Source of the DNA: Micromonospora antibiotica
GTDB lineage: Bacteria; Actinomycetota; Actinomycetes; Mycobacteriales; Micromonosporaceae
Assembly (NCBI RefSeq): GCF_017599305.1
Contig: NZ_JAGFWR010000005.1
Location: 124,001-188,000, forward strand
Direction of reading: 5' to 3'
Length of the DNA stretch: 64,000 bases
Position 1 is the first letter of the stretch; each line of letters opens with the position of its first letter. The position numbers and the translations under genes are program-made. Shown in pieces: positions 1 to 64,000 of the stretch. Below the pieces are notes generated by a model, which worked only from the letters and a program-made list of their open reading frames with translations, was not told the origin of the DNA and did no database searches.

Positions 1-1026
1 GAGGTGCCGGCGGGTGCCTCGATCACCGCGGTCAGCGCGGGTGGGCTGGCCACCCGGCCGGGCGGGGCCACCGGCGGCGGGGAGGTCACCTGGCGGCTCG
101 TCGTGCCGGCCGGGTCGACCCGGACCCTGGACACCGCCCTGGCCGCCACCGCGCCGGGTCAGGCGCTGACCGCACCGGCCTGCGCGTACACCAGCGACGG
201 TGACCAGCCGTACGACTGCGCGACGGCCACCTGGCGCAGCGCAGCGGTCCCGGAGGCGGCGGTGCCCGCGACGCCGGCCTGGCGGCAACCGCCGATCCTG
301 CTCGGGGCGGCCGTGGTGGTGCTGGCGCTGCTGGCCGGCGGTTCGTGGTGGTGGCTGCGGGCCCGACGACGGGTGAGCGGTGTCGAGCCGACCGGCACCG
401 CGCCGGTAGCCGCGGGTCACCCCCCGTACGCCGGCGGGCCGGCGGCCCCGGGTGGCGGGACGGTGTACCCGCGCCCCGCCGCCCCGGGACAGCCCGCGCG
501 ACGACGTAACCCGTCGGTGTGGCTGGTGGTGGGGGTGGCCGCGACCGTGCTGGCCGGGGTGGTCTTCGCCGCCGCCTGGACGGCCACCCGGGAGGTCGCC
601 GCGATCGACACCACCAATCAGCCGACCGCCGGGGCCTGGACGGGCACCACCATGACCGGCGCGGTGGGGACACCCCTGCGGGAGAAGGCGTTCGAGTTCA
701 CCGTCTACCGGGTGGCCTGCGGCACCGCGAAGGTGGCGAGCCAGCAGTGCCAGGCCACGGTCGGGGTCCGCAACGTCACAGCGGAGCAGCAGAGCTGGCA
801 CGGTCAGCTCCAGCGGGCGTACCTGCCGGGGGGCACCTGGGTCAGCACCGACGAGGACGCCACCCGGCTGGCGAACCTGGGGCGGGACGTCTTCGCCCAA
901 CCCGTGTCGGCGGGCAGCCGGGTGGTGCTGCCGCTCGTCTTCACCGTGCACGGGATGCAGAAGCCGGAGCAGTTGGAGCTGCGCAGCGGGGTGTTCTCCG
1001 CCGGTGTCCGGGTGGACGTGCCCTGA
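1..1026 (+). CDS. Membrane protein with two transmembrane segments, 5' end cut off by the window
   Basis: The reading frame is open from the first base, so the true start lies outside the window. About 341 residues are visible. They comprise an extracellular-looking stretch, a transmembrane helix (about residues 96-117), a Pro/Gly-rich linker, a second helix (about 172-193) and a C-terminal domain of about 140 residues with two cysteines, ending in a beta-rich segment. This layout suggests both ends face outside and the linker lies in the cytoplasm. No catalytic motif was recognised and the family is unknown to me. The C-terminal domain resembles the immunoglobulin-like tails of secreted actinobacterial proteins, but that is only an impression. 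Confidence 0.7.
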   Translation, partial: EVPAGASITAVSAGGLATRPGGATGGGEVTWRLVVPAGSTRTLDTALAATAPGQALTAPACAYTSDGDQPYDCATATWRSAAVPEAAVPATPAWRQPPILLGAAVVVLALLAGGSWWWLRARRRVSGVEPTGTAPVAAGHPPYAGGPAAPGGGTVYPRPAAPGQPARRRNPSVWLVVGVAATVLAGVVFAAAWTATREVAAIDTTNQPTAGAWTGTTMTGAVGTPLREKAFEFTVYRVACGTAKVASQQCQATVGVRNVTAEQQSWHGQLQRAYLPGGTWVSTDEDATRLANLGRDVFAQPVSAGSRVVLPLVFTVHGMQKPEQLELRSGVFSAGVRVDVP

Positions 1027-1084
1027 CCCGGCGGGACACGCCGGACGGCAGCGACGTGCGCTGACCGGGGGCGGGCGGCGGTCG

Positions 1085-1090
1085 TACCCT
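1085..1090 (+). promoter_or_regulatory. Probable -10 box for a leaderless gene
   Basis: TACCCT lies exactly 7 nt before GTG 1098. This TAnnnT-N7-GTG spacing recurs in the window and fits transcription starting at the start codon. Confidence 0.45.
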
Positions 1091-1097
1091 GGTGGGT

Positions 1098-1982
1098 GTG
1101 ACCGCCGCCCTCGCACCCGCCGCCCTCGACGCGGCCGACTGGCGGGCCCGGCGGGCGGCCCACGAGGCGCGGGTGGCCGGCTGGCTGGACCCGCACCTGG
1201 CCCGGCGTCGCACCGGCGGCCGGCACCCGGTGGAGGACTTCCTGTTCACCTACTACTCGCACCGCCCGGCGCAGCTGCGCCGCTGGCATCCGGGCGCGGG
1301 GGTGCTGCTGCGCGATGCGGACCCGGCCGAGTTCGGCCGGGACTACCGCGCCGGCCCCGCCGGGGTCACCCTCGACACCGACGGGGTACGCGACCGCCGC
1401 GCCGACTCGATCGCCTGGATCAGGGGTCTGCTGGCCGCGACCGCCGGCCGGCCGGCGCACCTGGGCTGCTTCGGGATGCACGAGTGGGCGATGGTCTACC
1501 GGCAGACCCAGGAGGAGGTACGGCACAACGCCTGGCCGTTGCGGCTCAGCCCGGACGACACCGCCGCCGTGGTGCGCGAGCGGGGCGTGCGGTGCAGCCA
1601 CTTCGACGCGTTCCGGTTCTTCACCGCGCCGGCCCGGCCGCTGAACCTGCTCCAGCCCACCCGGGAGACCCAGCACGCGCTGGAGCAGCCGGGCTGCCTG
1701 CACGCCAACATGGATCTCTACAAGTGGGCGTACAAGCTTTCCCCGCTGGTCGCCTCGGAGCTGGTCGCGGACTGTTTCGCGCTGGCCCGGCAGATCCGGG
1801 CGCTGGACATGCGGGCCAGTCCCTACGACCTGGCGGCCCTCGGCTATCCCCCGGTCCGGGTGGAGACCCCCGAGGGTCGGGCCGAGTACGCGGCGGCGCA
1901 GCGGGGTTTCGCCGAGCGGGCCGCCGTGCTCCGCGCCCGACTGCTGGCCGCCCTGGACCTCGCCGGGGCTGTCCACAGCTGA
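1098..1982 (+). CDS. Conserved actinobacterial protein often labelled 3-methyladenine DNA glycosylase
   Basis: This 294-residue soluble protein has the signature HPVEDFLFTYYSHRPAQLRR near its N-terminus and conserved segments around FGMHEWAMVYR and HANMDLYKWAYK. I recognise it as a widespread actinobacterial family that databases often call 3-methyladenine DNA glycosylase. I see neither the helix-hairpin-helix of AlkA nor an AAG fold, so that name is doubtful. GTG 1098 is preferred over GTG 1092 because a TACCCT box sits 7 nt upstream, which suggests a leaderless transcript. The gene ends before a long hairpin shared with the convergent esterase gene. Confidence 0.75.
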   Translation: MTAALAPAALDAADWRARRAAHEARVAGWLDPHLARRRTGGRHPVEDFLFTYYSHRPAQLRRWHPGAGVLLRDADPAEFGRDYRAGPAGVTLDTDGVRDRRADSIAWIRGLLAATAGRPAHLGCFGMHEWAMVYRQTQEEVRHNAWPLRLSPDDTAAVVRERGVRCSHFDAFRFFTAPARPLNLLQPTRETQHALEQPGCLHANMDLYKWAYKLSPLVASELVADCFALARQIRALDMRASPYDLAALGYPPVRVETPEGRAEYAAAQRGFAERAAVLRARLLAALDLAGAVHS

Positions 1983-2041
1983 CCGTCCGACGCACGCCTC
2001 GACTGCCGGCTGCCCGCCCGTCTCCTGCGTGATCACGCTCG

Positions 2042-2091
2042 ATCCACGAAGTAGTGGCCTCCGTCGTCCGGGAGGCCACTACTTCGTGGAT
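2042..2091. repeat. Perfect 21-bp inverted repeat between convergent genes
   Basis: The arms 2042-2062 and 2071-2091 are exactly complementary, with an 8-nt loop (gtcgtccg). Weaker symmetry extends outward (GATC-rich flanks at 2031 and 2102). It lies between the 3' ends of two convergent genes and could terminate both. However it lacks a U-run, and its core (CACGAAGTAGTGGCC) is less GC-rich than the surroundings. A dispersed palindromic element is the alternative. Confidence 0.8.
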
Positions 2092-2135
2092 TCAGCACGA
2101 TCTTGCGGGTGTTCTTCGGCGAACGGGTGGACCGG

Positions 2136-3308
2136 TCAACTGGCGGTGCAGGTCGCCGTGGGGGCGGTGGCGGTGCCGGTGTGGGTGCCGAGGAACCCGA
2201 AGGTGGCCTCGGCTGCCGGGGCCAGCGCGCCGTTCCAGTTGACGTTGCGGGCGGTGACCGCGCTGCCGGTCTGGGTCAGCTCGGCGTTCCAGGTCTGGGT
2301 GATCTGTTGCCCGGCGGGCAGGGTGAAGGTGACCCGCCAGCCGGTGGTCCGCGCGGTGCCGGTGCTGCGCACGGTCACCTCACCCTGGTGCCCGCCCTGC
2401 CACTGGTTGGTGATCCGGTAGCTGGCGGTGCAGGCGATGCCCACCGGCGGCGAGGTGGTCGGCGGGTCCACCGTGGGTGACCCGGTGGGGCTGACCGTGG
2501 GGCTCGCCGTCGGGGTGGGCGAGGCCGTCGGGGTGGGCGGGGTGGTGGGGCTGACCGTCGGGGTGGGCGAGGCGGTCGGGGTGGTGCCGCCGAGGGCGGC
2601 CACCAGCGCCGGGTACCACCGGTCGGACATCTTCTGGTCGCCGGCCGCGTTGGGGTGCACCCCGTCGTAGGTGTCGGTGCTGGTGCTGAACCCGGTCCAC
2701 TGGTCGACCACCACGATCGGCGACGCGGCGGTGGTCTTCCCCGCCGCCCAGCCGTCGATCACGGCGTTCAGGGCCACCGCCCGCTGCCCGCACTCGGCGC
2801 AGCTCGACGGGGCCATCGGGATGATCTTGGCGACGATGATCCGCATCGCCGGGTTGCCGGCCCGCATCTGGTCCACCAGCTTGGAGTACGCGGCCAGGAT
2901 GGTGGCCGGTGCGATGTTGCTCCACACGTCGTTGGTGCCGAAGTGCATCAGCACGACGTCGGGGCGGGTGGCGGCGAGCCAGCCGGGCAGCAGGTTCTGG
3001 TTGGCGACGTTCGTCACCAGGTAACCGCCGTGGCCCTCGTTGTCCCCGTCGTACGGCTGGCCGCAGCCCTGCGGGCCGAGGGTGCCGACGAAGTCGACGT
3101 CGGTGTGACCGGTGGACTGGAGACGGTTCCAGAGGATGGACCGCCAGCAGCCGGGCGAGCCGGTGATCGAGTCGCCGAGCGGCATGACGCGGACCGGGGT
3201 GGCGGCGGCGGGCCGGGCCGCCGGGGTGGCGACCAGCCCGACGAGCAGGGTGAGGGGGACCGCCGTGAACGCGGCGAGCAGGGCGGAGAGGAACGGCCTT
3301 CGGAGCAT
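2136..3308 (-). CDS. Secreted SGNH/GDSL esterase with C-terminal CBM2
   Basis: This 390-residue secreted hydrolase probably deacetylates or de-esterifies plant polysaccharide. A signal peptide covers residues 1-36. The SGNH blocks are visible: GDSIT with nucleophile Ser47, a Gly-rich block near 93, GTND with Asn126, and DGVH with Asp215 and His218. A Thr/Pro/Ser-repeat linker (about 243-290) leads to a family 2 carbohydrate-binding module (about 291-388) with its conserved tryptophans. ATG 3308 follows an AGGAG and directly precedes the signal peptide, whereas longer starts would add a stretch with no signal-peptide character. The layout is typical of CE3-like secreted esterases of actinomycetes. 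Confidence 0.9.
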   Translation of the reverse strand: MLRRPFLSALLAAFTAVPLTLLVGLVATPAARPAAATPVRVMPLGDSITGSPGCWRSILWNRLQSTGHTDVDFVGTLGPQGCGQPYDGDNEGHGGYLVTNVANQNLLPGWLAATRPDVVLMHFGTNDVWSNIAPATILAAYSKLVDQMRAGNPAMRIIVAKIIPMAPSSCAECGQRAVALNAVIDGWAAGKTTAASPIVVVDQWTGFSTSTDTYDGVHPNAAGDQKMSDRWYPALVAALGGTTPTASPTPTVSPTTPPTPTASPTPTASPTVSPTGSPTVDPPTTSPPVGIACTASYRITNQWQGGHQGEVTVRSTGTARTTGWRVTFTLPAGQQITQTWNAELTQTGSAVTARNVNWNGALAPAAEATFGFLGTHTGTATAPTATCTAS

Positions 3309-3397
3309 GGTGAGGGGACTCCTGTCACGTGACGACGTGCGGTCGGTGACGGCCCGGTTTGCTCCCACGGACATCCCAGCAGACCGGGTGCCCCGAC

Positions 3398-3796
3398 TCA
3401 ACGCCCTCCCGCATCCTGGCGAAGCGCTTCGACGCGCAGCCGCTCCTCCAGCGCGGCCAGGGTGTCGACGAACCACAGCTGGCCACCCCGGTTGGCCTCG
3501 ACGACGAAGTCACGCAGCGCGGTGCTCCGTGTGACGTGCCCGGAGATGTCACCGACCACGGCCAGCCGCAGCCGGTAGTTGACGAACTTCTGCACCACCT
3601 CGCCCGCCACCCCGGTGCGCAGCGTGAAGAACTCGACGGCGAGCCGGCGTACCGGCAGCACCACCAGGTCGACCCCGTGGCCCAGGGCCGCGCCGATCAC
3701 GTCGGTGGCGTCGTCGCCGCCGCAGATCCTCGGCCCGTCGGCGGCGCCGGCGAGCGCGGTGGTGCCGGCGAGGGTGACCAGGGTGTCGGTGGACAT
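3398..3796 (-). CDS. DUF4180 domain protein
   Basis: This 132-residue protein matches the DUF4180 family. It has a central segment FFTLRTGVAGEVVQKFVNYR, then a hydrophobic strand and GDISGH, then LRDFVVEANRG. DUF4180 proteins are small, cytosolic and of unknown function. ATG 3796 was chosen because the open frame upstream runs into a 52-bp tandem repeat whose period is not a multiple of three, so that extension is not coding. It lies upstream of the esterase gene on the same strand but 90 bp away. Confidence 0.85.
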   Translation of the reverse strand: MSTDTLVTLAGTTALAGAADGPRICGGDDATDVIGAALGHGVDLVVLPVRRLAVEFFTLRTGVAGEVVQKFVNYRLRLAVVGDISGHVTRSTALRDFVVEANRGGQLWFVDTLAALEERLRVEALRQDAGGR

Positions 3797-3817
3797 GCCC
3801 GCCAGCCTAGGCAGCGC

Positions 3818-3965
3818 CGGGCCACACCGGCCCGGGTTTCGCCGTGCACGGCCGGCCCGGGTTCGCGCGAGGCCACACCGGCCGAGGATCTCGCGGTGCA
3901 CGGCCGGCCCGGGTTCGCGCAGGGCCGCGCCGACCACGGGTTGCGCGGTGCACGGCCGGTTCCGG
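3818..3965. repeat. 52-bp tandem repeat, about 2.7 copies
   Basis: The 12-mer GTGCACGGCCGG recurs at 3844, 3896 and 3948, a constant 52-bp step. The intervening sequence (CCCGGGTTCGCGC and GGCCACACCGGCC) is repeated with scattered changes. The repeat lies between the DUF4180 and arfB genes. The period of 52 is not a multiple of three, so it does not encode a repeat protein. Confidence 0.8.
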
Positions 3966-3974
3966 TGGGGCGGC

Positions 3975-4400
3975 TCAGTCGCCGTCGGCGCGGCGGTCCC
4001 GCTTGCGCTGCGACTGGCGTTTCTTGTCGGCGAGACGGCGTTCCTTGGCGCCCCGCGAGGGCCGGGTCGGACGGCGGGGCGGCGGAGGTGGGGCGACGGC
4101 CTCGCGCAGCAGCGCGACCAGCCGTTCCCGGGCCGCCTCCCGGTTGGCCAGTTGCGCCCGGTGCTCGCTCGCGGCGATGGTGAGCACCCCGTCGACCAGC
4201 CGGCCGGCGAGCCGCTCCAGCGCCCGTTCCCGCAGCACCGGGGGCAGGCTGGTGGTGCCGGCCAGGTCGAAGCTCAGCTCGACCCGGGAGTCGGTGGTGT
4301 TGACGCCCTGCCCGCCGGGCCCGGACGAGCGGGAGAACCGTTCCCGCAGCTCGGCGGCGGGCACGGTCCACCGATCGGTCACCCGCAGTCCGTCGTCCAC
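3975..4400 (-). CDS. arfB: Alternative ribosome-rescue peptidyl-tRNA hydrolase ArfB
   Basis: This 141-residue protein has the class I release-factor GGQ motif in SSGPGGQGVNTTDSR near residue 30, followed by a long, highly basic C-terminal tail (KERRLADKKRQSQRKRDRR). Both are hallmarks of ArfB (YaeJ). ArfB hydrolyses peptidyl-tRNA on ribosomes stalled without a stop codon and inserts its tail into the empty mRNA channel. It lacks the codon-recognition domains of RF1 and RF2, as expected. The start is GTG 4400, with no ATG nearby. Confidence 0.92.
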   Translation of the reverse strand: MDDGLRVTDRWTVPAAELRERFSRSSGPGGQGVNTTDSRVELSFDLAGTTSLPPVLRERALERLAGRLVDGVLTIAASEHRAQLANREAARERLVALLREAVAPPPPPRRPTRPSRGAKERRLADKKRQSQRKRDRRADGD

Positions 4401-4479
4401 CCCGCGAGGCTAACGCCCCCGCCCGACGCCGTGCGGCGCGGTCACCGGGGGCGCGGTCCGCCGGACCCGCACGGGAGGC

Positions 4480-5343
4480 TCAGCCGCCCTTGCCGATGAT
4501 CGTGTCGGCGGTCTGCTGCACCTGGTCGATGGGGATGGCGAAGCCGATGCCGATCGAGCCGCTGCCGTCGATGGTGGCGATCGCCGTGTTCACCCCGACC
4601 ACCTCGCCCCGGGCGTTGACCAACGGGCCACCGGAGTTGCCCGGGTTGATCGACGCGTCGGTCTGCACCGCGCTGCGCCGGTTGGTGCCCAGCCGTACCT
4701 GCCGGTTGAGGGCGCTGACGATCCCGGCGGTCACCGTGCCGGCCAGGCCGAGCGGCGACCCGACCGCGAGCACCGGCTCACCGACGCGGGTGGACCGGGG
4801 CTTGGCCAGGGGCAACGGGGCCAAGCCGGCGGCCGACGGCACCTTCAGCACCGCCAGGTCGCTGCCGGGTTCCCGGCCGACCACCTCTGCGGCGTACCGG
4901 CGGCCGTCGGGCATCTCCACGGTCACCGCACCACCACCCCCCTTGGCCAGGATGTGGTCGTTGGTGACGATGTGCTGCTCGTTGTCGATGGCGAAGCCGG
5001 AACCGGTCGCCGACTGCCCGGTGGCACCCCCGCCGACCAGCACGGACACCACCCCGGGGACGGTCTTCTGGGCGGCGGAGACCAGTTCCGCCGGCACCGG
5101 GGCGGCGGAGGCCGCCGTCGGGCCCGCCCCGCCCTGGCCGGCCACCCAACCGCCGGCCGCCGCCCCGGAGACGGTGGACAGGGCGACCACCGCCACGGCG
5201 GTCCACAACCGGCCACGCCAGCGCCGCCGGGACGGGTCCTCCCCCGGATCCGGTACGTCCCACCGGTGCCGGCCGTCCGGCCCCAGGTCGGGTGAGAGGA
5301 ACCAGGGACCCCGGGGTTCCCCCAGACCGGTCTGTACTGCCAT
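4480..5343 (-). CDS. Membrane-anchored S1C trypsin-like serine protease without PDZ domain
   Basis: This 287-residue HtrA/DegP-type protease has a cytoplasmic N-terminus of about 45 residues, a transmembrane anchor (47-68) and an extracytoplasmic protease domain. The catalytic triad is visible as His130 (VTNDHI), Asp162 (SDLAVLKV) and Ser237 (GNSGGPL). The chain ends soon after the protease core, so the usual C-terminal PDZ domain is missing. That suggests a short, regulator-free form. ATG 5343 is used because AGGAG lies 8 nt upstream, and the upstream GTG overlaps that site. It follows the moxR-DUF58-VWA operon by 57 bp and may be co-transcribed. Confidence 0.88.
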   Translation of the reverse strand: MAVQTGLGEPRGPWFLSPDLGPDGRHRWDVPDPGEDPSRRRWRGRLWTAVAVVALSTVSGAAAGGWVAGQGGAGPTAASAAPVPAELVSAAQKTVPGVVSVLVGGGATGQSATGSGFAIDNEQHIVTNDHILAKGGGGAVTVEMPDGRRYAAEVVGREPGSDLAVLKVPSAAGLAPLPLAKPRSTRVGEPVLAVGSPLGLAGTVTAGIVSALNRQVRLGTNRRSAVQTDASINPGNSGGPLVNARGEVVGVNTAIATIDGSGSIGIGFAIPIDQVQQTADTIIGKGG

Positions 5344-5400
5344 ACGTCCGCTCCTCACTGTTGTGACGGATCAGGGGCAGGTGGGCCCGCGTCGTCCCCC

Positions 5401-6360
5401 TCAGGGCAGGCGGGAGAACCAGCGCATCGACCCGGCCGCCGCCCCCATGGCGAAGACCAGCCCGAGCCCGATGAACCGGGCGGAGATGTCCTGACGTTCC
5501 TTGCGGTAGCCGACGGACGAGCCGATGTCCTCGTAGACGTCGCGCAGTTCGGCGCTGCTGCCCGCCTCGTGGAACCCGCCCCCGGTCTGGTCGGCGACCT
5601 CCCGCAGGGTCTGCCCGTCGACCGGCACCTGGATCGGGCGGCCACCCCGGTCGACGAACCCGCCCGGGGTGCCGAACGAGATGGTGTGCACCGGCACCTT
5701 CGCCTCGACGGCCGCCGAGGCCGCCTCCATCGGGTCCGCGCCGGAGGTGTTCGCCCCGTCGGAGAGCAGGATGACCCGGGCCGGCGGCGGTTGCTTGGCC
5801 GCCTTGTCGTCGAGGCTCTTGACCGCGCCGAGACAGGCGCTGATCGCCTCGCCGATGGCGGTGCCCTGCACCCCGGTGATCCCCTCGGCGAGCCGGTCGA
5901 TCCCGTCGTGCAGGGCGCCCCGGTCGGTGCTCGGCGGCACCAGCACCGCCGCGCTGCCGGCGAAGGCGACAAGTCCCACGTTGAACTCGTCGGGCAGCCC
6001 GTCGACGAAGGTCCGGGCGGCCTCCTTGGCGGCGGTCAACCGGTCCGGTTCGACGTCGGTGGCGAGCATCGACGTGGACACGTCCACGGCGACCATCACG
6101 GTGGCCCGCTCGCGGGGCACCCGTACCTCGGCGGTGGGCCGGGCGAAGCCGACCACCAGCAGCGCCAGCATGGCCAGGAACAGCCCGGCGGGCACGTGCC
6201 GTCGCCAGGCGGGCCGCTGCGGGGCGACCCGGTCGAGCAGTCGCAGGTTGGTGAAGCGGACGGCGTACCGGCTGCGTCGGCGCTGCGCCAACAGGTAGCC
6301 GGCGGCCAGCGCGACCACCCCCAGCAGCAGCAGGAGCCGGACGGGTGACTGCCAGTTCAC
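5401..6360 (-). CDS. BatA-like VWA-domain membrane protein
   Basis: This 319-residue protein has two N-terminal helices (about 5-24 and 56-74), a von Willebrand factor A domain with an intact metal-binding DxSxS motif (Asp93, Ser95, Ser97) and a C-terminal helix near 293-312. This is the usual layout of Bat/aerotolerance-type VWA proteins, which pair with MoxR ATPases and DUF58 proteins. The GTG start overlaps the DUF58 stop codon in a GTGA, so translation is probably coupled. Confidence 0.88.
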   Translation of the reverse strand: MNWQSPVRLLLLLGVVALAAGYLLAQRRRSRYAVRFTNLRLLDRVAPQRPAWRRHVPAGLFLAMLALLVVGFARPTAEVRVPRERATVMVAVDVSTSMLATDVEPDRLTAAKEAARTFVDGLPDEFNVGLVAFAGSAAVLVPPSTDRGALHDGIDRLAEGITGVQGTAIGEAISACLGAVKSLDDKAAKQPPPARVILLSDGANTSGADPMEAASAAVEAKVPVHTISFGTPGGFVDRGGRPIQVPVDGQTLREVADQTGGGFHEAGSSAELRDVYEDIGSSVGYRKERQDISARFIGLGLVFAMGAAAGSMRWFSRLP

Positions 6361-7358
6361 GCGAGACCTCCCCGGGAGGCGGCGGGCGCGGCCGCCAGCC
6401 GACGCTGGGTGTGCACGTGCCGCACGATGTCGGCGGTCCAGTCCCGGTCGGTGCGCAACGCCAGGTGACCGGCTCCGCTGCGGCGCAGTGCGCGGGCCAC
6501 CTGGGCGCGTTGCGCGGTGGCGGCGTCGGCGTACCGGCGGCGTAGCCCCGGGTCACCGGTCCACACCTCGCGCCGCCGGCCGGTCTCCGGGTCGACCAGG
6601 GTGATCAGGCCGACGTCGGGCAGTTCCAGTTCGCGCGGGTCGGTCACCTCGACCGCGAGCACCTGGTGCCGGGCGGCGAGCCGGCGCAGCGCCGGTTCCC
6701 AGGGTGCCGGGGTGTCGTGGTCGTCGGGGAGCCCGTCGAGGAAGTCGGAGACCACCACCACCAGCCCCCGCCGTACGGCGGTCCGTTGCACCGCCGCGAG
6801 GGCCGCGGCCAGGTCGGGGCCGACCGGCGGGGTGGCCGGTGGCTCGGCGTCCGCCCGGGGGGCGTGCAGCAGCGCACGGAGCAGGCTCAGCAGGTGGGTA
6901 CGCCCACTGCGGGCGGGGAACCGGCGCAGCCCGTCGGTGCCGAGCACCTGTGCGCCGAGCCGGTTGCCGGTGCCGGCGGTGAGGAACCCGATTGCGGCGA
7001 CGGCCGCCACGGAGAGTTCCCGTTTGTCCAGCTCGGCGGTGCCGTACTCCATGCTGGGGCTGGCGTCGACCAGCAGCCAGGTGGTCAACTCCCGGTCGGC
7101 GTCGACCTCGCGGACGTGCGGGACGGTGGTGCGGGCGGTGACCGCCCAGTCGATCCGGCGTACCTCGTCCTCGCCGGGGCGGTACTCGCGGCTGCCGGCG
7201 AGTTCGCTGCCGGGGCCGGGCAGCAGGCCACGCAGCTGGCCCTGGAGCAGCCCGTCCAGCCGGCGGGTGACGGTCAGTTCGAGGCGGCGCAGCCGCTGTT
7301 CGGGGGCGAGGTCGGCCAGGGTCGGGCCGGCGGGTGCCGGGGCGGTCCGGGGTCTCAC
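6357..7358 (-). CDS. DUF58 domain protein
   Basis: This 333-residue cytosolic protein carries the DUF58 signature (GSREYRPGEDEVRRIDW, about 55-71) and a VWA-like segment with DASPS (98-102). DUF58 proteins are regular partners of MoxR ATPases and are thought to be their clients or adaptors. The GTG start at 7358 overlaps the moxR stop by 4 bp. A longer open frame extends upstream, but it lies antiparallel to moxR sequence and is not coding. Confidence 0.87.
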   Translation of the reverse strand: MRPRTAPAPAGPTLADLAPEQRLRRLELTVTRRLDGLLQGQLRGLLPGPGSELAGSREYRPGEDEVRRIDWAVTARTTVPHVREVDADRELTTWLLVDASPSMEYGTAELDKRELSVAAVAAIGFLTAGTGNRLGAQVLGTDGLRRFPARSGRTHLLSLLRALLHAPRADAEPPATPPVGPDLAAALAAVQRTAVRRGLVVVVSDFLDGLPDDHDTPAPWEPALRRLAARHQVLAVEVTDPRELELPDVGLITLVDPETGRRREVWTGDPGLRRRYADAATAQRAQVARALRRSGAGHLALRTDRDWTADIVRHVHTQRRLAAAPAASRGGLA

Positions 7359-8404
7359 GCCGCCGCCAGGTCGGGCGTGTACTCGGGGTGGCCGGTGGCG
7401 AGCACCGGCGGCGGCACCGCCTGGACCAGCCGGTGCACCACCGCCTCGGCGCTGACCCCGTCGGCGACCGCGTCGAAGGAGAGCACCAGCCGGTGGGCGA
7501 GCACGTCGACGGCGAGTTCGCGGACGTCCTCGGGGAGCACGTACTCGCGGCCCCGCAGCAGCGCCTGGGCGCGGGCGGCGGCGACCAGGCCGAGGGTGGC
7601 CCGGGGGCTCGCCCCGTACGCCAGCAGCGGGGCGATCTCCGGCAGCCCGAAGCGGGCCGGGTCGCGGGTGGCCAGGATCAGCCGGACCACGTACTCGGCG
7701 AGCGCGTGGTGCACGAAGACGTGGGCGGCCCGGCGCTGGTAGTCGCGCAACCGGACCGGGTCGAGCACCCGACGGGGGCGGGGCCGGTCGCTGCTCATCC
7801 GGTAGAGGATGGCCAGCTCGTCGGCGTCGCCCGGGTAGTCGACGACGATCTTCATGAGGAAGCGGTCGCGTTGTGCCTCGGGGAGCTGGTAGACCCCCTC
7901 GGACTCGATCGGGTTCTGGGTGGCCAGCACCAGGAACGGCTCCGGCACCGGCCAGCTCCGGCCGCCGATGGTGACCTGCCGTTCGGCCATCGCCTCCAGC
8001 AGCGCGGACTGCACCTTGGCCGGGGCCCGGTTGATCTCGTCGGCGAGCACCAGGTTGGCCATGATCGGGCCCAGCTCGACGTCGAACTTCTCGGTCGAGG
8101 CGCGGTAGATCCGGGTGCCGACGATGTCGGAGGGGACCAGGTCGGGGGTGAACTGGATGCGGGTGAAGGTGCCGCCGACGACGGTGGCGAGGGTCTGCGC
8201 GGCCAGCGTCTTCGCCACCCCGGGCACCCCTTCCAGGAGGCAGTGCCCGTCGGCGATCAGCGCGGTGAGCAGTCGTTCGACGAGCCGGTCCTGCCCGACG
8301 ATCACGCGTCTGACCTCGAAGAGGGTCTGTTCCAACTCGGCGCCTGCCGCATCGGCTTCGACCGGGCTGGGCAGGCTGGCCAGGGTGTCCGAGATGTCCG
8401 TCAC
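7355..8404 (-). CDS. MoxR-family AAA+ ATPase
   Basis: This 349-residue ATPase has Walker A (GVPGVAKT, 59-66), Walker B (LVLADEI, Asp122-Glu123), the sensor segment TQNPIESEG, and the arginine-finger region EAQRDRF. MoxR ATPases act as chaperones that mature metal-dependent or VWA-containing complexes, which matches the DUF58 and VWA genes that follow in 4-bp overlaps. The start is GTG 8404 with a modest GGGAAG 8 nt upstream. Confidence 0.93.
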   Translation of the reverse strand: MTDISDTLASLPSPVEADAAGAELEQTLFEVRRVIVGQDRLVERLLTALIADGHCLLEGVPGVAKTLAAQTLATVVGGTFTRIQFTPDLVPSDIVGTRIYRASTEKFDVELGPIMANLVLADEINRAPAKVQSALLEAMAERQVTIGGRSWPVPEPFLVLATQNPIESEGVYQLPEAQRDRFLMKIVVDYPGDADELAILYRMSSDRPRPRRVLDPVRLRDYQRRAAHVFVHHALAEYVVRLILATRDPARFGLPEIAPLLAYGASPRATLGLVAAARAQALLRGREYVLPEDVRELAVDVLAHRLVLSFDAVADGVSAEAVVHRLVQAVPPPVLATGHPEYTPDLAAA

Positions 8405-8586
8405 GGTGCTTGCTTCCCGGGGCGGCGGGCAGGCAAACGTCGGAATTTCCGCCCCTGGCAGGCCCTTTCCCGGCCGGACCGGGACGACCCGCCCGTAGGG
8501 GCGGCAACACCGTGGGACGGCAGGACCGGTACGTCAGGTGCCGCGCGTCGACCCCCGCCCGGCGGCGGGAAACCTGCTCCACAACG

Positions 8587-8623
8587 GACGGTGCCGGCCC
8601 CCGGGCTGGGGGCCGGCACCGTC
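8587..8623. terminator. 16-bp perfect hairpin, bidirectional terminator candidate
   Basis: Arms 8587-8602 and 8608-8623 are exactly complementary around a 5-nt loop (gggct). The hairpin lies 15 bp past the stop of the small secreted protein gene and before moxR. There is no U-run, as is common for actinobacterial terminators. Confidence 0.7.
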
Positions 8624-8637
8624 GACGCGGCTGCGCG

Positions 8638-9159
8638 TCAGTTGGCGACGAACAGGTGGAACGGCTTGCTCGACACCGAACCGCCGGAGCTGTACGTCTG
8701 GATGAAGACGCCGTTCGGGGTCTGGTTGCGGGGCGCGACCGAGATCTCGCCGGCCGGCGGCACGTTGAACTGGTCGTTGGTGCCGATGGTGGCCTGGAAC
8801 GCCTTCCCGACCACGCTGTAGTCGAGCAGCACCTGGTACTGGCCGGTGCCGTACTTGGTCGACGACACGACGTTCGCCGAGTGCTGGAGCAGGGTGCCGT
8901 CGCTGGCGACGACGGCCCAGGCGACCGAACCCGCAGCCGGCGGGGCGAGCGAAACCTTCAGCGCGGCGCGGGCCTGCTTGGCTTCGGCTGCCGTCACCGG
9001 CGGCTGACCGGTGGCACCGGCCAGCCGGGCCCCCGGCTGAGCCACCTCGGCCGGGGCCTTGGTCGTGGGCTGGGCGGCGGCGATCCCGCCGCCGGCCAGG
9101 GTGAGCGCCAGGACGCCGAGCGTCACCGCCGCCGCCTTACGCCTGAAGAATGTGGCCAT
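8638..9159 (-). CDS. Small secreted protein of unknown function
   Basis: This 173-residue protein has a clear signal peptide (basic start FFRRK, hydrophobic core, AAA cleavage site near residue 29), an Ala/Pro-rich stretch and a beta-rich C-terminal domain without cysteines. I do not recognise a family. ATG 9159 has a GGGAG-type ribosome binding site and directly precedes the signal peptide. It is followed by a strong hairpin, so it is probably transcribed alone. Confidence 0.75.
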   Translation of the reverse strand: MATFFRRKAAAVTLGVLALTLAGGGIAAAQPTTKAPAEVAQPGARLAGATGQPPVTAAEAKQARAALKVSLAPPAAGSVAWAVVASDGTLLQHSANVVSSTKYGTGQYQVLLDYSVVGKAFQATIGTNDQFNVPPAGEISVAPRNQTPNGVFIQTYSSGGSVSSKPFHLFVAN

Positions 9160-9506
9160 GACAGGTCTCCCTCTTGTGACCGTGGCGATACGGCCGGCCC
9201 ACCGTTCGGAGAGCCGGATGGGTCTGGTGCGGACGGGCCGGAAATGACGCGGACAGTAGAGTTCCATCCGCGTCGGAAATGTTGACCGATCAACACTCCC
9301 GACCGGCCTGAGCTGGGATTACTACGCTCTGTTGCGGCACCTCAACGAGGAGGAACCTAACACCGACAAAAGCGGAGCGTCAATAGCGGACCAATCCGTT
9401 TTGCCATCTCGAAAACGATGTTGAAAATTGCGAAAGATGAACTCTCGACCATTCACGAATGGATGCCGGGGCGCTGCGGACGGCGTCGGTCACTAGGCTG
9501 ACCGCC
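9160..9506. other. Intergenic region with lower GC content
   Basis: This is a divergent promoter region of 347 bp, visibly less GC-rich than the flanking genes. It holds a short inverted repeat GTTGA-CCGA-TCAAC at 9281-9294, upstream of the secreted protein gene, and the leaderless promoter at 9494. I see no convincing gene. Confidence 0.4.
9494..9499 (+). promoter_or_regulatory. Probable -10 box for a leaderless gene
   Basis: TAGGCT sits exactly 7 nt before GTG 9507, and no ribosome binding site is present. This matches the box before the genes at 1098 and 59397. Confidence 0.5.
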
Positions 9507-10490
9507 GTGCTCACGAGCCTGACGCCGCCCACCACCCGTCGCCCCGCAGCCACCCTGCTCTGCTGGCTGGCGGTGGCCCCCGGCCTCGCCTGGGCGGTGG
9601 TCCGCCTCGCCGGGCTGGACCGGGGCCCGCTGGTGCAGGCGCTCGCGTTCACCCCGTACGTGGCGGGGTGGAGCCTGCTGGTGTTGACGCTGACCCTCGC
9701 CCTGCGACGCCGGTGGCCGGCGGTGGCCGCGGCGGTGGCGGCACTGGCCCTGGTCGGGGCGGTGGCACCCCGCGCCCTGCCCACCGGGCAGCCGACGGTC
9801 GACGGGCCCGAGCTGCGGCTACTCACCGCCAACCTGCTCAAGGGCGGTGCCGACGCGGCCACCCTGGTCGAGCTGGTCCGCCGGCACCGGGTGGACGTGC
9901 TCACCGTGCAGGAGTTCACCCCGGCGGCGCGCGACGCCCTCGACCGGGCCGGCCTCGCCGGCCTGCTCCCCCACCGCCAGCTCAACCCGGAGGTGGGCAC
10001 CACCGGCTCCGGGCTCTACGCCCGTTTCCCGCTCTCCGACGGCGGCTTCCGCCGCAACGCCGGCTTCGCGTTCACCCAGGCGTACGCGACGGTGGCGGTG
10101 CCGGACGCACCCCCGCTGCGGGTGGAGTCGGCCCACCCGGCGGCACCCTGGTCGGTCGGGGTGGTCGGCGAGTGGCGCACCGACCTGGCCGGCCAGCCGC
10201 GCGCCACCCCCGACGGTCAGCTCGGCATCCTCGCCGGGGACTTCAACGCCACCCTCGACCACGCCCCGCTGCGCGCCCTGCTGGCCAGCGGCTACGTGGA
10301 CGCCGCCGACGCCGTCGGGGCCGGCCTGGTGGGCACCTGGGGCCCGTACCACGGCACCCCGATCCCGCCGGTGACCATCGACCACGTCCTGGTCGACCGC
10401 CGGATCGCCGTCCGCGCGGTCACCGTCCACCGGGTGCCCGCCACCGACCACCGTGCCGTGCTGGCCACCCTGCGGCTGCCCACCCGCTGA
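9507..10490 (+). CDS. Membrane-anchored endonuclease/exonuclease/phosphatase family protein
   Basis: This 327-residue protein has three hydrophobic N-terminal segments (about residues 15-100) and then an EEP-fold domain facing outside. Catalytic landmarks are TANLLKG, QEFTP, GDFNAT and the C-terminal TDHRAV. This layout is common in actinobacteria, where the substrate (DNA, phospholipid or phosphosugar) is usually unknown. GTG 9507 is preferred over the upstream ATG because TAGGCT lies 7 nt before it. It ends 15 bp from the convergent cimA stop. Confidence 0.85.
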   Translation: MLTSLTPPTTRRPAATLLCWLAVAPGLAWAVVRLAGLDRGPLVQALAFTPYVAGWSLLVLTLTLALRRRWPAVAAAVAALALVGAVAPRALPTGQPTVDGPELRLLTANLLKGGADAATLVELVRRHRVDVLTVQEFTPAARDALDRAGLAGLLPHRQLNPEVGTTGSGLYARFPLSDGGFRRNAGFAFTQAYATVAVPDAPPLRVESAHPAAPWSVGVVGEWRTDLAGQPRATPDGQLGILAGDFNATLDHAPLRALLASGYVDAADAVGAGLVGTWGPYHGTPIPPVTIDHVLVDRRIAVRAVTVHRVPATDHRAVLATLRLPTR

Positions 10491-10505
10491 GGCCGGGGCG
10501 GCGGA

Positions 10506-12089
10506 TCAGACCCGGGCCCGGTCCAGGCCGTAGGTGAGGGCGTCGACCAGGGCGTGCCAGGAGGCTTCGACCACGTTGGGGTGCACACCGACGGTGGTCC
10601 AGTCGCGGCCGGTCCCGTCGGCGGTCTCCACCAGCACCCGGGTCACCGCCCCGGTGCCGTGGGTGCCCTCCAGGATGCGCACCTTGTAGTCGGCCAGCTC
10701 GAAGTGGCGCAGCTCCGGGTAGTACCGCAGCAGTCCGACCCGCAGCGCCTCGTCGAGGGCGTTGACCGGTCCGTTGCCCTCGGCGGTGGCGATCACCCGC
10801 TCACCGCGTACCCGGATCTTCACGGTCGCCTCGGAGACCACCGCACCGTCCTCCCGGTGCTCCACCAGCACCCGGTACGACTCCAGCGCGAACGGTCGCA
10901 CCGGGGCGGCGTCCGGCAGCTCGGAACGGACCAGCAGCTCGAACGACGCGTCGGCGGCCTCGAACGACCAGCCGCCCGCCTCCAGCTCCTTGACCCGGGT
11001 GGTCACCTTCGACACGGCGTCCGGATGGCCGGCCAGGTCAAGACCCAGCTCGCGGCTCTTCAGCTCGATGCTGGCCCGGCCGGCCATCTCGGTCACCAGG
11101 ATCCGCATGTCGTTGCCCACCACCGACGGGTCCACGTGGTTGTAGAGCAACGGGTCGACCTTGATCGCGCTCGCGTGCAGCCCCGCCTTGTGGGCGAAGG
11201 CGGCGGCCCCGGCGTACGCCTGGTGGGTGTCGGGGGCGATGTTGGCGATCTCGGCGATGGCGTGCGAGACCCGCACCATCTGTTCCAGGCAGCCGTCGGG
11301 TAGGACGGGCAGCCCGAGCTTGAGCTGGAGGTTCGCCACGACGGCGAAGAGGTCGGCGTTGCCGGGGCGTTCGCCGTACCCGTTGGCGGTGCCCTGCACG
11401 TGCCGGACCCCGGCCTCGACGGCCGCGATGGTGTTGGCCACCGCGCAGGCGGTGTCGTTCTGGGCGTGCATGCCGAACAGCTCTGGGGCGATCCCGGTCC
11501 GCGCGGTCAGGTCGGCGATCGCGGCGGTCACCCGGGACGGGAGCATCCCCCCGTTGGTGTCGCAGAGCACGAACCGCTCGGCCCCGGCGGCGAGCGCGGT
11601 CTCGACCACCGAGGCGGTGTACGCCGGGTCGTGCCGGAACCCGTCGAAGAAGTGCTCACCGTCGACGAAGACCCGTCGTCCCTGCGCGACCAGGTGGGCG
11701 ACCGTGTCCCGGACCATCGCCAGGTTCTCCGCGCCGGTGGTGCGCAGGGCGCGTTCGACGTGCCGGATGTCGGCCTTGGCGACCAGGGCGACGGCCGGGG
11801 TCTGCGCGTCGAGCAGCGCGCGCACCTGCGGGTCGTCGGCGACGGCGATCCCGGCCTTGCGGGTGGCCCCGAACGCGACCAGCAGGGCGTGCCGCAGGTC
11901 CAGCTCGGTGCGGGCGCGGCGGAAGAACTCGGTGTCCTTCGGCACGGCGCCCGGCCATCCGCCCTCGATGAAACCGACGCCGAACTCGTCGAGCAGCCGG
12001 GCCACCGCCAGCTTGTCGATCACCGAGTAGCTGAGCCCCTCGCGCTGGGCGCCGTCGCGCAGCGTGGTGTCGTAGACCTGGAACGTCAT
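10506..12089 (-). CDS. cimA: (R)-citramalate synthase
   Basis: This 527-residue enzyme condenses pyruvate with acetyl-CoA to citramalate, the first step of threonine-independent isoleucine synthesis. The HMGL/isopropylmalate-synthase barrel begins with the active-site TTLRDGAQREG (residues 8-18) and contains HAQND and the NGYGERPGNAD loop. The C-terminal LeuA-type regulatory domain (about 400-527) is present. CimA is distinguished from LeuA by overall layout and its early TTLRDGAQ motif. ATG 12089 follows an AAGGGA. The 145 bp upstream carry a leader peptide and intrinsic terminator, so expression is probably attenuated by isoleucine supply. Confidence 0.92.
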   Translation of the reverse strand: MTFQVYDTTLRDGAQREGLSYSVIDKLAVARLLDEFGVGFIEGGWPGAVPKDTEFFRRARTELDLRHALLVAFGATRKAGIAVADDPQVRALLDAQTPAVALVAKADIRHVERALRTTGAENLAMVRDTVAHLVAQGRRVFVDGEHFFDGFRHDPAYTASVVETALAAGAERFVLCDTNGGMLPSRVTAAIADLTARTGIAPELFGMHAQNDTACAVANTIAAVEAGVRHVQGTANGYGERPGNADLFAVVANLQLKLGLPVLPDGCLEQMVRVSHAIAEIANIAPDTHQAYAGAAAFAHKAGLHASAIKVDPLLYNHVDPSVVGNDMRILVTEMAGRASIELKSRELGLDLAGHPDAVSKVTTRVKELEAGGWSFEAADASFELLVRSELPDAAPVRPFALESYRVLVEHREDGAVVSEATVKIRVRGERVIATAEGNGPVNALDEALRVGLLRYYPELRHFELADYKVRILEGTHGTGAVTRVLVETADGTGRDWTTVGVHPNVVEASWHALVDALTYGLDRARV

Positions 12090-12130
12090 CGCGAGTCCCT
12101 TTCTTCGGACCGTCGAACCTTGCGGGGGGC

Positions 12131-12162
12131 AACAAAAAGACCCCCCGCGGATGCGGGAGGTC
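12131..12162 (-). terminator. Intrinsic terminator/attenuator in the cimA leader
   Basis: On the minus strand a 10-bp stem (arms 12153-12162 and 12139-12148, one G-U/A-C variant position) with a 4-nt loop is followed by TTTTT at 12138-12134. A U-run terminator upstream of cimA but downstream of a small ORF is the classic attenuator position. Confidence 0.8.
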
Positions 12163-12163
12163 T

Positions 12164-12193
12164 GCGCGCTCGGCGGAGGGGAGGCCGGCGCGC
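12164..12193 (-). promoter_or_regulatory. Leader hairpin abutting the cimA leader-peptide stop
   Basis: GCGCGC at 12188-12193 pairs with GCGCGC at 12164-12169, extended by CCG/CGG with one bulge. The stem begins at the leader stop codon, so a ribosome terminating there would cover it. Its loop contains CCTCCCC, which could pair with the G-run of the terminator and act as an antiterminator. Confidence 0.5.
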
Positions 12194-12234
12194 TAGCTGC
12201 CAATAATGCGGGCGGAGCTGGTCACGGTGGCCAC
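12193..12234 (-). CDS. cimA leader peptide with tandem isoleucine codons
   Basis: A 13-codon ORF reads MATVTSSARIIGS. GGGAG lies 7 nt before GTG 12234, and a second in-frame GTG at 12225 would give MTSSARIIGS. The two isoleucines are ATT ATT, a codon almost unused in these genes, where ATC dominates. The stop is followed immediately by a hairpin and then a U-run terminator before cimA. This arrangement is what ribosome-mediated attenuation by isoleucyl-tRNA requires. Confidence 0.7.
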   Translation of the reverse strand: MATVTSSARIIGS

Positions 12235-12376
12235 TCTGCCACTCCCACCCGAATCTGGGAGACAGAATCCACATCCCGGGACGGGATGTGTGGGACGTCT
12301 CCCCTCGGGTACCTCAGATGCGGACACGAAGCGCTTTTCTCCGATAACGACTACGACAGTCGAGGCAGGAGTTCCG

Positions 12377-12835
12377 ATGGACAGGCTCGATCCGCACACC
12401 GCCCACGGCACCACGGACCCGATGGTCGACGACGGTCAGGGCGCGATCGCCGGCGGCGCCCCCGGTGGGGCGTTCAACCCGTGGAGCTACCGCGACGAGG
12501 CCGGGGTCGCCGACGCCGACCTGGTCGGCTACAAGGTCGAGGCGACCGACGGCGGCATCGGCAAGATCGACGAGGCGAGTCACGAGGTCGGCGGCAGTTA
12601 CCTGGTCGTCGACACCGGGCCGTGGATCTTCGGCAAGAAGGTGATGCTCCCCGCCGGCACCATCAACCAGGTCGACCACGACGACCGCAAGGTCCACGTC
12701 GACCGCACCAGGGACCAGATCAAGGCCGCCCCCGAGTACGACGAGACCAGCCACAGCGACCCGGCCTACCGGGACAAGCTGGGCGGCTACTACGACGACA
12801 CCTACGGCAACCTCCCCCCGGGCACCGCCCGGTAG
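12377..12835 (+). CDS. PRC-barrel domain protein
   Basis: This 152-residue acidic, soluble protein has a PRC-barrel in its middle (about 45-115: LVGYKVEATDGGIGKIDEAS, then VVDTGPWIFGKKVMLPAGTI). It ends in a Tyr/Asp-rich tail. PRC-barrel proteins of this type are common in actinobacteria and often stress-induced, but the role is not known. ATG 12377 follows an AGGAG at 6 nt. It diverges from the cimA leader. Confidence 0.85.
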   Translation: MDRLDPHTAHGTTDPMVDDGQGAIAGGAPGGAFNPWSYRDEAGVADADLVGYKVEATDGGIGKIDEASHEVGGSYLVVDTGPWIFGKKVMLPAGTINQVDHDDRKVHVDRTRDQIKAAPEYDETSHSDPAYRDKLGGYYDDTYGNLPPGTAR

Positions 12836-12935
12836 GCGACAGGCGGGCGGTCCGACGCACCGGCAGACCTCGGACACCAGACCCGTCGATCGACGACGAC
12901 GGCCGACGGGGCGGCATCCACGCCCCGCCGGCCGT

Positions 12936-12941
12936 TACCGT
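12936..12941 (+). promoter_or_regulatory. Probable -10 box for a leaderless gene
   Basis: TACCGT is 6 nt before GTG 12948, and no ribosome binding site is present. Confidence 0.45.
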
Positions 12942-12947
12942 GTCCGG

Positions 12948-13703
12948 GTGAACCCCACCGAGGACAGCCGCCGTATCCCGTTCTCCGCGATGTTCAACTT
13001 CCGCGACGTCGGCGGCTATCCCGGCCACGACGCCCGGACCGTCCGCTGGGGGCGGCTCTACCGGTCGGACTCCCCACACCGCATCGACGGCACCGACCGG
13101 GAGGCGTTCAGCGCCCTCGGCATCCGCACCGTGATCGACCTGCGCCGCCCGACCGAGGTGGACCGGGACGGCCGGGTGCCCGACCTGGACGGCCTGGCCT
13201 ACCGGCACATCCACCCCGAACACGCCGACTGGGCGCTGACCCGCCACGAGCCGGAGTCCAGCCTGGCCCGCTACCTCGCCGACCGCTACGCCGACCTCGC
13301 CGAGACCGGCACCGCCGGGCTGGCCGAAGCCGTCGGCCTGATCGCCGACAGCACCAACGCCCCCGTCCTGGTGCACTGTGTGGCGGGCAAGGACCGCACC
13401 GGCATCGTCTGCGCGCTGACCCTGGCGGTGCTCGGCGTCGACGACGACCGCATCGCCGAGGACTACGCGCTGAGCAGCGAGGCGTCCCAGCGGTTCAGCG
13501 CCTGGCTGGCGGCGTCCATGCCGGAGGCCGAAGCACCGCCCGCGCCCTTCCTGGGCTCCCCCGCCGAAGCGATGTCGCTCTTCCTCGTCGAGCTGCGCCG
13601 ACGGCACGGCTCGGTCGAGGACTACCTGCGCCACGCCGGCGTCACCGACGCCCAGCTCGCCGCCCTGCGCGACCACCTGCTGGAGCCGCCCACGCCGCAG
13701 TGA
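12948..13703 (+). CDS. PtpB-type tyrosine/serine protein phosphatase
   Basis: This 251-residue cytosolic phosphatase carries the P-loop HCVAGKDRTG with nucleophile Cys144 and Arg150. The lysine-aspartate pair after the glycine is characteristic of the PtpB (Y_phosphatase3) family, whose members can act on phosphotyrosine, phosphoserine and phosphoinositides. The N-terminal FNFRDVGGY and the WGRLYRSD segment fit the family. Length is normal. It ends 20 bp before the convergent ilvE stop. Confidence 0.9.
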   Translation: MNPTEDSRRIPFSAMFNFRDVGGYPGHDARTVRWGRLYRSDSPHRIDGTDREAFSALGIRTVIDLRRPTEVDRDGRVPDLDGLAYRHIHPEHADWALTRHEPESSLARYLADRYADLAETGTAGLAEAVGLIADSTNAPVLVHCVAGKDRTGIVCALTLAVLGVDDDRIAEDYALSSEASQRFSAWLAASMPEAEAPPAPFLGSPAEAMSLFLVELRRRHGSVEDYLRHAGVTDAQLAALRDHLLEPPTPQ

Positions 13704-13723
13704 CCCCCTCGGGGGGCCGCCGG

Positions 13724-14821
13724 TCAGCTCAGGTGCGTCACCCAGCCGTGCGGGTCGGGGGCTTCCCCGCGCTGGACCGCCACCAACTGCTCCCGCAGCG
13801 CCGAGGTGGACCGGCCCGGCTCACCGCCGCCGATCACGAACTCGCCGCCGGGGTGCCGCACCCGCGCGACCGGGGTGATCACCGCGGCGGTGCCGCAGGC
13901 GAAGACCTCACGCAGCCGGCCGCTCTCGGCGTCGGCCTGCCACTCGTCGAAGCTCACCCGGCGTTCGACGACCCGGTGCCCGGAGGCGGCGGCCAGGTCG
14001 AGCAGCGCGTCCCGGGTGATGCCCGGCAGGATCGTGCCGGTCAACGGCGGGGTGACCAGGGTGTTGTCGTCGTAGACGAAGAAGACGTTCATGCCGCCGA
14101 GTTCCTCGACGTAGCGGCGCTCCACCGCGTCCAGGAAGACCACCTGGTCGCACCCGGCCTCGATCGCCTCCGCCTGGGCGGACAGCGACGCGGCGTAGTT
14201 GCCGCCGCACTTGGCCGCGCCGGTGCCACCGGGGGCCGCCCGGGTGTAGTCCGGGGAGACCCAGAGGGTGACCGGCTTGACCCCACCGGCGAAGTACCCG
14301 CCGGCCGGCGAGGCGATGACGCAGTAGAGGTACTCGTTGGCCGGGCGGACACCGAGGAATGCCTCGCTGGCGAACATGAACGGCCGCAGGTAGAGGCTGG
14401 TGTCGGCGCCCTCGGGGATCCAGTCCCGGTCGATCTCGACCAGCTTGCGCAGCGACTCGACGAACAGCTCCGCCGGCAGCTCCGGCATGGCCAGCCGCCG
14501 GGCGGAGGCGATGAACCGGGCCGCGTTGGCCTCCGGCCGGAACATGGTGATCGAGCCGTCAGCCGTCCGGTAGGCCTTCAGCCCCTCGAAGATCTCCTGC
14601 GCGTAGTGCAGGACGGCGGTGGCCGGATCCATCGGGATCGGCGCGCGGGCCTCGACCCGGGGGTCGTACCAGCCCTTGCCGTCGGCGTACCGGATGGTGA
14701 CCATGTGGTCGGTGAAGACCCGACCGAAGCCGGGGTCGACCAGCAGGGCGGCCCGTTCGGCGGCGGATACCGGCGCGGGATTCGGACGGATCTCGAAATC
14801 GAGCATGTCACCACCGCTCAT
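13724..14821 (-). CDS. ilvE: Branched-chain amino acid aminotransferase
   Basis: This 365-residue class IV PLP enzyme transaminates valine, leucine and isoleucine. The PLP lysine is Lys204 in [15 protein letters not shown], and the [13 protein letters not shown] and [14 protein letters not shown] segments are typical of the BCAT family. ATG 14821 has GGGAGG 9 nt upstream, and a further ATG at 14806 would start at the conserved [10 protein letters not shown] possible -10 (TAGGTT, minus strand, 14888-14883) lies upstream. It is the next gene after leuB on the same strand, about 110 bp away. Confidence 0.95.
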
Positions 14822-14930
14822 CGCGCTGACCTCCCTGCGGGTTGACGGCACGCGGGGACCACGCACCGAGCTGCTGTCCAGAAACCTACCCCGAACGGTC
14901 GTTCAGTGGATAGGGCCGCTACCGGCGGGA

Positions 14931-15962
14931 TCAGGCCACCGCGTGCGCGGCGAGCCGGTCCCCCACCTCGTCGGTCCGCAACGCCACACCCGGGGTCCGG
15001 CCGGCCAGCTCGGCGGCGACCGCGCCGGTCACCCGGGCGGCGGCGTCGGCGTGACCCAACTGGTCGAGCAGAAGCGCGGCGGAGAGCACGGCGGCCACCG
15101 GGTCGGCGACCCCCTTGCCGGCGATGTCCGGCGCCGAGCCGTGCACCGGCTCGAACATCGACGGGTACGCCCCGGTGGGGTTGATGCAGCCACTGGCCGC
15201 CAGGCCGATCCCCCCGGTGACCGCGGCGGCGATGTCGGTGAGGATGTCGCCGAACAGGTTGTCGGTGACCACCACGTCGTAGCGCTGGGGCTGGGTGACC
15301 AGGAACATGGCGGCGGCGTCGACGTGCTGGTACTCGGTGGCGACGTCGGGGTGCTCGGCGGCGACGGCCGCGAACGCCCGCGCCCACAGCGAGCCGGCGT
15401 GGGTCAGCACATTGGTCTTGTGCACCAGGGTGACCTTGCGCCGCTCCCGGCGGGCGGCGCGGGCGAAGGCGTCCCGGATGACCCGTTCCACCCCGTGTCG
15501 GGTGTTCAGGCTCTCCTCCGTGGCCACCTCGGCCGGGGTGTCCCGGTGCAGGCTGCCGCCGGCACCGGCGTAGAGGCCCTCGGTGCCCTCCCGGACGACG
15601 ACCAGGTCGACCTCACCCGGCTTGACGTTGACCAGCGGGCCGGGCACGCCGGGCCAGAGCCGGGACGGGCGCAGGTTGACGTACTGGTCGAAGGCGAAGC
15701 GGAGCTTCAGCAGCAGGCCGCGCTCCAGCACGCCCGGCGGCACGGTGGGGTCGCCCACCGCGCCGAGCAGGATGGCGTCGTGGCCGGCCAGCTCGGTCAG
15801 CACCGAGTCGGGCAGCACCTCGCCCGTGCGGTGGTAGCGCGCCGCGCCGAGGTCGTACTGCGTCGCCTCGACCCCGGGGAGCACGGCGTCGAGGACCTTG
15901 AGGGCCTGCGCGACCACCTCGGGTCCGATCCCGTCCCCGGCCACCACCGCGATCCGTGCCAC
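14931..15962 (-). CDS. leuB: 3-isopropylmalate dehydrogenase
   Basis: This 343-residue NAD-dependent decarboxylating dehydrogenase acts in leucine synthesis. It shows GDGIGPEVV at the N-terminus, the substrate-binding [13 protein letters not shown], and the C-terminal [17 protein letters not shown] 15962 has AGGAG at 6 nt. Roughly 100 codons of open frame upstream carry no homology and were excluded. I saw no leader peptide of the cimA or ilvB type in front of it. Confidence 0.95.
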
Positions 15963-16182
15963 CTGCCGCTCCTCACCTCGTCCGCTGGGGTGAACGGTAC
16001 GTCCCCGTCCCGGTTCCCGGTACGAGCCTTCCATTATCTGGGAGGACGAAATGCTCAGCAGGCTCCCAGCCAGCATTCATGGTGCGGTCATCTCCACTGC
16101 CTAGGGTCGGTGCAGGACGGGTCGTGGGGCCCGGGACGGACCGGTCGCGACGTCGCGGCACCGTCGGTGAAGGAGCAGTGTG

Positions 16183-17058
16183 ATGCGGACCGAGCAGCAG
16201 CGGGGGCCAGGCCGACTGGACGAGCAACCGCGCACCCGCTGGGTGGACCAGGCGACATTCTCCCGCCGCCGCCCCGACCTGCGCCTGGGCACCCGCAGCC
16301 ACCGCCTCGACCGGGCCGGTGAAGCGTCCGGCGGCCGGATCACCGTGCAGCACGCCGTCCGGACCGGCACCGCCGAATACTCGCTCCTGCTCAACGCCCC
16401 CGAGGACCTGGGCCGGCGGGTGGTCGGTGACGCGCTGCGCGACGCCGTCGCCGAGCTACGGGCCATCGACCTCACCTACGGGCCGAACCGGCCGGAGAGC
16501 CTGGTCTCCCGGCTGCGGCGCGGCGAGATCAGCCCCGAGTCGTACCCGCCGCTGACCGACCTGGTGGACCGCTGCGCGGCCATGCGGGCCGCCACCGACG
16601 GCTGGTTCGACGCCTGGGCCGTGCCCGGCGGCTTCGACCCCGGCGGCCTGCTCAACGGTTGGGCGGTGGAGCGGGCCGCGGCCCGGTTGCGCGCCGCCGG
16701 CATCACCGACTACGCGGTGCTCTCCGGCGCCGACCTGACGGTACGCGGCCACGCCGCGCACGGCGGCCCGTGGCGGGTGGCGGTGCACCACCCGACCGAC
16801 GGTCGACGGGCCCCGCTGGTGCTGGAGATGACGGCCGGCGCGGTGGGCACCTCCGGGGTGACCGGCCGGCAGGGGCACGTCGTCGACCCGCACACCGGTG
16901 AGTCGGCCCGGCAGCTGGTCGCCGCGACCGTCGTCGGGCCGGACCTCGCCGTCGCCGACGCCTACGCGACCGCGTTGTACGCGGCCGGGCCGGTGGGGCT
17001 GGCATGGTTCCGCACCGACTCGGCATATCAGGCTCTCTTCGCCCACCGGCGCCGCTGA
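16183..17058 (+). CDS. ApbE-like FAD:protein FMN transferase
   Basis: This 291-residue protein belongs to the ApbE family, which attaches FMN from FAD to threonine residues of flavoproteins. The family motifs are present: FDPGGLLNGWAVERA, then GTSGVTGRQGHVVDPHTG, and the C-terminal DLAVADAYATAL with the metal-binding Asp/Thr. There is no signal peptide or lipobox, so this is a cytosolic form like others in actinobacteria. AAGGAG precedes GTG 16180 and ATG 16183, and the ATG has the better spacing. A strong hairpin follows. Confidence 0.85.
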   Translation: MRTEQQRGPGRLDEQPRTRWVDQATFSRRRPDLRLGTRSHRLDRAGEASGGRITVQHAVRTGTAEYSLLLNAPEDLGRRVVGDALRDAVAELRAIDLTYGPNRPESLVSRLRRGEISPESYPPLTDLVDRCAAMRAATDGWFDAWAVPGGFDPGGLLNGWAVERAAARLRAAGITDYAVLSGADLTVRGHAAHGGPWRVAVHHPTDGRRAPLVLEMTAGAVGTSGVTGRQGHVVDPHTGESARQLVAATVVGPDLAVADAYATALYAAGPVGLAWFRTDSAYQALFAHRRR

Positions 17059-17129
17059 GCGGTGCCGCGGCGCGTCGGCCGACCTGTGGAGGGGGTCCAC
17101 GGGGTGGCGCGGTCGACGGGCCGGCGATC

Positions 17130-17163
17130 GGCCCCCACGGTCTCGGCAACGACCGTGGGGGCC
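17130..17163. terminator. 13-bp perfect hairpin after the apbE-like gene
   Basis: Arms 17130-17142 and 17151-17163 match exactly around an 8-nt loop (tcggcaac), 71 bp past the stop. The rest of the 356-bp gap to 17415 shows nothing else. Confidence 0.65.
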
Positions 17164-17414
17164 GGTCAGCGACGAGTGCGCGTGGCTCGCGCATTCGAGG
17201 GGTGCAGGCCGGCCGGACGGACGTTCGGCCTCGTCACCCGAAGACGGGTCGACGTCCGACGCTGCCGGTGACCGCTCCGATACGCTAGCGAATCGACGCA
17301 ACTCGACGCAAGAGTCTCCACAGCGGACCGTGTCCTCCGGACACTCGAACCACCTGCGGGAATCACGGCGGGTCAGTGTCGCCCGCAGGAGCGCGTGATG
17401 GCACGCTGTCCGCC

Positions 17415-17771
17415 GTGAGTTTCGATCTGAGCGTGTGGGCCCTCCACGACGGGGCCACGCCCGAGGACGTCCGGGCGGCGGTGCGGCGGTGCCACGAGGG
17501 GCAGCACGGCGAGCGGTATCCGGACCCCCGGGTGGTGGGCTTCTACCGGGCCCTCACCGCGTCCTACCCCGACCGGCCCGCCCACCAGGGCACCCCGTGG
17601 GAGGTCTCGCCGTTGCACGCGGCGTCCGACCATGTGGCGTTGCACCTCGTCCCGACCTGCGACGACCAGGTGCTGCTCGACATCGAGCGGTTGGCCGGCG
17701 AGTACGACCTGATGCTCTTCGACCCGCAGGACGGCTCGGTCTACCCGCCACCCTCCCGCGTCACCCGCTGA
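17415..17771 (+). CDS. Small conserved actinobacterial protein, function unknown
   Basis: This 118-residue acidic soluble protein starts SFDLSVWALHDG, contains CHEG near residue 27, TPWEVSPL and HVALHLVP, and ends LMLFDPQDGSVY. I recognise the pattern from small uncharacterised actinobacterial proteins but know no function. GTG 17415 was chosen because the conserved start is there and CACGCT lies 7 nt upstream, fitting a leaderless mRNA. Confidence 0.7.
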   Translation: MSFDLSVWALHDGATPEDVRAAVRRCHEGQHGERYPDPRVVGFYRALTASYPDRPAHQGTPWEVSPLHAASDHVALHLVPTCDDQVLLDIERLAGEYDLMLFDPQDGSVYPPPSRVTR

Positions 17772-17884
17772 CCCGACCCGCACGAACCGGGTGTGTGTCG
17801 CGTGGTCGGCGAACGCCCGCTCCTGCCGCGACCCGGCGCACCCGCACCGGCTCGGTCCCGCGTGGCAGTCCGTCGGGTGTGGAC

Positions 17885-17920
17885 GGCGCAGGGCCCGGCC
17901 GGGTGGCCGGGCCCTGCGCC
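17885..17920. terminator. 16-bp perfect hairpin between convergent genes
   Basis: Arms 17885-17900 and 17905-17920 are exactly complementary with a GGGT loop. The hairpin sits between the 3' ends of the small protein gene and serA and could stop transcription from both sides. Confidence 0.75.
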
Positions 17921-17935
17921 TGCGTGCGGGTGCGA

Positions 17936-19534
17936 CTACTCGTCGCGCAGGTCCGCCGCGCTGGCGGCGGTCGCGCCGATCGAGTCGGCCGCGGAGGTGA
18001 GCAGGTCCGCGCCGAGCGCCTGGTCGACGGTGAGGGTCATCAGGGTCTCACCGCCGGCCTCCCGGCGGGCCACCTGCATCGCGGCGATGTTGATGCCGGC
18101 CTCACCGAGCAGCGTGCCGACGGTGCCGACCACGCCCGGCCGGTCGGCGTAGCGCAGGAAGAGCAGGATGCCCTCGGCGCCGATCTCCACGTCGAACCCG
18201 TCGACCTCGGTCAGCTTGAGGACGTCCCGGGCACCGGCGTGGGCGACCGTGCCGGAGACGCTGACCGTACGGCCGTCGGGCAGCGCACCCCGGATGGTGA
18301 CCAGGTTCGGGTGGTCCGCCGTCTCGGCCTGGGTGACCAGGGCCACCTCGACGCCCCGCTCGGCGGCCAGGTGCGGCGCGTTGACGTAGGTGACCTGCTC
18401 CTCGACGACCGAGCTGAACAGCCCCTTGGTGGCGGCGAGCTTGAGCACCGACACGTCGTGGTTGACGATCTCGCCGCGCACCTCGACGGTGACGCTGGCG
18501 GCCACCCCGCCGGCCACGGCGGTGAACGCCCGGCCCAGCTTCTCGGCCAGCGGCAGCAGCGGCCGGACGTCCTCGGCGACGACGCCACCGGCCTGCACGT
18601 TCACCGCGTCAGGCACGAACTCGCCCTGCAACGCCAGCTTGACGCTCTTGGCCACGGCCAGGCCGGCCTTGTCCTGCGCCTCGTGGGTGGACGCGCCCAG
18701 GTGCGGGGTGGCCACCACGTTGTCGAAGGCGAACAGCGGGGACGAGGTGCACGGCTCCTTGGCGTACACGTCGACGCCGGCGCCGGCGACCCGGCCCTCG
18801 GCGATCGCGTCGGCCAGCGCCTGCTCGTCGACCAGCCCGCCCCGGGCGGCGTTGACGATCCGGACGCCCGGCTTGACGATCGCCAGCTCCTTCTCGCCGA
18901 TCAGGCCGACCGTCTCCGGGGTCTTGGGCAGGTGGATCGAGATGAAGTCGGCCTCCCGCAGCAGCTCCTCCAGCCCCACCAGGCGGACGCCGAGCTGGGC
19001 GGCGCGGGCCGGCTGGATGTAGGGGTCGTACGCGATCAGCCGGGTGCCGAAGGCGGCGATGCGGGACGCGAAGAGCACGCCGATGCGGCCGAGGCCGACC
19101 ACGCCGACGGTCTTGCCCTGCAACTCGACGCCGGTGTACTTCGACCGCTTCCACTCGCCGGCCTTGAGCGCGGCGCTGGCGCTGGCGGTGTTACGCGCGA
19201 CGGCGAGCAGCAACGCGACGGCCTGCTCGGCGGCGGAGACGATGTTGGAGGTGGGAGCGTTGACGACCATGACGCCCCGCGCGGTGGCGGCCGGAACCTC
19301 GACGTTGTCCAGCCCGACGCCGGCCCGGGCGACCACCTTCAGACGCGGCGCGGCGGAGATCGCCTCGGCGTCGATCTGCGTGGCACTGCGCACGATCACC
19401 GCGTCGGCCTCGGCCAGCGCGGAGAGCAGGGCCGGGCGGTCGGTGCCGTCGACGTGGCGCACGTCGAAGTCGTGCGCGAGCACCTCGATGGCGGCGGGGG
19501 CGAGTTCTTCGGCGATCAGTACGACAGGATTCAT
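17936..19534 (-). CDS. serA: D-3-phosphoglycerate dehydrogenase
   Basis: This 532-residue enzyme oxidises 3-phosphoglycerate, the first step of serine synthesis. It has the NAD-binding VGLGRIG, the catalytic RGGLVDE and HLGAST segments, then the intervening (ASB) domain and a C-terminal ACT domain (about 455-532), the long form typical of actinobacteria. The ACT domain suggests serine feedback. ATG 19534 is supported by a GAGG just upstream and a possible -10 TAAAAT (minus strand, 19559-19554). Confidence 0.95.
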   Translation of the reverse strand: MNPVVLIAEELAPAAIEVLAHDFDVRHVDGTDRPALLSALAEADAVIVRSATQIDAEAISAAPRLKVVARAGVGLDNVEVPAATARGVMVVNAPTSNIVSAAEQAVALLLAVARNTASASAALKAGEWKRSKYTGVELQGKTVGVVGLGRIGVLFASRIAAFGTRLIAYDPYIQPARAAQLGVRLVGLEELLREADFISIHLPKTPETVGLIGEKELAIVKPGVRIVNAARGGLVDEQALADAIAEGRVAGAGVDVYAKEPCTSSPLFAFDNVVATPHLGASTHEAQDKAGLAVAKSVKLALQGEFVPDAVNVQAGGVVAEDVRPLLPLAEKLGRAFTAVAGGVAASVTVEVRGEIVNHDVSVLKLAATKGLFSSVVEEQVTYVNAPHLAAERGVEVALVTQAETADHPNLVTIRGALPDGRTVSVSGTVAHAGARDVLKLTEVDGFDVEIGAEGILLFLRYADRPGVVGTVGTLLGEAGINIAAMQVARREAGGETLMTLTVDQALGADLLTSAADSIGATAASAADLRDE

Positions 19535-19916
19535 CGGTCCTCGTAGACGTCGTATTTTAGGTCGGCCGGGGCGACCGGGCGCCGCGATGCGCCCTGCGCC
19601 GATCCGTGCCATGGCCGTCAGGTGCCGGTCACGCACCTCACCAAGGATCGTAGGGGGCACCCCGGTCGGCATGTCCCGGTCTGCGGGGTGAGGGCCCTCA
19701 CACAGCGTTGTCGCACGCCTGTCATCCCCCGTTCATCCGGCCCGGGAGCGCGGCGGGTGGGCCGATCGGGGCCGATGAGGCATCGATCACCCCGTCCCGC
19801 CTGGTGAACCGGCCAGCGCGGACCGCGACGGCGACCGCCGGGACGGGTGACGCCTCGGCGGGGACCGGCGGTGGCAGCGGACCGGCCCCGGCAGCTGAGG
19901 AACGTGCCCACGCAGA

Positions 19917-19964
19917 AAGCGGTATGACTGGCAGGCATATTTATGCCTTCCAGTCATACCGCTT
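19917..19964. repeat. Near-perfect 23-bp inverted repeat, AT-richer than its surroundings
   Basis: Arms 19917-19939 and 19942-19964 pair with a single mismatch (C19932/T19949) around a 2-nt loop. The central GGCATATTTATGCC is markedly AT-rich. It lies 125 bp past the ilvC stop and may end the ilvBNC transcript, although there is no U-run. Confidence 0.8.
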
Positions 19965-20040
19965 CACGTCACCAGTTCGACCGGTCCGCGACACGCCCGG
20001 CGGGAGCCGGAGGCCCGGTCGGGGCCGACGACCCGGGCGG

Positions 20041-21688
<1,648 letters not shown>

Positions 21689-21754
21689 GCCGCCGTCTCG
21701 CTTCGCTCGGTCGGGCCGTGCCACCGCACGGTCCCGGGGATTCGGGCACTCATC

Positions 21755-23641
21755 TCAGATGTCGTCCTCGTCGAACGCCGGGCGGACACCCCGGGCGAAC
21801 ATGATCTCGTCGTTGCTGGTGCCGGCTGCGACCATCGGCCAGACCATCGCGTCCTTGCCGACCGTGAAGTCGATGACCACCGGGGCGTCGGTGATCGCCA
21901 TCGCCGCCTCGATCGTCTTGTCGACGTCGGCGGCGTTCTCGCAGCGTAGGCCGATGCAGCCGAGCGCCTCGGCCAGCTTGACGAAATCCGGGATACGGTG
22001 CTTGTGGGTGCCCAGCTCGGTGTTGGAGTAGCGCCCCTCGTAGAACAGGGTCTGCCACTGCCGGACCATGCCCAGGTTGCCGTTGTTGATCACGGCGATC
22101 TTGACCGGGATGCCCTCCAGGGCACAGGTGGCCAGCTCCTGGTTGGTCATCTGGAAGCAGCCGTCGCCGTCCACCGCCCAGACCACCGTGTCCGGCCGGC
22201 CGACCTTGGCGCCCATCGCCGCCGGGACGGCGTACCCCATGGTGCCGAGGCCGCCGGAGTTGAGCCAGGTGCCCGGCTTCTCGTACGAGATGAACTGGCT
22301 GGCCCACATCTGGTGCTGGCCGACCCCCGCCACGTAGATCGCGTCCGGACCGGCGATCTCGCCCAGCCGCTTGATCACGTACTGCGGGGACAGGGTGCCG
22401 TCGGCGGGCTCGTCGTAGCCCAGCGGGTAACGCTCACGCAGGTCGTCGAGCTGGTGCCACCAGTCGCCGAGGTCGGTCCGCCGGCCGGCCTTCTGGTCGG
22501 TGGTCACCGCCGCGATCAGCTCCTCGATGACGTGCTTGGCGTCGCCGACGATCGGGACGTCGGCGTGCCGGTTCTTGCCGATCTCGGCCGGGTCGATGTC
22601 GGCGTGCACCACCGTCGCGTCCGGGGCGAACGAGTCCAGCTTGCCGGTCACCCGGTCGTCGAACCGGGCGCCGAGCGCCACGATCAGGTCGGCCTTCTGC
22701 AGGCCGTAGACCGCGGCGACGGTGCCGTGCATGCCGGGCATGCCCAGGTGCTGGCGGTGCGAGTCGGGGAACGCGCCCAACGCCATCAGCGTGGTCACCA
22801 CCGGGATGCCGGTCAGCTCGGCGAGCTGGCGCAGCGCCTCGGTCGCGCCGGCCTTGAGCACCCCGCCGCCGACGTAGAGCACCGGCCGGCGGGCGCCGCT
22901 CATCAGCCGGGCCGCCTCGCGGATCTGCTTGCCGTGCGGGTGCAGGGTCGGCCGGTAACCGGGCAGGTCCAGCGTCGGCGGCCAGGAGAAGGTCGTCGCC
23001 GCCTGGAGGACGTCCTTGGGGATGTCCACCAGCACCGGCCCCGGACGCCCGGTGGCGGCCAGGTGGAACGCCTCGGCGAGGACCTGCGGGATCTCCTCGG
23101 CGGTCTGCACCAGGAAGTTGTGCTTGGTGATCGGCAGGGTGATGCCCTGGATGTCCGCCTCCTGGAAGGCGTCGGTGCCGATCGAGGGCCGGGCCACCTG
23201 GCCGGTGATCGCGACGATCGGGACGGAGTCCATGTAGGCGTCGGCGATCGGGGTGACCAGGTTCGTCGCGCCCGGCCCGGAGGTGGCGATGCAGACGCCG
23301 ACCCGGCCGGTGGCCTGCGCGTAGCCGGTGGCGGCGTGCCCGGCGCCCTGCTCGTGCCGGACCAGGATGTGCCGCACCGACGAGTCGTAGAGCGGGTCGT
23401 AGGCGGGCAGGATCGCGCCGCCGGGGATGCCGAAGACGACGTCGACGCCGAGGGCCTCCAGCGACCGCACCAGTGAACCGGCGCCGGAGACCGGGACCGG
23501 CCCGGACGGCCGTACGGCCGGGGTGGCCGCGGCGGCGGTGCCTCGCGGCGTGGTGGTGGGGTCGGCGTCGCCGGCCGGCTCGGTGACGGTGCGGGCCCGC
23601 CGGGCGGAGTGGGCGAGGGTCTCTGGCGTGGGTCTCGTCAT
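21755..23641 (-). CDS. ilvB: Acetolactate synthase catalytic (large) subunit
   Basis: This 628-residue TPP- and FAD-dependent enzyme makes acetolactate and acetohydroxybutyrate. The N-terminal 50 residues are low-complexity. They are followed by the PYR domain with catalytic Glu in [11 protein letters not shown], the central FAD-binding domain, and the TPP-binding motif [12 protein letters not shown] with NNGN. It heads the ilvBNC operon and sits behind an attenuator leader (23731-23862). Confidence 0.96.
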
Positions 23642-23730
23642 GGCGGTTCAGGCCTTCGGCTGGAGTTGGGTGGAGCTGCTACGGCAGGTGCGACAGGGGC
23701 GACTACGCGCCCCGGTGGTTCCGACGGCAA

Positions 23731-23762
23731 TAAAAACGGCCCTCGTGCAGATGCACGGGGCC
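23731..23762 (-). terminator. Intrinsic terminator/attenuator in the ilvB leader
   Basis: On the minus strand an 11-bp stem with one bulged base (arms 23762-23752 and 23749-23738, 2-nt loop) is followed by TTTTTA at 23736-23731. It stands 90 bp upstream of ilvB. Confidence 0.82.
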
Positions 23763-23792
23763 AGCGCACTCTCGACAGCAGGAGAGTGCGCT
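23763..23792 (-). promoter_or_regulatory. Leader hairpin abutting the ilvB leader-peptide stop
   Basis: Arms 23782-23792 and 23763-23773 form a perfect 11-bp stem with an 8-nt loop. The stem overlaps the first base of the leader stop codon and is contiguous with the terminator, matching the cimA leader layout. Confidence 0.65.
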
Positions 23793-23827
23793 CAGGTAAG
23801 TACTCGCAGCGACCGGTTCGACGACAT
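23792..23827 (-). CDS. ilvBNC leader peptide
   Basis: An 11-codon ORF reads MSSNRSLRVLT. The stretch CTG CGA GTA CTT ACC before the stop includes rare GTA (Val) and CTT (Leu) codons, suiting valine/leucine-sensitive pausing. ATG 23827 is 6 nt after the -10 box, so the peptide is probably translated from a leaderless mRNA. Attenuation of ilvBNC is established in Corynebacterium glutamicum. Confidence 0.68.
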   Translation of the reverse strand: MSSNRSLRVLT

Positions 23828-23833
23828 GGGCCA

Positions 23834-23862
23834 AGCCTGACGCATCTCACGCGATGAGTCAA
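23834..23862 (-). promoter_or_regulatory. Promoter of ilvBNC
   Basis: On the minus strand TTGACT (23862-23857) and CAGGCT (23839-23834) are separated by 17 bp. The -10 lies 6 nt before the leader-peptide ATG. Confidence 0.6.
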
Positions 23863-23880
23863 CTGATCCCACATGTTGGT

Positions 23881-26292
23881 TCACGAACGGGGGACACCAT
23901 CCCCGGTAGGGGTCTCGTCAACCGGCCCGGCCTGCGCGGACTCCTCGTACGCGGGGCGTGGTGCGGGCACCGGCGGCGTCGCCGGTGGGTGGGATCGCAG
24001 CCGGGGCAGCAGCGGCGATGGGGTGGGTCGACGCGGGGCGGGCGGCGGTGCCGGCGGGGCCGACGCGGGGCGGGCCCCCGGCGAGGTGGCCGCCTCCAGC
24101 ATCGCCTCCAGGTGCTCGGCCGGCACCCCCCAGCCGAAGAGCGCGCCCTGGCCGAACCGGCACCCGGCGGCGACCACCGCGGCCAGCTCCGTCGGGGTGG
24201 TGACCCCCTCGGCGATCACCTCCATGCCCAGCTGGTGACCCAGCCGCATGACGATGTCGACCATCGGGGCGAAGGCCGGCCCGTCCCGCCCCACCGGGCG
24301 GACCGGCTCGTGTTCGGCGACCAGACTGTGGTCGATCTTGAGGATGTCGATCGGCAACCGGCGCAGCTGCCCCAGCGACGAGTAGCCCGCCCCGAAGTCG
24401 TCCAGCGCGATGCGTACCCCGGTCAGCCGCAGCGCGGTCAGCCGACGGATCAGCTCGTCGAGGTCGGTGGCGACGGCGTGCTCGGTGACCTCCAGCACCA
24501 GTCGCTGCGGCGGTACGTGGTGGGCGCGCAGCGCCTCGGCGACCTGCACCACGTACTCCGGGGCGTGCAGCTCGCGCGGGGAGACGTTGACCGAGACCCA
24601 GACGTCGTGGCCGTCGGCGAGCCACCGGGACAGCTGCCAGCACGCCTGGTGCAGCACCCAGGCTCCCAGCTTGGCGATCATCCCGCACTCCTCGGCCAGC
24701 GGGATGAACTCGTCCGGCCGGATGTTGCCCAGCTCGGGGTGGCGCCAGCGCAGCAGAGCCTCGGCGCCCACCGGCCGGACCGAGGGCAGCGACGCCACCG
24801 GCTGGAAGGCCAGCCGCAACTCGTCGCGCTCGATCGCGCCGCGCATCTCGTGCTCCAGCCGGGTCCGCCGGGTCAGCAGTTGGTCGTAGCTGCCGTCGTA
24901 GCGCTCGATGCGGTTCTTGCCGCGTTGCTTGGCGTAGCGCAGGGCCAGGTCGGCGTGGCGCAGCAGGCCGACCACGTCCGGGTCGCCGCCCTGGCCGGCC
25001 ACCCCGATGCTGACCGAGAGGAAGACCGCCCCGCCCGCCTGGTCGTACGGCCGGCCGAGGACCCCCAGCAACCGCTCGGCCACCACGTCCGCGTCGGCCG
25101 GGCGGCCCCGCATCAGCACCGCGAACTCGTCCCCACCGAGCCGGGCGGCCAGGTCACCGGGGCGCAGGTTGCTCCGCAGCCGCCGACCCACCTCGGCGAG
25201 CACCATGTCGCCGACGTCGTGGCCGCGCATGTCGTTGACGTTCTTGAAACCGTCCAGGTCGAGCCCGAGCAGCACGCAGTCGCCCCCCTCGGCGGCGCAG
25301 CGCTGCATCTCCCGCAGCAGGCCACGCCGGTTGGCGAGGGTGGTCAGCGGGTCGGTGTGGGCCAGTTCACGAAAATGCGCCTCCCGTTCGGCCAGCCGGC
25401 CGGCATAGCGGCGCACGTCGTTGAGGGTGAGGTACTGCCGGGTGACCAGCGCGAACCCCTCCAGGCTGCCGGCGACGATGCCCAGCGCGTCGAACCGGCC
25501 CCCCTGCATCAGGTGGTACATCGCCGAGCCGGCCATCGCGACCATCGGGATGAAGGCGTACTCCCCGTCGCGGCGGATCAGGTCGATGTCGACCTGGCCG
25601 GGGGCGTCGACCCGGTGCACGGCGAACGCCCCGGCGAGCAGGCCCACGGCGAGCAGCGCCATCCCGGTCACCGCCATCGCCGAGCCGCCCTGGCAGACCC
25701 CGGCGGCCACCACGAGACCACCGGTGGCGGTCGCGGTGATGCCGGTGCCGAGCACGGCCAGGCGGGTCCGGGGGCCGTCGGCGCGGGCCACCACCATGCC
25801 GGTGAGGCCGGCGGTGATCGCCGCGGTCACCGAGGCGAGCAGGATCGCCGGGCAGGCGCTCGGCGTTGCCGGCCCGAGCAGCCGGGTCGGCTCCGACAGG
25901 AGCACCCAGCCGACGAACCAGATCGAGGTGGCCACGACCAGCCCGTCGAGCAGCAGCCGGGCGGCGGCGGCCCGGGCCACCATCGCACCGGGCAGCCGGA
26001 GCAGCCCGGCGCAGAACGCCAGCCCGGTCAGCGCGGTGCCGCCGGCGATCACCGACGCCCAGCCCGGGTGCCGCCCACGCTGGTGCGCCCCGTGCTCGGT
26101 CGCGCCGAGCAGCGCGACGCCGCCCGCGACCAGGGTGGCCAGGGCGACGGCGGCGGCCAGGGCGAACAGCAGGTGTGCCTGGCGGTGCGGCCCGCCGCGA
26201 CGCCGGGCCGAATCGGCCAGCAGTGCGGTGGCGGCGGCGGCCAGCAGGCCACTCAACACCGCCACGGCGACCATGCCCGGGGGTAAACGCAC
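23881..26292 (-). CDS. Membrane GGDEF-EAL protein, both active sites intact
   Basis: This protein of about 803 residues has seven or more hydrophobic N-terminal segments (about residues 5-290), a GGDEF domain with intact RLGGDEFA and an EAL domain with [24 protein letters not shown] and AEGVTT. It probably both makes and degrades c-di-GMP at the membrane. The C-terminal 60 residues are Pro-rich. The start is uncertain: GTG 26292 or ATG 26274 both precede the first helix, and no clear ribosome binding site is seen. It diverges from ilvD. Confidence 0.88.
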
Positions 26293-26402
26293 GACCACAA
26301 CTGTGCCGGATCGGCGTCGGCCACGGGGTACCGGGTGTGCAACTGTTGGGACACGGCGCGCGCGGTGGTTGCCGCCCGCCGGACGGTGCAAGACTGGTAC
26401 CC

Positions 26403-28250
26403 ATGCCTGAGCTGCGGTCGAGGACCTCCACCCACGGTCGGACGATGGCCGGCGCCCGGGCCCTCTGGCGGGCCACCGGGATGACCGACGACGACTTCGG
26501 TAAGCCGATCGTCGCCATCGCGAACAGTTTCACCCAGTTCGTCCCCGGCCACGTACACCTCAAGGACATGGGTGGCCTGGTCGCGGACGCGGTGGCCGAG
26601 GCCGGCGGGGTGGGGCGCGAGTTCAACACCATCGCGGTGGACGACGGCATCGCCATGGGCCACGGCGGGATGCTCTACTCGCTGCCCAGCCGGGAGCTGA
26701 TCGCCGACGCGGTCGAATACATGGTCAACGCGCACTGCGCCGATGCCCTGGTCTGCATCTCCAACTGCGACAAGATCACCCCGGGGATGTTGCTGGCCGC
26801 GCTGCGGCTCAACATCCCGACGGTCTTCGTCTCCGGCGGCCCGATGGAGGCCGGCAAGACGGTCGCGATCGAGGGCGTGGTGCACTCCAAGATCGACCTG
26901 ATCGACGCGATGATCGCCTCCTCCAACGAGGCCGTCACCGACGACCAGCTCGGCGAGATCGAGCGCTCCGCCTGCCCGACCTGCGGCTCCTGCTCCGGCA
27001 TGTTCACCGCCAACTCGATGAACTGCCTCACCGAGGCGATCGGCCTGGCCCTGCCCGGCAACGGCTCGACGCTGGCCACCCACGCCGCGCGCCGGTCGCT
27101 CTTCGTCGAGGCCGGCCGCACCGTCGTCGACATCGCCAAGCGGTGGTACGACCACGACGACGCCTCCGTGCTGCCCCGCAACGTCGCCAACCGCAAGGCG
27201 TTCGACAACGCGGTCGCCCTCGACGTGGCGATGGGCGGGTCGACCAACACGATCCTGCACCTGCTCGCCGCCGCCCGTGAGGCCGAACTCGACTTCACCG
27301 TCGCCGACATCGACGCCGTCTCCCGGCGAGTGCCCTGCCTGGCCAAGGTCGCCCCGAACTCGCCGAACTACCACATGGAGGACGTGCACCGGGCGGGCGG
27401 CATCCCGGCCATCCTCGGTGAGCTGGACCGCGCCGGGCTGCTGCACCGCGACGTGCACGCCGTGCACTCCCCCTCACTGGCCCAGTGGCTCACCGACTGG
27501 GACGTCCGGAGCGGCTCCCCCACCCCGGAGGCGGTCGAGCTGTTCCACGCCGCGCCCGGCGGGGTGCGCACCGTCGAACCGTTCTCCACCACCAACCGCT
27601 GGTCCACCCTGGACACCGACGCCGCGCAGGGGTGCGTGCGGGACCGCGAGCACGCCTACAGCGCCGACGGTGGGCTGGCCATCCTGCACGGCAACCTCGC
27701 GCCCGACGGTTGCGTGGTCAAGACCGCCGGCGTGCCCGACGAGTGCCTGACCTTCCGGGGCCCGGCCAAGGTCTACGAGTCGCAGGACGACGCGGTCTCG
27801 GCGATCCTCGCCAAGGAGATCGTCGCCGGGGACGTCGTGGTGATCCGCTACGAGGGCCCGAAGGGCGGCCCCGGCATGCAGGAGATGCTCTACCCCACCT
27901 CGTTCCTCAAAGGGCGCGGGCTGGGCCGGTCGTGTGCGCTGCTCACCGACGGCCGGTTCTCCGGCGGCACCTCCGGGCTGTCCATCGGGCACGCCTCCCC
28001 CGAGGCGGCCTCCGGTGGGCTGATCGCCCTCGTCGAGCCCGGCGACGAGATCGTCATCGACATCCCGGCCCGGTCCATCGAGCTGAACGTGCCCGACGAC
28101 GTGCTGGAGGCCCGCCGGGTGGCGCAGGAGAAGCGGGACCGGCCCTACACCCCGCTCGACCGGCAACGCCCGGTGTCCGCCGCCCTGCGCGCGTACGCCT
28201 CGATGGCCACCTCGGCCAGCGACGGCGCGTACCGCCGCGTGCCCGAGTAG
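26403..28250 (+). CDS. ilvD: Dihydroxy-acid dehydratase
   Basis: This 615-residue iron-sulfur dehydratase makes the 2-keto acid precursors of valine and isoleucine. The cluster cysteines are visible in [12 protein letters not shown] and [16 protein letters not shown], and [13 protein letters not shown] and [12 protein letters not shown] are conserved. ATG 26403 is 7 nt after AAGACT, suggesting a leaderless transcript. No leader peptide of the cimA/ilvB type is present. A strong hairpin follows the stop. Confidence 0.96.
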
Positions 28251-28276
28251 TCCGGCCCGGCCGGCCCACGTCGCCT

Positions 28277-28329
28277 CGGGGGCGAGGTGGCGGTATCCCC
28301 CACGCGAGGACACCGCCACCTCGCCCCCG
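28277..28329. terminator. 18-bp perfect hairpin after ilvD
   Basis: Arms 28277-28294 and 28312-28329 match exactly around a 17-nt loop, 26 bp past the ilvD stop. It probably terminates ilvD and also closes off the broken gene on the other strand. Confidence 0.72.
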
Positions 28330-28338
28330 CCGCGCCGA

Positions 28339-28539
28339 TCAACCCTCGACCGCGCACACCGTCAGGTCGAATATCGGCTCCTCGATCGCCTTGAGCAGGG
28401 GTCGGGACGCCGCGTGTTCGGGATTGACGTGCCGGCCGAGCACCACGACACCTACCGACGAGGCACGGGAGATCTTCAGCGCATGTGCGAGCGACTGCGC
28501 CCGGGAACCAGTCGTCCAGGTGTCGTCGAGGACCAGGGG
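28339..28539 (-). pseudogene. C-terminal fragment of a phosphoribosyltransferase-like protein
   Basis: About 66 codons ending at 28339 read LVLDDTWTTGSRAQSLAHAL, then VVVLGRHVNPEH and a normal-looking C-terminus. LVLDDTWTTG is the PRPP-binding loop of the PRTase fold. Upstream of about 28539 the frame loses all resemblance and instead lies antiparallel to an XRE-family gene. The N-terminal two thirds are missing, so this is a remnant. Confidence 0.65.
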
Positions 28540-28540
28540 C

Positions 28541-29308
28541 AGCCGGCAGAAGGTGTGGCGCATCGAGAGCGGGCTCGGCTCGGCACGCAGCATCGACGTC
28601 CGGGCCATGTGCGAGCTGTACCGGGCCAAGAACGAGCTGACCCGGGCGCTGATCGCACTGGCCGGCGAGACAAGGGCGAAAGGCTGGTGGCACGCGTACG
28701 GCGACGCCATTCCCGACTGGTTCGAGTTGTACGTCGGCCTCGAATCCGCCGCATCCCACATCCGGCGATACGACGAGGCGTTGATTCTGGGGCTGTTCCA
28801 GACGCGCGGCTACGCGCTCGCCGTCTATCAGCACCGCGAGGAGGTGACCGAGGACGAGCGCGAGCGCTTGGTCCAGGTGCGGCTTCAGCGGCAGTTCCTG
28901 CTCACCCGCCGACTGCCGGTGGCACCCCGGCTGGAAGCCGTGATCTCCGAGGCCACACTGCTGCGGATCGTAGGCGACCGCCCGACCATGGCCGCCCAAC
29001 TGCGCCACCTGCTCGACGTCGGCGAGCGGGACCGGGTCGGCATCCGGGTCCTGCCGCTCTCGGTCGGCCTGCACCGGGGCGTCGAGGCCGGCACCTTCGT
29101 CATGCTGGAGTTTCCGCTCGGCAACCGGGCGACGCCCGACCCGCCGGTGGTATACAGCGAATCCTGGACCGGGGCGCTCTACCTCGACCGACCAGACGAG
29201 TTCGCAGCCTATGAGAAGGTGTGGTCGAGCCTGGATCAACTCGCCCTCGATGAAGGACAATCAAGAAATCTGATCAACAAGATCGCCACGGAGGTCCACC
29301 ATGGCTGA
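28541..29308 (+). pseudogene. XRE/DUF5753 regulator lacking the N-terminal part of its HTH
   Basis: The frame reads QKVWRIESGLG, which corresponds to the recognition-helix end (SKVSRIETG) of XRE regulators. It is followed by a complete DUF5753 domain of about 180 residues (WFELYVGLESAAS, LGLFQTRGYAL, IRVLPLSVG). The first 45 or so residues with the rest of the helix-turn-helix are gone. The break coincides within about 10 bp with the broken PRTase on the opposite strand. GTG 28553 or ATG 28607 could still start a truncated product, so a DNA-binding-deficient protein is possible. Confidence 0.65.
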
Positions 29309-29495
29309 TCTGAGCGGTGCGCACTGGCGCAAGAGCACCCGCAGCGGCGGCAACGGCGGTGAGTGCGTCGAGGTCGCCGATAACCTGCCCGGCATCGTCG
29401 CCGTCCGCGACAGCAAGGACCCTACCGGCCCTGCCCTCACCTTCATCCCCGCCGCCTGGGCCACCTTCACCGGCCAGGTCGGGCGCACCCGTTGA
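29301..29495 (+). CDS. DUF397 protein
   Basis: This 64-residue protein shows the DUF397 signature: LSGAHWRKSTRSGGNGGECVEV, VAVRDSKDP and a final FTGQV. DUF397 genes normally follow an XRE-DUF5753 gene as a pair of the Scr1/Scr2 or WhiJ type in Streptomyces, where they modulate antibiotic production or development. Its ATG overlaps the end of the truncated XRE gene by 8 bp, so the pair was once intact. Confidence 0.88.
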   Translation: MADLSGAHWRKSTRSGGNGGECVEVADNLPGIVAVRDSKDPTGPALTFIPAAWATFTGQVGRTR

Positions 29496-29546
29496 CGGCA
29501 GTCGGGTGGGGCGGGCGTCTGACCCGCCGCACCCGGCAAGCCGCTG

Positions 29547-32477
29547 TCAGTAGTACTCGCGGATGTAGCCGAGGGCCCGCTCGTACACATCGGGGTCACG
29601 GATCTTGAACTTGATGTAGAGGGTCTTGCGGAGGGCCTGCTGGACCAGGCGGTCGCCGTCGCGGGTGTCCTGCCAGCCGGTGAACCGCACCGCCCGCACG
29701 ACCTCGTCGACCTCGGCGACGATGCGCTCGGCGATGATCGGGGTTCCGCTGCCCTTGAGGGACTGGAACAGCTCCGTCAGGGCCGCCTTGCCCTGGTCCT
29801 CGCGGGGGACCTCGGCGGCTTCCTTCTCTGCGGCCACGGTGTCCTTGGCCAGGAGGAACAGTTCCTTGAGAAACTCCAGGCTGGCCTGCTGGGAGTGCGC
29901 GTACTTCTCCCGCAGGGCCGTAAGTCGCTTGCCGAGTTCGATGAAGACAGGATTACCGAGGTGCCTGGCGATGCGGGCGGTAATCCACTTTTCGACCTCG
30001 ACGGGGTCGACGTCCGTCGGCCGGCCCGACATCAGGTCCTCGATCACCTGGGCGTCCAGGACGATCGTGTCGAGGTCGGTGCGGGGCACCTCAACGGTGA
30101 CGTGCGCGTTGATGAGTTCCAGGGTTTTCGCGCCGAGGGTGTGCCATACCAGCCGGCCGGCGACGTCCGCCGGCCGCACCGACTCGTAGACGTCGGTGAG
30201 CCACCGGTAGTCGGTTTGGTGGGTCGAGAGGATCGGGTCGGGGCTGAGGGTCTCCCAGAGTTGGGCGACGACGCTGAATGCCTGGCCGAAGGCGTCGCGG
30301 GCCGCGTCGCCGCTGATCGCGGTCTGCGCGGCGATGAGCCCTTCGTAGCCGCCCACGGTCCGGTCGACGCCGGGAAAGAAGGCCAGTGCGGCCTGGATGG
30401 CCGGGCCGAGCTGACCGCGCAGCACGTCGATGTTGCTGACGACCTGCTGGACGCTTTTTTCGTCGAAGGCGAACGCCTTGGCGACGTCGTCGAAGATGCC
30501 CAGGTAGTCGACGATCAGACCGTGTGTCTTGCTCGGCGGGTAGACCCGGTTGGTGCGGGTGATCGCCTGGAGCAGGTTGTGCTCCTTGAGCGGCTTGTCG
30601 ACGTACTGCGCGTAGAGGATCGGCGCGTCGAAGCCGGTGAGCAGCTTGGCCGTCACGATGATGATCTTCAGCGGGTCGGCCGGGTCGTTGAACCGGGCGG
30701 TGATCCGCTCCAACTCGACCCGGTCGGGGGTGTATTCCTTCCATGCCTTCGGGTCCCGCGCGCTGTGGCTCATGACCACGGTGGAGGCGTCAGGGCCGAG
30801 GAGCTTGTCGAGTTCCGCCTTGTAGGCGACACAGGTCGGCTTGTCGTAGACCACCACCTGTGCCTTGAAGCCCTGCGGCTCGACCTTGGCCCGGAAGTGC
30901 CCGGCGATGTCGGCGGCAATCCTGCGGACCCGCCCGTCGGCCTTGATCAGCGACTCCAACGAGGCGGCCCGCCGCGACAGCGTGCTCTTGTCGGCCTCGG
31001 TCAGCCCATGCTGTTCGGCCAGTTCCGCGAACGCGGCGTCGATCGCCGCCGCGTCGAGGTGGATCTCCGAAAGACGCGGCTCGAAGTGCAGCGGCAGTGT
31101 CGCCCCGTCCCGGATCGAGTCCTGGAACGAGTACCGCGACAGGTAACCACCGTCGTCCAAAGTGGACCCAAACCACATAAAAGTATTGCGGTCGCGCTTG
31201 TTGATGGGAGTGCCGGTCAGACCGAACAGGAACGCGTTCGGCAGCGCCTCGCGCATCTTGCGTCCGTAGTCACCCTCCTGGGAACGGTGGGCCTCGTCGA
31301 CCATGACGATGATGTTGTCGCGGTCGTCCAGCACCCCGGGTGCCTCGCCGAACTTGTGCACGGTGGTGATGATGACCTTGCGCGCCCCCGCACCGAGGAG
31401 GGCCTGCAACTCTCGACGGCTGTCGGTGGAGACGAGGTTCGGCACGTCGGAGGCGTTGAACGTGCCGGTGATCTGCGTGTCCAGGTCGATTCGGTCAACC
31501 ACGATGATCACAGTCGGGTTCGTCAGCCCGGCCGTGGCCCGCAGCTTCTGCGCGGTGAACACCATGAGCAGCGACTTGCCCGAACCCTGGAAGTGCCAGA
31601 TCAGGCCCTGCTTGATCTCGCCGGTCAGCACCCGCTCGACGATCAGGTTCGTTGCCTGGAACTGCTGGAAGCGGGCGATGATCTTGATCTTGCGGTGCTT
31701 CTTGTCCGTGGCGAACACCGTAAAGAACCGCAGGAAGTCCAACACCGCCGCCGGGCTGAGCACGCCCTTGACGGCCTCGCGCACCGCCGCCAGGCCGCTT
31801 GGTGCCGGGACGTCATCGTCGGATTCCTCCCGCCACGGACCCCACAGGTCGACGGTCATGCCGACCGAGCCGTAGCGGAAGTCCTTGCCCTCGGTAGCGA
31901 AGTTGAACACGTTCGGCACGAAGAAGGCGGGGACGTTGACCTCGTAGTCCTCGTTGATCTGCGCCGCCGCGTCGATCCAGGTGTACGCCGGCCGGACCGG
32001 CGACTTCGCCTCACCCACCACCAGCGGGAAGCCGTTGCACCACAGCACCAGGTCGAAGCGGCGCTCCACCCGCCCGACCTTGTACGTCACCTCCGTGGAG
32101 ATCATCCACTGGTTGGCGCTCGGTTCCGGGTTGTCGAAGTCGACGAGCCGGACCGTGACGTGCTCCCCGGCCGGGCCGAACGGCATCGACTTCTGCCCGG
32201 TCAGCCACGCGGCGAACTCCTCGTTGGCCACCACCGGATTCGGCGTTCGCCGGGCGGACAGGATGATCGCCCGCAGATGATGGATGACCTCGTCCGCCCG
32301 CCGGGGATCGGCCTCGATCGCCGGGTTCAACCGCCGCAGCGCCTCCGTGACCGGCCCCTCCAGCAACACCTCGTCCGCCCGACGCGGCAACTCCCTGCCG
32401 GCCACGAACTGAGTGTCGGTAGACGTGACAAGATCCCGCAAAAAGTCCCGGACCGCGTTTGCCTCGGTGAACGTCAC
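29547..32477 (-). CDS. hsdR: Type I restriction enzyme R subunit
   Basis: This 976-residue subunit cleaves and translocates DNA. The N-terminal PD-(D/E)XK nuclease has Asp142 and Glu156-Ala-Lys158 (GEAKSP). The SF2 motor shows Walker A GSGKS (298-302), DEAH (394-397) and GLTGTPI, and a helical C-terminal part binds the methylase. All motifs are intact, so it should be active. GTG 32477 overlaps the hsdS stop by 4 bp, and the stop lies 50 bp from the convergent DUF397 gene. Confidence 0.95.
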   Translation of the reverse strand: MTFTEANAVRDFLRDLVTSTDTQFVAGRELPRRADEVLLEGPVTEALRRLNPAIEADPRRADEVIHHLRAIILSARRTPNPVVANEEFAAWLTGQKSMPFGPAGEHVTVRLVDFDNPEPSANQWMISTEVTYKVGRVERRFDLVLWCNGFPLVVGEAKSPVRPAYTWIDAAAQINEDYEVNVPAFFVPNVFNFATEGKDFRYGSVGMTVDLWGPWREESDDDVPAPSGLAAVREAVKGVLSPAAVLDFLRFFTVFATDKKHRKIKIIARFQQFQATNLIVERVLTGEIKQGLIWHFQGSGKSLLMVFTAQKLRATAGLTNPTVIIVVDRIDLDTQITGTFNASDVPNLVSTDSRRELQALLGAGARKVIITTVHKFGEAPGVLDDRDNIIVMVDEAHRSQEGDYGRKMREALPNAFLFGLTGTPINKRDRNTFMWFGSTLDDGGYLSRYSFQDSIRDGATLPLHFEPRLSEIHLDAAAIDAAFAELAEQHGLTEADKSTLSRRAASLESLIKADGRVRRIAADIAGHFRAKVEPQGFKAQVVVYDKPTCVAYKAELDKLLGPDASTVVMSHSARDPKAWKEYTPDRVELERITARFNDPADPLKIIIVTAKLLTGFDAPILYAQYVDKPLKEHNLLQAITRTNRVYPPSKTHGLIVDYLGIFDDVAKAFAFDEKSVQQVVSNIDVLRGQLGPAIQAALAFFPGVDRTVGGYEGLIAAQTAISGDAARDAFGQAFSVVAQLWETLSPDPILSTHQTDYRWLTDVYESVRPADVAGRLVWHTLGAKTLELINAHVTVEVPRTDLDTIVLDAQVIEDLMSGRPTDVDPVEVEKWITARIARHLGNPVFIELGKRLTALREKYAHSQQASLEFLKELFLLAKDTVAAEKEAAEVPREDQGKAALTELFQSLKGSGTPIIAERIVAEVDEVVRAVRFTGWQDTRDGDRLVQQALRKTLYIKFKIRDPDVYERALGYIREYY

Positions 32478-33712
32478 CGCCCACCTCGGAAGATGTCAGC
32501 GAGAAGCGCCCTACGGGAGACCGTCAGAGAAGCGCTATTTTTTTCGCTTTTATGAATTGCTCCCTGAATCAGCGCCAGCAAATCGAGTATCTGCTTCTGC
32601 TCGCCGACCGGCGGGAGAGGGAAATCAAACCTCTCGACATCCCGTTTAGTAATATTTGGATCCTTTCGAGAGCTGGCTGCAACCTTTCGCCACTTGGATC
32701 TGCCAGCCTTGAGGACCTCGTGCATGAACTGAGGAAGCACCTCCTTCCGCAGATCAAGCAAGGCGCTCACCGCCTGATTGGTGGCCGCGTCGACACCCAG
32801 TCGAGCGGTGCGCCCGATCTGACCGAATCCGCCGTACATTGCAACAAGAACGGTACCCTCCGGCAGGACCACGGCAGACGTTTCCGACACCGCCGAATCA
32901 GTGATCCGCTCGTCGGTAACCAATATTACCGACTCGTTCAGGTCGAGGGTCTTCACCCACGGGATAGTTCCGCCGTCAAAATATCTGGCCTGCTGTGAGC
33001 GACTAGGAGTAGCACCGGATCGAACGGTACTCACGTCGCTGACAGTTGCCGCCGTCCAACCCTTCGGCACGTTCCGAGTCCAAAAATCAGCAGCGTCGAG
33101 GGGAACGGCAGCCGTACGCCACGGTCCATTCGGCCCAACAGTCAGCAATGCCAAACGCGCCTGTAGATATGCCTCCTTGAGGACGCCCCGGACCTGTCGA
33201 ACGGCGCCAAGATGGCGTTCAACGGCCCAGAGAAGCCTCACAAGATGCTGCTGCTCGTCGACCGAAGGCAACTCGAACTCGTAGTTGGCCAGGTCCCGCC
33301 AGTTCGTGCGCGGCGACAGCGAGCCAGCCGACGTGCCCAGGGCATGATCATAGAATCCTTCACTCCGCACAAGAAAGGGCAGAAGTTCGGGCAGGAGCTG
33401 GGTATCGTCCGCCTCAAAGACGAGAATATCCCCAGAGGTGATGGCGTCGAACTCGGCAAAGGCAGCTTTACGCTGGTAGGCGCGGCGCTTGCCGAACAGG
33501 GTCTGCCCGGGCCGGACACGACGGGTGAAGGTGCTGCCGTCCTCGACAGTGCCCCAACGGCTGATCCTCAACTCACCGGGGTCGAGGTGCTCCATGGCAA
33601 TCACGCGGTCGATCCCGGCAGCTTCGGCGTCTCGCACAGTGACGTTCAGGTTCCTGACCACGTCACCGAAGGCCACCCGCTTCCAGCTGCCCCTGTCGAG
33701 GTTGAGGGTCAC
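32474..33712 (-). CDS. hsdS: Type I restriction-modification specificity subunit
   Basis: This 412-residue subunit has two target-recognition domains (about 10-150 and 215-370), each followed by a helical spacer (EQQHLVRLLWAVERHL and EQKQILDLLALIQGAI). This is a normal bipartite recognition layout. The second half is clearly less GC-rich than its neighbours, with runs such as TTTTTTTCGCTTTTATG near 32530-32550, as expected for an exchanged recognition module. It overlaps hsdM and hsdR by 4 bp at either end. Confidence 0.93.
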   Translation of the reverse strand: MTLNLDRGSWKRVAFGDVVRNLNVTVRDAEAAGIDRVIAMEHLDPGELRISRWGTVEDGSTFTRRVRPGQTLFGKRRAYQRKAAFAEFDAITSGDILVFEADDTQLLPELLPFLVRSEGFYDHALGTSAGSLSPRTNWRDLANYEFELPSVDEQQHLVRLLWAVERHLGAVRQVRGVLKEAYLQARLALLTVGPNGPWRTAAVPLDAADFWTRNVPKGWTAATVSDVSTVRSGATPSRSQQARYFDGGTIPWVKTLDLNESVILVTDERITDSAVSETSAVVLPEGTVLVAMYGGFGQIGRTARLGVDAATNQAVSALLDLRKEVLPQFMHEVLKAGRSKWRKVAASSRKDPNITKRDVERFDFPLPPVGEQKQILDLLALIQGAIHKSEKNSASLTVSRRALLADIFRGGR

Positions 33713-35202
33713 GGGGCTACCTCCTGTCGCAGCAGTGCGAGTACGCCGTCAAGCGCGGCATCGGCTTCCGTGGCAGCGGCTCGCCATACGGTCAGTCCCT
33801 CAGTGACGCTCGTCCGCTCGTCCTCATGAGCCGTAGCATTGGGAACAACGTAGAGCGGGATCGCCAGACTGTACTGCTTGTCGGCAATCTGGTCGAGACT
33901 CGCGACAGTCGCAAATCCTCCGTCGCCTACGAATGCCTCGTATGCGGCAAGGATTCTATCCTGATGCTGCACGCGCAGAAACGACTGCGCCCGTTCGCGG
34001 GTGACCTCGTTGACCGCGTTGATGAAGAGAACTTTGCCGCGTTGCTCGGCGGACTTACTGGCGCGCAGCGTGACCACCACGGCCTCCATGGGCGAGTTGT
34101 AGAACAGCCCGGCTCCGAGTCCGATGACGGCTTCCAGCAGGTCGGACCGCACCAACTTCTCGCGCAGAGCCGCCTCTTCCCGGCGGAACAGCACGCCGTG
34201 CGGGAAGAGGATCGCGGCGCGGCCGGTCCTCTGGTCGAGGCTGGCGGCGATGTGCTGGAAGAAGGCGTAGTCGGCGCGGCCCTGCGGCGGAACGCCCCAC
34301 ATGTTTCGGCCGTACGGGTCGTTGGTGAACGCGGTGCGGTTCCACGCCTTGATGGAGTACGGCGGGTTGGCCAGCACCACGTCGAAGGTCCTCAGCTGAC
34401 CACCACGATCGAGGAAGGCGGGCTTGGTGAGCGTGTCGCCGTGCGCGACGTGGCCGTCGGCGATGCCGTGCAGGAACAGGTTCATCCGGGCGATGGCCGA
34501 CGTGCCGTAGTTGAGTTCCTGCCCGTACAGGCGCAGGTTGCGCCACTCCTTGCCCTGGCGGCGCAGCTCGGCGGCGGTGGAGATGAGCATGCCACCGGTG
34601 CCGCAGGTCGGGTCGTAGACCGACTCCCCCGGCTCGGGCCTGAGCATCATCGTCATCAGGTGGACGAGGGTGCGGTTGGTGTAGAACTCCTGCGCGGTGT
34701 GGCCGGAGTCGTCGGCGAACTTCTTGATGAGGTACTCGTACCCCTGACCGAGTTCGTCCTCGGGCAGGTTGGCCACCGTGAGCGTCTTGGTGGAGAAGTG
34801 CTCGACGAGCTGCTTGATGGTCGCGTCGGGGAGCAGATTCTTGTTGCCCCAGTCGCCGTCGCCGAAGACACCGGCAAGAGTGTCCGGGTTGGCCGACTCG
34901 ATCGCCCGCATGGCGGTGAGGATCGCCGCGCCCACGTCGCCCGTGACCTTGCGGACGTCCTGCCAGTGGGCACCGTCGGGGATGGCGAAACGGTGGTTCT
35001 CCGGCAGGTCGGCCAACTCGTCGTCACCGTAGACCTTCAGCGCGGCTGCATGCTCCTCGTCGTAGACGTCGGAGAGCCGCTTGAGGAAGACCAGCGGGAA
35101 GATGTACTGCTTGTAGTCGCCGGCATCGATGAGGCCACGCAGCACGACGGCTGCGCCCCACAGGTACGACTCCAGTTCGCGCTGGGTGATGCGGGCGCTC
35201 AC
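33709..35202 (-). CDS. hsdM: Type I methyltransferase M subunit, second of two
   Basis: This 497-residue N6-adenine methyltransferase has an N-terminal HsdM helical domain, SAM-binding DPTCGTGGML and catalytic NPPY. It is clearly related to, but quite different from, the M subunit encoded just upstream. GTG 35202 lies in a GTGA overlap with the preceding stop, which fixes the start. With HsdS and HsdR it should complete a type I complex. Confidence 0.94.
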   Translation of the reverse strand: MSARITQRELESYLWGAAVVLRGLIDAGDYKQYIFPLVFLKRLSDVYDEEHAAALKVYGDDELADLPENHRFAIPDGAHWQDVRKVTGDVGAAILTAMRAIESANPDTLAGVFGDGDWGNKNLLPDATIKQLVEHFSTKTLTVANLPEDELGQGYEYLIKKFADDSGHTAQEFYTNRTLVHLMTMMLRPEPGESVYDPTCGTGGMLISTAAELRRQGKEWRNLRLYGQELNYGTSAIARMNLFLHGIADGHVAHGDTLTKPAFLDRGGQLRTFDVVLANPPYSIKAWNRTAFTNDPYGRNMWGVPPQGRADYAFFQHIAASLDQRTGRAAILFPHGVLFRREEAALREKLVRSDLLEAVIGLGAGLFYNSPMEAVVVTLRASKSAEQRGKVLFINAVNEVTRERAQSFLRVQHQDRILAAYEAFVGDGGFATVASLDQIADKQYSLAIPLYVVPNATAHEDERTSVTEGLTVWRAAATEADAALDGVLALLRQEVAP

Positions 35203-36758
35203 GCCGTCACCTCCGCCGGGGCGAGGCCCCACCGGGCGAGTTCGGCTTCCAACGCGGCGCGGGTCTCCCGGGCAGCGGCGTGGGCCGCTTCGAGGTCGGT
35301 CAGGGCCTGCTCCAGGGTCGGCTGGTCGCCCCCGTCGGCGGGGGCGACGTACAGCGGGATGTTGAGGTTGTAGCCGTGGGCCCGGATGTCGTCGAGCGTG
35401 GCAACCGCCGCCAGGCCGGGCGCATCGGCGAACTCCCGGCAGGCGCGCAGCAGGATGTCGGCGTGCCCGGGTTCGAGGGTGTTCTGGTTACGGCCGCGCT
35501 TGAACAGCGTCTCGCCGTTGACGAACAGCACCCTGCCTTTGCGCTCGTCGGCCTTGCGGCGGCGCAGGATGAGCACGCAGGCGGCGAGGCCGGTGCCATA
35601 GAAGAGATTCGGTGCGAGACCGATCACGGCCTCGACCAGGTCCGCCTTCAGGACGAACTCACGGATGCGCCCCTCGGCACCCTGGCGGAACAACGCGCCC
35701 TGCGGCAGCACGACGGCGACCCGACCGGTCCCGGGCGACGCCGAGTCGATCATGTGCTGGACCCAGGCCCAGTCGGCATAACCCTTGGGCGGTACTCCCC
35801 CCAGGCGGTTGCGGCCCCACGGGTCGGTGCCCCAGGCCACGTCGCCCCAGTTCTTGAGGGAGAACGGCGGGTTGGCGATGACACAGTCGAACTGGGCGAG
35901 GCGCGAGCCGTCGTAGAAGGCCGGCGAACGGAGCGTGTCCTCCTGGGCGATCTTGAAGTCCTCGACGCCGTGCAGGAGCAGGTTCATCTTGGCGAGGCCG
36001 GAGGTGGCGAGCACCTTCTCCTGACCGAACAGCTTGCCCCAGAGGGTCTGCGGCCGGCCACCCTGGCGCTTCACGTGCTCGATGACCTCGATGAGCATGC
36101 CGCCCGTGCCGCACGCCGGGTCGTAGACCGTCTCACCCTCCTGCGGGTCGAGGATGTCGACGAGCAGCTTCACCACCGGGCGCGGGGTGTAGTACTCGCC
36201 GGCCTTCTTGTTGGACTGGTCCGCGAACCGCTTGATGAGATATTCGTACGCCTGCCCGAACACGTCCGGTGCGACGACCGCGTTGCTCAACGTCCTGGTC
36301 GAGAAGTGCTCGATGAGATCGCGCAGCTTGGCGTCGGGCAGCTTGTCCTTGTTCGTCCAGGCGGCGCTGCCGAAGATGCCGTACAGCACGTCCGGGTTGG
36401 CCTTCTCGATCGCCCGGAAGGCGGTCACCAGGGCCTGCCCCACATTCTGGGTGCGGGCACGCACGTCTTCCCAGAGGCTGCCCTCCGGAATGCCGAAACG
36501 GTGGTTCTCGGCGAACGACGCGTACTCGTGGTCACCGTCCGACTCCGCGAGCGCCCGCTCATACTCCTCGGTGTAGGCGTCGCTGATCCGCTTGAAGAAC
36601 ACCAGCGGGAAGATGTACGCCTTGAAGTCCGCCTGGTCGATGCTGCCGCGCAGCAGATCAGCAGCCCTGGCCAGATATTGCTCCAGCTCAGACAGGCTCA
36701 ACGGGACGGCCAGTGTGTCCCGGGCGGACACGGGGGGTCGCGCGAATCGGTCGGTCAT
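35199..36758 (-). CDS. hsdM: Type I methyltransferase M subunit, first of two
   Basis: This 519-residue methyltransferase has DPACGTGGML for SAM binding and catalytic NPPF, with the GEYYTPRPVVKLLVDIL segment typical of HsdM. It opens the four-gene operon hsdM-hsdM-hsdS-hsdR. ATG 36758 starts the frame, with only a weak ribosome binding site. Both M genes keep full catalytic motifs, so neither is an obvious remnant. Confidence 0.93.
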   Translation of the reverse strand: MTDRFARPPVSARDTLAVPLSLSELEQYLARAADLLRGSIDQADFKAYIFPLVFFKRISDAYTEEYERALAESDGDHEYASFAENHRFGIPEGSLWEDVRARTQNVGQALVTAFRAIEKANPDVLYGIFGSAAWTNKDKLPDAKLRDLIEHFSTRTLSNAVVAPDVFGQAYEYLIKRFADQSNKKAGEYYTPRPVVKLLVDILDPQEGETVYDPACGTGGMLIEVIEHVKRQGGRPQTLWGKLFGQEKVLATSGLAKMNLLLHGVEDFKIAQEDTLRSPAFYDGSRLAQFDCVIANPPFSLKNWGDVAWGTDPWGRNRLGGVPPKGYADWAWVQHMIDSASPGTGRVAVVLPQGALFRQGAEGRIREFVLKADLVEAVIGLAPNLFYGTGLAACVLILRRRKADERKGRVLFVNGETLFKRGRNQNTLEPGHADILLRACREFADAPGLAAVATLDDIRAHGYNLNIPLYVAPADGGDQPTLEQALTDLEAAHAAARETRAALEAELARWGLAPAEVTA

Positions 36759-37187
36759 GACAGGTACCCGTTCACGGTCATACTCGGTGGTGTCTCCTCA
36801 CGGGCCGCGTGCTGGCGCTCGCGCCGGTCCCACCGTAGTCGCAACTATGCACAGCGAGAGTTCCCGCCCGAGCGAGTTCTGCGTGCTGTCAGGCGGCTCC
36901 CGCGTTCCCAGCATCGGCCAGCCAGAGCAGCGCCCTTCTGGCCGCCCCGACTCGTCGAGCCAACATCCAGCTCGCGGACCGGCCGCAGTCGACTACCTGA
37001 CAAAAGTGCCGTCAAGGACCGAAGCGGCGATGTCGACATCGCCGTTCGACAGCCGCTGACAGCCGGGCGGATCGGCTGCCGTCCGACCCGGCAGCTTCTT
37101 CGGTGCGATCGCGCCGACAGTCGCGCCGGTTTCTCCCCGGTTCGCCGAGTAACTTCTCGTACCACCGCCTTCACGAGGAGTCATCGC
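36759..37187. other. Divergent intergenic region between the RM operon and the PD-(D/E)XK gene
   Basis: This 429-bp region has no gene I can support. It contains a perfect 20-bp palindrome at 37025-37044 and should carry both divergent promoters. Confidence 0.5.
37025..37044. promoter_or_regulatory. Perfect 20-bp palindrome, operator candidate
   Basis: CGGCGATGTCGACATCGCCG reads the same on both strands. It lies 144 bp before the ATG at 37188 and 267 bp before the hsdM ATG. A gap-free palindrome of this size suits a dimeric repressor. Confidence 0.5.
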
Positions 37188-38585
37188 ATGTCCGAGGAGA
37201 CCTGGCTCGCCGCCCGCCTCATCCCCACCTCAGGCATCAACGGCGCAGAGGAACAGGAACGCCGGGCGACCTCCGCCCTGCTGGCGGTGATGAGCGCGGT
37301 ACGGGAGTTCGGGCGCGTCCTGACCCAGTCCCTCGGTGCGCCGGCCGGCACGGTGCAGACCTTCATCGAGGTCCCCTTCAAGCTCGGCACCCAGCAACTC
37401 TTCCCGGACGGCCTGATCCGCGTCACCCGGGGACAGCGCCAGTGGACCGCCCTGGTGGAGGTCAAGACCGGCAGCAACGTGCTGAAGACCGACCAGCTGG
37501 AGGCGTACCTCGACATCGCCCGGGAGCAGGGTTTCGACGCCCTGATCACGATCTCCAACGAGATCGCCCCCGTACCGGGCCAGCACCCGACCGTCGTCGA
37601 CCGCCGCAAGCTGCGCAAGGTCGCCCTGTACCACCTGCCCTGGTCGGAGATCCTGACCCAGGCGGTGATCCAGAAGGAGTATCGCGGCGTCGCCGACCCG
37701 GACCAGGCGTGGGTCCTCGGCGAGCTGATCAGGTATCTGGAACACCCCCGCTCCGGCGCGCTGGAGTTCAGCGACATGGGACCGGCGTGGGTGTCGGTAC
37801 GCGACGGGGTGTCCGCCGGGACGCTACGGGCCAACGACGGCGGCGCGGCGGAGGTGGCCGGCCGCTTCGACGCGCTGATCCGCTACGCCTGCCTGCGTCT
37901 CGGTCGACAGTTGGGCACCGAGGTGACCCCGGCGTTGAGTCGCCGGGACCTGGCCGACCCGGCCGCCCGCACCCAGTCGTTGGTGAACCAACTCGTCACC
38001 ACCGGCACCCTGACCGGCAGCATCAGGATTCCCGGTGCGGTCGGAGCGCTCCAGGTCATGGCCGACCTGCGGGCTGGGCAGATCGTCTGCCATGTCGACG
38101 TGGACGCCCCCCGCTCCGGTCGGCCGACGACGAGGGTGAACTGGTTGGTCCGCCAACTGAAGGACGCGCCGGACACCGTACGGATCGAGGCGTTCGCCAT
38201 GCACGCCCGGGGCGGCGGGGCCACGGACCTCCTACGTCGGGTCCGCGAGGAGCCCACCACGCTGGTCACCGATCCGTCCCGTGAACTGCGGGCCTTCCGG
38301 GTCGCCCAGAGCACCACGGCGGGCACCAAGCGCGGCAGTGGCCGGGGTGCGTTCATCGACTCGGTGCTGCACTCGATCGACGACTTCTACGAGCAGATCA
38401 TCCAGAACCTCAAACCGTGGATGCCCGCGCCGCCCCGGCTGCGTACCCCCGATGACGTCACCCCTGTGCAGCCGGTGGCCGCCAGTCTCGTCTCCACCGC
38501 CATCTCCTCCCAGGACAACCCGGAGTTCGACACCCCGCCCGCAGGGTCCGAGCATCGCGCGGGCGTCGGCCAGCCGGGGGAATGA
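37188..38585 (+). CDS. Conserved actinobacterial protein with a PD-(D/E)XK-like nuclease domain
   Basis: This is a 465-residue cytosolic protein. The N-terminal part has the pattern of a restriction-endonuclease fold: PD at 73-74 (LFPDGLIRV), a strand, then ALVEVKTG with Glu91 and Lys93, followed by the helix TDQLEAYLDIARE. The middle and C-terminal parts (about 170-440) match no domain I know but look like a conserved family in actinobacteria. ATG 37188 has AGGAG 7 nt upstream. It stands alone, divergent from a type I RM operon, so a defence or DNA-repair role is a guess. Confidence 0.75.
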   Translation: MSEETWLAARLIPTSGINGAEEQERRATSALLAVMSAVREFGRVLTQSLGAPAGTVQTFIEVPFKLGTQQLFPDGLIRVTRGQRQWTALVEVKTGSNVLKTDQLEAYLDIAREQGFDALITISNEIAPVPGQHPTVVDRRKLRKVALYHLPWSEILTQAVIQKEYRGVADPDQAWVLGELIRYLEHPRSGALEFSDMGPAWVSVRDGVSAGTLRANDGGAAEVAGRFDALIRYACLRLGRQLGTEVTPALSRRDLADPAARTQSLVNQLVTTGTLTGSIRIPGAVGALQVMADLRAGQIVCHVDVDAPRSGRPTTRVNWLVRQLKDAPDTVRIEAFAMHARGGGATDLLRRVREEPTTLVTDPSRELRAFRVAQSTTAGTKRGSGRGAFIDSVLHSIDDFYEQIIQNLKPWMPAPPRLRTPDDVTPVQPVAASLVSTAISSQDNPEFDTPPAGSEHRAGVGQPGE

Positions 38586-38608
38586 CCGGGACGGCTGCCG
38601 GGGCGGGT

Positions 38609-39670
38609 TCAGGGGATCGGGCGGACCTGGGTGGCACCCCGGTAGCAGCCGGTCCGGGCCGGCGGTGACGTCCAGCCCGCGCCGGTGATCCGCACTTCGG
38701 CCCAGACGCAGGTCCGGGTGCTGGTGAGCAGGTTGCCGTAGGCGGAGATGCCGGCGTAGTCGATGGTGAAGTCGTGGCTGCGGGCCGGGGTGTCCCCGTC
38801 GGTGACGGCGAGCACCACCCGGGCCGGCCGGGGCACGGTCGGGGTGCCCGCCGGGGCCGGCATGAACCGGGGCCAGCTCGCCCCGCAGACCGGTGAGTAT
38901 CTCAGCTCCACCAGGCCGATCACCCGCTCGTCGATCAGCACCGCCGCGCTGTCGACGGTGGTGACGGCGGGGTCGGCGGCACACCCGGCGTCCTTGGGGT
39001 CCGCCCCGTCGTGCACCCGCAGGGCGGGAGCGGACCCGGTGGGTGTCGGGTCGGACACCCCGGCGGGTTGGCCGGACGTGGCCGAGGTGACCGGTGGTTG
39101 GTCGACGGAGCGCCAGCCGATCGAGGCCAGGCCGACGGCGAGCACCATGAGCAGGCCCGCCCCGGCGGCGGGGAGCAGCAGCCGACGATCGGACCGACCG
39201 GCCGGCACCGCAAGCGCCGGTCGGCCGTCGGGCGAGGACTCGGCAGCAGGCGAGGACTCAGTAGCGGGCGAGGACTCGACGGCGGGCCGAGGCTCGACGG
39301 TAGGCGGGGAACCAGCGACGGGCAGGGGCTCGACGGTGGGCAGGGAATCGGCAGCGGGCGAGGGCTCGGCGGTGCCGGGTTCGCGGTCGTCGGCCGCCGG
39401 GTCGGGGGTGCTCGCGGCGACCCGGTGCCAGCGCCGGGCCCAGGCCGCCTCGTCGCCGCCGAGCACCCGGACGTACGCCAGGGTGGTGTCCAGGGTGGGT
39501 AGCTTCCGGCCGCCGGCCGCCTCGGACAGCGAGCTGGACGACCGGTGGGCCCGGCGGGCCATCGCCTGGTACGTCGGCCGGCCGGCCCGGTCGCGCAGGC
39601 TGCGCAGCTCGGCGGCGAACGCCTGCACCGGGTCGGCGTCGGGATCGAGCGGGCGCTCCGTCCGGGCCAC
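38609..39670 (-). CDS. HTH-transmembrane-DUF2690 protein
   Basis: This 353-residue protein has an N-terminal helix-turn-helix-like domain (about 12-85), a Pro/Ser/Glu linker with degenerate repeats (about 92-150: SPAAESSP, TVEPRP), one transmembrane helix (164-186), and a C-terminal DUF2690 domain (about 228-345) with four cysteines outside the membrane. This suggests a one-protein sensor that links an external signal to DNA binding. GTG 39670 has GAGGAG upstream. It diverges from a secreted DUF2690 protein. Confidence 0.85.
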   Translation of the reverse strand: MARTERPLDPDADPVQAFAAELRSLRDRAGRPTYQAMARRAHRSSSSLSEAAGGRKLPTLDTTLAYVRVLGGDEAAWARRWHRVAASTPDPAADDREPGTAEPSPAADSLPTVEPLPVAGSPPTVEPRPAVESSPATESSPAAESSPDGRPALAVPAGRSDRRLLLPAAGAGLLMVLAVGLASIGWRSVDQPPVTSATSGQPAGVSDPTPTGSAPALRVHDGADPKDAGCAADPAVTTVDSAAVLIDERVIGLVELRYSPVCGASWPRFMPAPAGTPTVPRPARVVLAVTDGDTPARSHDFTIDYAGISAYGNLLTSTRTCVWAEVRITGAGWTSPPARTGCYRGATQVRPIP

Positions 39671-39685
39671 CGTGACTCCTCGGGG

Positions 39686-39722
39686 TTGATTGACCAGCGC
39701 CGGCTATTGATTGTCCAACGCC
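39686..39722. promoter_or_regulatory. Two 16-bp direct repeats 21 bp apart, operator candidate
   Basis: TTGATTGACCAGCGCC at 39686 and TTGATTGTCCAACGCC at 39707 differ at two positions. The 21-bp step is two helical turns, placing both on the same DNA face, in the divergent promoter region of the two DUF2690 genes. Confidence 0.55.
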
Positions 39723-39811
39723 ACACAGCGTAGAGACGACCGTCGACGGAAGGTAGAGATGGGAGTCGACCCAACCCGGTCCGAAAGTCGACCATCCACA
39801 TCGGAGGAACG

Positions 39812-40282
39812 ATGACCACCGCACCCCGAACGTCGAGGGCCCTCCACCGGACGTTGGCCACCCTGGCCGCCGGCGCCCTGGTCGCCGCGAGCCTGCTCGT
39901 GGCGAGCCCGGCGAGCGCCGGCTGCCCCACCACCGGCTGCGACGGCACCGACCCGATCAACACCCAGTGCTCGGCCGACGCCCGCAACGCGACCAGCCAG
40001 CCGGCGTACATCGTGAAGGGCGCGACCACCCTGGCCGTGGTGGAGCTGCGGTACAGCGCCGCCTGCGGCACCAACTGGGGCAGGATCAGCAACCGGGTGA
40101 CCCCGAACCGGGTCCAGGTCACCGTCTACCGGGACAGCCCGCGCAAGTCGACGCCGTGGTACGGCGGCACCGGTGCCCAGTACTACGGCGACCAGCTTGA
40201 CGGCCAGAACTCGACGATCTGCGCGGTCGGCGAGGTCGTCTACAACGGCACCACGTACACCAGCACGCCGCTCTGCGCCTGA
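39812..40282 (+). CDS. Secreted DUF2690 protein
   Basis: This 156-residue protein has a signal peptide ending at ASA (residue 36). The mature part is all DUF2690: four to five cysteines, VVELRYSAACGTNWGRI, and a final VVYNGTTYTSTPLC. The same domain forms the outer part of the divergently encoded HTH-membrane protein, with the matching segment VELRYSPVCGASWPRF. ATG 39812 has GGAGG at 6 nt. The function of DUF2690 is unknown. Confidence 0.88.
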   Translation: MTTAPRTSRALHRTLATLAAGALVAASLLVASPASAGCPTTGCDGTDPINTQCSADARNATSQPAYIVKGATTLAVVELRYSAACGTNWGRISNRVTPNRVQVTVYRDSPRKSTPWYGGTGAQYYGDQLDGQNSTICAVGEVVYNGTTYTSTPLCA

Positions 40283-40354
40283 CCGCTACGGCTCCGGCCT
40301 GACCGGGGCGGCTGCGGGCCGGCCGGGGCGGCGAGGTGCGCGCCGCCCACCGGG

Positions 40355-40386
40355 CGGCGGTGGGTGACGGTGGTCGCCCACCGCCG
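40355..40386. terminator. 10-bp hairpin between convergent genes
   Basis: Arms 40355-40364 and 40377-40386 match exactly around a 12-nt loop, between the 3' ends of the secreted DUF2690 gene and sulP. Confidence 0.5.
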
Positions 40387-40406
40387 CGTGCGCCGGCCGG
40401 CCACCG

Positions 40407-42071
40407 TCAGGTGGTGACGGTGCCGCGCAGCAGGTCCCGGGCGTGGGCGATGGCCGCCGGGGTGTCGGCGAAGACCAGCCCGGCGCGGCGCAGCTCGTCG
40501 GCCACCCCGAGGGTCGCCAACACCTGGTCGTGGTCGGGGGTGATGCCGGAGAGCAGCACGGTGATCCCCCGGCCCCGCAGTCGCCGGACGGCGTCGCCGA
40601 GCACGTGTGCGCCGGTGGCGTCCAGCGCCGACACCCGCGACATCCGCAGGATGACCACCCGGACGTCGGCGACCTCGGACAACTCCAGCAGGAAGGTGTG
40701 CGCGGCGGCGAAGAACAGCGGGCCGTCCAGCCGGTAGGCCACGATGTGCTCGGCCAGCAGGGCGTGCTCCTCGGCGCTGTGCTCCCCCCGGTCGAGCGGG
40801 ACCTGTTCCAGCCGGGCGCTGCGGGCCACCGCGCGCAGCGCGATCACCACCGCCACGGCCACCCCGACGGCGACGGCGGTGACCAGGTCCCAGGCGACCG
40901 TGACGACGAAGGTGAGCACCAGCACCAGGGCGTCGCCCCGGGTGGCGCGGGCCAACGCCCACAGCGAACCGGCCTCGACCATCCGTACCGTGGTGGCGAG
41001 CAGCACCCCGGCCAGCGCGGCGAGCGGAATCCGGCCGACCAGCGGGGCGGCGGCCAGGACGATCGCGGCGAGCGCCACCGCGTGGGTGAACGCGGCCAGT
41101 TTCGACGACGCCCCGGCGCGGACGTTGACCGCCGTGCGGGCGATCGCGGCGGTGGCCGGGATGCCGCCGAACAGCGGCGAGGCGAGGTTGGCCAGGCCCT
41201 GACCGAACAGTTCCCGGTCCGGGTCGTGCCGTTGCCCGACGGTCATCCCGTCGGCGACGGTGGCCGACAGCAGGCTCTCCAGCGCGGCGAGCGCGGCCAC
41301 CGCCAGCGCCGACGGCAGCAGCACGCCGACCGCGCCGGGGTCGAGGAAGCCCAGCGACGGCGCGGGCAACCCCTGCGGCAACGCCCCGATCCGGACCAGG
41401 TCGACCGGGGCGGTCTCGGCGAGCACCGTAGCGGCGGCCACCCCGAGCAGCGAGAAGGGTACGCCGGGCCGGAAGCGTGCGCCGAGCAGCATCAGCGCCG
41501 CCACCCCGAGCGCGACGGCCAGCGCCACCGGCCGGGGGTGCACGACGAACCGGGCGACCGCGTCGGCGGCGACGGCCCAGACCCGGTCGCCGTGCGCGTC
41601 GGTCACCCCGAGCGCGGCGGGGAGTTGTTGCAGGGCGATGACCACGGCGATGCCGGCGGTGAAGCCCTCGATGACGGGGGTGGGCAGGTAGCGGACGTAG
41701 CGGCCGAGGCGGGCCAGGGCGAGGGCGATCAGCAGCAGCCCGGCCAGTGCGCCGACCATCAGCACCCCGGTCGGGCCGAACTGCTGCACCACCGGCACCA
41801 GCACCACGGTCATCGCCCCGGTGGGGCCGGAGACCTGGAGGTGGGAGCCGCCGAACACGGCCGCCACCGCCCCGGCGACGACGGCGGTGACCAGCCCGGC
41901 CTGCGCACCCAGCCCGGAGGTGACGCCGAAGGCGAGGGCGAGCGGCAGGGCCACCACGGCCACGGTCAGCCCGGCGACCAGGTCCCGGCGGGGTGCCCGG
42001 CGTACCGCCTGCCAGTCGGCGCGGTCGGGCAGCAGGCCGAGGATCCGGTCGGCGACGGCGGCGGCGCTCAC
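40407..42071 (-). CDS. SulP-family anion transporter with STAS domain
   Basis: This 554-residue transporter has 10-12 membrane segments with the SulP hallmarks (GLTVAVVALPLALAFGVTSG, SGPTGAMTVV) and a cytoplasmic C-terminal STAS domain (about 430-545). Family members carry sulfate or bicarbonate, and the substrate cannot be told here. No carbonic anhydrase gene is fused or adjacent. GTG 42071 overlaps the arsR stop in a GTGA, so the two are translationally coupled and expression probably follows the ArsR regulator. Confidence 0.9.
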   Translation of the reverse strand: MSAAAVADRILGLLPDRADWQAVRRAPRRDLVAGLTVAVVALPLALAFGVTSGLGAQAGLVTAVVAGAVAAVFGGSHLQVSGPTGAMTVVLVPVVQQFGPTGVLMVGALAGLLLIALALARLGRYVRYLPTPVIEGFTAGIAVVIALQQLPAALGVTDAHGDRVWAVAADAVARFVVHPRPVALAVALGVAALMLLGARFRPGVPFSLLGVAAATVLAETAPVDLVRIGALPQGLPAPSLGFLDPGAVGVLLPSALAVAALAALESLLSATVADGMTVGQRHDPDRELFGQGLANLASPLFGGIPATAAIARTAVNVRAGASSKLAAFTHAVALAAIVLAAAPLVGRIPLAALAGVLLATTVRMVEAGSLWALARATRGDALVLVLTFVVTVAWDLVTAVAVGVAVAVVIALRAVARSARLEQVPLDRGEHSAEEHALLAEHIVAYRLDGPLFFAAAHTFLLELSEVADVRVVILRMSRVSALDATGAHVLGDAVRRLRGRGITVLLSGITPDHDQVLATLGVADELRRAGLVFADTPAAIAHARDLLRGTVTT

Positions 42072-42523
42072 CGGCCGGGCCGGGTCGGTGGGCCGTTCGT
42101 GGCGGGGGTACGAGGCCCGTCGCCGGCCACGACGGGACCGGACGGTCCGGCGGCGGGTGTGGCTGCGGTGCTGCCGGCGACCGGGTCGGCGGTGGCGGTG
42201 CCGGTGCGGAGTTCGTCGAGGAGGGCGTCGCGGTCGGTGAGGACGGTGCCGAGGATGCGTCGGCCGGCGGCCAGCAGGTCGGCCACGTCGGGGGTGCTCA
42301 GCGAGTACATGACCAGCGGGCCGTCCCGGTAGGAGGTGACCATGCCGGCCCGGCGCAGCACGGCGAGCTGCTGGGACAGGTTGGACGGCTCGACCTCGAT
42401 GACGGCGAGCAGGTCGCGGACCGGCTTCGGCCCGTCCTGGAGGAGTTCGAGCACCCGGATGCGTACGGGGTGACCGAGGGTGCGGAACAGCTCCGCCTTG
42501 GCCTGGTACAGCGGCACCGACAC
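42068..42523 (-). CDS. ArsR-family transcriptional regulator
   Basis: This 151-residue protein has a winged helix-turn-helix (about 8-85: AELFRTLGHPVRIRVLELLQDG, PSNLSQQLAVLRRAGMV) and an Ala/Pro/Thr-rich tail of 40 residues. I see no obvious metal-binding cysteine pair such as ELCVC, so it may sense something other than a metal. GTG 42523 has GAAGG at 6 nt. An AT-rich palindrome lies 43 bp upstream, and sulP follows in a 4-bp overlap. Confidence 0.88.
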   Translation of the reverse strand: MSVPLYQAKAELFRTLGHPVRIRVLELLQDGPKPVRDLLAVIEVEPSNLSQQLAVLRRAGMVTSYRDGPLVMYSLSTPDVADLLAAGRRILGTVLTDRDALLDELRTGTATADPVAGSTAATPAAGPSGPVVAGDGPRTPATNGPPTRPGR

Positions 42524-42565
42524 CGGCGACCTTCTTCCCGTTCGACGACGTGAAGACTTTAGCAC

Positions 42566-42581
42566 TTGCAGAATTCTTCAA
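42566..42581. promoter_or_regulatory. Candidate ArsR operator
   Basis: TTGCAGAATTCTTCAA is a 16-bp palindrome with one mismatched pair in a local AT-rich patch, 43 bp before the arsR start. ArsR-family operators are typically AT-rich inverted repeats with TTGAA/TTCAA ends. Confidence 0.55.
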
Positions 42582-42626
42582 TTCACCTGTCGCGTGGTTC
42601 GTGACTCCCGCTTCGGGGCGGATCGC

Positions 42627-42665
42627 GCGGTGTGCCCCCGGCGGACCTGCCCGGGGGCACACCGC
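42627..42665. terminator. 15-bp perfect hairpin
   Basis: Arms 42627-42641 and 42651-42665 match exactly around a 9-nt loop, 43 bp past the GNAT stop, and would end the minus-strand GNAT transcript. Confidence 0.7.
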
Positions 42666-42708
42666 AACGATCAGTCGACGCCCGGCCGACCAAGCACGGC
42701 CGCAGTGG

Positions 42709-43638
42709 TCAGCGCGGCCGCCCCGGATCACTGGTCGACGCCGACAGCGCACCGCCGGCCGGCTCGAAGATCAACCGGGAGCGCAACTGCCGGAAACCGG
42801 TGCGTTCCAGCTCGGCGACCACCGCCACCCGGTGGGCGTCCACGTCGGCCACCACCTCCCGGGCGCCGTCGGCCGCCAACGCCGCGACCGAGTCGGCCAG
42901 CAGGTCGCCGCGCGCCGACGGATCGAGCACGCCGACGTAGCCGAGCATCGGGAAACAGGCATCCCCGGTCGGCCCGGCCAACCCCACCGGCTCCCCGGCG
43001 GCCAGGGCGACCCGCCAGGTCGTGGCCGGGCCGGCCAGCCAGGCCCGTGGATCCGTGGCCAGGTCCACCCCGGCCACCGCCTGGGCGATCTCCCGGCCGG
43101 TCAGCACGTCCGGGTCGGCTATCCGGGCGACCAGGGCGTCGATCTCGCCGGTGTCGGTGGCCGGACGGAAGGCGCGACGGCCGGAGGGTGCCAGAAGCGG
43201 GGTGCCCGCCCACGAGCACCGGAGTCGCTCACCCCGCTCGACCAGCCCGGCGAGCCGGGCCGCCGCCAGCGGTGCCCGGACCACGGCCAGCACCTCCGGC
43301 CGACGCCGCCAGTGCGCCGGCAGGCCGGCGTAGTACCGGTGCGGACCACCGAGCGCCTCGTGGGCCGCGCGCAGCAGTGCCGCACCCACCTCCGGCCCGG
43401 CGGCCAGGTCGAAGCGGTCCAACCAGGGCGTGCCGGCAGCCCCGGGTGGCAGGAGCCACGCGGCCCGGCCCACCACCCGGCCGTCCCGCAGGGCGATCCA
43501 GGTGCGCTCGGGCCGGTAGCCACCCCCGGCGACACCGTCGGCGTAACCGACCTTGCGCAGTTGGGGCAGCGGGTCGGGCATGGACTCGAACAGATCTTCC
43601 TCGCCCGCGACGAGCGGGCGGATGACCAGGTCGGTCAT
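42709..43638 (-). CDS. GNAT-family acetyltransferase
   Basis: This 309-residue protein looks like a tandem-type GNAT. It has a C-terminal acetyltransferase half with GYVGVLDPSARGDLLADSVAALA (the acetyl-CoA loop) and ELERTGFRQLRSR, and a more divergent N-terminal half. The substrate is unknown. ATG 43638 has GGAGG at 9 nt. A 16-codon ORF with a near-perfect Shine-Dalgarno sequence ends 30 bp upstream, suggesting translational control. Confidence 0.82.
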   Translation of the reverse strand: MTDLVIRPLVAGEEDLFESMPDPLPQLRKVGYADGVAGGGYRPERTWIALRDGRVVGRAAWLLPPGAAGTPWLDRFDLAAGPEVGAALLRAAHEALGGPHRYYAGLPAHWRRRPEVLAVVRAPLAAARLAGLVERGERLRCSWAGTPLLAPSGRRAFRPATDTGEIDALVARIADPDVLTGREIAQAVAGVDLATDPRAWLAGPATTWRVALAAGEPVGLAGPTGDACFPMLGYVGVLDPSARGDLLADSVAALAADGAREVVADVDAHRVAVVAELERTGFRQLRSRLIFEPAGGALSASTSDPGRPR

Positions 43639-43668
43639 GGGGAATCCTCCGGAAAGCGAACGCCCCGG

Positions 43669-43719
43669 TCAGATCCGCGTGGACGCCGGGACGCGGAGGG
43701 GGCGCAGAACATCGGACAT
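43669..43719 (-). CDS. 16-residue upstream ORF/leader peptide
   Basis: The ORF reads MSDVLRPLRVPASTRI and is preceded by AAGGAGGTCA 5-6 nt before ATG 43719, close to the ideal anti-16S match and the strongest ribosome binding site I noticed in the window. It stops 30 bp before the GNAT ATG and has its own promoter-like boxes. No terminator hairpin lies between, so control would be translational. Confidence 0.6.
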   Translation of the reverse strand: MSDVLRPLRVPASTRI

Positions 43720-43756
43720 TGTTCTGACCTCCTTCCGGCTCGACGGCGTGCCGCAA

Positions 43757-43786
43757 AACGTACTCGACGCGCCAGCACGGCCGCAA
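43757..43786 (-). promoter_or_regulatory. Promoter of the small ORF and GNAT gene
   Basis: TTGCGG (43786-43781) and TACGTT (43762-43757) on the minus strand are 18 bp apart. They lie between the oxidoreductase stop and the small ORF. Confidence 0.45.
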
Positions 43787-43799
43787 CACCGCCGACGGG

Positions 43800-45842
43800 T
43801 CAGGCCGGGACGAAGCGGACCGCGTCGGCGACCACGTAACCGTCGGTGCCCTCGGTGCGGATCAGCACGCTGCCGGCCGTACCCGCCGGGAACTGGTACG
43901 TCCCCAGCGACACCCACTGCCCACCCGACGTGCGCTGGTCGACCAGCCGGGTGGTCACCCCACCGCCGTGCACCACGTCGACCGGGACGTTGCCGGCCCG
44001 GTTCGGGTCGGCCGTCCAGCGCAACTGGACCGCCCAACTCCCGGCCGTCGGCAGGGCGGGGGTGAACCGCAGCCGGTTGACGCCCTTGCCGGTGTTGCCG
44101 TCGTGCTCGTAGTCCGACCCCCAGTAGCCGCCGATGGCGGTGCTGCCCACCCAGACTCCGGCCCGGGTGACCCCGGCCGCCCGGTTGTCCACCACGATCT
44201 CGCCGTCGGCGGTGGGCGGCCAGCTCAGGATCTGCCCGTCCCGGCGCAACCGGGCCTGGAGGGCGGCGACGTCGACCTGCTGCACCGGCACCCCGGCATC
44301 CACCGCCAGCAGCGCCGCCGTCGCCGCGGACTGGGCGAGGATCATGAAGACCGGTTCCATCCGGATCGAGCCGTAGGCGATGTGGCTGGCCGACAGGCAG
44401 ACCGGGACGAGGAGGTTGGCGCACTGCCCGGTGGTCGGCACGATCGACCGGTAGCTGACCGGGTACGGGCCGGGCACCCCGACCTGCACGTCGCCCTCGT
44501 TCTTCACCAACCCGTCGACCACCACCCGCTGGCAGTTGTGCGAGTCCATGGTGTAGCTGGCCAACCCGACCGAGTCGGCGGCCCGTACGCTGCCCCGGCA
44601 GTCCCGCTCGGTCATCACGTACGCCGACACCATCCGGCGGGCCTCGCGGACGTAGAGCTGCGGGGGCCACCCGCCGGTGGCGGTGAACTCGTCGGCGGCC
44701 AGGCCCCAGCGGGCCACCCCCGCCCGGACCGACGCCGGCAGCCGGGGGTCGTTGGCCAGGAACCACATCAGCCCCTGCTGATACGTCAGGTGGTCGGCGA
44801 CCATGCTGTCCCGCTGCGCCCGGGTCGCCGTCGGGTAGGCGTAGTTCGCGCCGATGAAGTCGGTGGAGAACGCCCCGGTGTTGTTCGAGTCGGTCTTGCC
44901 GCCACCGACGCTCTGCGTGGTGAAGAACGGCCCGGTGTACCCGGCCTGCACGTACCGCAGCAGCAGTTCGTAGTCGGCCGGGTCGTAGCCGGCCGGCTGC
45001 GGGAACGGGACCCGACCGGCGGCCTGGGTCAGGCACATTCGGAAGTTGTACGCCTGGATCCGGTCGTCACCGGTGCCGTTGCTCCCGACCGGGGCGGCGG
45101 AGATGCCGGGGAGCAGCCCGCTGGCCGGGCTGCCCGGCACCACGTACGGGTCGACCGGCAGGGTGAACTGGTGTGCCCCGCGCAGCTGCACCCCGTTGAT
45201 CGTCTCGCCGTACGCGGTGTTGGCCTCCCGTCCGACCGTGTACGCCACCCCGGCGGCGGCCATCAGGTCACCCTCGTAGGTCGCGTCGATGAACATCGGA
45301 CCGGTGAAGAGCTGCCCATTGTCGGTGACCAGGCCGGTGATCCGGTCCCCACTGCGCTGCACGGCGGTCAGCCGCGCGTTCAGGTAGACCGGCACCCCGT
45401 GCTCGGTGAGCAGCTCGTCGAAGACCCCGGCGGCCACGTGCGGCTCGAAGACCAGCCGCATCGGCGAGTCGGGGGTGACCGGGACACCCTGGTACCTGGC
45501 GTACACCCGACGGTAGAACTCCCCGGCTAGACCGCCGATGGCGGCGCTGGTGCCGCTGTCGGTGTAGCCGAGCCCACCGGTGGTGAGCCCGCCGACGTGG
45601 CTGCCCGGTTCGACGATCACTGCGGTGCGCCCCAACCGGTGTGCCTGCACGGCGGCGACGATGCCGGCCGAGGTGGCCCCGTAGACCACCAGGTCGACGG
45701 TGACGGTGCCGGCAGTCAGGGCCGGCAGGCCGAAGCCGGTGCCGGCGGCCGGGGCAGGAAGCCCGGGACCGGTGCCGGCGGCGACGACGAGGGTGGCCCC
45801 GCCGAGGCGGATCAGCTGACGGCGGGTGAACGCAGGCGACAT
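43800..45842 (-). CDS. Secreted FAD-dependent oxidoreductase with golvesin-like C-terminal domain
   Basis: This 680-residue protein has a Tat-like signal (TRRQLIRLGG) and an FAD-binding N-terminus (VVYGATSAGIVAAVQAHRLG, then GSHVGGLTTGGLG). A long oxidoreductase body contains FIDATYEGDLMAAAGV, a signature of the FAD_oxidored family. A C-terminal beta-sandwich (about 550-680: VDNRAAGVTRAGVW, YVVADAVRFVP) matches golvesin-type domains found on secreted enzymes. The substrate is unknown, and family members are often found near glycoside hydrolases, as here. ATG 45842 and GTG 45845 are both possible after GAAGGG. Confidence 0.85.
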   Translation of the reverse strand: MSPAFTRRQLIRLGGATLVVAAGTGPGLPAPAAGTGFGLPALTAGTVTVDLVVYGATSAGIVAAVQAHRLGRTAVIVEPGSHVGGLTTGGLGYTDSGTSAAIGGLAGEFYRRVYARYQGVPVTPDSPMRLVFEPHVAAGVFDELLTEHGVPVYLNARLTAVQRSGDRITGLVTDNGQLFTGPMFIDATYEGDLMAAAGVAYTVGREANTAYGETINGVQLRGAHQFTLPVDPYVVPGSPASGLLPGISAAPVGSNGTGDDRIQAYNFRMCLTQAAGRVPFPQPAGYDPADYELLLRYVQAGYTGPFFTTQSVGGGKTDSNNTGAFSTDFIGANYAYPTATRAQRDSMVADHLTYQQGLMWFLANDPRLPASVRAGVARWGLAADEFTATGGWPPQLYVREARRMVSAYVMTERDCRGSVRAADSVGLASYTMDSHNCQRVVVDGLVKNEGDVQVGVPGPYPVSYRSIVPTTGQCANLLVPVCLSASHIAYGSIRMEPVFMILAQSAATAALLAVDAGVPVQQVDVAALQARLRRDGQILSWPPTADGEIVVDNRAAGVTRAGVWVGSTAIGGYWGSDYEHDGNTGKGVNRLRFTPALPTAGSWAVQLRWTADPNRAGNVPVDVVHGGGVTTRLVDQRTSGGQWVSLGTYQFPAGTAGSVLIRTEGTDGYVVADAVRFVPA

Positions 45843-46081
45843 CACGGCTGCCCTTCGCAGACGAGGGGAGGAGCGCGCCGCCGCACCCGGAACGCATCGA
45901 CCCTCGCTGATCGGGTCGGGGCTGTCAAGAGGCGGACCGGAGCCCTCCTCCCCCGCGCCGAAACGGGAGCCGGACTCCGGCCGCCGCTGGCCTGCTGGCT
46001 CCGGCCGCCGCCGGGTTGCTGACCCGGCGTGGGTCGGGGTGGCCGGGCCGGGCCTGTGGAACGGGCACCCGGGTAGTCCGG

Positions 46082-48559
46082 TCAGCTCTCCGCAGCCGGA
46101 GCCAAAGCCGCGTCGTCGACCAGGTCGTTGACGCAGCGCAGCACCGGCCGGGCGGTCAACGCCGCCGGGTCCAGCGGCGCACCGCAGGTCACCGTGAACG
46201 TCACCGACTCCCCCGGCAGCAGGGTGACCAGCGCCGCGTCGACCTCGGCGGCCGGGTCGAGCCGGTCCGGGAAGAGCGTCAGGTCACGCAGCACGGTCCG
46301 CGCGGTGACCCGGACCCGCTGCCCGCCGACGACCGGCTCCACCGTCGCGTCGAAACGGGCCGCCGGCCACCGCGCGTCCCGGTCCTCGGCGAAGAACCAC
46401 AACGCCCGCTCGGCGCTGGCACCGGCCTCGGCGACCAGCAGTTCCCGGCGTTCCTCCTCCGCCACCGCCAGGTCCGCCGGCAACGGCACCGCCACCGCCG
46501 CGTACGCCGGCACGTCGAGCGGGTACGACGTCTTCGCCCTCGGCTCGCCGGTCAACGTCGACCGGGTCACCGTCACCGGGGCCCGCCACGGGTCACCGGT
46601 CTCGTTCACCGCGACCAGGGCCAGCCCACCGTCGCGGGGCTGGACGGTGAGCAACCGGTCGGCGTACGCCCGGCGCAACGCGTACCACAGGGGTTTGCGG
46701 CGGCCGTCACCGTCGACGGCCGACCACGAGGTGACCGGCCAGCAGTCGTTGAGCTGCCAGACGATGGTGCCGGAGCAGACGTCCCGGTGCGACCGGAAGT
46801 GCTCCACCCCCAACTGGATGGCCCGCGCCTGGTTGAGCTGGGTCAGGTAGTGCCAGTCGTCGAAATCGGCCGGGACGGGCAGGTGCGCGTCGAGACCCCG
46901 TTGCAGCTTGGCGTCCCCGTCGGCCGCCTTCTGGTGGTGGGCCATCCCCGGCGAGTCGTGCGCCAGCGGCTCGTCGGACAACGCCCGGCGCAGCGTCGCG
47001 TACGCCGGGGGCGCCTGGTAGCCGAACTCGGCGACGAACCGGGGGACGTACTCGCGGTACTTCGTGTAGTCGTCGGTGTTCCACACGTCCCAGATGTGGG
47101 TGGTGCCGTGCGCCGGGTCGTTGGGGTGGATGTCCTCGACACCCGACCACGGGCTGCCCGGCCAGTACGGGCGGGTCGGGTCCAGCTCGCCCACCACCCG
47201 GGGCAGCAGGTCCAGATAGAAGCCCCGCCCCCAGGTGCGCCCGGCCAGCGGCTCCTGCCAATCCCAGTCGTGCCAGCCCCAGATGTTCTCGTTGTTGCCG
47301 GTCCACAGCACCAGCGACGGATGCCCGACCAGCCGGGTCACCTGCTCCCGCGCCTCCGCCTCGACCTCCGTGCCGAACGGCTCCTCCTCCGGGTAGGCCG
47401 CGCAGGCGAACAGGAAGTCCTGCTGCACCAGCAGGCCCCGCTCGTCGGCGAGGGAATAGAAGTCGTCCGACTCGTAACGCCCGCCGCCCCAGACCCGCAG
47501 CAGGTTGACGTTGGCGTCGGCGGCCTGGGTGAACCGGTGCGCCAGCCGGTCCCGGGTGACCCGGGTGGGGAACGCGTCGTCGGGGATCCAGTTGACCCCC
47601 CGCACCAGCACCGGCACGTCGTTGACGTGCAGGGTGAACGGGGTGCCGTGGGCGTCGGGGGTGGTGTCCAGGCGTACCGAACGGAACCCGATCCGCTGCG
47701 ACCAGGTGTCCAGCGGGCGACCGTCGGGCGTTGCCAGGGTCACCGTCAGCGGATGCAGGGGCTGTGCGCCGTACCCCCGGGGCCACCACAGTTCGGGGTC
47801 GGCGACGGTGAGGGTCAGCGCGGCCGTACGCCGCCCGGCCGCGACGGTCGCCTCGCCGGTCACCCCGGCGACCTCGGCGCGGACGGCCAGTGGCACGTCG
47901 GCCACCCGCTCGACCTCGACGTGCAGCTCGACCCGGCCCCGGCCGTCGACGACAGTCACCAGTGGACGGACGGTGCCGAGCCGGGCGGTGGACCAGGCGT
48001 GCAGCCCGATCTCCTGCCAGATCCCGGCGGTCACCACCGTCGGCCCCCAGTCCCACCCGAAGTTGCAGGCCATCTTGCGGATGAACGCGAACGGCTCCGG
48101 GTAGGCGTTGGGCCGGTCGCCGAGCCGTTCCTGCTGCTCCCCGGCATAGCGGTACGCCGAGTCGAACCGGACGGCGAGGGTGTTCTCCCCCGGCCGCAAC
48201 GCCGGGGTCACGTCGAACCGGTACGACCGGTGCATGTTCGCGGTGCGGCCGACCTCGACGCCGTTGAGGGTGATCGTGGCGACCGTGTCCAGCCCGGCGC
48301 AGACCAGATCGACCCGGTCGTCGTCGCCGGGCCGGTGCACGAAGGTGGTCGCGTACTCCCAGTCGGTGCGGCCGATCCAGGCCGACGCCGTCTCGTTGTC
48401 GTCGAGGTAGGGGTCGTCGATCAGGCCGGCGGCGAGCAGGTCGGTGTGCACACACCCCGGCACGGTGGCGGGTATCGACCGCCCGGCGACGGCGTCGGGC
48501 ACCTGCGGCCCGGACACCGCGCGCAACTGCCAACCCTCGTGCAACGCCAGACGGTTCAC
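46082..48559 (-). CDS. Beta-mannosidase, GH2 family
   Basis: This 825-residue cytosolic enzyme removes beta-mannose residues. It has the GH2 jelly-roll (NETASAWIGRTDWEYATTF), CNFGWDWGP typical of beta-mannosidases, the (beta/alpha)8 barrel with acid/base Glu424 in WTGNNENIWGW and nucleophile Glu511 in FVAEFGY, and C-terminal Ig-like domains. No signal peptide is seen, so it acts on imported oligosaccharides. GTG 48559 overlaps the preceding permease stop by 4 bp. Confidence 0.93.
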   Translation of the reverse strand: MNRLALHEGWQLRAVSGPQVPDAVAGRSIPATVPGCVHTDLLAAGLIDDPYLDDNETASAWIGRTDWEYATTFVHRPGDDDRVDLVCAGLDTVATITLNGVEVGRTANMHRSYRFDVTPALRPGENTLAVRFDSAYRYAGEQQERLGDRPNAYPEPFAFIRKMACNFGWDWGPTVVTAGIWQEIGLHAWSTARLGTVRPLVTVVDGRGRVELHVEVERVADVPLAVRAEVAGVTGEATVAAGRRTAALTLTVADPELWWPRGYGAQPLHPLTVTLATPDGRPLDTWSQRIGFRSVRLDTTPDAHGTPFTLHVNDVPVLVRGVNWIPDDAFPTRVTRDRLAHRFTQAADANVNLLRVWGGGRYESDDFYSLADERGLLVQQDFLFACAAYPEEEPFGTEVEAEAREQVTRLVGHPSLVLWTGNNENIWGWHDWDWQEPLAGRTWGRGFYLDLLPRVVGELDPTRPYWPGSPWSGVEDIHPNDPAHGTTHIWDVWNTDDYTKYREYVPRFVAEFGYQAPPAYATLRRALSDEPLAHDSPGMAHHQKAADGDAKLQRGLDAHLPVPADFDDWHYLTQLNQARAIQLGVEHFRSHRDVCSGTIVWQLNDCWPVTSWSAVDGDGRRKPLWYALRRAYADRLLTVQPRDGGLALVAVNETGDPWRAPVTVTRSTLTGEPRAKTSYPLDVPAYAAVAVPLPADLAVAEEERRELLVAEAGASAERALWFFAEDRDARWPAARFDATVEPVVGGQRVRVTARTVLRDLTLFPDRLDPAAEVDAALVTLLPGESVTFTVTCGAPLDPAALTARPVLRCVNDLVDDAALAPAAES

Positions 48560-49461
48560 GATTTCACCGCGCCTTCCATGATTCCCCGGACGATCTGCCG
48601 GCCGCCGACGAAGAGCATCACCAGCAGCGGCACCGTGGCGATGAACGCCCCCGCGAGCACCCGACGGTAGATGACGTAGTTGCCGCTCGCCAGATCGGAG
48701 ACGGCCACCATCGAGGTCGGGTAGTCGGTGCCGCTGAGCGTGATCAGTGGCCACTGGAAGTCGTTCCAGGTCGCCACGAAGGTGAGCAGGCCCAGCACGG
48801 CCAGGGCCGGGCGGATCGCCGGCAACACGATGCTGCGGTAGATCCGCATGGTGGTCGCCCCGTCGACCCGGGCCGACTCGACCAGCTCGTCCGGCACGCC
48901 GTTGACGATGAACTGCCGCATGTAGAACACCCCGAACGCGGTGACCAGACCGGGCGCGATCACCGCCAGCAGGGTGCCGTTCCAACCGAGCCGGCCCATC
49001 ACGATGTAGAGCGCGACGATGCCGAGCTGGTTGGGGACGGTGAGGGTGAGCACCACCAGGAGCATCAGCGTGTCGCTGCCCCGGAACCGCAGTTTGGCGA
49101 AGGCGAACCCGGCCAGCGAGCAGAAGAACAGCACCGAGGCCGTCACCACGGTCGACACGATGACGCTGTTGACCAGGGAGGCGGCGAAGTAGACGTCCTG
49201 GAGCGAGAAGACCTCCTCCAGGTTGGCCAGGAACCGGTTGCCGGGGACGACCGCCGGGGGCAGCTTGGCCAGCGCCTCGTCGTCGCTGGTGGCGATGACG
49301 AACATCCAGTACAGCGGGAACGCGGCGAACAGAAAGGTCAACGACAGCAGCAGGTACGTGCCGAGACCGGCCGGGGTGTCCTGCGGCGCGCGCCCCGACA
49401 GAGCGGGCCGGCGCCGCCTGCGTGCCGGCCCGGTGGGCCGTGGCGGTGCGACGGCGGTCAT
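48556..49461 (-). CDS. Carbohydrate ABC transporter permease (MalG type)
   Basis: This 301-residue protein has six membrane helices and the ATPase-coupling EAA loop (ELVESARVDGATTMRIYRSI). It pairs with the MalF-type permease before it: its ATG lies in an ATGA overlap with that stop. No ATPase gene is present, as is usual for actinobacterial sugar importers that share one MsiK-type ATPase. Confidence 0.92.
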   Translation of the reverse strand: MTAVAPPRPTGPARRRRRPALSGRAPQDTPAGLGTYLLLSLTFLFAAFPLYWMFVIATSDDEALAKLPPAVVPGNRFLANLEEVFSLQDVYFAASLVNSVIVSTVVTASVLFFCSLAGFAFAKLRFRGSDTLMLLVVLTLTVPNQLGIVALYIVMGRLGWNGTLLAVIAPGLVTAFGVFYMRQFIVNGVPDELVESARVDGATTMRIYRSIVLPAIRPALAVLGLLTFVATWNDFQWPLITLSGTDYPTSMVAVSDLASGNYVIYRRVLAGAFIATVPLLVMLFVGGRQIVRGIMEGAVKS

Positions 49462-50465
49462 CGGTGTCCCCCGGAGAGGCGGTTGGTGAGCAGGATGTTG
49501 AGGCCGGTCACCAGCAGGATGATCAGGAACAGGGCCCAGGACATCGCCGCGGCGTAGCCGAGGTTGAGGTCCTTCCAGCCGACCTTGTAGATGAGCTGGG
49601 CGATGGTCTGCCACTCGCCGTTCGGTCCGCCGGTGGCGGCCTGCGCGTTCAGGTCGAACAGCATCGGCTCGGTGAACAGTTGCAGCCCGCCGATGGTGGA
49701 CAGCACCACCGTGAAGACGATGACCGGTTGGATCATCGGTACGGTGATCCGCCACAGCTGCCGCCACGGGCCGGCCCCGTCGATCGCCGATGCCTCGTAG
49801 ACGTCACGCGGGATGGACTGCATGGCGGCCAGGTAGAGCAGGGCGTTGTAGCCGATCCACTTCCAGTTGACCATGGTGGCGATGGCGATCCAGGCGTGCG
49901 GCTTGTCGGCCCGCCAGTCGATCGCCGCGTCCCCCGTCCCGCCGATGCCCACCTCGGCGAGCAGCCAGTTCGCCATCCCGAAACTGCGGGAGAAGAACGC
50001 GCTGAACACCATCGTCGAGGCGACGATCGGGGTGACGTACGGCAGCAGCACCCCGACCCGCCACCAGGTCTGCGCCCGCAGTTTGCGGTTGAGCAGCGAC
50101 GCGACCACCAGCGCCAGCAGCAACTGGGGCACCGAGGAGAGCAGGAAGATGCCGAAGGTGTTGTAGAGCGCGTTCCAGAAGTCCTCGTCGCCGAGCAGCC
50201 TGGTGAAGTTCGCGACGCCGGCCCAGTAGGGCAGGGTCGGGTCGTCGAGCCGGTAGTTGCGTAGCGCGACGACCCCGTTGAACAGCAACGGGAACAGCCC
50301 GAACACCCCGAAGAGCAGGAAGAACGGCGCGATCATCAGGTACGGCAGGTAGCGCATGTCGAAGCGGTACAGCCGGTCGCGCCAGCCTGACGGGCGACCC
50401 GTCCCGGCGGCGGATGCCGACCCGGGGTGGTGACTCGACGGCGGCGCGGCTCGGGTGGTGGGCAC
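49458..50465 (-). CDS. Carbohydrate ABC transporter permease (MalF type)
   Basis: This 335-residue protein has a short cytoplasmic tail, six membrane helices and the EAA loop (DVYEASAIDGAGPWRQLWRI). GTG 50465 has GGAGG at 8 nt. It is the second gene of the mannoside operon, 37 bp after the binding-protein gene. Confidence 0.92.
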   Translation of the reverse strand: MPTTRAAPPSSHHPGSASAAGTGRPSGWRDRLYRFDMRYLPYLMIAPFFLLFGVFGLFPLLFNGVVALRNYRLDDPTLPYWAGVANFTRLLGDEDFWNALYNTFGIFLLSSVPQLLLALVVASLLNRKLRAQTWWRVGVLLPYVTPIVASTMVFSAFFSRSFGMANWLLAEVGIGGTGDAAIDWRADKPHAWIAIATMVNWKWIGYNALLYLAAMQSIPRDVYEASAIDGAGPWRQLWRITVPMIQPVIVFTVVLSTIGGLQLFTEPMLFDLNAQAATGGPNGEWQTIAQLIYKVGWKDLNLGYAAAMSWALFLIILLVTGLNILLTNRLSGGHR

Positions 50466-50502
50466 GGGACACCTCCGGGGACGGGACGGGGCTGGCGGAC
50501 GG

Positions 50503-51783
50503 TCAGGACGTGCGGGCCTTCTCGGCTTCCTTGACCGCCTCGGCCCAGGCGGCGTCCGGCTTCAGGGTCTTGTTCTGCACGCGGTTGATGACGTTCTCCA
50601 CGGCCACCCGGGTCGGGCCGTTCTTCCTGCCCAGGTACTGCGGGGTCAGCCCCTGCGCCATCTTGGGGAAGATCTGCCCGACCGGCGCGTCGTTGAAGAA
50701 CGGGTTCTTGAAATCGGCGATCGCCGGGTCGGCGTAGAGCGCGGGTTGCGAGGGCAGGTTGCCGACCTTCTTGAAGATCTCGATCTGCTGTTCCGGCTGG
50801 ACCAGCCACTCCAGCAGCTGGTATGCCTCGTCGACGTGCCTGCCCTGCTTGGGGATGGTGAGGAACGAGCCACCCCAGTTGCCGCCGCCACCGGGCACCG
50901 CGGCGATGTCCCACTTGCCCTGGGTGCCGGGCGCGGTGTCCTTGATGTGGCCGAGCATCCACGCCGGGCAGGCGAGGACGGCGAACGAGCCGGCGGTGAA
51001 GCCCTTGTCCCAGTCGGCCTGGAAGCTGGCCAGGTTGGCCGACAGTCCGGCCTGGACCGCCGTGATCGTGTAGTCGAAGGCGACCTTGGGACCCTGCTCC
51101 ATCCGGAGCTGTTCCTGGTCGTCGTAGAAGCCGACGGGCTGCTGGCCGAGGATCGGGTTGAACAGGTTGGTGCCGGAGTCGAGGAACTTCTTCTTCGTCC
51201 GGCCGGTGTACTGCTGGCCGACCTGGATGAACCTGTCCCAGGTGGGCCAGAGGGCGGAGACCTGGTCCCGCCCGGTGGGCAGCCCGGCGGCGGCGAACAG
51301 GTCGGTGCGGTAACACATGGCCAGGCCGCCGACGTCGGTGCCGAGGCCGATCTGGGTCTTGCCGTCTGCCGACAACGACTGCTTCCACTTCCACGGCAGG
51401 TACTTGCTCTCGTAGGAGCCGGCGCCCTTGTCGAGCAGGTTGACGAACTTGTCGGACTGGCTGCGGAACTGGACCATGAAGCCTTCGTCGATGGCGGCGA
51501 TGTCGGCCGCGCCGGAACCGGCGACGAGCTTCTTCTGGAGATCCTCGTGCTGGGCGTTGTACTCGCCCGAGTTGAGTTGGATCTTGACGTTGGGGTGGTC
51601 GGCCTCGTAGCGGGTCTTGAGGTCCTGGAGACCGAAGTCGCCCCAGAAATTGATCTTCAGGGTGACCTGGCCGCCTCCGCCGCCCGAGTCGGTGGTGCTC
51701 CGGCCGCTGCACGCGGCGACCATCGTCAGGCTGACGACGCCGACCGCCGCCGCGCGCGCCCAGTGGGTCCAGGACCGTCTCAT
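50503..51783 (-). CDS. Sugar-binding lipoprotein of an ABC transporter
   Basis: This 426-residue family 1 solute-binding protein has a signal peptide with lipobox VAAC near residue 24, then LKINFWGDFG and a normal two-lobe fold. Its operon partners (two permeases and a GH2 beta-mannosidase) suggest manno-oligosaccharides as ligand. ATG 51783 has GGAGG at 7 nt. A LacI-type site lies about 60 bp upstream. Confidence 0.93.
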   Translation of the reverse strand: MRRSWTHWARAAAVGVVSLTMVAACSGRSTTDSGGGGGQVTLKINFWGDFGLQDLKTRYEADHPNVKIQLNSGEYNAQHEDLQKKLVAGSGAADIAAIDEGFMVQFRSQSDKFVNLLDKGAGSYESKYLPWKWKQSLSADGKTQIGLGTDVGGLAMCYRTDLFAAAGLPTGRDQVSALWPTWDRFIQVGQQYTGRTKKKFLDSGTNLFNPILGQQPVGFYDDQEQLRMEQGPKVAFDYTITAVQAGLSANLASFQADWDKGFTAGSFAVLACPAWMLGHIKDTAPGTQGKWDIAAVPGGGGNWGGSFLTIPKQGRHVDEAYQLLEWLVQPEQQIEIFKKVGNLPSQPALYADPAIADFKNPFFNDAPVGQIFPKMAQGLTPQYLGRKNGPTRVAVENVINRVQNKTLKPDAAWAEAVKEAEKARTS

Positions 51784-51835
51784 CTCATCCTCCGCGCACA
51801 CATCGGGGACGCCCATGACATCGACAGGCGTTGAC

Positions 51836-51850
51836 TGAACCGGATAAGTG
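51836..51850. promoter_or_regulatory. LacI-type operator candidate before the binding-protein gene
   Basis: TGAACCGGATAAGTG, read on the minus strand, gives CTTATCCGGTTCA, close to the sites at 52012 and 53186. Confidence 0.5.
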
Positions 51851-52011
51851 AGGCCACCGTACGGGCCACCCCACACGGTGTCAACGGCCGGTCAACAGCA
51901 CCTCGAACCGGCAACCTGGGCGTGCCCATCGGCCCGTGAGGGCAGGGCCGGAGCGCCTCCCGCCCTGCTCGGCGCGCTGGTATACCGCCGCCACGCACCT
52001 CCCGCCGCGTA

Positions 52012-52029
52012 CGCTTAACCGGGCAAGCG
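52012..52029. promoter_or_regulatory. LacI-type operator candidate before the lacI-type gene
   Basis: CGCTTAACCGGGCAAGCG is an inverted repeat (CGCTT/AAGCG) around AACCGG, in the divergent region between the regulator and transporter genes. Confidence 0.5.
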
Positions 52030-52168
52030 AATCCCGCTCAGCGGTAATGGCGGAGCACCCCGGCCGGGAGCGTCGACCGGACCAGGCACCGGTAGCGTGG
52101 GCACCGCCGGTGATCCCGGCCCCCGTCGACGGCCCACCCAGGCCGTGAGAAGTGGAGGAGACACACCG

Positions 52169-53188
52169 GTGAAGCGGCCGACCATCGCCGACGTCGCCCG
52201 ACGCGCCGGAGTGTCCAAGGGCGCGGTGTCGTACGCGCTCAACGGGCAACCGGGGGTCTCGGAGGCCACCCGGCAACGCATCCTGGCGATCGCCGCCGAG
52301 ATCGGCTTCAGCCCCAGCAGCGCCGCCCGCGCACTCTCCGGCGCCACCGCCGACGCGGTCGGCCTGGCCCTGTGCCGACCGGCCCGGATACTCGGCATCG
52401 AACCGTTCTTCATGGAGCTGATCAGCGGCGTCGAGGCCGAACTCTCCGCCCGGTCGTACGCCCTGACCCTCCAGGTGGTCGCCGACCAGGAGGCGGAGAT
52501 CGCGGTCTACCGGCGCTGGTGGGCCGAGCGGCGCGTCGACGGCGTCCTCGTCTGCGACCTGCGGACCAACGACATCCGGGTGCCCGCCCTGGAGGAGTTG
52601 CAACTGCCCGCCGTGGTGATCGGCGGGCCGGGGCACACCGGCACCCTGGCCCACGTCTGGGCCGACGACGCGGCGGCGCTGGCCGAGGCGGTGGAATACC
52701 TGGTCGCCCTCGGCCACCGCCGGATCGCCCGGGTCGGTGGGCTGCCCTCGCTGCTGCACACCGAGATCCGCACCGACGCCTTCGCCGAGGTGTGCGGCCG
52801 GCTCGGCCTCACCGACGCGGCGACCGTGTGGTCCGACTACACCGGCGAGGAGGGCGCCCGCGCCACCCGGCGGCTACTCAGCTCCGCCCGACGCCCGACC
52901 GCGGTGATCTACGACAACGACGTGATGGCGATCGCCGGGCTCTCCGTGGCGCAGGAGATGGGCCTCGGCGTACCCGCCGATCTGTCCATCGTGGCCTGGG
53001 ACGACTCGCCCCTGTGCCAACTGGTGCACCCGCCGCTGACCGCGCTCGGCCGGGACATCCCCGCCTACGGCGCGCACGCGGCCCGTCAACTGCTCGCCGT
53101 CATCGCCGGGGAGTCGGTGGGCGGGCTCCAGGACGAGACGGCGCACCTGACCCCGCGCGGCAGTACCGCACCGCCCCGGGTCAGGTGA
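52169..53188 (+). CDS. LacI-family transcriptional regulator
   Basis: This 339-residue repressor has the N-terminal LacI helix-turn-helix (TIADVARRAGVSKGAVSYALNG, about 4-25) with hinge helix (SSAARALSG) and a periplasmic-binding-protein-like sugar domain. It is divergent from the mannoside transporter operon and probably represses it until sugar binds. GTG 52169 has GGAGGAG at 9 nt. Confidence 0.92.
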   Translation: MKRPTIADVARRAGVSKGAVSYALNGQPGVSEATRQRILAIAAEIGFSPSSAARALSGATADAVGLALCRPARILGIEPFFMELISGVEAELSARSYALTLQVVADQEAEIAVYRRWWAERRVDGVLVCDLRTNDIRVPALEELQLPAVVIGGPGHTGTLAHVWADDAAALAEAVEYLVALGHRRIARVGGLPSLLHTEIRTDAFAEVCGRLGLTDAATVWSDYTGEEGARATRRLLSSARRPTAVIYDNDVMAIAGLSVAQEMGLGVPADLSIVAWDDSPLCQLVHPPLTALGRDIPAYGAHAARQLLAVIAGESVGGLQDETAHLTPRGSTAPPRVR

Positions 53189-53200
53189 ACCGGTTAAGTC
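53186..53200. promoter_or_regulatory. LacI-type operator candidate at the end of the lacI-type gene
   Basis: TGAACCGGTTAAGTC (minus strand CTTAACCGGTTCA) is the best version of the motif shared with 51836 and 52012. It overlaps the stop codon of the regulator. Confidence 0.45.
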
Positions 53201-53218
53201 AGGTCGTACCGGCGCAGG

Positions 53219-55780
53219 TCACCGGGAGGACGTGGGGAACTCCTCGAAGTACGCCTCGACCCGCTCGGCGGTGGCCGGACGGGCCAACGCGAAGCCCTGG
53301 CCGTACCGGCAGCCGGCCCGGGTCGCCCGGTCGACCTCCGGCTCCGACTCCAGGTCCGCCATCACCACGGTCACCCCCAACCGCTCCCCCAGGCCCACCA
53401 CCACGTCGATCAGCGGACGGGTCTCCGCATCCGGCCCGGCCGGCCGGGGCTGCACCTTGAGCAGGTCGATCGGCAACCGACGCAACTGCGCCAGGGAGGC
53501 GTGCTCCGCCCGGAAACTGTCCAACGCGACACGCACCCCCATCGACCGGAGCCCGGCCAACCGGGCCACCACCGTCGGCAGGTCCGCGCCCAGCCTCGAC
53601 TCGGCGATCTCCAGCACCAGCCGTTCCGCCGGCAAGCCGTGCCCGGCCAGGGCCGCCTCCACCCGGGGCACCAGATCCGGGGCCAACAGCTCGGCCAACG
53701 TCAGGTTGACCGCCAACCACAGCTCCCGCCCCCCGGTCGACCAGTCGGCGAGCTGCCGACAGGCCCGGTCCAGCACCCACCGCCCCAACTCACCGAGCAG
53801 ACCCAGATCCTCGGCGACCGGCAGCAACTCGGCCGGCAGCACCGTGCCCAGCACCGGGCTGCGCCACCGCAGCAACGCCTCGATGCCGGCCGGCCGCCGA
53901 TCGGCCAACGCCAGCACCGGCTGGTAGACCAGGTCCAGCTCACCCCGGGCCGCCGCACCGGGCAGTTCCCGTTCCAGGTCCAGCCGACGGACCAGCTGTT
54001 CCTCCAGGCAGGCGTCGTACCACTCGATCCGGTTGCGACCCAGCTGCACGGCCCGGCGACGGGCCAGGTCGGCCTGGCGCAGCACGTCCTGCGGTGCCGC
54101 CCCGGTCAGCTCGGTCAGGCCCACGCCGACCCGCAACCGGGCCATCCCGGTCGGTGCCAGGCACGGTTCGGTCAATGCGGCCAGCAGCCGTTCGCCCAAC
54201 GCGTACGCCGGCACCGACCCGGCGTCGGTGACCACCGCGAACTCCTCCGCGGACAACCGGGCGACCAGGTCCCGGGGGCCGACCACGTCGCGCAGCCGGC
54301 GGGCGGTGGTGACCAGGAGGGCGTCGCTGCCCACCGGCGCCGGACCACCCTGCGTCGGGACGGGCACGTGCACGTCGACCAGCAGCAGGGCACCGGGTGG
54401 GCCACCCCGCGCGCCGAGCACGCGCAGCAGCTCCTGCCGGTCGGCCAACCCGGTGAGCGGGTCGGTGGCCGCGACCCGCCGCAGCTCCCGCTCCAGTCGG
54501 CGACGGTCCCCGACGTCGCGGACGTGCAGCACCACCGCGGCCACCTCCGGCACCGCACGCTGGTCGCTCACCGTCGACTCGATCTCCCGCCAGCCGCCGT
54601 CGCCGGTACGCATCCGGGCCACCAGCAGCGGCGGCGCACCGCCGTCGGACCGGGCGGCCAGTCGGGCCAGGACCCCCGGCGCGTCGTCGGGGTGCAGCAA
54701 CCCGGCCAGCGGCAGCCCGCACACGTCGTCCTGGCGCAGCCCGAACCAGCGCTCACCGGCCGCCGAGAGCCACTGCACCCGCAGCCCGTCGTCGAGGACC
54801 ACCACCAGGTCACGACCCCCGGAGACCAACGTCCGGAAGTACGCCTCCCGGGCGGCCAGCCGCCCGGCCCACCGGCGGTTGTCGGTCACGGAGATCAACT
54901 CCCGGGCCACCAGCGACGGGATCACCGCCAGCCCCAGCAGGACAGCGGTCGGGGTGAACCCGTCGGCGAACGCCAGATGCCCGCCCGCCGCCACGGTGGC
55001 CACCACCGCCGGTGCCGTCACCCGGGGCCAGGCCGGCGGCGGACCCGCCGGGTCGGCCGGGTCGCCCGCCGCGACCCGGGCCATCCCCGCCGCGGTCAGC
55101 AACGCCCCACCGACCAGCAACGGCACCGCCGTCAGCAGCGACACCTCCGACGCCCGGTAGGCGAACAGCCCCACCAGGACGGCCAGCCCGAGCAGGACGG
55201 CCGCCACCCCGACCCGGCAGCGGGCCGCCCCCGGGCGACGACGGCGGTCGGCCAGCGCGCTCACCAGCAGCCCGGCCAGTCCGACCGCGCCGACCACGGT
55301 GACCACCCGGACCACCGGTGGCACCGGGCCGGGCGGGACCAGCACCCAGCCGGCGAAGAGCAGGGCGGTGCCGGACCCGAGCACGTCCACCCCACGGCGC
55401 AGCCGGGCCCGGGAGCTCAACCGGACATGGCCGGGCAGCAGGAGCAGCCCGACCGCACCGGCCAGGGCGACCACGCCGAACCCGGTCGCCACGACCCCGG
55501 CCCGCCAGGACGTCGGCACCAGTGGCAACACCGCCACGGTCAGCCCGACCACCGTCACCGCGACGTTGAGCGGGGCGGCGGCCAGGCGGGACCGACGGGA
55601 GGTGGCGGCCGACCGGAACAGCCGGACGGTGGCCAGGGCACAACCGACCGCGCCGGCCATGGTGGTCGCCGCCAGTGGCCGGAGGAGACCGGCCAGGCTG
55701 GCACCGGCCAGCAGCGCGACCAGCACCGACAGCGTGGTCGGCGCGGACGGGAAGCGACGGAGGAGGTGAGCGACGGTCAC
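53219..55780 (-). CDS. Membrane PAS-GGDEF-EAL protein with degenerate catalytic motifs
   Basis: This protein of about 853 residues has some eight N-terminal helices, a PAS domain (about 320-430), a GGDEF domain whose motif is SAEEF, and an EAL domain. The EAL domain keeps EALLRW but has ALDSFRAEH in place of ALDDFGTGY, KVQ in place of KID, and ADLES in place of AEGVE. It is probably enzymatically inactive and may act as a c-di-GMP or GTP receptor. The start is GTG 55780 (GAAGG 9 nt upstream) or GTG 55807. It converges with the lacI-type gene. Confidence 0.85.
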   Translation of the reverse strand: MTVAHLLRRFPSAPTTLSVLVALLAGASLAGLLRPLAATTMAGAVGCALATVRLFRSAATSRRSRLAAAPLNVAVTVVGLTVAVLPLVPTSWRAGVVATGFGVVALAGAVGLLLLPGHVRLSSRARLRRGVDVLGSGTALLFAGWVLVPPGPVPPVVRVVTVVGAVGLAGLLVSALADRRRRPGAARCRVGVAAVLLGLAVLVGLFAYRASEVSLLTAVPLLVGGALLTAAGMARVAAGDPADPAGPPPAWPRVTAPAVVATVAAGGHLAFADGFTPTAVLLGLAVIPSLVARELISVTDNRRWAGRLAAREAYFRTLVSGGRDLVVVLDDGLRVQWLSAAGERWFGLRQDDVCGLPLAGLLHPDDAPGVLARLAARSDGGAPPLLVARMRTGDGGWREIESTVSDQRAVPEVAAVVLHVRDVGDRRRLERELRRVAATDPLTGLADRQELLRVLGARGGPPGALLLVDVHVPVPTQGGPAPVGSDALLVTTARRLRDVVGPRDLVARLSAEEFAVVTDAGSVPAYALGERLLAALTEPCLAPTGMARLRVGVGLTELTGAAPQDVLRQADLARRRAVQLGRNRIEWYDACLEEQLVRRLDLERELPGAAARGELDLVYQPVLALADRRPAGIEALLRWRSPVLGTVLPAELLPVAEDLGLLGELGRWVLDRACRQLADWSTGGRELWLAVNLTLAELLAPDLVPRVEAALAGHGLPAERLVLEIAESRLGADLPTVVARLAGLRSMGVRVALDSFRAEHASLAQLRRLPIDLLKVQPRPAGPDAETRPLIDVVVGLGERLGVTVVMADLESEPEVDRATRAGCRYGQGFALARPATAERVEAYFEEFPTSSR

Positions 55781-55957
55781 GGCGGTCGCCTTCGTGAGGG
55801 GGAACACGGGGCGGTATGACGGGGGTTAGCGGTTCAACGATTCGCCACCACACGGGTTATGCCCGCCAACCGTGATCCGCGTCACCAGCCGCGGTCGTCC
55901 CCGGCTGGTCGACCGCCCGGCCGGAACCATCCCGGCCAGGGGTGGGATCATCGGGGG

Positions 55958-56332
55958 GTGAGTCGCGCCGACACCATCCGTTTCCGGCACAACCAGGCCA
56001 TCCTGGTCGCGGCCGTCATCGCCACCATCGGCGCGCTGCCCCTGGCCGCCGCCCGGTGGTACCTGCTGCCGGTGCTGCTGGTCCCGTTGACCGTCGCGAT
56101 CTGGGCCTGGCGTTCCGGCACCGACGCCGACCCGCGTGAGCTGCGCCTGCGGGCGCTGGCCGGGGGGCGACGCATCCCCTGGGAGCAGGTCGTCGAGCTG
56201 GCCGCCGACCCGCGCGGCCGGGCCGTCGTCCGGCTCGCCGACGGGCAGCACCTGCCCCTGCCGGCGGTCCGGGGCGTCGACCTGCCCCGCCTGATCTCGA
56301 TCACCGGCCAGTCCCTGCCCGAGGCCCACTGA
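55958..56332 (+). CDS. Small membrane protein with PH-like domain
   Basis: This 124-residue protein has two membrane helices (about 13-50) and a C-terminal bacterial PH-like domain (RIPWEQVVELAADPRGRAVVRLADG) facing the cytoplasm. The layout is common in actinobacteria and its role is unknown. GTG 55958 has no ribosome binding site, but GATCAT lies 6 nt upstream, so it may be leaderless. Confidence 0.75.
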   Translation: MSRADTIRFRHNQAILVAAVIATIGALPLAAARWYLLPVLLVPLTVAIWAWRSGTDADPRELRLRALAGGRRIPWEQVVELAADPRGRAVVRLADGQHLPLPAVRGVDLPRLISITGQSLPEAH

Positions 56333-56428
56333 CCCCGGGGCCCACGCCGGGCCGGCCGGCCCCCGCGACCACCACCGGTCCGCGACCACCGCCGGTCCAC
56401 CGCGGCCGGCCCGCCGCGACCGACGGCG

Positions 56429-57355
56429 TCAGTAGCCGTCGACCACCGTGTTGACCAGCGGTTCCCCGGCGACGAACCGCCGCAACTGCTCCCCCACCAG
56501 CCGGTACGCCCGGGGCAGCAGCCCCCGTACCGAGCCGGCGACGTGCGGGGTGAGCAGCACGTTCGGCAACCCCCAGAGCGGATGGTCGGCGGGCAGCGGC
56601 TCCGGGTCGGTCACGTCCAACGCCGCCCGCAACCGGCCGGAGGTCAGCTCCGCGACCAGCGCCGACGTGTCCGCCACCGGGCCCCGGGCGGCGTTGACCA
56701 GCAGCGCCCCGTCCGGCATGGCGGCCAGGAAACCGGCGTCGACCAACCCCCGGGTGGCCTCGGTCAACGGCACCAGCAGCACCACCACGTCGGCCTCGGG
56801 CAGCAGCCGGGGCAGTTCGGTCACCGGGTGCACCCCCTCCGCCGGCCGTGCGGTCCGGGCGACCAGGGTGAAGGTGACGTCAAACGGGGCCAGCCGGGCC
56901 CGGACCGCCGCACCGATCGAACCGGCCCCCACGATCAGCACCCGCTTGCCGGTCAGCTCGTCGGTCGGCGCGACCCGGTCGTACGCCCACTCCCGCCGCG
57001 ACTGGGCGCGGGCCAGCTCCGGGAAGCCCCGCAGCTGGGCGAGGATCGCCGTGACCACCCACTCGGCGGTACCGGCGTCGTGCACCCCCCGGGCGTCGCA
57101 CAGGGTCACCCCGGGGGGCACCCGGCCGGCCCAGGCGTCCGCCCCGGCGGAGAGCAGCTGCACCACCGCCAGCTCCGGCAGCCGGCCCAGCATCGCCGTG
57201 GTGTCCACCCCGGCCAGGAACGGCGGCACCCAGAACCGGACTCCGGTCGGGTCGCCGGGCGGATTCTCCGGATCGGTCCACGGCTGTACGGTGACACCGG
57301 CCGGCACCGCCCCGAGCAGCTCGACACCGACAGGATGCGCAATCCATACCTTCAC
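56429..57355 (-). CDS. D-2-hydroxyacid dehydrogenase
   Basis: This 308-residue NAD(P)-dependent dehydrogenase has the Rossmann motif VGAGSIGAAV and catalytic residues in NAARGP (Arg), VTDPEPLPADHPL (Glu) and LTPHVAGS (His). It resembles the glyoxylate/hydroxypyruvate reductase branch more than SerA, because no ACT domain is present. The substrate cannot be told. GTG 57355 is the likely start, with TATCGT 8 nt upstream. Confidence 0.88.
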   Translation of the reverse strand: MKVWIAHPVGVELLGAVPAGVTVQPWTDPENPPGDPTGVRFWVPPFLAGVDTTAMLGRLPELAVVQLLSAGADAWAGRVPPGVTLCDARGVHDAGTAEWVVTAILAQLRGFPELARAQSRREWAYDRVAPTDELTGKRVLIVGAGSIGAAVRARLAPFDVTFTLVARTARPAEGVHPVTELPRLLPEADVVVLLVPLTEATRGLVDAGFLAAMPDGALLVNAARGPVADTSALVAELTSGRLRAALDVTDPEPLPADHPLWGLPNVLLTPHVAGSVRGLLPRAYRLVGEQLRRFVAGEPLVNTVVDGY

Positions 57356-57520
57356 GCGTGCCGACGATAGCCCTCCGTCGGCAGGCTGTTCCGAGGGGCC
57401 GGCCCACCGACGCCACACCGGGCGATGTCGCCCACCTCCCCGGGCGCGCGACGGTCGGGGCGGGTATAACCGGGGGTCGGACGTCGATCGGCGTCCCCCG
57501 TCCAGGCAGACAGGTGGTCG

Positions 57521-59326
57521 ATGACCGAGCGCAGCGAACGGCCGGCCGTCGGGATCGCCGCGCTGGCCGACCCGGCCCGACTGCGGTCGCTGACCGACAC
57601 CGGGCTGGACGCCGCGCCCGACGAGGCGTTCGACCGGTTCGCCCGGCTGGTCAGCGACCTGCTCGACGTGCCGGTGGCGCTGGTCTCCCTGGTCACCGAG
57701 ACCCGGCAGTTCTTTCCCGGCGCGGTCGGGCTGCCCGACCCGTGGGCCGCCCGCCGGCAGACCCCGTTGAGCCACTCGTTCTGCCAACACGTGATCGACA
57801 CCGAGATCCCACTGGTGCTGCCGGACGCCCGGCTCTACCCCCGGGTCCGGGACAACCTGGCCGTGCCGGAACTGGGTGTCGTCGCGTACGCCGGGATGCC
57901 GTTGACCGACCTGGACGGCAGGGTGCTCGGCTCGCTGTGCGCGATCGACAGCAAACCCCGGGCGTGGACGAAGGCGCAGCTGCGGACGCTTGCCGACCTG
58001 GCGGCGGCCTGCTCCTCGGAGCTGCGGCTGCGGATCGCCCTGGACGCCGCCCAGCAGGCCCGCCGGCTGGTCGAACACGCGCACGACCGGCTCAACCTGC
58101 TCGCCTCGCTGAGCGAAACCCTGGCCGGCACGCTCGACGTCGAGACGGCCGTGGCGCGGCTGGCCGACGCGGTGGTGCCGCTGCTGGCCGACTGGGCCAT
58201 GGTGACCCTGGTCGACCAGGCTGGCACCCCCCGGTGGGTGAACACCGTGCACCGCGATCCGGCCCGCGCCGCCGAGGCCGCCCGGTTCGGCGAGCTGGCG
58301 CTGCGCCGGCTCGGCCCGGCCTCGATCACCCGGACGGTGCTGCGGACCGGCCAGCCGGTGCTGCGCCACGTCGCCGACCTGGACGACGTCCGGCAGGCCA
58401 GCGACGAGCCGGAGCTGGTGACCCTCGCCGAGCGGCTGGGCTTCGCCTCACACCTGACCGTGCCGGTGCCGGCCCCCGGCCGGGGTACGGCGATGGGCGC
58501 GGTCACCCTGGTCGCCGGGCCCGACCGGCGGGCCTTCGACGACGACGACCTCGGCACCGCGCTGGAGATCGGCCGGCGTGCGGGGCAGGCGGTCGGCAAC
58601 GGCTGGATCTACGGCGAGCAACGGCACGTCGCCGAGGTGCTGCAGCACAGCATGCTCCCGCAGTTGCCGCAGAGCCCGTGGGTCGAGCTGGTGGCCCGCT
58701 ACCAGCCGGCCGCCGACCGGGTGGAGGTGGGCGGCGACTGGTACGACGCCTTCGTGCAGCCCGACGGCGATCTGGTCGCGGCGATCGGGGACGTCGCCGG
58801 CCACGACATCGAGGCCGCCGCGACCATGGGTCAGCTGCGCAACCTCGTCCGGGGCAACGCGTACGGGCGCACCGATCCGGTCGACGAGCTGATGCGGCGG
58901 TTGGACGCCACCATTTCCGGGCTGCGCATCCCGACCGCCGCCACGGCGGTGCTGGCCCGGCTGCGGCCGGTCCCCGACGGGGTGGCGGTCACCTGGTGCA
59001 ACGCCGGCCATCCCGCCCCGCTGCTGGTCACCGCCGACGGCACGGTACGACTGCTCGACGGTCGGCGGGAACCGCTGCTGGGGTTGACCCGGCCGGTCCC
59101 CCGCACCGGGGCACGGGTGCTCCTCGCCCCCGGGGACACCCTGCTGCTCTACACCGACGGGCTGGTGGAGCGGCGGGACCAGCCGATCGACGAGGGCATG
59201 GCGCAGTTGTGCGAACGGGTCACCGCCGCCGGGGTCCGACCCGCCGCCGACCTGTGCGACCTGCTGCTCGGTTCGGAGGAGCGGCGTGAGGACGACGTGG
59301 CGTTGCTGGCCATCCGGGCCCGCTGA
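57521..59326 (+). CDS. GAF-GAF-SpoIIE (PP2C-type) phosphatase
   Basis: This 601-residue soluble protein has a first GAF domain (about 30-175), a second GAF domain (about 190-375) and a C-terminal PP2C/SpoIIE serine phosphatase (about 395-600). The phosphatase metal-binding motifs [16 protein letters not shown], and [10 protein letters not shown] are intact. Such proteins dephosphorylate anti-anti-sigma factors in stress signalling, but no such partner is encoded nearby. ATG 57521 has AGGTGG upstream. Confidence 0.9.
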
Positions 59327-59383
59327 GGCGGTCGCCGACCGGTGGGCCGTTCCCGGTGGCCCGGCGGGCCCCGATTCGCGGGC

Positions 59384-59389
59384 TAGGCT
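59384..59389 (+). promoter_or_regulatory. Probable -10 box for a leaderless gene
   Basis: TAGGCT is exactly 7 nt before GTG 59397, the same box and spacing as at 9494. Confidence 0.5.
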
Positions 59390-59396
59390 GGGCCGG

Positions 59397-60560
59397 GTGA
59401 GCGCCCGTCTCCCGTACCCCCGCACCGCCCGGGTCCGCGCGGCCCTGGCGACGTCCGGTGTCGCGCTGCTGCTGAGCGGGTGCAGTCTCGGCCCGCCGGA
59501 TCCCGATCCGGCCGGTGAACCACCCAACCTGCCGACCCCGTCGGCGTCGGCGAACACCCCCGAGCAGCAGGTGGTGGCCACGGTGCTGGCCAAAGGGTTG
59601 CGGGTGCCGTGGGGGATGGCGTTCCTGCCCGACGGGGCGGCGCTGGTCACCGAACGGGACAGCGGCCGGATCCTCAAGGTCGGGCCGGAGTCGGGGCCGC
59701 AGGGGTTGACCGTCACCCCGGCGCAGACCGTGCCGGGGGTGGCCGCGTCCGGCGAGGCGGGGCTGCTCGGCATCGCCGTCTCCCCGGCGTACGCGCAGGA
59801 CCGGTCGGTGTTCGTCTACTACACCACCGAGCAGGACAACCGGGTGGCGCGGTTGACGCTGGGTGGCGCACCCACGCCGATCCTGACCGGCATCCCGAAA
59901 GCCGGCAACCACAACGGCGGTGGGCTCGCCTTCGGCCCGGACGGGCAGCTCTACGTCAGCACCGGCGACGCCGGTGACCGGGCCGCCGCGCAGGACCGGG
60001 CCACCCTGGCCGGCAAGATCCTGCGGATCACCCCGGACGGCAAGCCGGCCCCGGGCAACCCGTTCCCCGGCTCGCCGGTCTGGTCGCTGGGGCACCGCAA
60101 CGTGCAGGGACTGGCCTGGGACGCGGGCAAGCGGATGTACGCCACCGAGTTCGGACAGAACACCTGGGACGAGATCAACCGGATCGACAAGGGCGCCAAC
60201 TACGGCTGGCCGACGGTGGAGGGTCAGGCGGGTGACGGCAGGTTCGTCGACCCGATCGTGCAGTGGGGCACCGACGAGGCGTCCTGCTCGGGGCTGGCCG
60301 CGACGGGCCGGCTGTTGGCCGCCGCCTGCCTGCGCGGCGAGCGGCTCTGGCTGGTGGAGTTGACCGACACGGGCACCGTGCTGGGCGCACCCCGGGAACT
60401 GCTCACCGGGAAGTACGGGCGGCTGCGGGCGGTCGCCGCCGCCCCGGACGGTTCGCTCTGGGTCTCCACCTCCAACCACGACGGGCGGGGCCGGCCGGTG
60501 CCGGAGGACGACCGGCTGCTGCGGTTGGTCTTCGCCGACGGTGGTGCCGGCCGGAGCTGA
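59397..60560 (+). CDS. PQQ-dependent sugar dehydrogenase-like lipoprotein
   Basis: This 387-residue lipoprotein has a signal peptide with lipobox LLSGC (Cys29). It has a six-bladed propeller of the soluble glucose dehydrogenase/HHIP type: [40 protein letters not shown], and [13 protein letters not shown]. These are the catalytic His and Arg segments of this family. It should oxidise sugars at the cell surface if PQQ is available. GTG 59397 is supported by the leaderless box. Confidence 0.9.
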
Positions 60561-60661
60561 CGACACGCCGACGTTCGGACAGCAGGGCAGGTACCGGGCG
60601 GATCGGCCGCCCGTCCGCCAGGTTTGCCAAGATCTTTCAGTGGGCAGGTCAGAATCTCAGC

Positions 60662-62296
60662 ATGGACGGTCAGGAGAACGAGCAGCGCGGGCCCGGGGAC
60701 GACGACACCCCCGCCCGGCGTGAGCGGCGCTGGTCGCCCCGGTGGCCCACCGGCCGGTCAAGGGGGATGCGCCGGGCCGGCGTGGTGCTGGCGGTGCTGC
60801 TGGTCGCGCTGACCGGAACGGTCATCGGGGTGTTCGCCGGTGGTCGGGTCAGCACCGACATCGGCCCGTTCCGCGCCGACCTGACCCTCGCGCCGGCAGT
60901 GCGGGGCGGCACCACCGTCGACATCCCCCCGCTGGGTGCGCTCCAGCTCGACAGCCACCAGGGTCCGACCCACCTGACGGTGGGCCTGGGGGCGCTGGAC
61001 CAGCGTAAGACCGAGGCGTTGATCGACGACCCGGCCAGCATCAGCCGGGCCAGCCAGTCGGCGGTGACGGACGTCCGTAACGGGGTGCTGCGGCTCGGTC
61101 TGCGTACCCTCGGCGCGGCGGTGCTGGTCACCCTGATCCTGGCGGCTCTGGTCTTCCGGGACGCCCGGCGGACCGCCTGGGCCGGTGGGGTGGCCCTGGT
61201 GGTCACCGTCGGCAGCCTCGGGCTCGCCGCGGGCACCCTGCGCCCGCAGGCCATCGAGGAGCCACGGTACGAGGGGCTGCTGGTCAACGCCCCGGCGATC
61301 GTCGGTGACGCCCGGCGGATCGCCAACGACTACAGCCGTTACGCCGAGCAGTTGCAACGGTTGGTCGGCAACGTCAGCCAGCTCTACACCACGGTCTCGG
61401 CCCTGCCCGTGTACGAGCCGGCGCCGGGCACCACCCGGGTGCTGCACGTCTCCGACATGCACCTCAACCCGACCGGCTGGCAGTTGATCCGCACCGTGGT
61501 CGAGCAGTTCGGCATAGACGTGGTGATCGACACCGGTGACCTGACCGACTGGGGCAGCGAACCCGAGGCGTCGTACGTCGGGTCGATCGGCCTGCTCAAG
61601 AAGCCGTACGTCTACATCCGGGGCAACCACGACTCACCCAGGACAGCCGCGGCGGTGGCCCGGCAGCCGAACGCGGTGGTGTTGAACAACTCGACCACCA
61701 CGGTCGCCGGGCTGACCATCGCCGGCATCGGGGACCCCCGGTTCACCCCGGACAAGGAGACCTCGCCGGCCGGCAGCGGTCTCACCGCGCAGGTCGCCGA
61801 CCAGGTCATCGGGGCCGGTGAGACCCTGGCCGCCACGATCCGCAGCTCACCGCGACCGGTGAACATCGCGCTGGTGCACGACCCGGCGTCGGCCGGGCCG
61901 CTCTCCGGCACCTGCCCACTGGTGCTGGCCGGGCACACCCACGCCCGCCAGATGTCGAAGTTGCCGCAGGCGGACGGCCAGCAGCCGACCCAGCTGATGG
62001 TGGAGGGCTCCACCGGCGGTGCCGGCCTACGCGGGCTGGAAGGCGAGAAGCCAACCCCGCTGTCGATGTCGGTGCTCTACTTCGACCAGGAGAAGCTGCT
62101 CCAGGCGTACGACGACATCACGGTCGGCGGCACCGGGCAGGCCCAGGTGAACCTGGAACGTCACGTGATCCGCGACCCGGCGAAGGGCGCCGACGTCCCG
62201 GTCACCCCGACCCCGACCCGGGGCGCATCGGAGTCGGCGTCCCCCTCCGGGAGCGCCCCGACCCCCACCTCGCCGGCCCCCACCCCGACCAGCTGA
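60662..62296 (+). CDS. Membrane metallophosphoesterase
   Basis: This 544-residue protein has a cytoplasmic Arg-rich start, a helix (about 37-58), an extracytoplasmic segment, two more helices (about 160-200) and a calcineurin-type phosphoesterase domain. All metal motifs are visible: SDMHLN, DTGDLTD, RGNHDS, VHD and GHTHARQ. A Thr/Pro/Ser tail ends the chain. The substrate is unknown. ATG 60662 follows CAGAAT by 6 nt and may be leaderless. Confidence 0.87.
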   Translation: MDGQENEQRGPGDDDTPARRERRWSPRWPTGRSRGMRRAGVVLAVLLVALTGTVIGVFAGGRVSTDIGPFRADLTLAPAVRGGTTVDIPPLGALQLDSHQGPTHLTVGLGALDQRKTEALIDDPASISRASQSAVTDVRNGVLRLGLRTLGAAVLVTLILAALVFRDARRTAWAGGVALVVTVGSLGLAAGTLRPQAIEEPRYEGLLVNAPAIVGDARRIANDYSRYAEQLQRLVGNVSQLYTTVSALPVYEPAPGTTRVLHVSDMHLNPTGWQLIRTVVEQFGIDVVIDTGDLTDWGSEPEASYVGSIGLLKKPYVYIRGNHDSPRTAAAVARQPNAVVLNNSTTTVAGLTIAGIGDPRFTPDKETSPAGSGLTAQVADQVIGAGETLAATIRSSPRPVNIALVHDPASAGPLSGTCPLVLAGHTHARQMSKLPQADGQQPTQLMVEGSTGGAGLRGLEGEKPTPLSMSVLYFDQEKLLQAYDDITVGGTGQAQVNLERHVIRDPAKGADVPVTPTPTRGASESASPSGSAPTPTSPAPTPTS

Positions 62297-62664
62297 CCCC
62301 CGACAGGCGGACCGCCGACACACCGTGGTCAGGCAGGCGGCTGGGACAGGCGGCCGGGGCAGGAGCCGGCAGCCCGGCACGGACCGGCAGCCCGGGCACG
62401 GACCGGCAGCCGGAGCAGGCAGCCGGGGCACGGATTGGTGGCCGGGGCAGGCGGCGGCGCACAGCCGACGTCCGCCAGGCGACCGGCGCACAGCCGACGT
62501 CAGCGGGTGGGCCGCCGCCACACCACCGCCGCTGCCGGCGCATGGCCGATGGCGATGGCTACACGCCGACCGCCAGGGCCTCTGATGCGCGAACACCCCG
62601 CTCACCCAACCTCCACCAATGTCACCGAGGGATACCTTCAAGCCGCACGCACCTATGCACACCC

Positions 62665-62798
62665 GCATCCTTTGCTCTGCTGCCCTCACCGCGACAGCTA
62701 CCTTCCGTAACGGAGCTGCCAACAACCCCCAGTCGCGGCGTTCCGCATTATCCCTGCTCAGCACCGTGTCGCCTCTATGGCAGCAGAGCAAAGGATGC
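62665..62798. repeat. 20-bp perfect inverted repeats flanking 94 bp
   Basis: Arms 62665-62684 (GCATCCTTTGCTCTGCTGCC) and 62779-62798 are exactly complementary. The spacer is less GC-rich than the rest of the window and shows no ORF with actinobacterial codon use. It could be a mobile-element remnant or a structured RNA. Confidence 0.7.
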
Positions 62799-63002
62799 AG
62801 ACCCACATCACGAGGACCGCCAGAAAGAACACTCAGAGTGACCTGGAGCGGCGCCGGCCATAACGATGACAGAGGGTAATCAGATAGGTGGTCTGCCCCG
62901 CTGAGGGGCGGGTTTCCGTCCCCGCCAGCACCGAACAGGTCCGCTGTCGCCGCCGGGTCCGCGCATGGGCCCGGCGGCGAGGGCGATGGCCGGCGCTCCA
63001 GG

Positions 63003-63042
63003 TCTTCCACCAGACCGAACCGTCTTCCACCAGACCGAACCG
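63003..63042. repeat. 20-bp perfect tandem duplication
   Basis: TCTTCCACCAGACCGAACCG occurs twice in a row, just downstream of the aceE-type gene's 3' end. Confidence 0.9.
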
Positions 63043-63090
63043 GAGATGGCCCGGGCCACGCGCGGCACCGTCGCGGCACCCGCTGACCCG

Positions 63091-64000
63091 TCAGCGTAGG
63101 GACAGGGCGGCCAGGGCGGCGTTGACGATGCTGCCGGGGAGCAGGTCGTGCAGCTCGTACAGCTCGCGGACGCTGCCGGACTGGCCGAACTCGTCCACCC
63201 CGAGCGGCACCGCCGGCACACCCAGCGCCGAGCCGAGCCAGGCCATCGCGTGCGAGGCGGCGTCGTGCACGGTCACCAGGGGGGTACGGTCCCCGAAGGC
63301 GGCCCGCAACGCGCCCGGCACGCTCGGCACGGTCGCCGTACGCACGCCCTGGCGCAGGGTGCGCTGCCACGCCCGGTAGAGGCGGTCCAGGCTCGTCACG
63401 TCGACCACGTGCGCGGCGATGCCCTCGTCGGCCAGTTCGGCGGCGGCGGCCAGCACCTCCGGCAGCACCGCCCCCGAGGCGGCCAGGGTCACCACCGGCG
63501 CGTCGGCCAGCTGCGGGTACGCCTGGTGCGCGTCCACCAGCCGGTACGCCCCGGCGACCACCTGCCGGCGCAGCACCGCGTCGCCGAGGCGGACCCGGGC
63601 CGCCTCGAACGGTGCCTGGTCCAGCGGGCGGGTGCTCAACCGGAAGTAGTACGCCCCGTCCTCGGCCGGCGCGGCGGTGGCGGCCGGCGCAGCGCCCTGC
63701 GCGATCTGCCCGAACGCGTCACAGAGCAACCAGTCGAGGCTGGTCGCGTACGCCGGTTCGCAGAAGGTGACGCCGGGCAGTTCCAGGCCGACGGAGGGGG
63801 TGATGGTCGACTGGTGGGCACCACCCTCCGGGGCCAGCGTGACGCCCGACGGGGTGCCGGCCACCACGAACCGGGAACCCGAGTAGGTGCCGTAGAGGAA
63901 CGCGTCCAGCCCGCGCAGCACGAACGGGTCGTAGACGGTGCCGACCGACAGCAGCGGCTGCCCGGACAGGTCCCAGGACAGGCCGAGCTGACCCAGCAGC
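63091..64000 (-). CDS. Pyruvate dehydrogenase E1 (AceE type), C-terminal part
   Basis: About 303 residues are visible, and the N-terminal part lies beyond the window. The sequence has the transketolase pyrimidine-domain segment TVYDPFVLRGLDAFLYGTY and SGVTLAPEGGAHQS, followed by the transketolase C-terminal domain (RRQVVAGAYRLVDA, VVDVTSLDRLYRAW, GVDEFGQSG). These match homodimeric E1 enzymes that decarboxylate pyruvate with TPP. The subfamily could also be a related 2-oxoacid E1. Confidence 0.85.
   Translation of the reverse strand, partial: LLGQLGLSWDLSGQPLLSVGTVYDPFVLRGLDAFLYGTYSGSRFVVAGTPSGVTLAPEGGAHQSTITPSVGLELPGVTFCEPAYATSLDWLLCDAFGQIAQGAAPAATAAPAEDGAYYFRLSTRPLDQAPFEAARVRLGDAVLRRQVVAGAYRLVDAHQAYPQLADAPVVTLAASGAVLPEVLAAAAELADEGIAAHVVDVTSLDRLYRAWQRTLRQGVRTATVPSVPGALRAAFGDRTPLVTVHDAASHAMAWLGSALGVPAVPLGVDEFGQSGSVRELYELHDLLPGSIVNAALAALSLR

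Follow-up and report, generated by a model that had tools for sequence, protein, structure and literature searches.

A probable isoleucine-sensing transcription attenuator in the cimA leader of Micromonospora antibiotica and related actinomycetes

The cimA gene of Micromonospora antibiotica is preceded by a short leader that is, with good confidence, a ribosome-mediated transcription attenuator sensing charged tRNA-Ile, and that very probably switches cimA on only when isoleucine is short. The leader is composed of a small upstream open reading frame (uORF) with tandem isoleucine codons, a hairpin that begins at the uORF stop codon (hairpin A) and an intrinsic terminator placed flush with this hairpin. 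Its anatomy is conserved, its helices covary, its spacings are fixed and, in the loci inspected, the residue encoded by the control codons matches the downstream gene.

Results

Anatomy of the cimA leader

The features identified in the window, that is, the whole 64,000-nt stretch of DNA analysed, are collected in Table 1. The original prediction had placed a hairpin at the uORF stop and a U-run terminator upstream of a gene that it took for cimA, and the three elements were borne out: the G of the stop codon is the first base of hairpin A, the terminator hairpin is followed by the U-tract and the gene scores well above the equivalog cut-off. Two terminator-like sites, both on the minus strand, were found in 12000-12500, compared with 0.2 expected from shuffles; the second one (12290-12270) overlaps the palindrome located further upstream. 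The 95-nt leader counted from 12225 folds better than 200/200 dinucleotide shuffles (z -3.6). As the two next upstream ORFs read away from it, the terminator is most likely part of the cimA leader. The first of them (12377-12835, plus strand) has PRC-barrel matches below the Pfam cut-offs and the second one (12948-13703, plus strand) belongs to the tyrosine phosphatase family PF13350, and both are overlapped only by mechanical minus-strand ORFs.

Table 1. Features of the cimA leader region, in window positions.
Feature	Position	Strand	Basis
cimA, citramalate synthase, 527 aa (ATG at 12089, stop at 10506)	10506..12089	-	TIGR00977 equivalog, 592.8 bits, cut-off 450
Shine-Dalgarno-like GAAAGGGA of cimA	12096..12103	-	sequence; 6 nt before ATG12089
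U-tract TTTTTGTTG	12130..12138	-	sequence; closing pair of the terminator stem includes its first T
Intrinsic terminator hairpin AGACCTCCCGC-ATCC-GCGGGGGGTCT, flush with hairpin A	12138..12163	-	terminator search, 1-nt junction, inner pairs covary
Hairpin A (proposed antiterminator), begins at the G of the stop codon	12164..12193	-	upper stem covaries
Leader uORF GTG..TAG, MTSSARIIGS*, probably leaderless	12193..12225	-	sequence; GTG start conserved
Tandem ATT ATT control codons (Ile-Ile)	12202..12207	-	conserved Ile position and ATT usage
Extended -10-like promoter element TGG-CAGAGT	12233..12241	-	conserved hexamer spacing
Conserved palindromic DNA element TCCCGGGATGTGGATTCTGTCTCCC, 5' of the promoter; possible regulator site	12257..12281	-	conserved position

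Conservation of the element

A contig scan, from which the best 80 of 147 named Micromonosporaceae loci were kept, showed the terminator, the hairpin and the Ile codons together in 79/80 loci by script, and a variant of the element was visible by eye in the 80th (L124), so that the RII or Ile-run peptide expected in this family is indeed kept. A covariance model (R1) was then built from 67 sequences, and matches to these are by construction. R1 found a full-length match in 70/80 regions fetched from additional genera within the family and further families within the order, 62 of the 80 having been among its training sequences. At E<=0.01 it matched 263/394 genomes of the class, representing 108/137 genera, a few of which (e.g. 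G086, G087, G098) had also supplied training sequences and most of which had not; with the stricter filters applied, 131/394 class genomes gave no match at this threshold. A draw from the phylum, overlapping with the class draw, contained 73/296 genomes with a match and 223/296 without one. Second and third matches per class genome were inspected in part (G436, G355, G507). M. antibiotica itself has one significant match, the next one (E=1.4) being the opposite strand of the same hairpins, and the plasmid collection contained no match. Among f8 genomes, R1 matched 0/5 of those in which the search for cimA gave no good match (best E 1e-5 to 2e-9), and another f8 genome, outside the five tested for cimA, had a match at E=0.0014.

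For the counts given below, 212 regions could be oriented (L024 and L040 were left unoriented) and 18 without a terminator by script were dropped, leaving 194 loci whose counts are not independent, as L001-L056 largely repeat species of the named set. The element is present in 8 of the 18 dropped regions by eye or model (L042, L049, L052, L124, L183, L208 and L214, and also L206, where the model located it further upstream); the other 10 showed no element by either means.

The fetched regions in which R1 had no full-length match were 10/80 (L185, L187, L189, L190, L199, L201, L202, L203, L207 and L210), and in several of them cimA lies close behind the end of a gene that, judged by eye from a sequence motif, looks like leuB. 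Seven of these 10 genomes have a match before ilvB (E 1e-6 to 0.03, three of the seven being weaker than 5e-4), and these ilvB-head matches (L303-L308, L310) share the strand of cimA and precede it by about 4.6-12.5 kb. Of the remaining genomes, two had no match at E<=0.1 and G074 had only matches without ilvB in the flanks.

The uORF start and the promoter

Where does the uORF begin? The original prediction proposed a 13-codon ORF, GTG12234..TAG12193 on the minus strand, which translates as VATVTSSARIIGS*. Its ATT ATT codons stood, and its start proved to be off by three codons. GTG12234 was rejected because it overlaps the -10 hexamer CAGAGT (12238-12233) and is poorly kept: among the 77 named loci for which a start was called, the codon at this position is GTG in 33 and GTA in 38. 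It is GTG12225, 9 nt inside 12234, that is conserved as the start, and the uORF has 10 codons (MTSSARIIGS). A [TC]ANNNT hexamer was found 5-9 nt before an in-frame start in 182/194 parsed loci, compared with 23% in shuffled controls, and the distance is exactly 7 nt in 156/194, a few start calls (L158, L168, L194, L195) giving implausibly long peptides. The -10-like hexamer of M. antibiotica likewise lies 7 nt before GTG12225. Such a spacing is the signature of a leaderless transcript and hence the uORF is probably leaderless.

The palindrome 5' of the promoter (12281-12257, minus strand) consists of TCCCRNNATGTGGGA plus a second TCCC. The best match to TCCCRNNATGTGGGA reached >=11/13, that is at least 11 letters, in 85/134 loci examined, a score obtained without shuffle control and with a consensus picked from the same sequences that were scored; relative to the start of the uORF, 76 of these 85 matches begin at -57 or -56. 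A BCAA regulator may bind at this palindrome. Across the own genome, the longer palindrome pattern had a single match, its own copy, and therefore no regulon can be read from it. We also observed that ATGTGGGA stands before the ilvB leader in the same window.

Ile codons and fixed spacings

Counted from the start of the first Ile codon to the first paired base of hairpin A, the spacing is 14 nt in 77/79 named and 43/66 fetched loci, the next commonest value being 11 nt (13/66 fetched loci). The gap between the last Ile codon and the hairpin is typically 8 nt in leaders with two Ile codons and 5 nt in leaders with three, which means that the first Ile codon stays in place. The stop codon lies inside or beyond hairpin A in 15/66 fetched loci, so its position is freer than that of the Ile codons, and in 12/66 parsed fetched loci the stretch examined contains a single Ile codon. 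While the Ile codons stay placed, the rest of the leader peptide varies. Isoleucine is written ATT in 146/155 codons of the named leaders and 98/130 of the fetched ones; the background in the window, taken from 34 long ORFs picked by length, is 21 ATT among 425 Ile codons. A second distance is strict as well: hairpin A and the GACC of the terminator are separated by exactly 1 nt in 189/194 loci, and since this junction nucleotide is able to form a pair with the U-tract's first T, the two helices are flush.

Covariation and folding

In alignment A1 (67 sequences), 97.4% of the cells pair, a figure biased upward by the selection of sequences for having a terminator. Two-sided changes are the better measure, and 10/17 consensus pairs changed on both sides compared with 4.5 in shuffles (sd 0.9); the compensatory changes anticipated in the hairpins are therefore present. 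Shifting the partner by one column more than halved the pairing. The base of hairpin A, GCGCGC, is nearly invariant among loci, and its lowest pairs vary so little that covariation is uninformative about them. The T-rich character of the U-tract is kept in A1.

Equilibrium folding of the 194 loci gave the basal pairs of the terminator a mean P of 0.97-0.99 with hairpin A free, masked or absent, the three cases representing the stalled state, the completed state and the terminator alone. Hairpin A did not weaken the outermost A-U pair either (P 0.78 with A free, 0.79 with A masked and 0.68 with A absent). No mutually exclusive antiterminator was visible in these folds, and the search for pairing of the terminator arms with the arms of hairpin A, with its pyrimidine-rich loop or with the GTTG that follows the U-tract disclosed no antiterminator. 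Several candidates were discarded. A pairing between the loop of hairpin A and the 3' arm of the terminator, noticed by eye in the window, was set aside because the loop sequence changes among loci (e.g. L134, L140) and the folds are dominated by the terminator. The partner letters of a three-way junction in the first fold seem not to change together (loci compared by eye, uncounted). A trp-type attenuator (regions 1:2, 2:3 and 3:4) was rejected because equilibrium folding revealed no excluding antiterminator helix. As regards described RNA families, the Rfam scan of 9000-20000 returned three matches at E<=1, all of them elsewhere and below gathering scores, and the scan of 8 related loci returned none at E<=0.5; with no covariance-model match at the element or at these 8 loci, a T-box, a riboswitch or another Rfam cis-regulatory RNA was also rejected.

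Downstream genes and control residues

Among class loci with flanks, comprising 27 of the strongest class-scan matches and 8 class genomes from the phylum listing, cimA is downstream in 35/35. Another 20 class matches, chosen to include two-match genomes (L258 and L267 repeat loci of the 35), have cimA downstream in 17; the remaining three comprise one match in front of ilvB and two in front of a small protein. These second copies of the element before a small gene occur in L250 and L252, and the small product of L252 has a weak match to the ACT domain PF13291 (18.3 bits, below the cut-off of 27). Outside the class, a BCAA gene lies within the fetched ~2 kb in 19/20 inspected matches, mostly stronger ones and from 17 genomes: ilvB in 12, leuB in 3, cimA in 3 and leuA in 1. 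In L278, L279, L281, L282, L290 and L293, ilvB lies behind another ORF, which in all of them except L293 was noted as a short, uncharacterised ORF separating the attenuator from ilvB. The fetched stretch of L283 has none of ilvB, leuB, cimA and leuA; by eye, a prephenate-dehydratase-like ORF follows.

Read by eye, leaders of cimA have Ile before the stop, mostly as II or III, the single leuA leader has LLL, and the ilvB leaders have Val/Leu/Ile mixes. Across the inspected loci, the control residue agrees with the gene that lies downstream. The same architecture was seen in other classes (L277, L284, L291, L294) before leuA, with LLL, and before leuB, with Ile or Val runs. The Ile leader also stands before cimA in the large genus f33 g94, which we presume to be Streptomyces (L257, L258). 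There the leader reads into a much longer hairpin A and the stop codon is off the hairpin base. In L257 and L261 an ilvE homologue ends upstream on the same strand, and consequently the terminator alone is less telling at these loci.

The window contains a second leader, that of ilvB (23827-23738, minus strand), which encodes MSSNRSLRVLT with the codons GTA CTT and has a hairpin at the stop codon with a terminator flush against it. It resembles the cimA leader in having BCAA codons, a hairpin at the stop and a flush terminator, but its control codons are Val-Leu, its hairpin sequences are different and it gave no match to the cimA model at E<=5.

Discussion

The isoleucine attenuation put forward in the original prediction is supported by conservation, covariation and the match between residue and gene; the part that fared less well is antitermination, as no classical antiterminator is visible. 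A model of how the leader may work can be drawn from its anatomy. Transcription would begin at or next to GTG12225 and produce a leaderless mRNA, on whose start codon a ribosome would load and translate MTSSARIIGS behind RNA polymerase. When Ile-tRNA is scarce, the ribosome would stall with the first ATT in the A site and its front edge just before hairpin A, leaving hairpin A able to form. Hairpin A, flush with the terminator base, would then block terminator closure at the polymerase exit, and cimA would be transcribed. When Ile-tRNA is plentiful, the ribosome would reach the stop codon, or run on into hairpin A at loci with a more distal stop. Once there, it would cover the 5' arm of hairpin A, the terminator would close and an RNA of ~95 nt would be released.

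The distances fit this model. In toeprints, the front edge of the ribosome is ~15-16 nt from the P-site codon, which corresponds to ~12-13 nt from the first base of the A-site codon, and with a spacing of 14 nt a ribosome stalled at the first ATT would just clear hairpin A. Given that hairpin A would form in isoleucine scarcity and that a biosynthetic gene is to be on in scarcity, hairpin A should oppose the terminator. As no exclusive antiterminator fold was seen, the antitermination step draws on this geometry and this logic, and as folding offers no pairing route, we propose a steric block of closure by the flush hairpin. The step would thus differ from the classical one. In a more general and more tentative form, which we regard as possible but short of probable, the element would represent a phylum-wide Actinomycetota family of leaderless BCAA attenuators in which a hairpin ahead of the stalled ribosome blocks the terminator sterically and without alternative pairing, the 14 nt and the 1-nt junction being its conserved working dimensions. 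Such a geometry, again put forward with reserve, would be one not seen in trp-type attenuators.

How does this leader compare with known ones? With ilvB-type BCAA leaders it shares a uORF with pathway codons, a terminator between the uORF and the gene, and a hairpin that lies beside the control codons and adjoins the terminator. Experimental precedent for the stall logic comes from ilvBNC of Corynebacterium glutamicum, an adjoining-hairpin attenuator (PMC11857589), and from ilvB1 of Mycobacterium tuberculosis (PMC13236596), although in both accounts the terminator is excluded by another fold or has to compete with one. The C. glutamicum 'fast' attenuator (PMC11857589; ilvB-II motif in PMC10272879, which treats ilvB motifs) has its uORF at the extreme 5' end, treated as leaderless in PMC11857589, BCAA control codons with a hairpin beside them and a terminator adjoining this hairpin. 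The cimA leader has the same arrangement of codons, hairpin and terminator, and its uORF probably also stands at the 5' end. The differences lie in the gene, here cimA, in the control codons, which here are restricted to Ile, and in the hairpins: those of C. glutamicum are described as competing for a GCC triplet, those of cimA adjoin by 1 nt and coexist in the equilibrium folds. The description of M. tuberculosis ilvB1NC (PMC13236596) likewise parallels our reading in its BCAA uORF, in a stall that permits the antiterminator, in a ribosome at the stop that blocks it and in an intrinsic terminator before the gene, but it concerns another gene and LVVI control codons, and it includes two mutually exclusive folds, which were not found for the cimA leader. 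Leaders of ilvB, leuA, leuS, trp and cys genes are listed for Actinobacteria in PMC1262725, and eight leaders of Streptomyces lividans TK24, several of them leaderless, in Table 4 of PMC8079986; like the cimA leader, they encode short peptides with pathway codons and often have terminators. No cimA leader appears among the leaders consulted in these two papers, despite the Ile leader before cimA in the presumed Streptomyces genomes, and none was found in the open-access literature searched, mostly at the level of titles and abstracts; a 2017 RNA-seq study of Actinoplanes SE50/110 may mention one.

The coexistence of hairpin A and the terminator in equilibrium folds also fits another explanation, in which hairpin A is a pause or synchronising hairpin: polymerase would pause ~11 nt after A until the leaderless ribosome opens it, and timing would set termination with Ile-Ile still acting as the sensor. 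A leaderless uORF needs time for ribosome loading, the strict 1-nt junction would fix the position of the pause as well, and a hairpin-induced pause belongs to the C. glutamicum ilvBNC model (PMC11857589). However, pausing alone leaves unexplained how starvation prevents termination, and the fixed 14-nt distance from Ile to hairpin A suggests that A must form during the stall, so we consider this explanation rather unlikely, although it is the strongest of the alternatives.

It is also conceivable that the uORF and the hairpins constitute a partial terminator that acts constitutively, lowering basal cimA expression or protecting the 5' end, with no sensing of isoleucine. In favour of this, replacing the regulatory leader codons of S. 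coelicolor ilvB had no effect on regulation (cited in PMC1262725), a result which indicates that look-alike leaders need not use classical attenuation. Nevertheless, the Ile codons remain fixed in place while the other residues of the peptide vary, they are written with the rare ATT, and at the inspected loci the encoded residues change according to the gene downstream, all of which makes a constitutive role improbable. Least credible of all is an RNA that binds a ligand or a protein (riboswitch, T-box or ppGpp type) with no translated leader. The hairpin bases and the terminator are strongly conserved in sequence, which would suit such an RNA, but the unpaired letters that are conserved form Ile codons, and these share their frame with a start and a stop.

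Returning to attenuation by a ribosome stalled at the Ile codons, the many natural variants of the leader allow tests of how attenuation works where no classical antiterminator is visible. The threonine-independent route to isoleucine starts with cimA. If the attenuation reading is true, an Ile-only leader in 263/394 class genomes would mean that the cimA route is gated separately from ilvBNC, whose enzymes are shared and for which the same genome has a Val/Leu leader, and the ATT codons, hairpin A and the terminator would offer a simple handle on the control of 2-oxobutyrate supply in actinomycetes.
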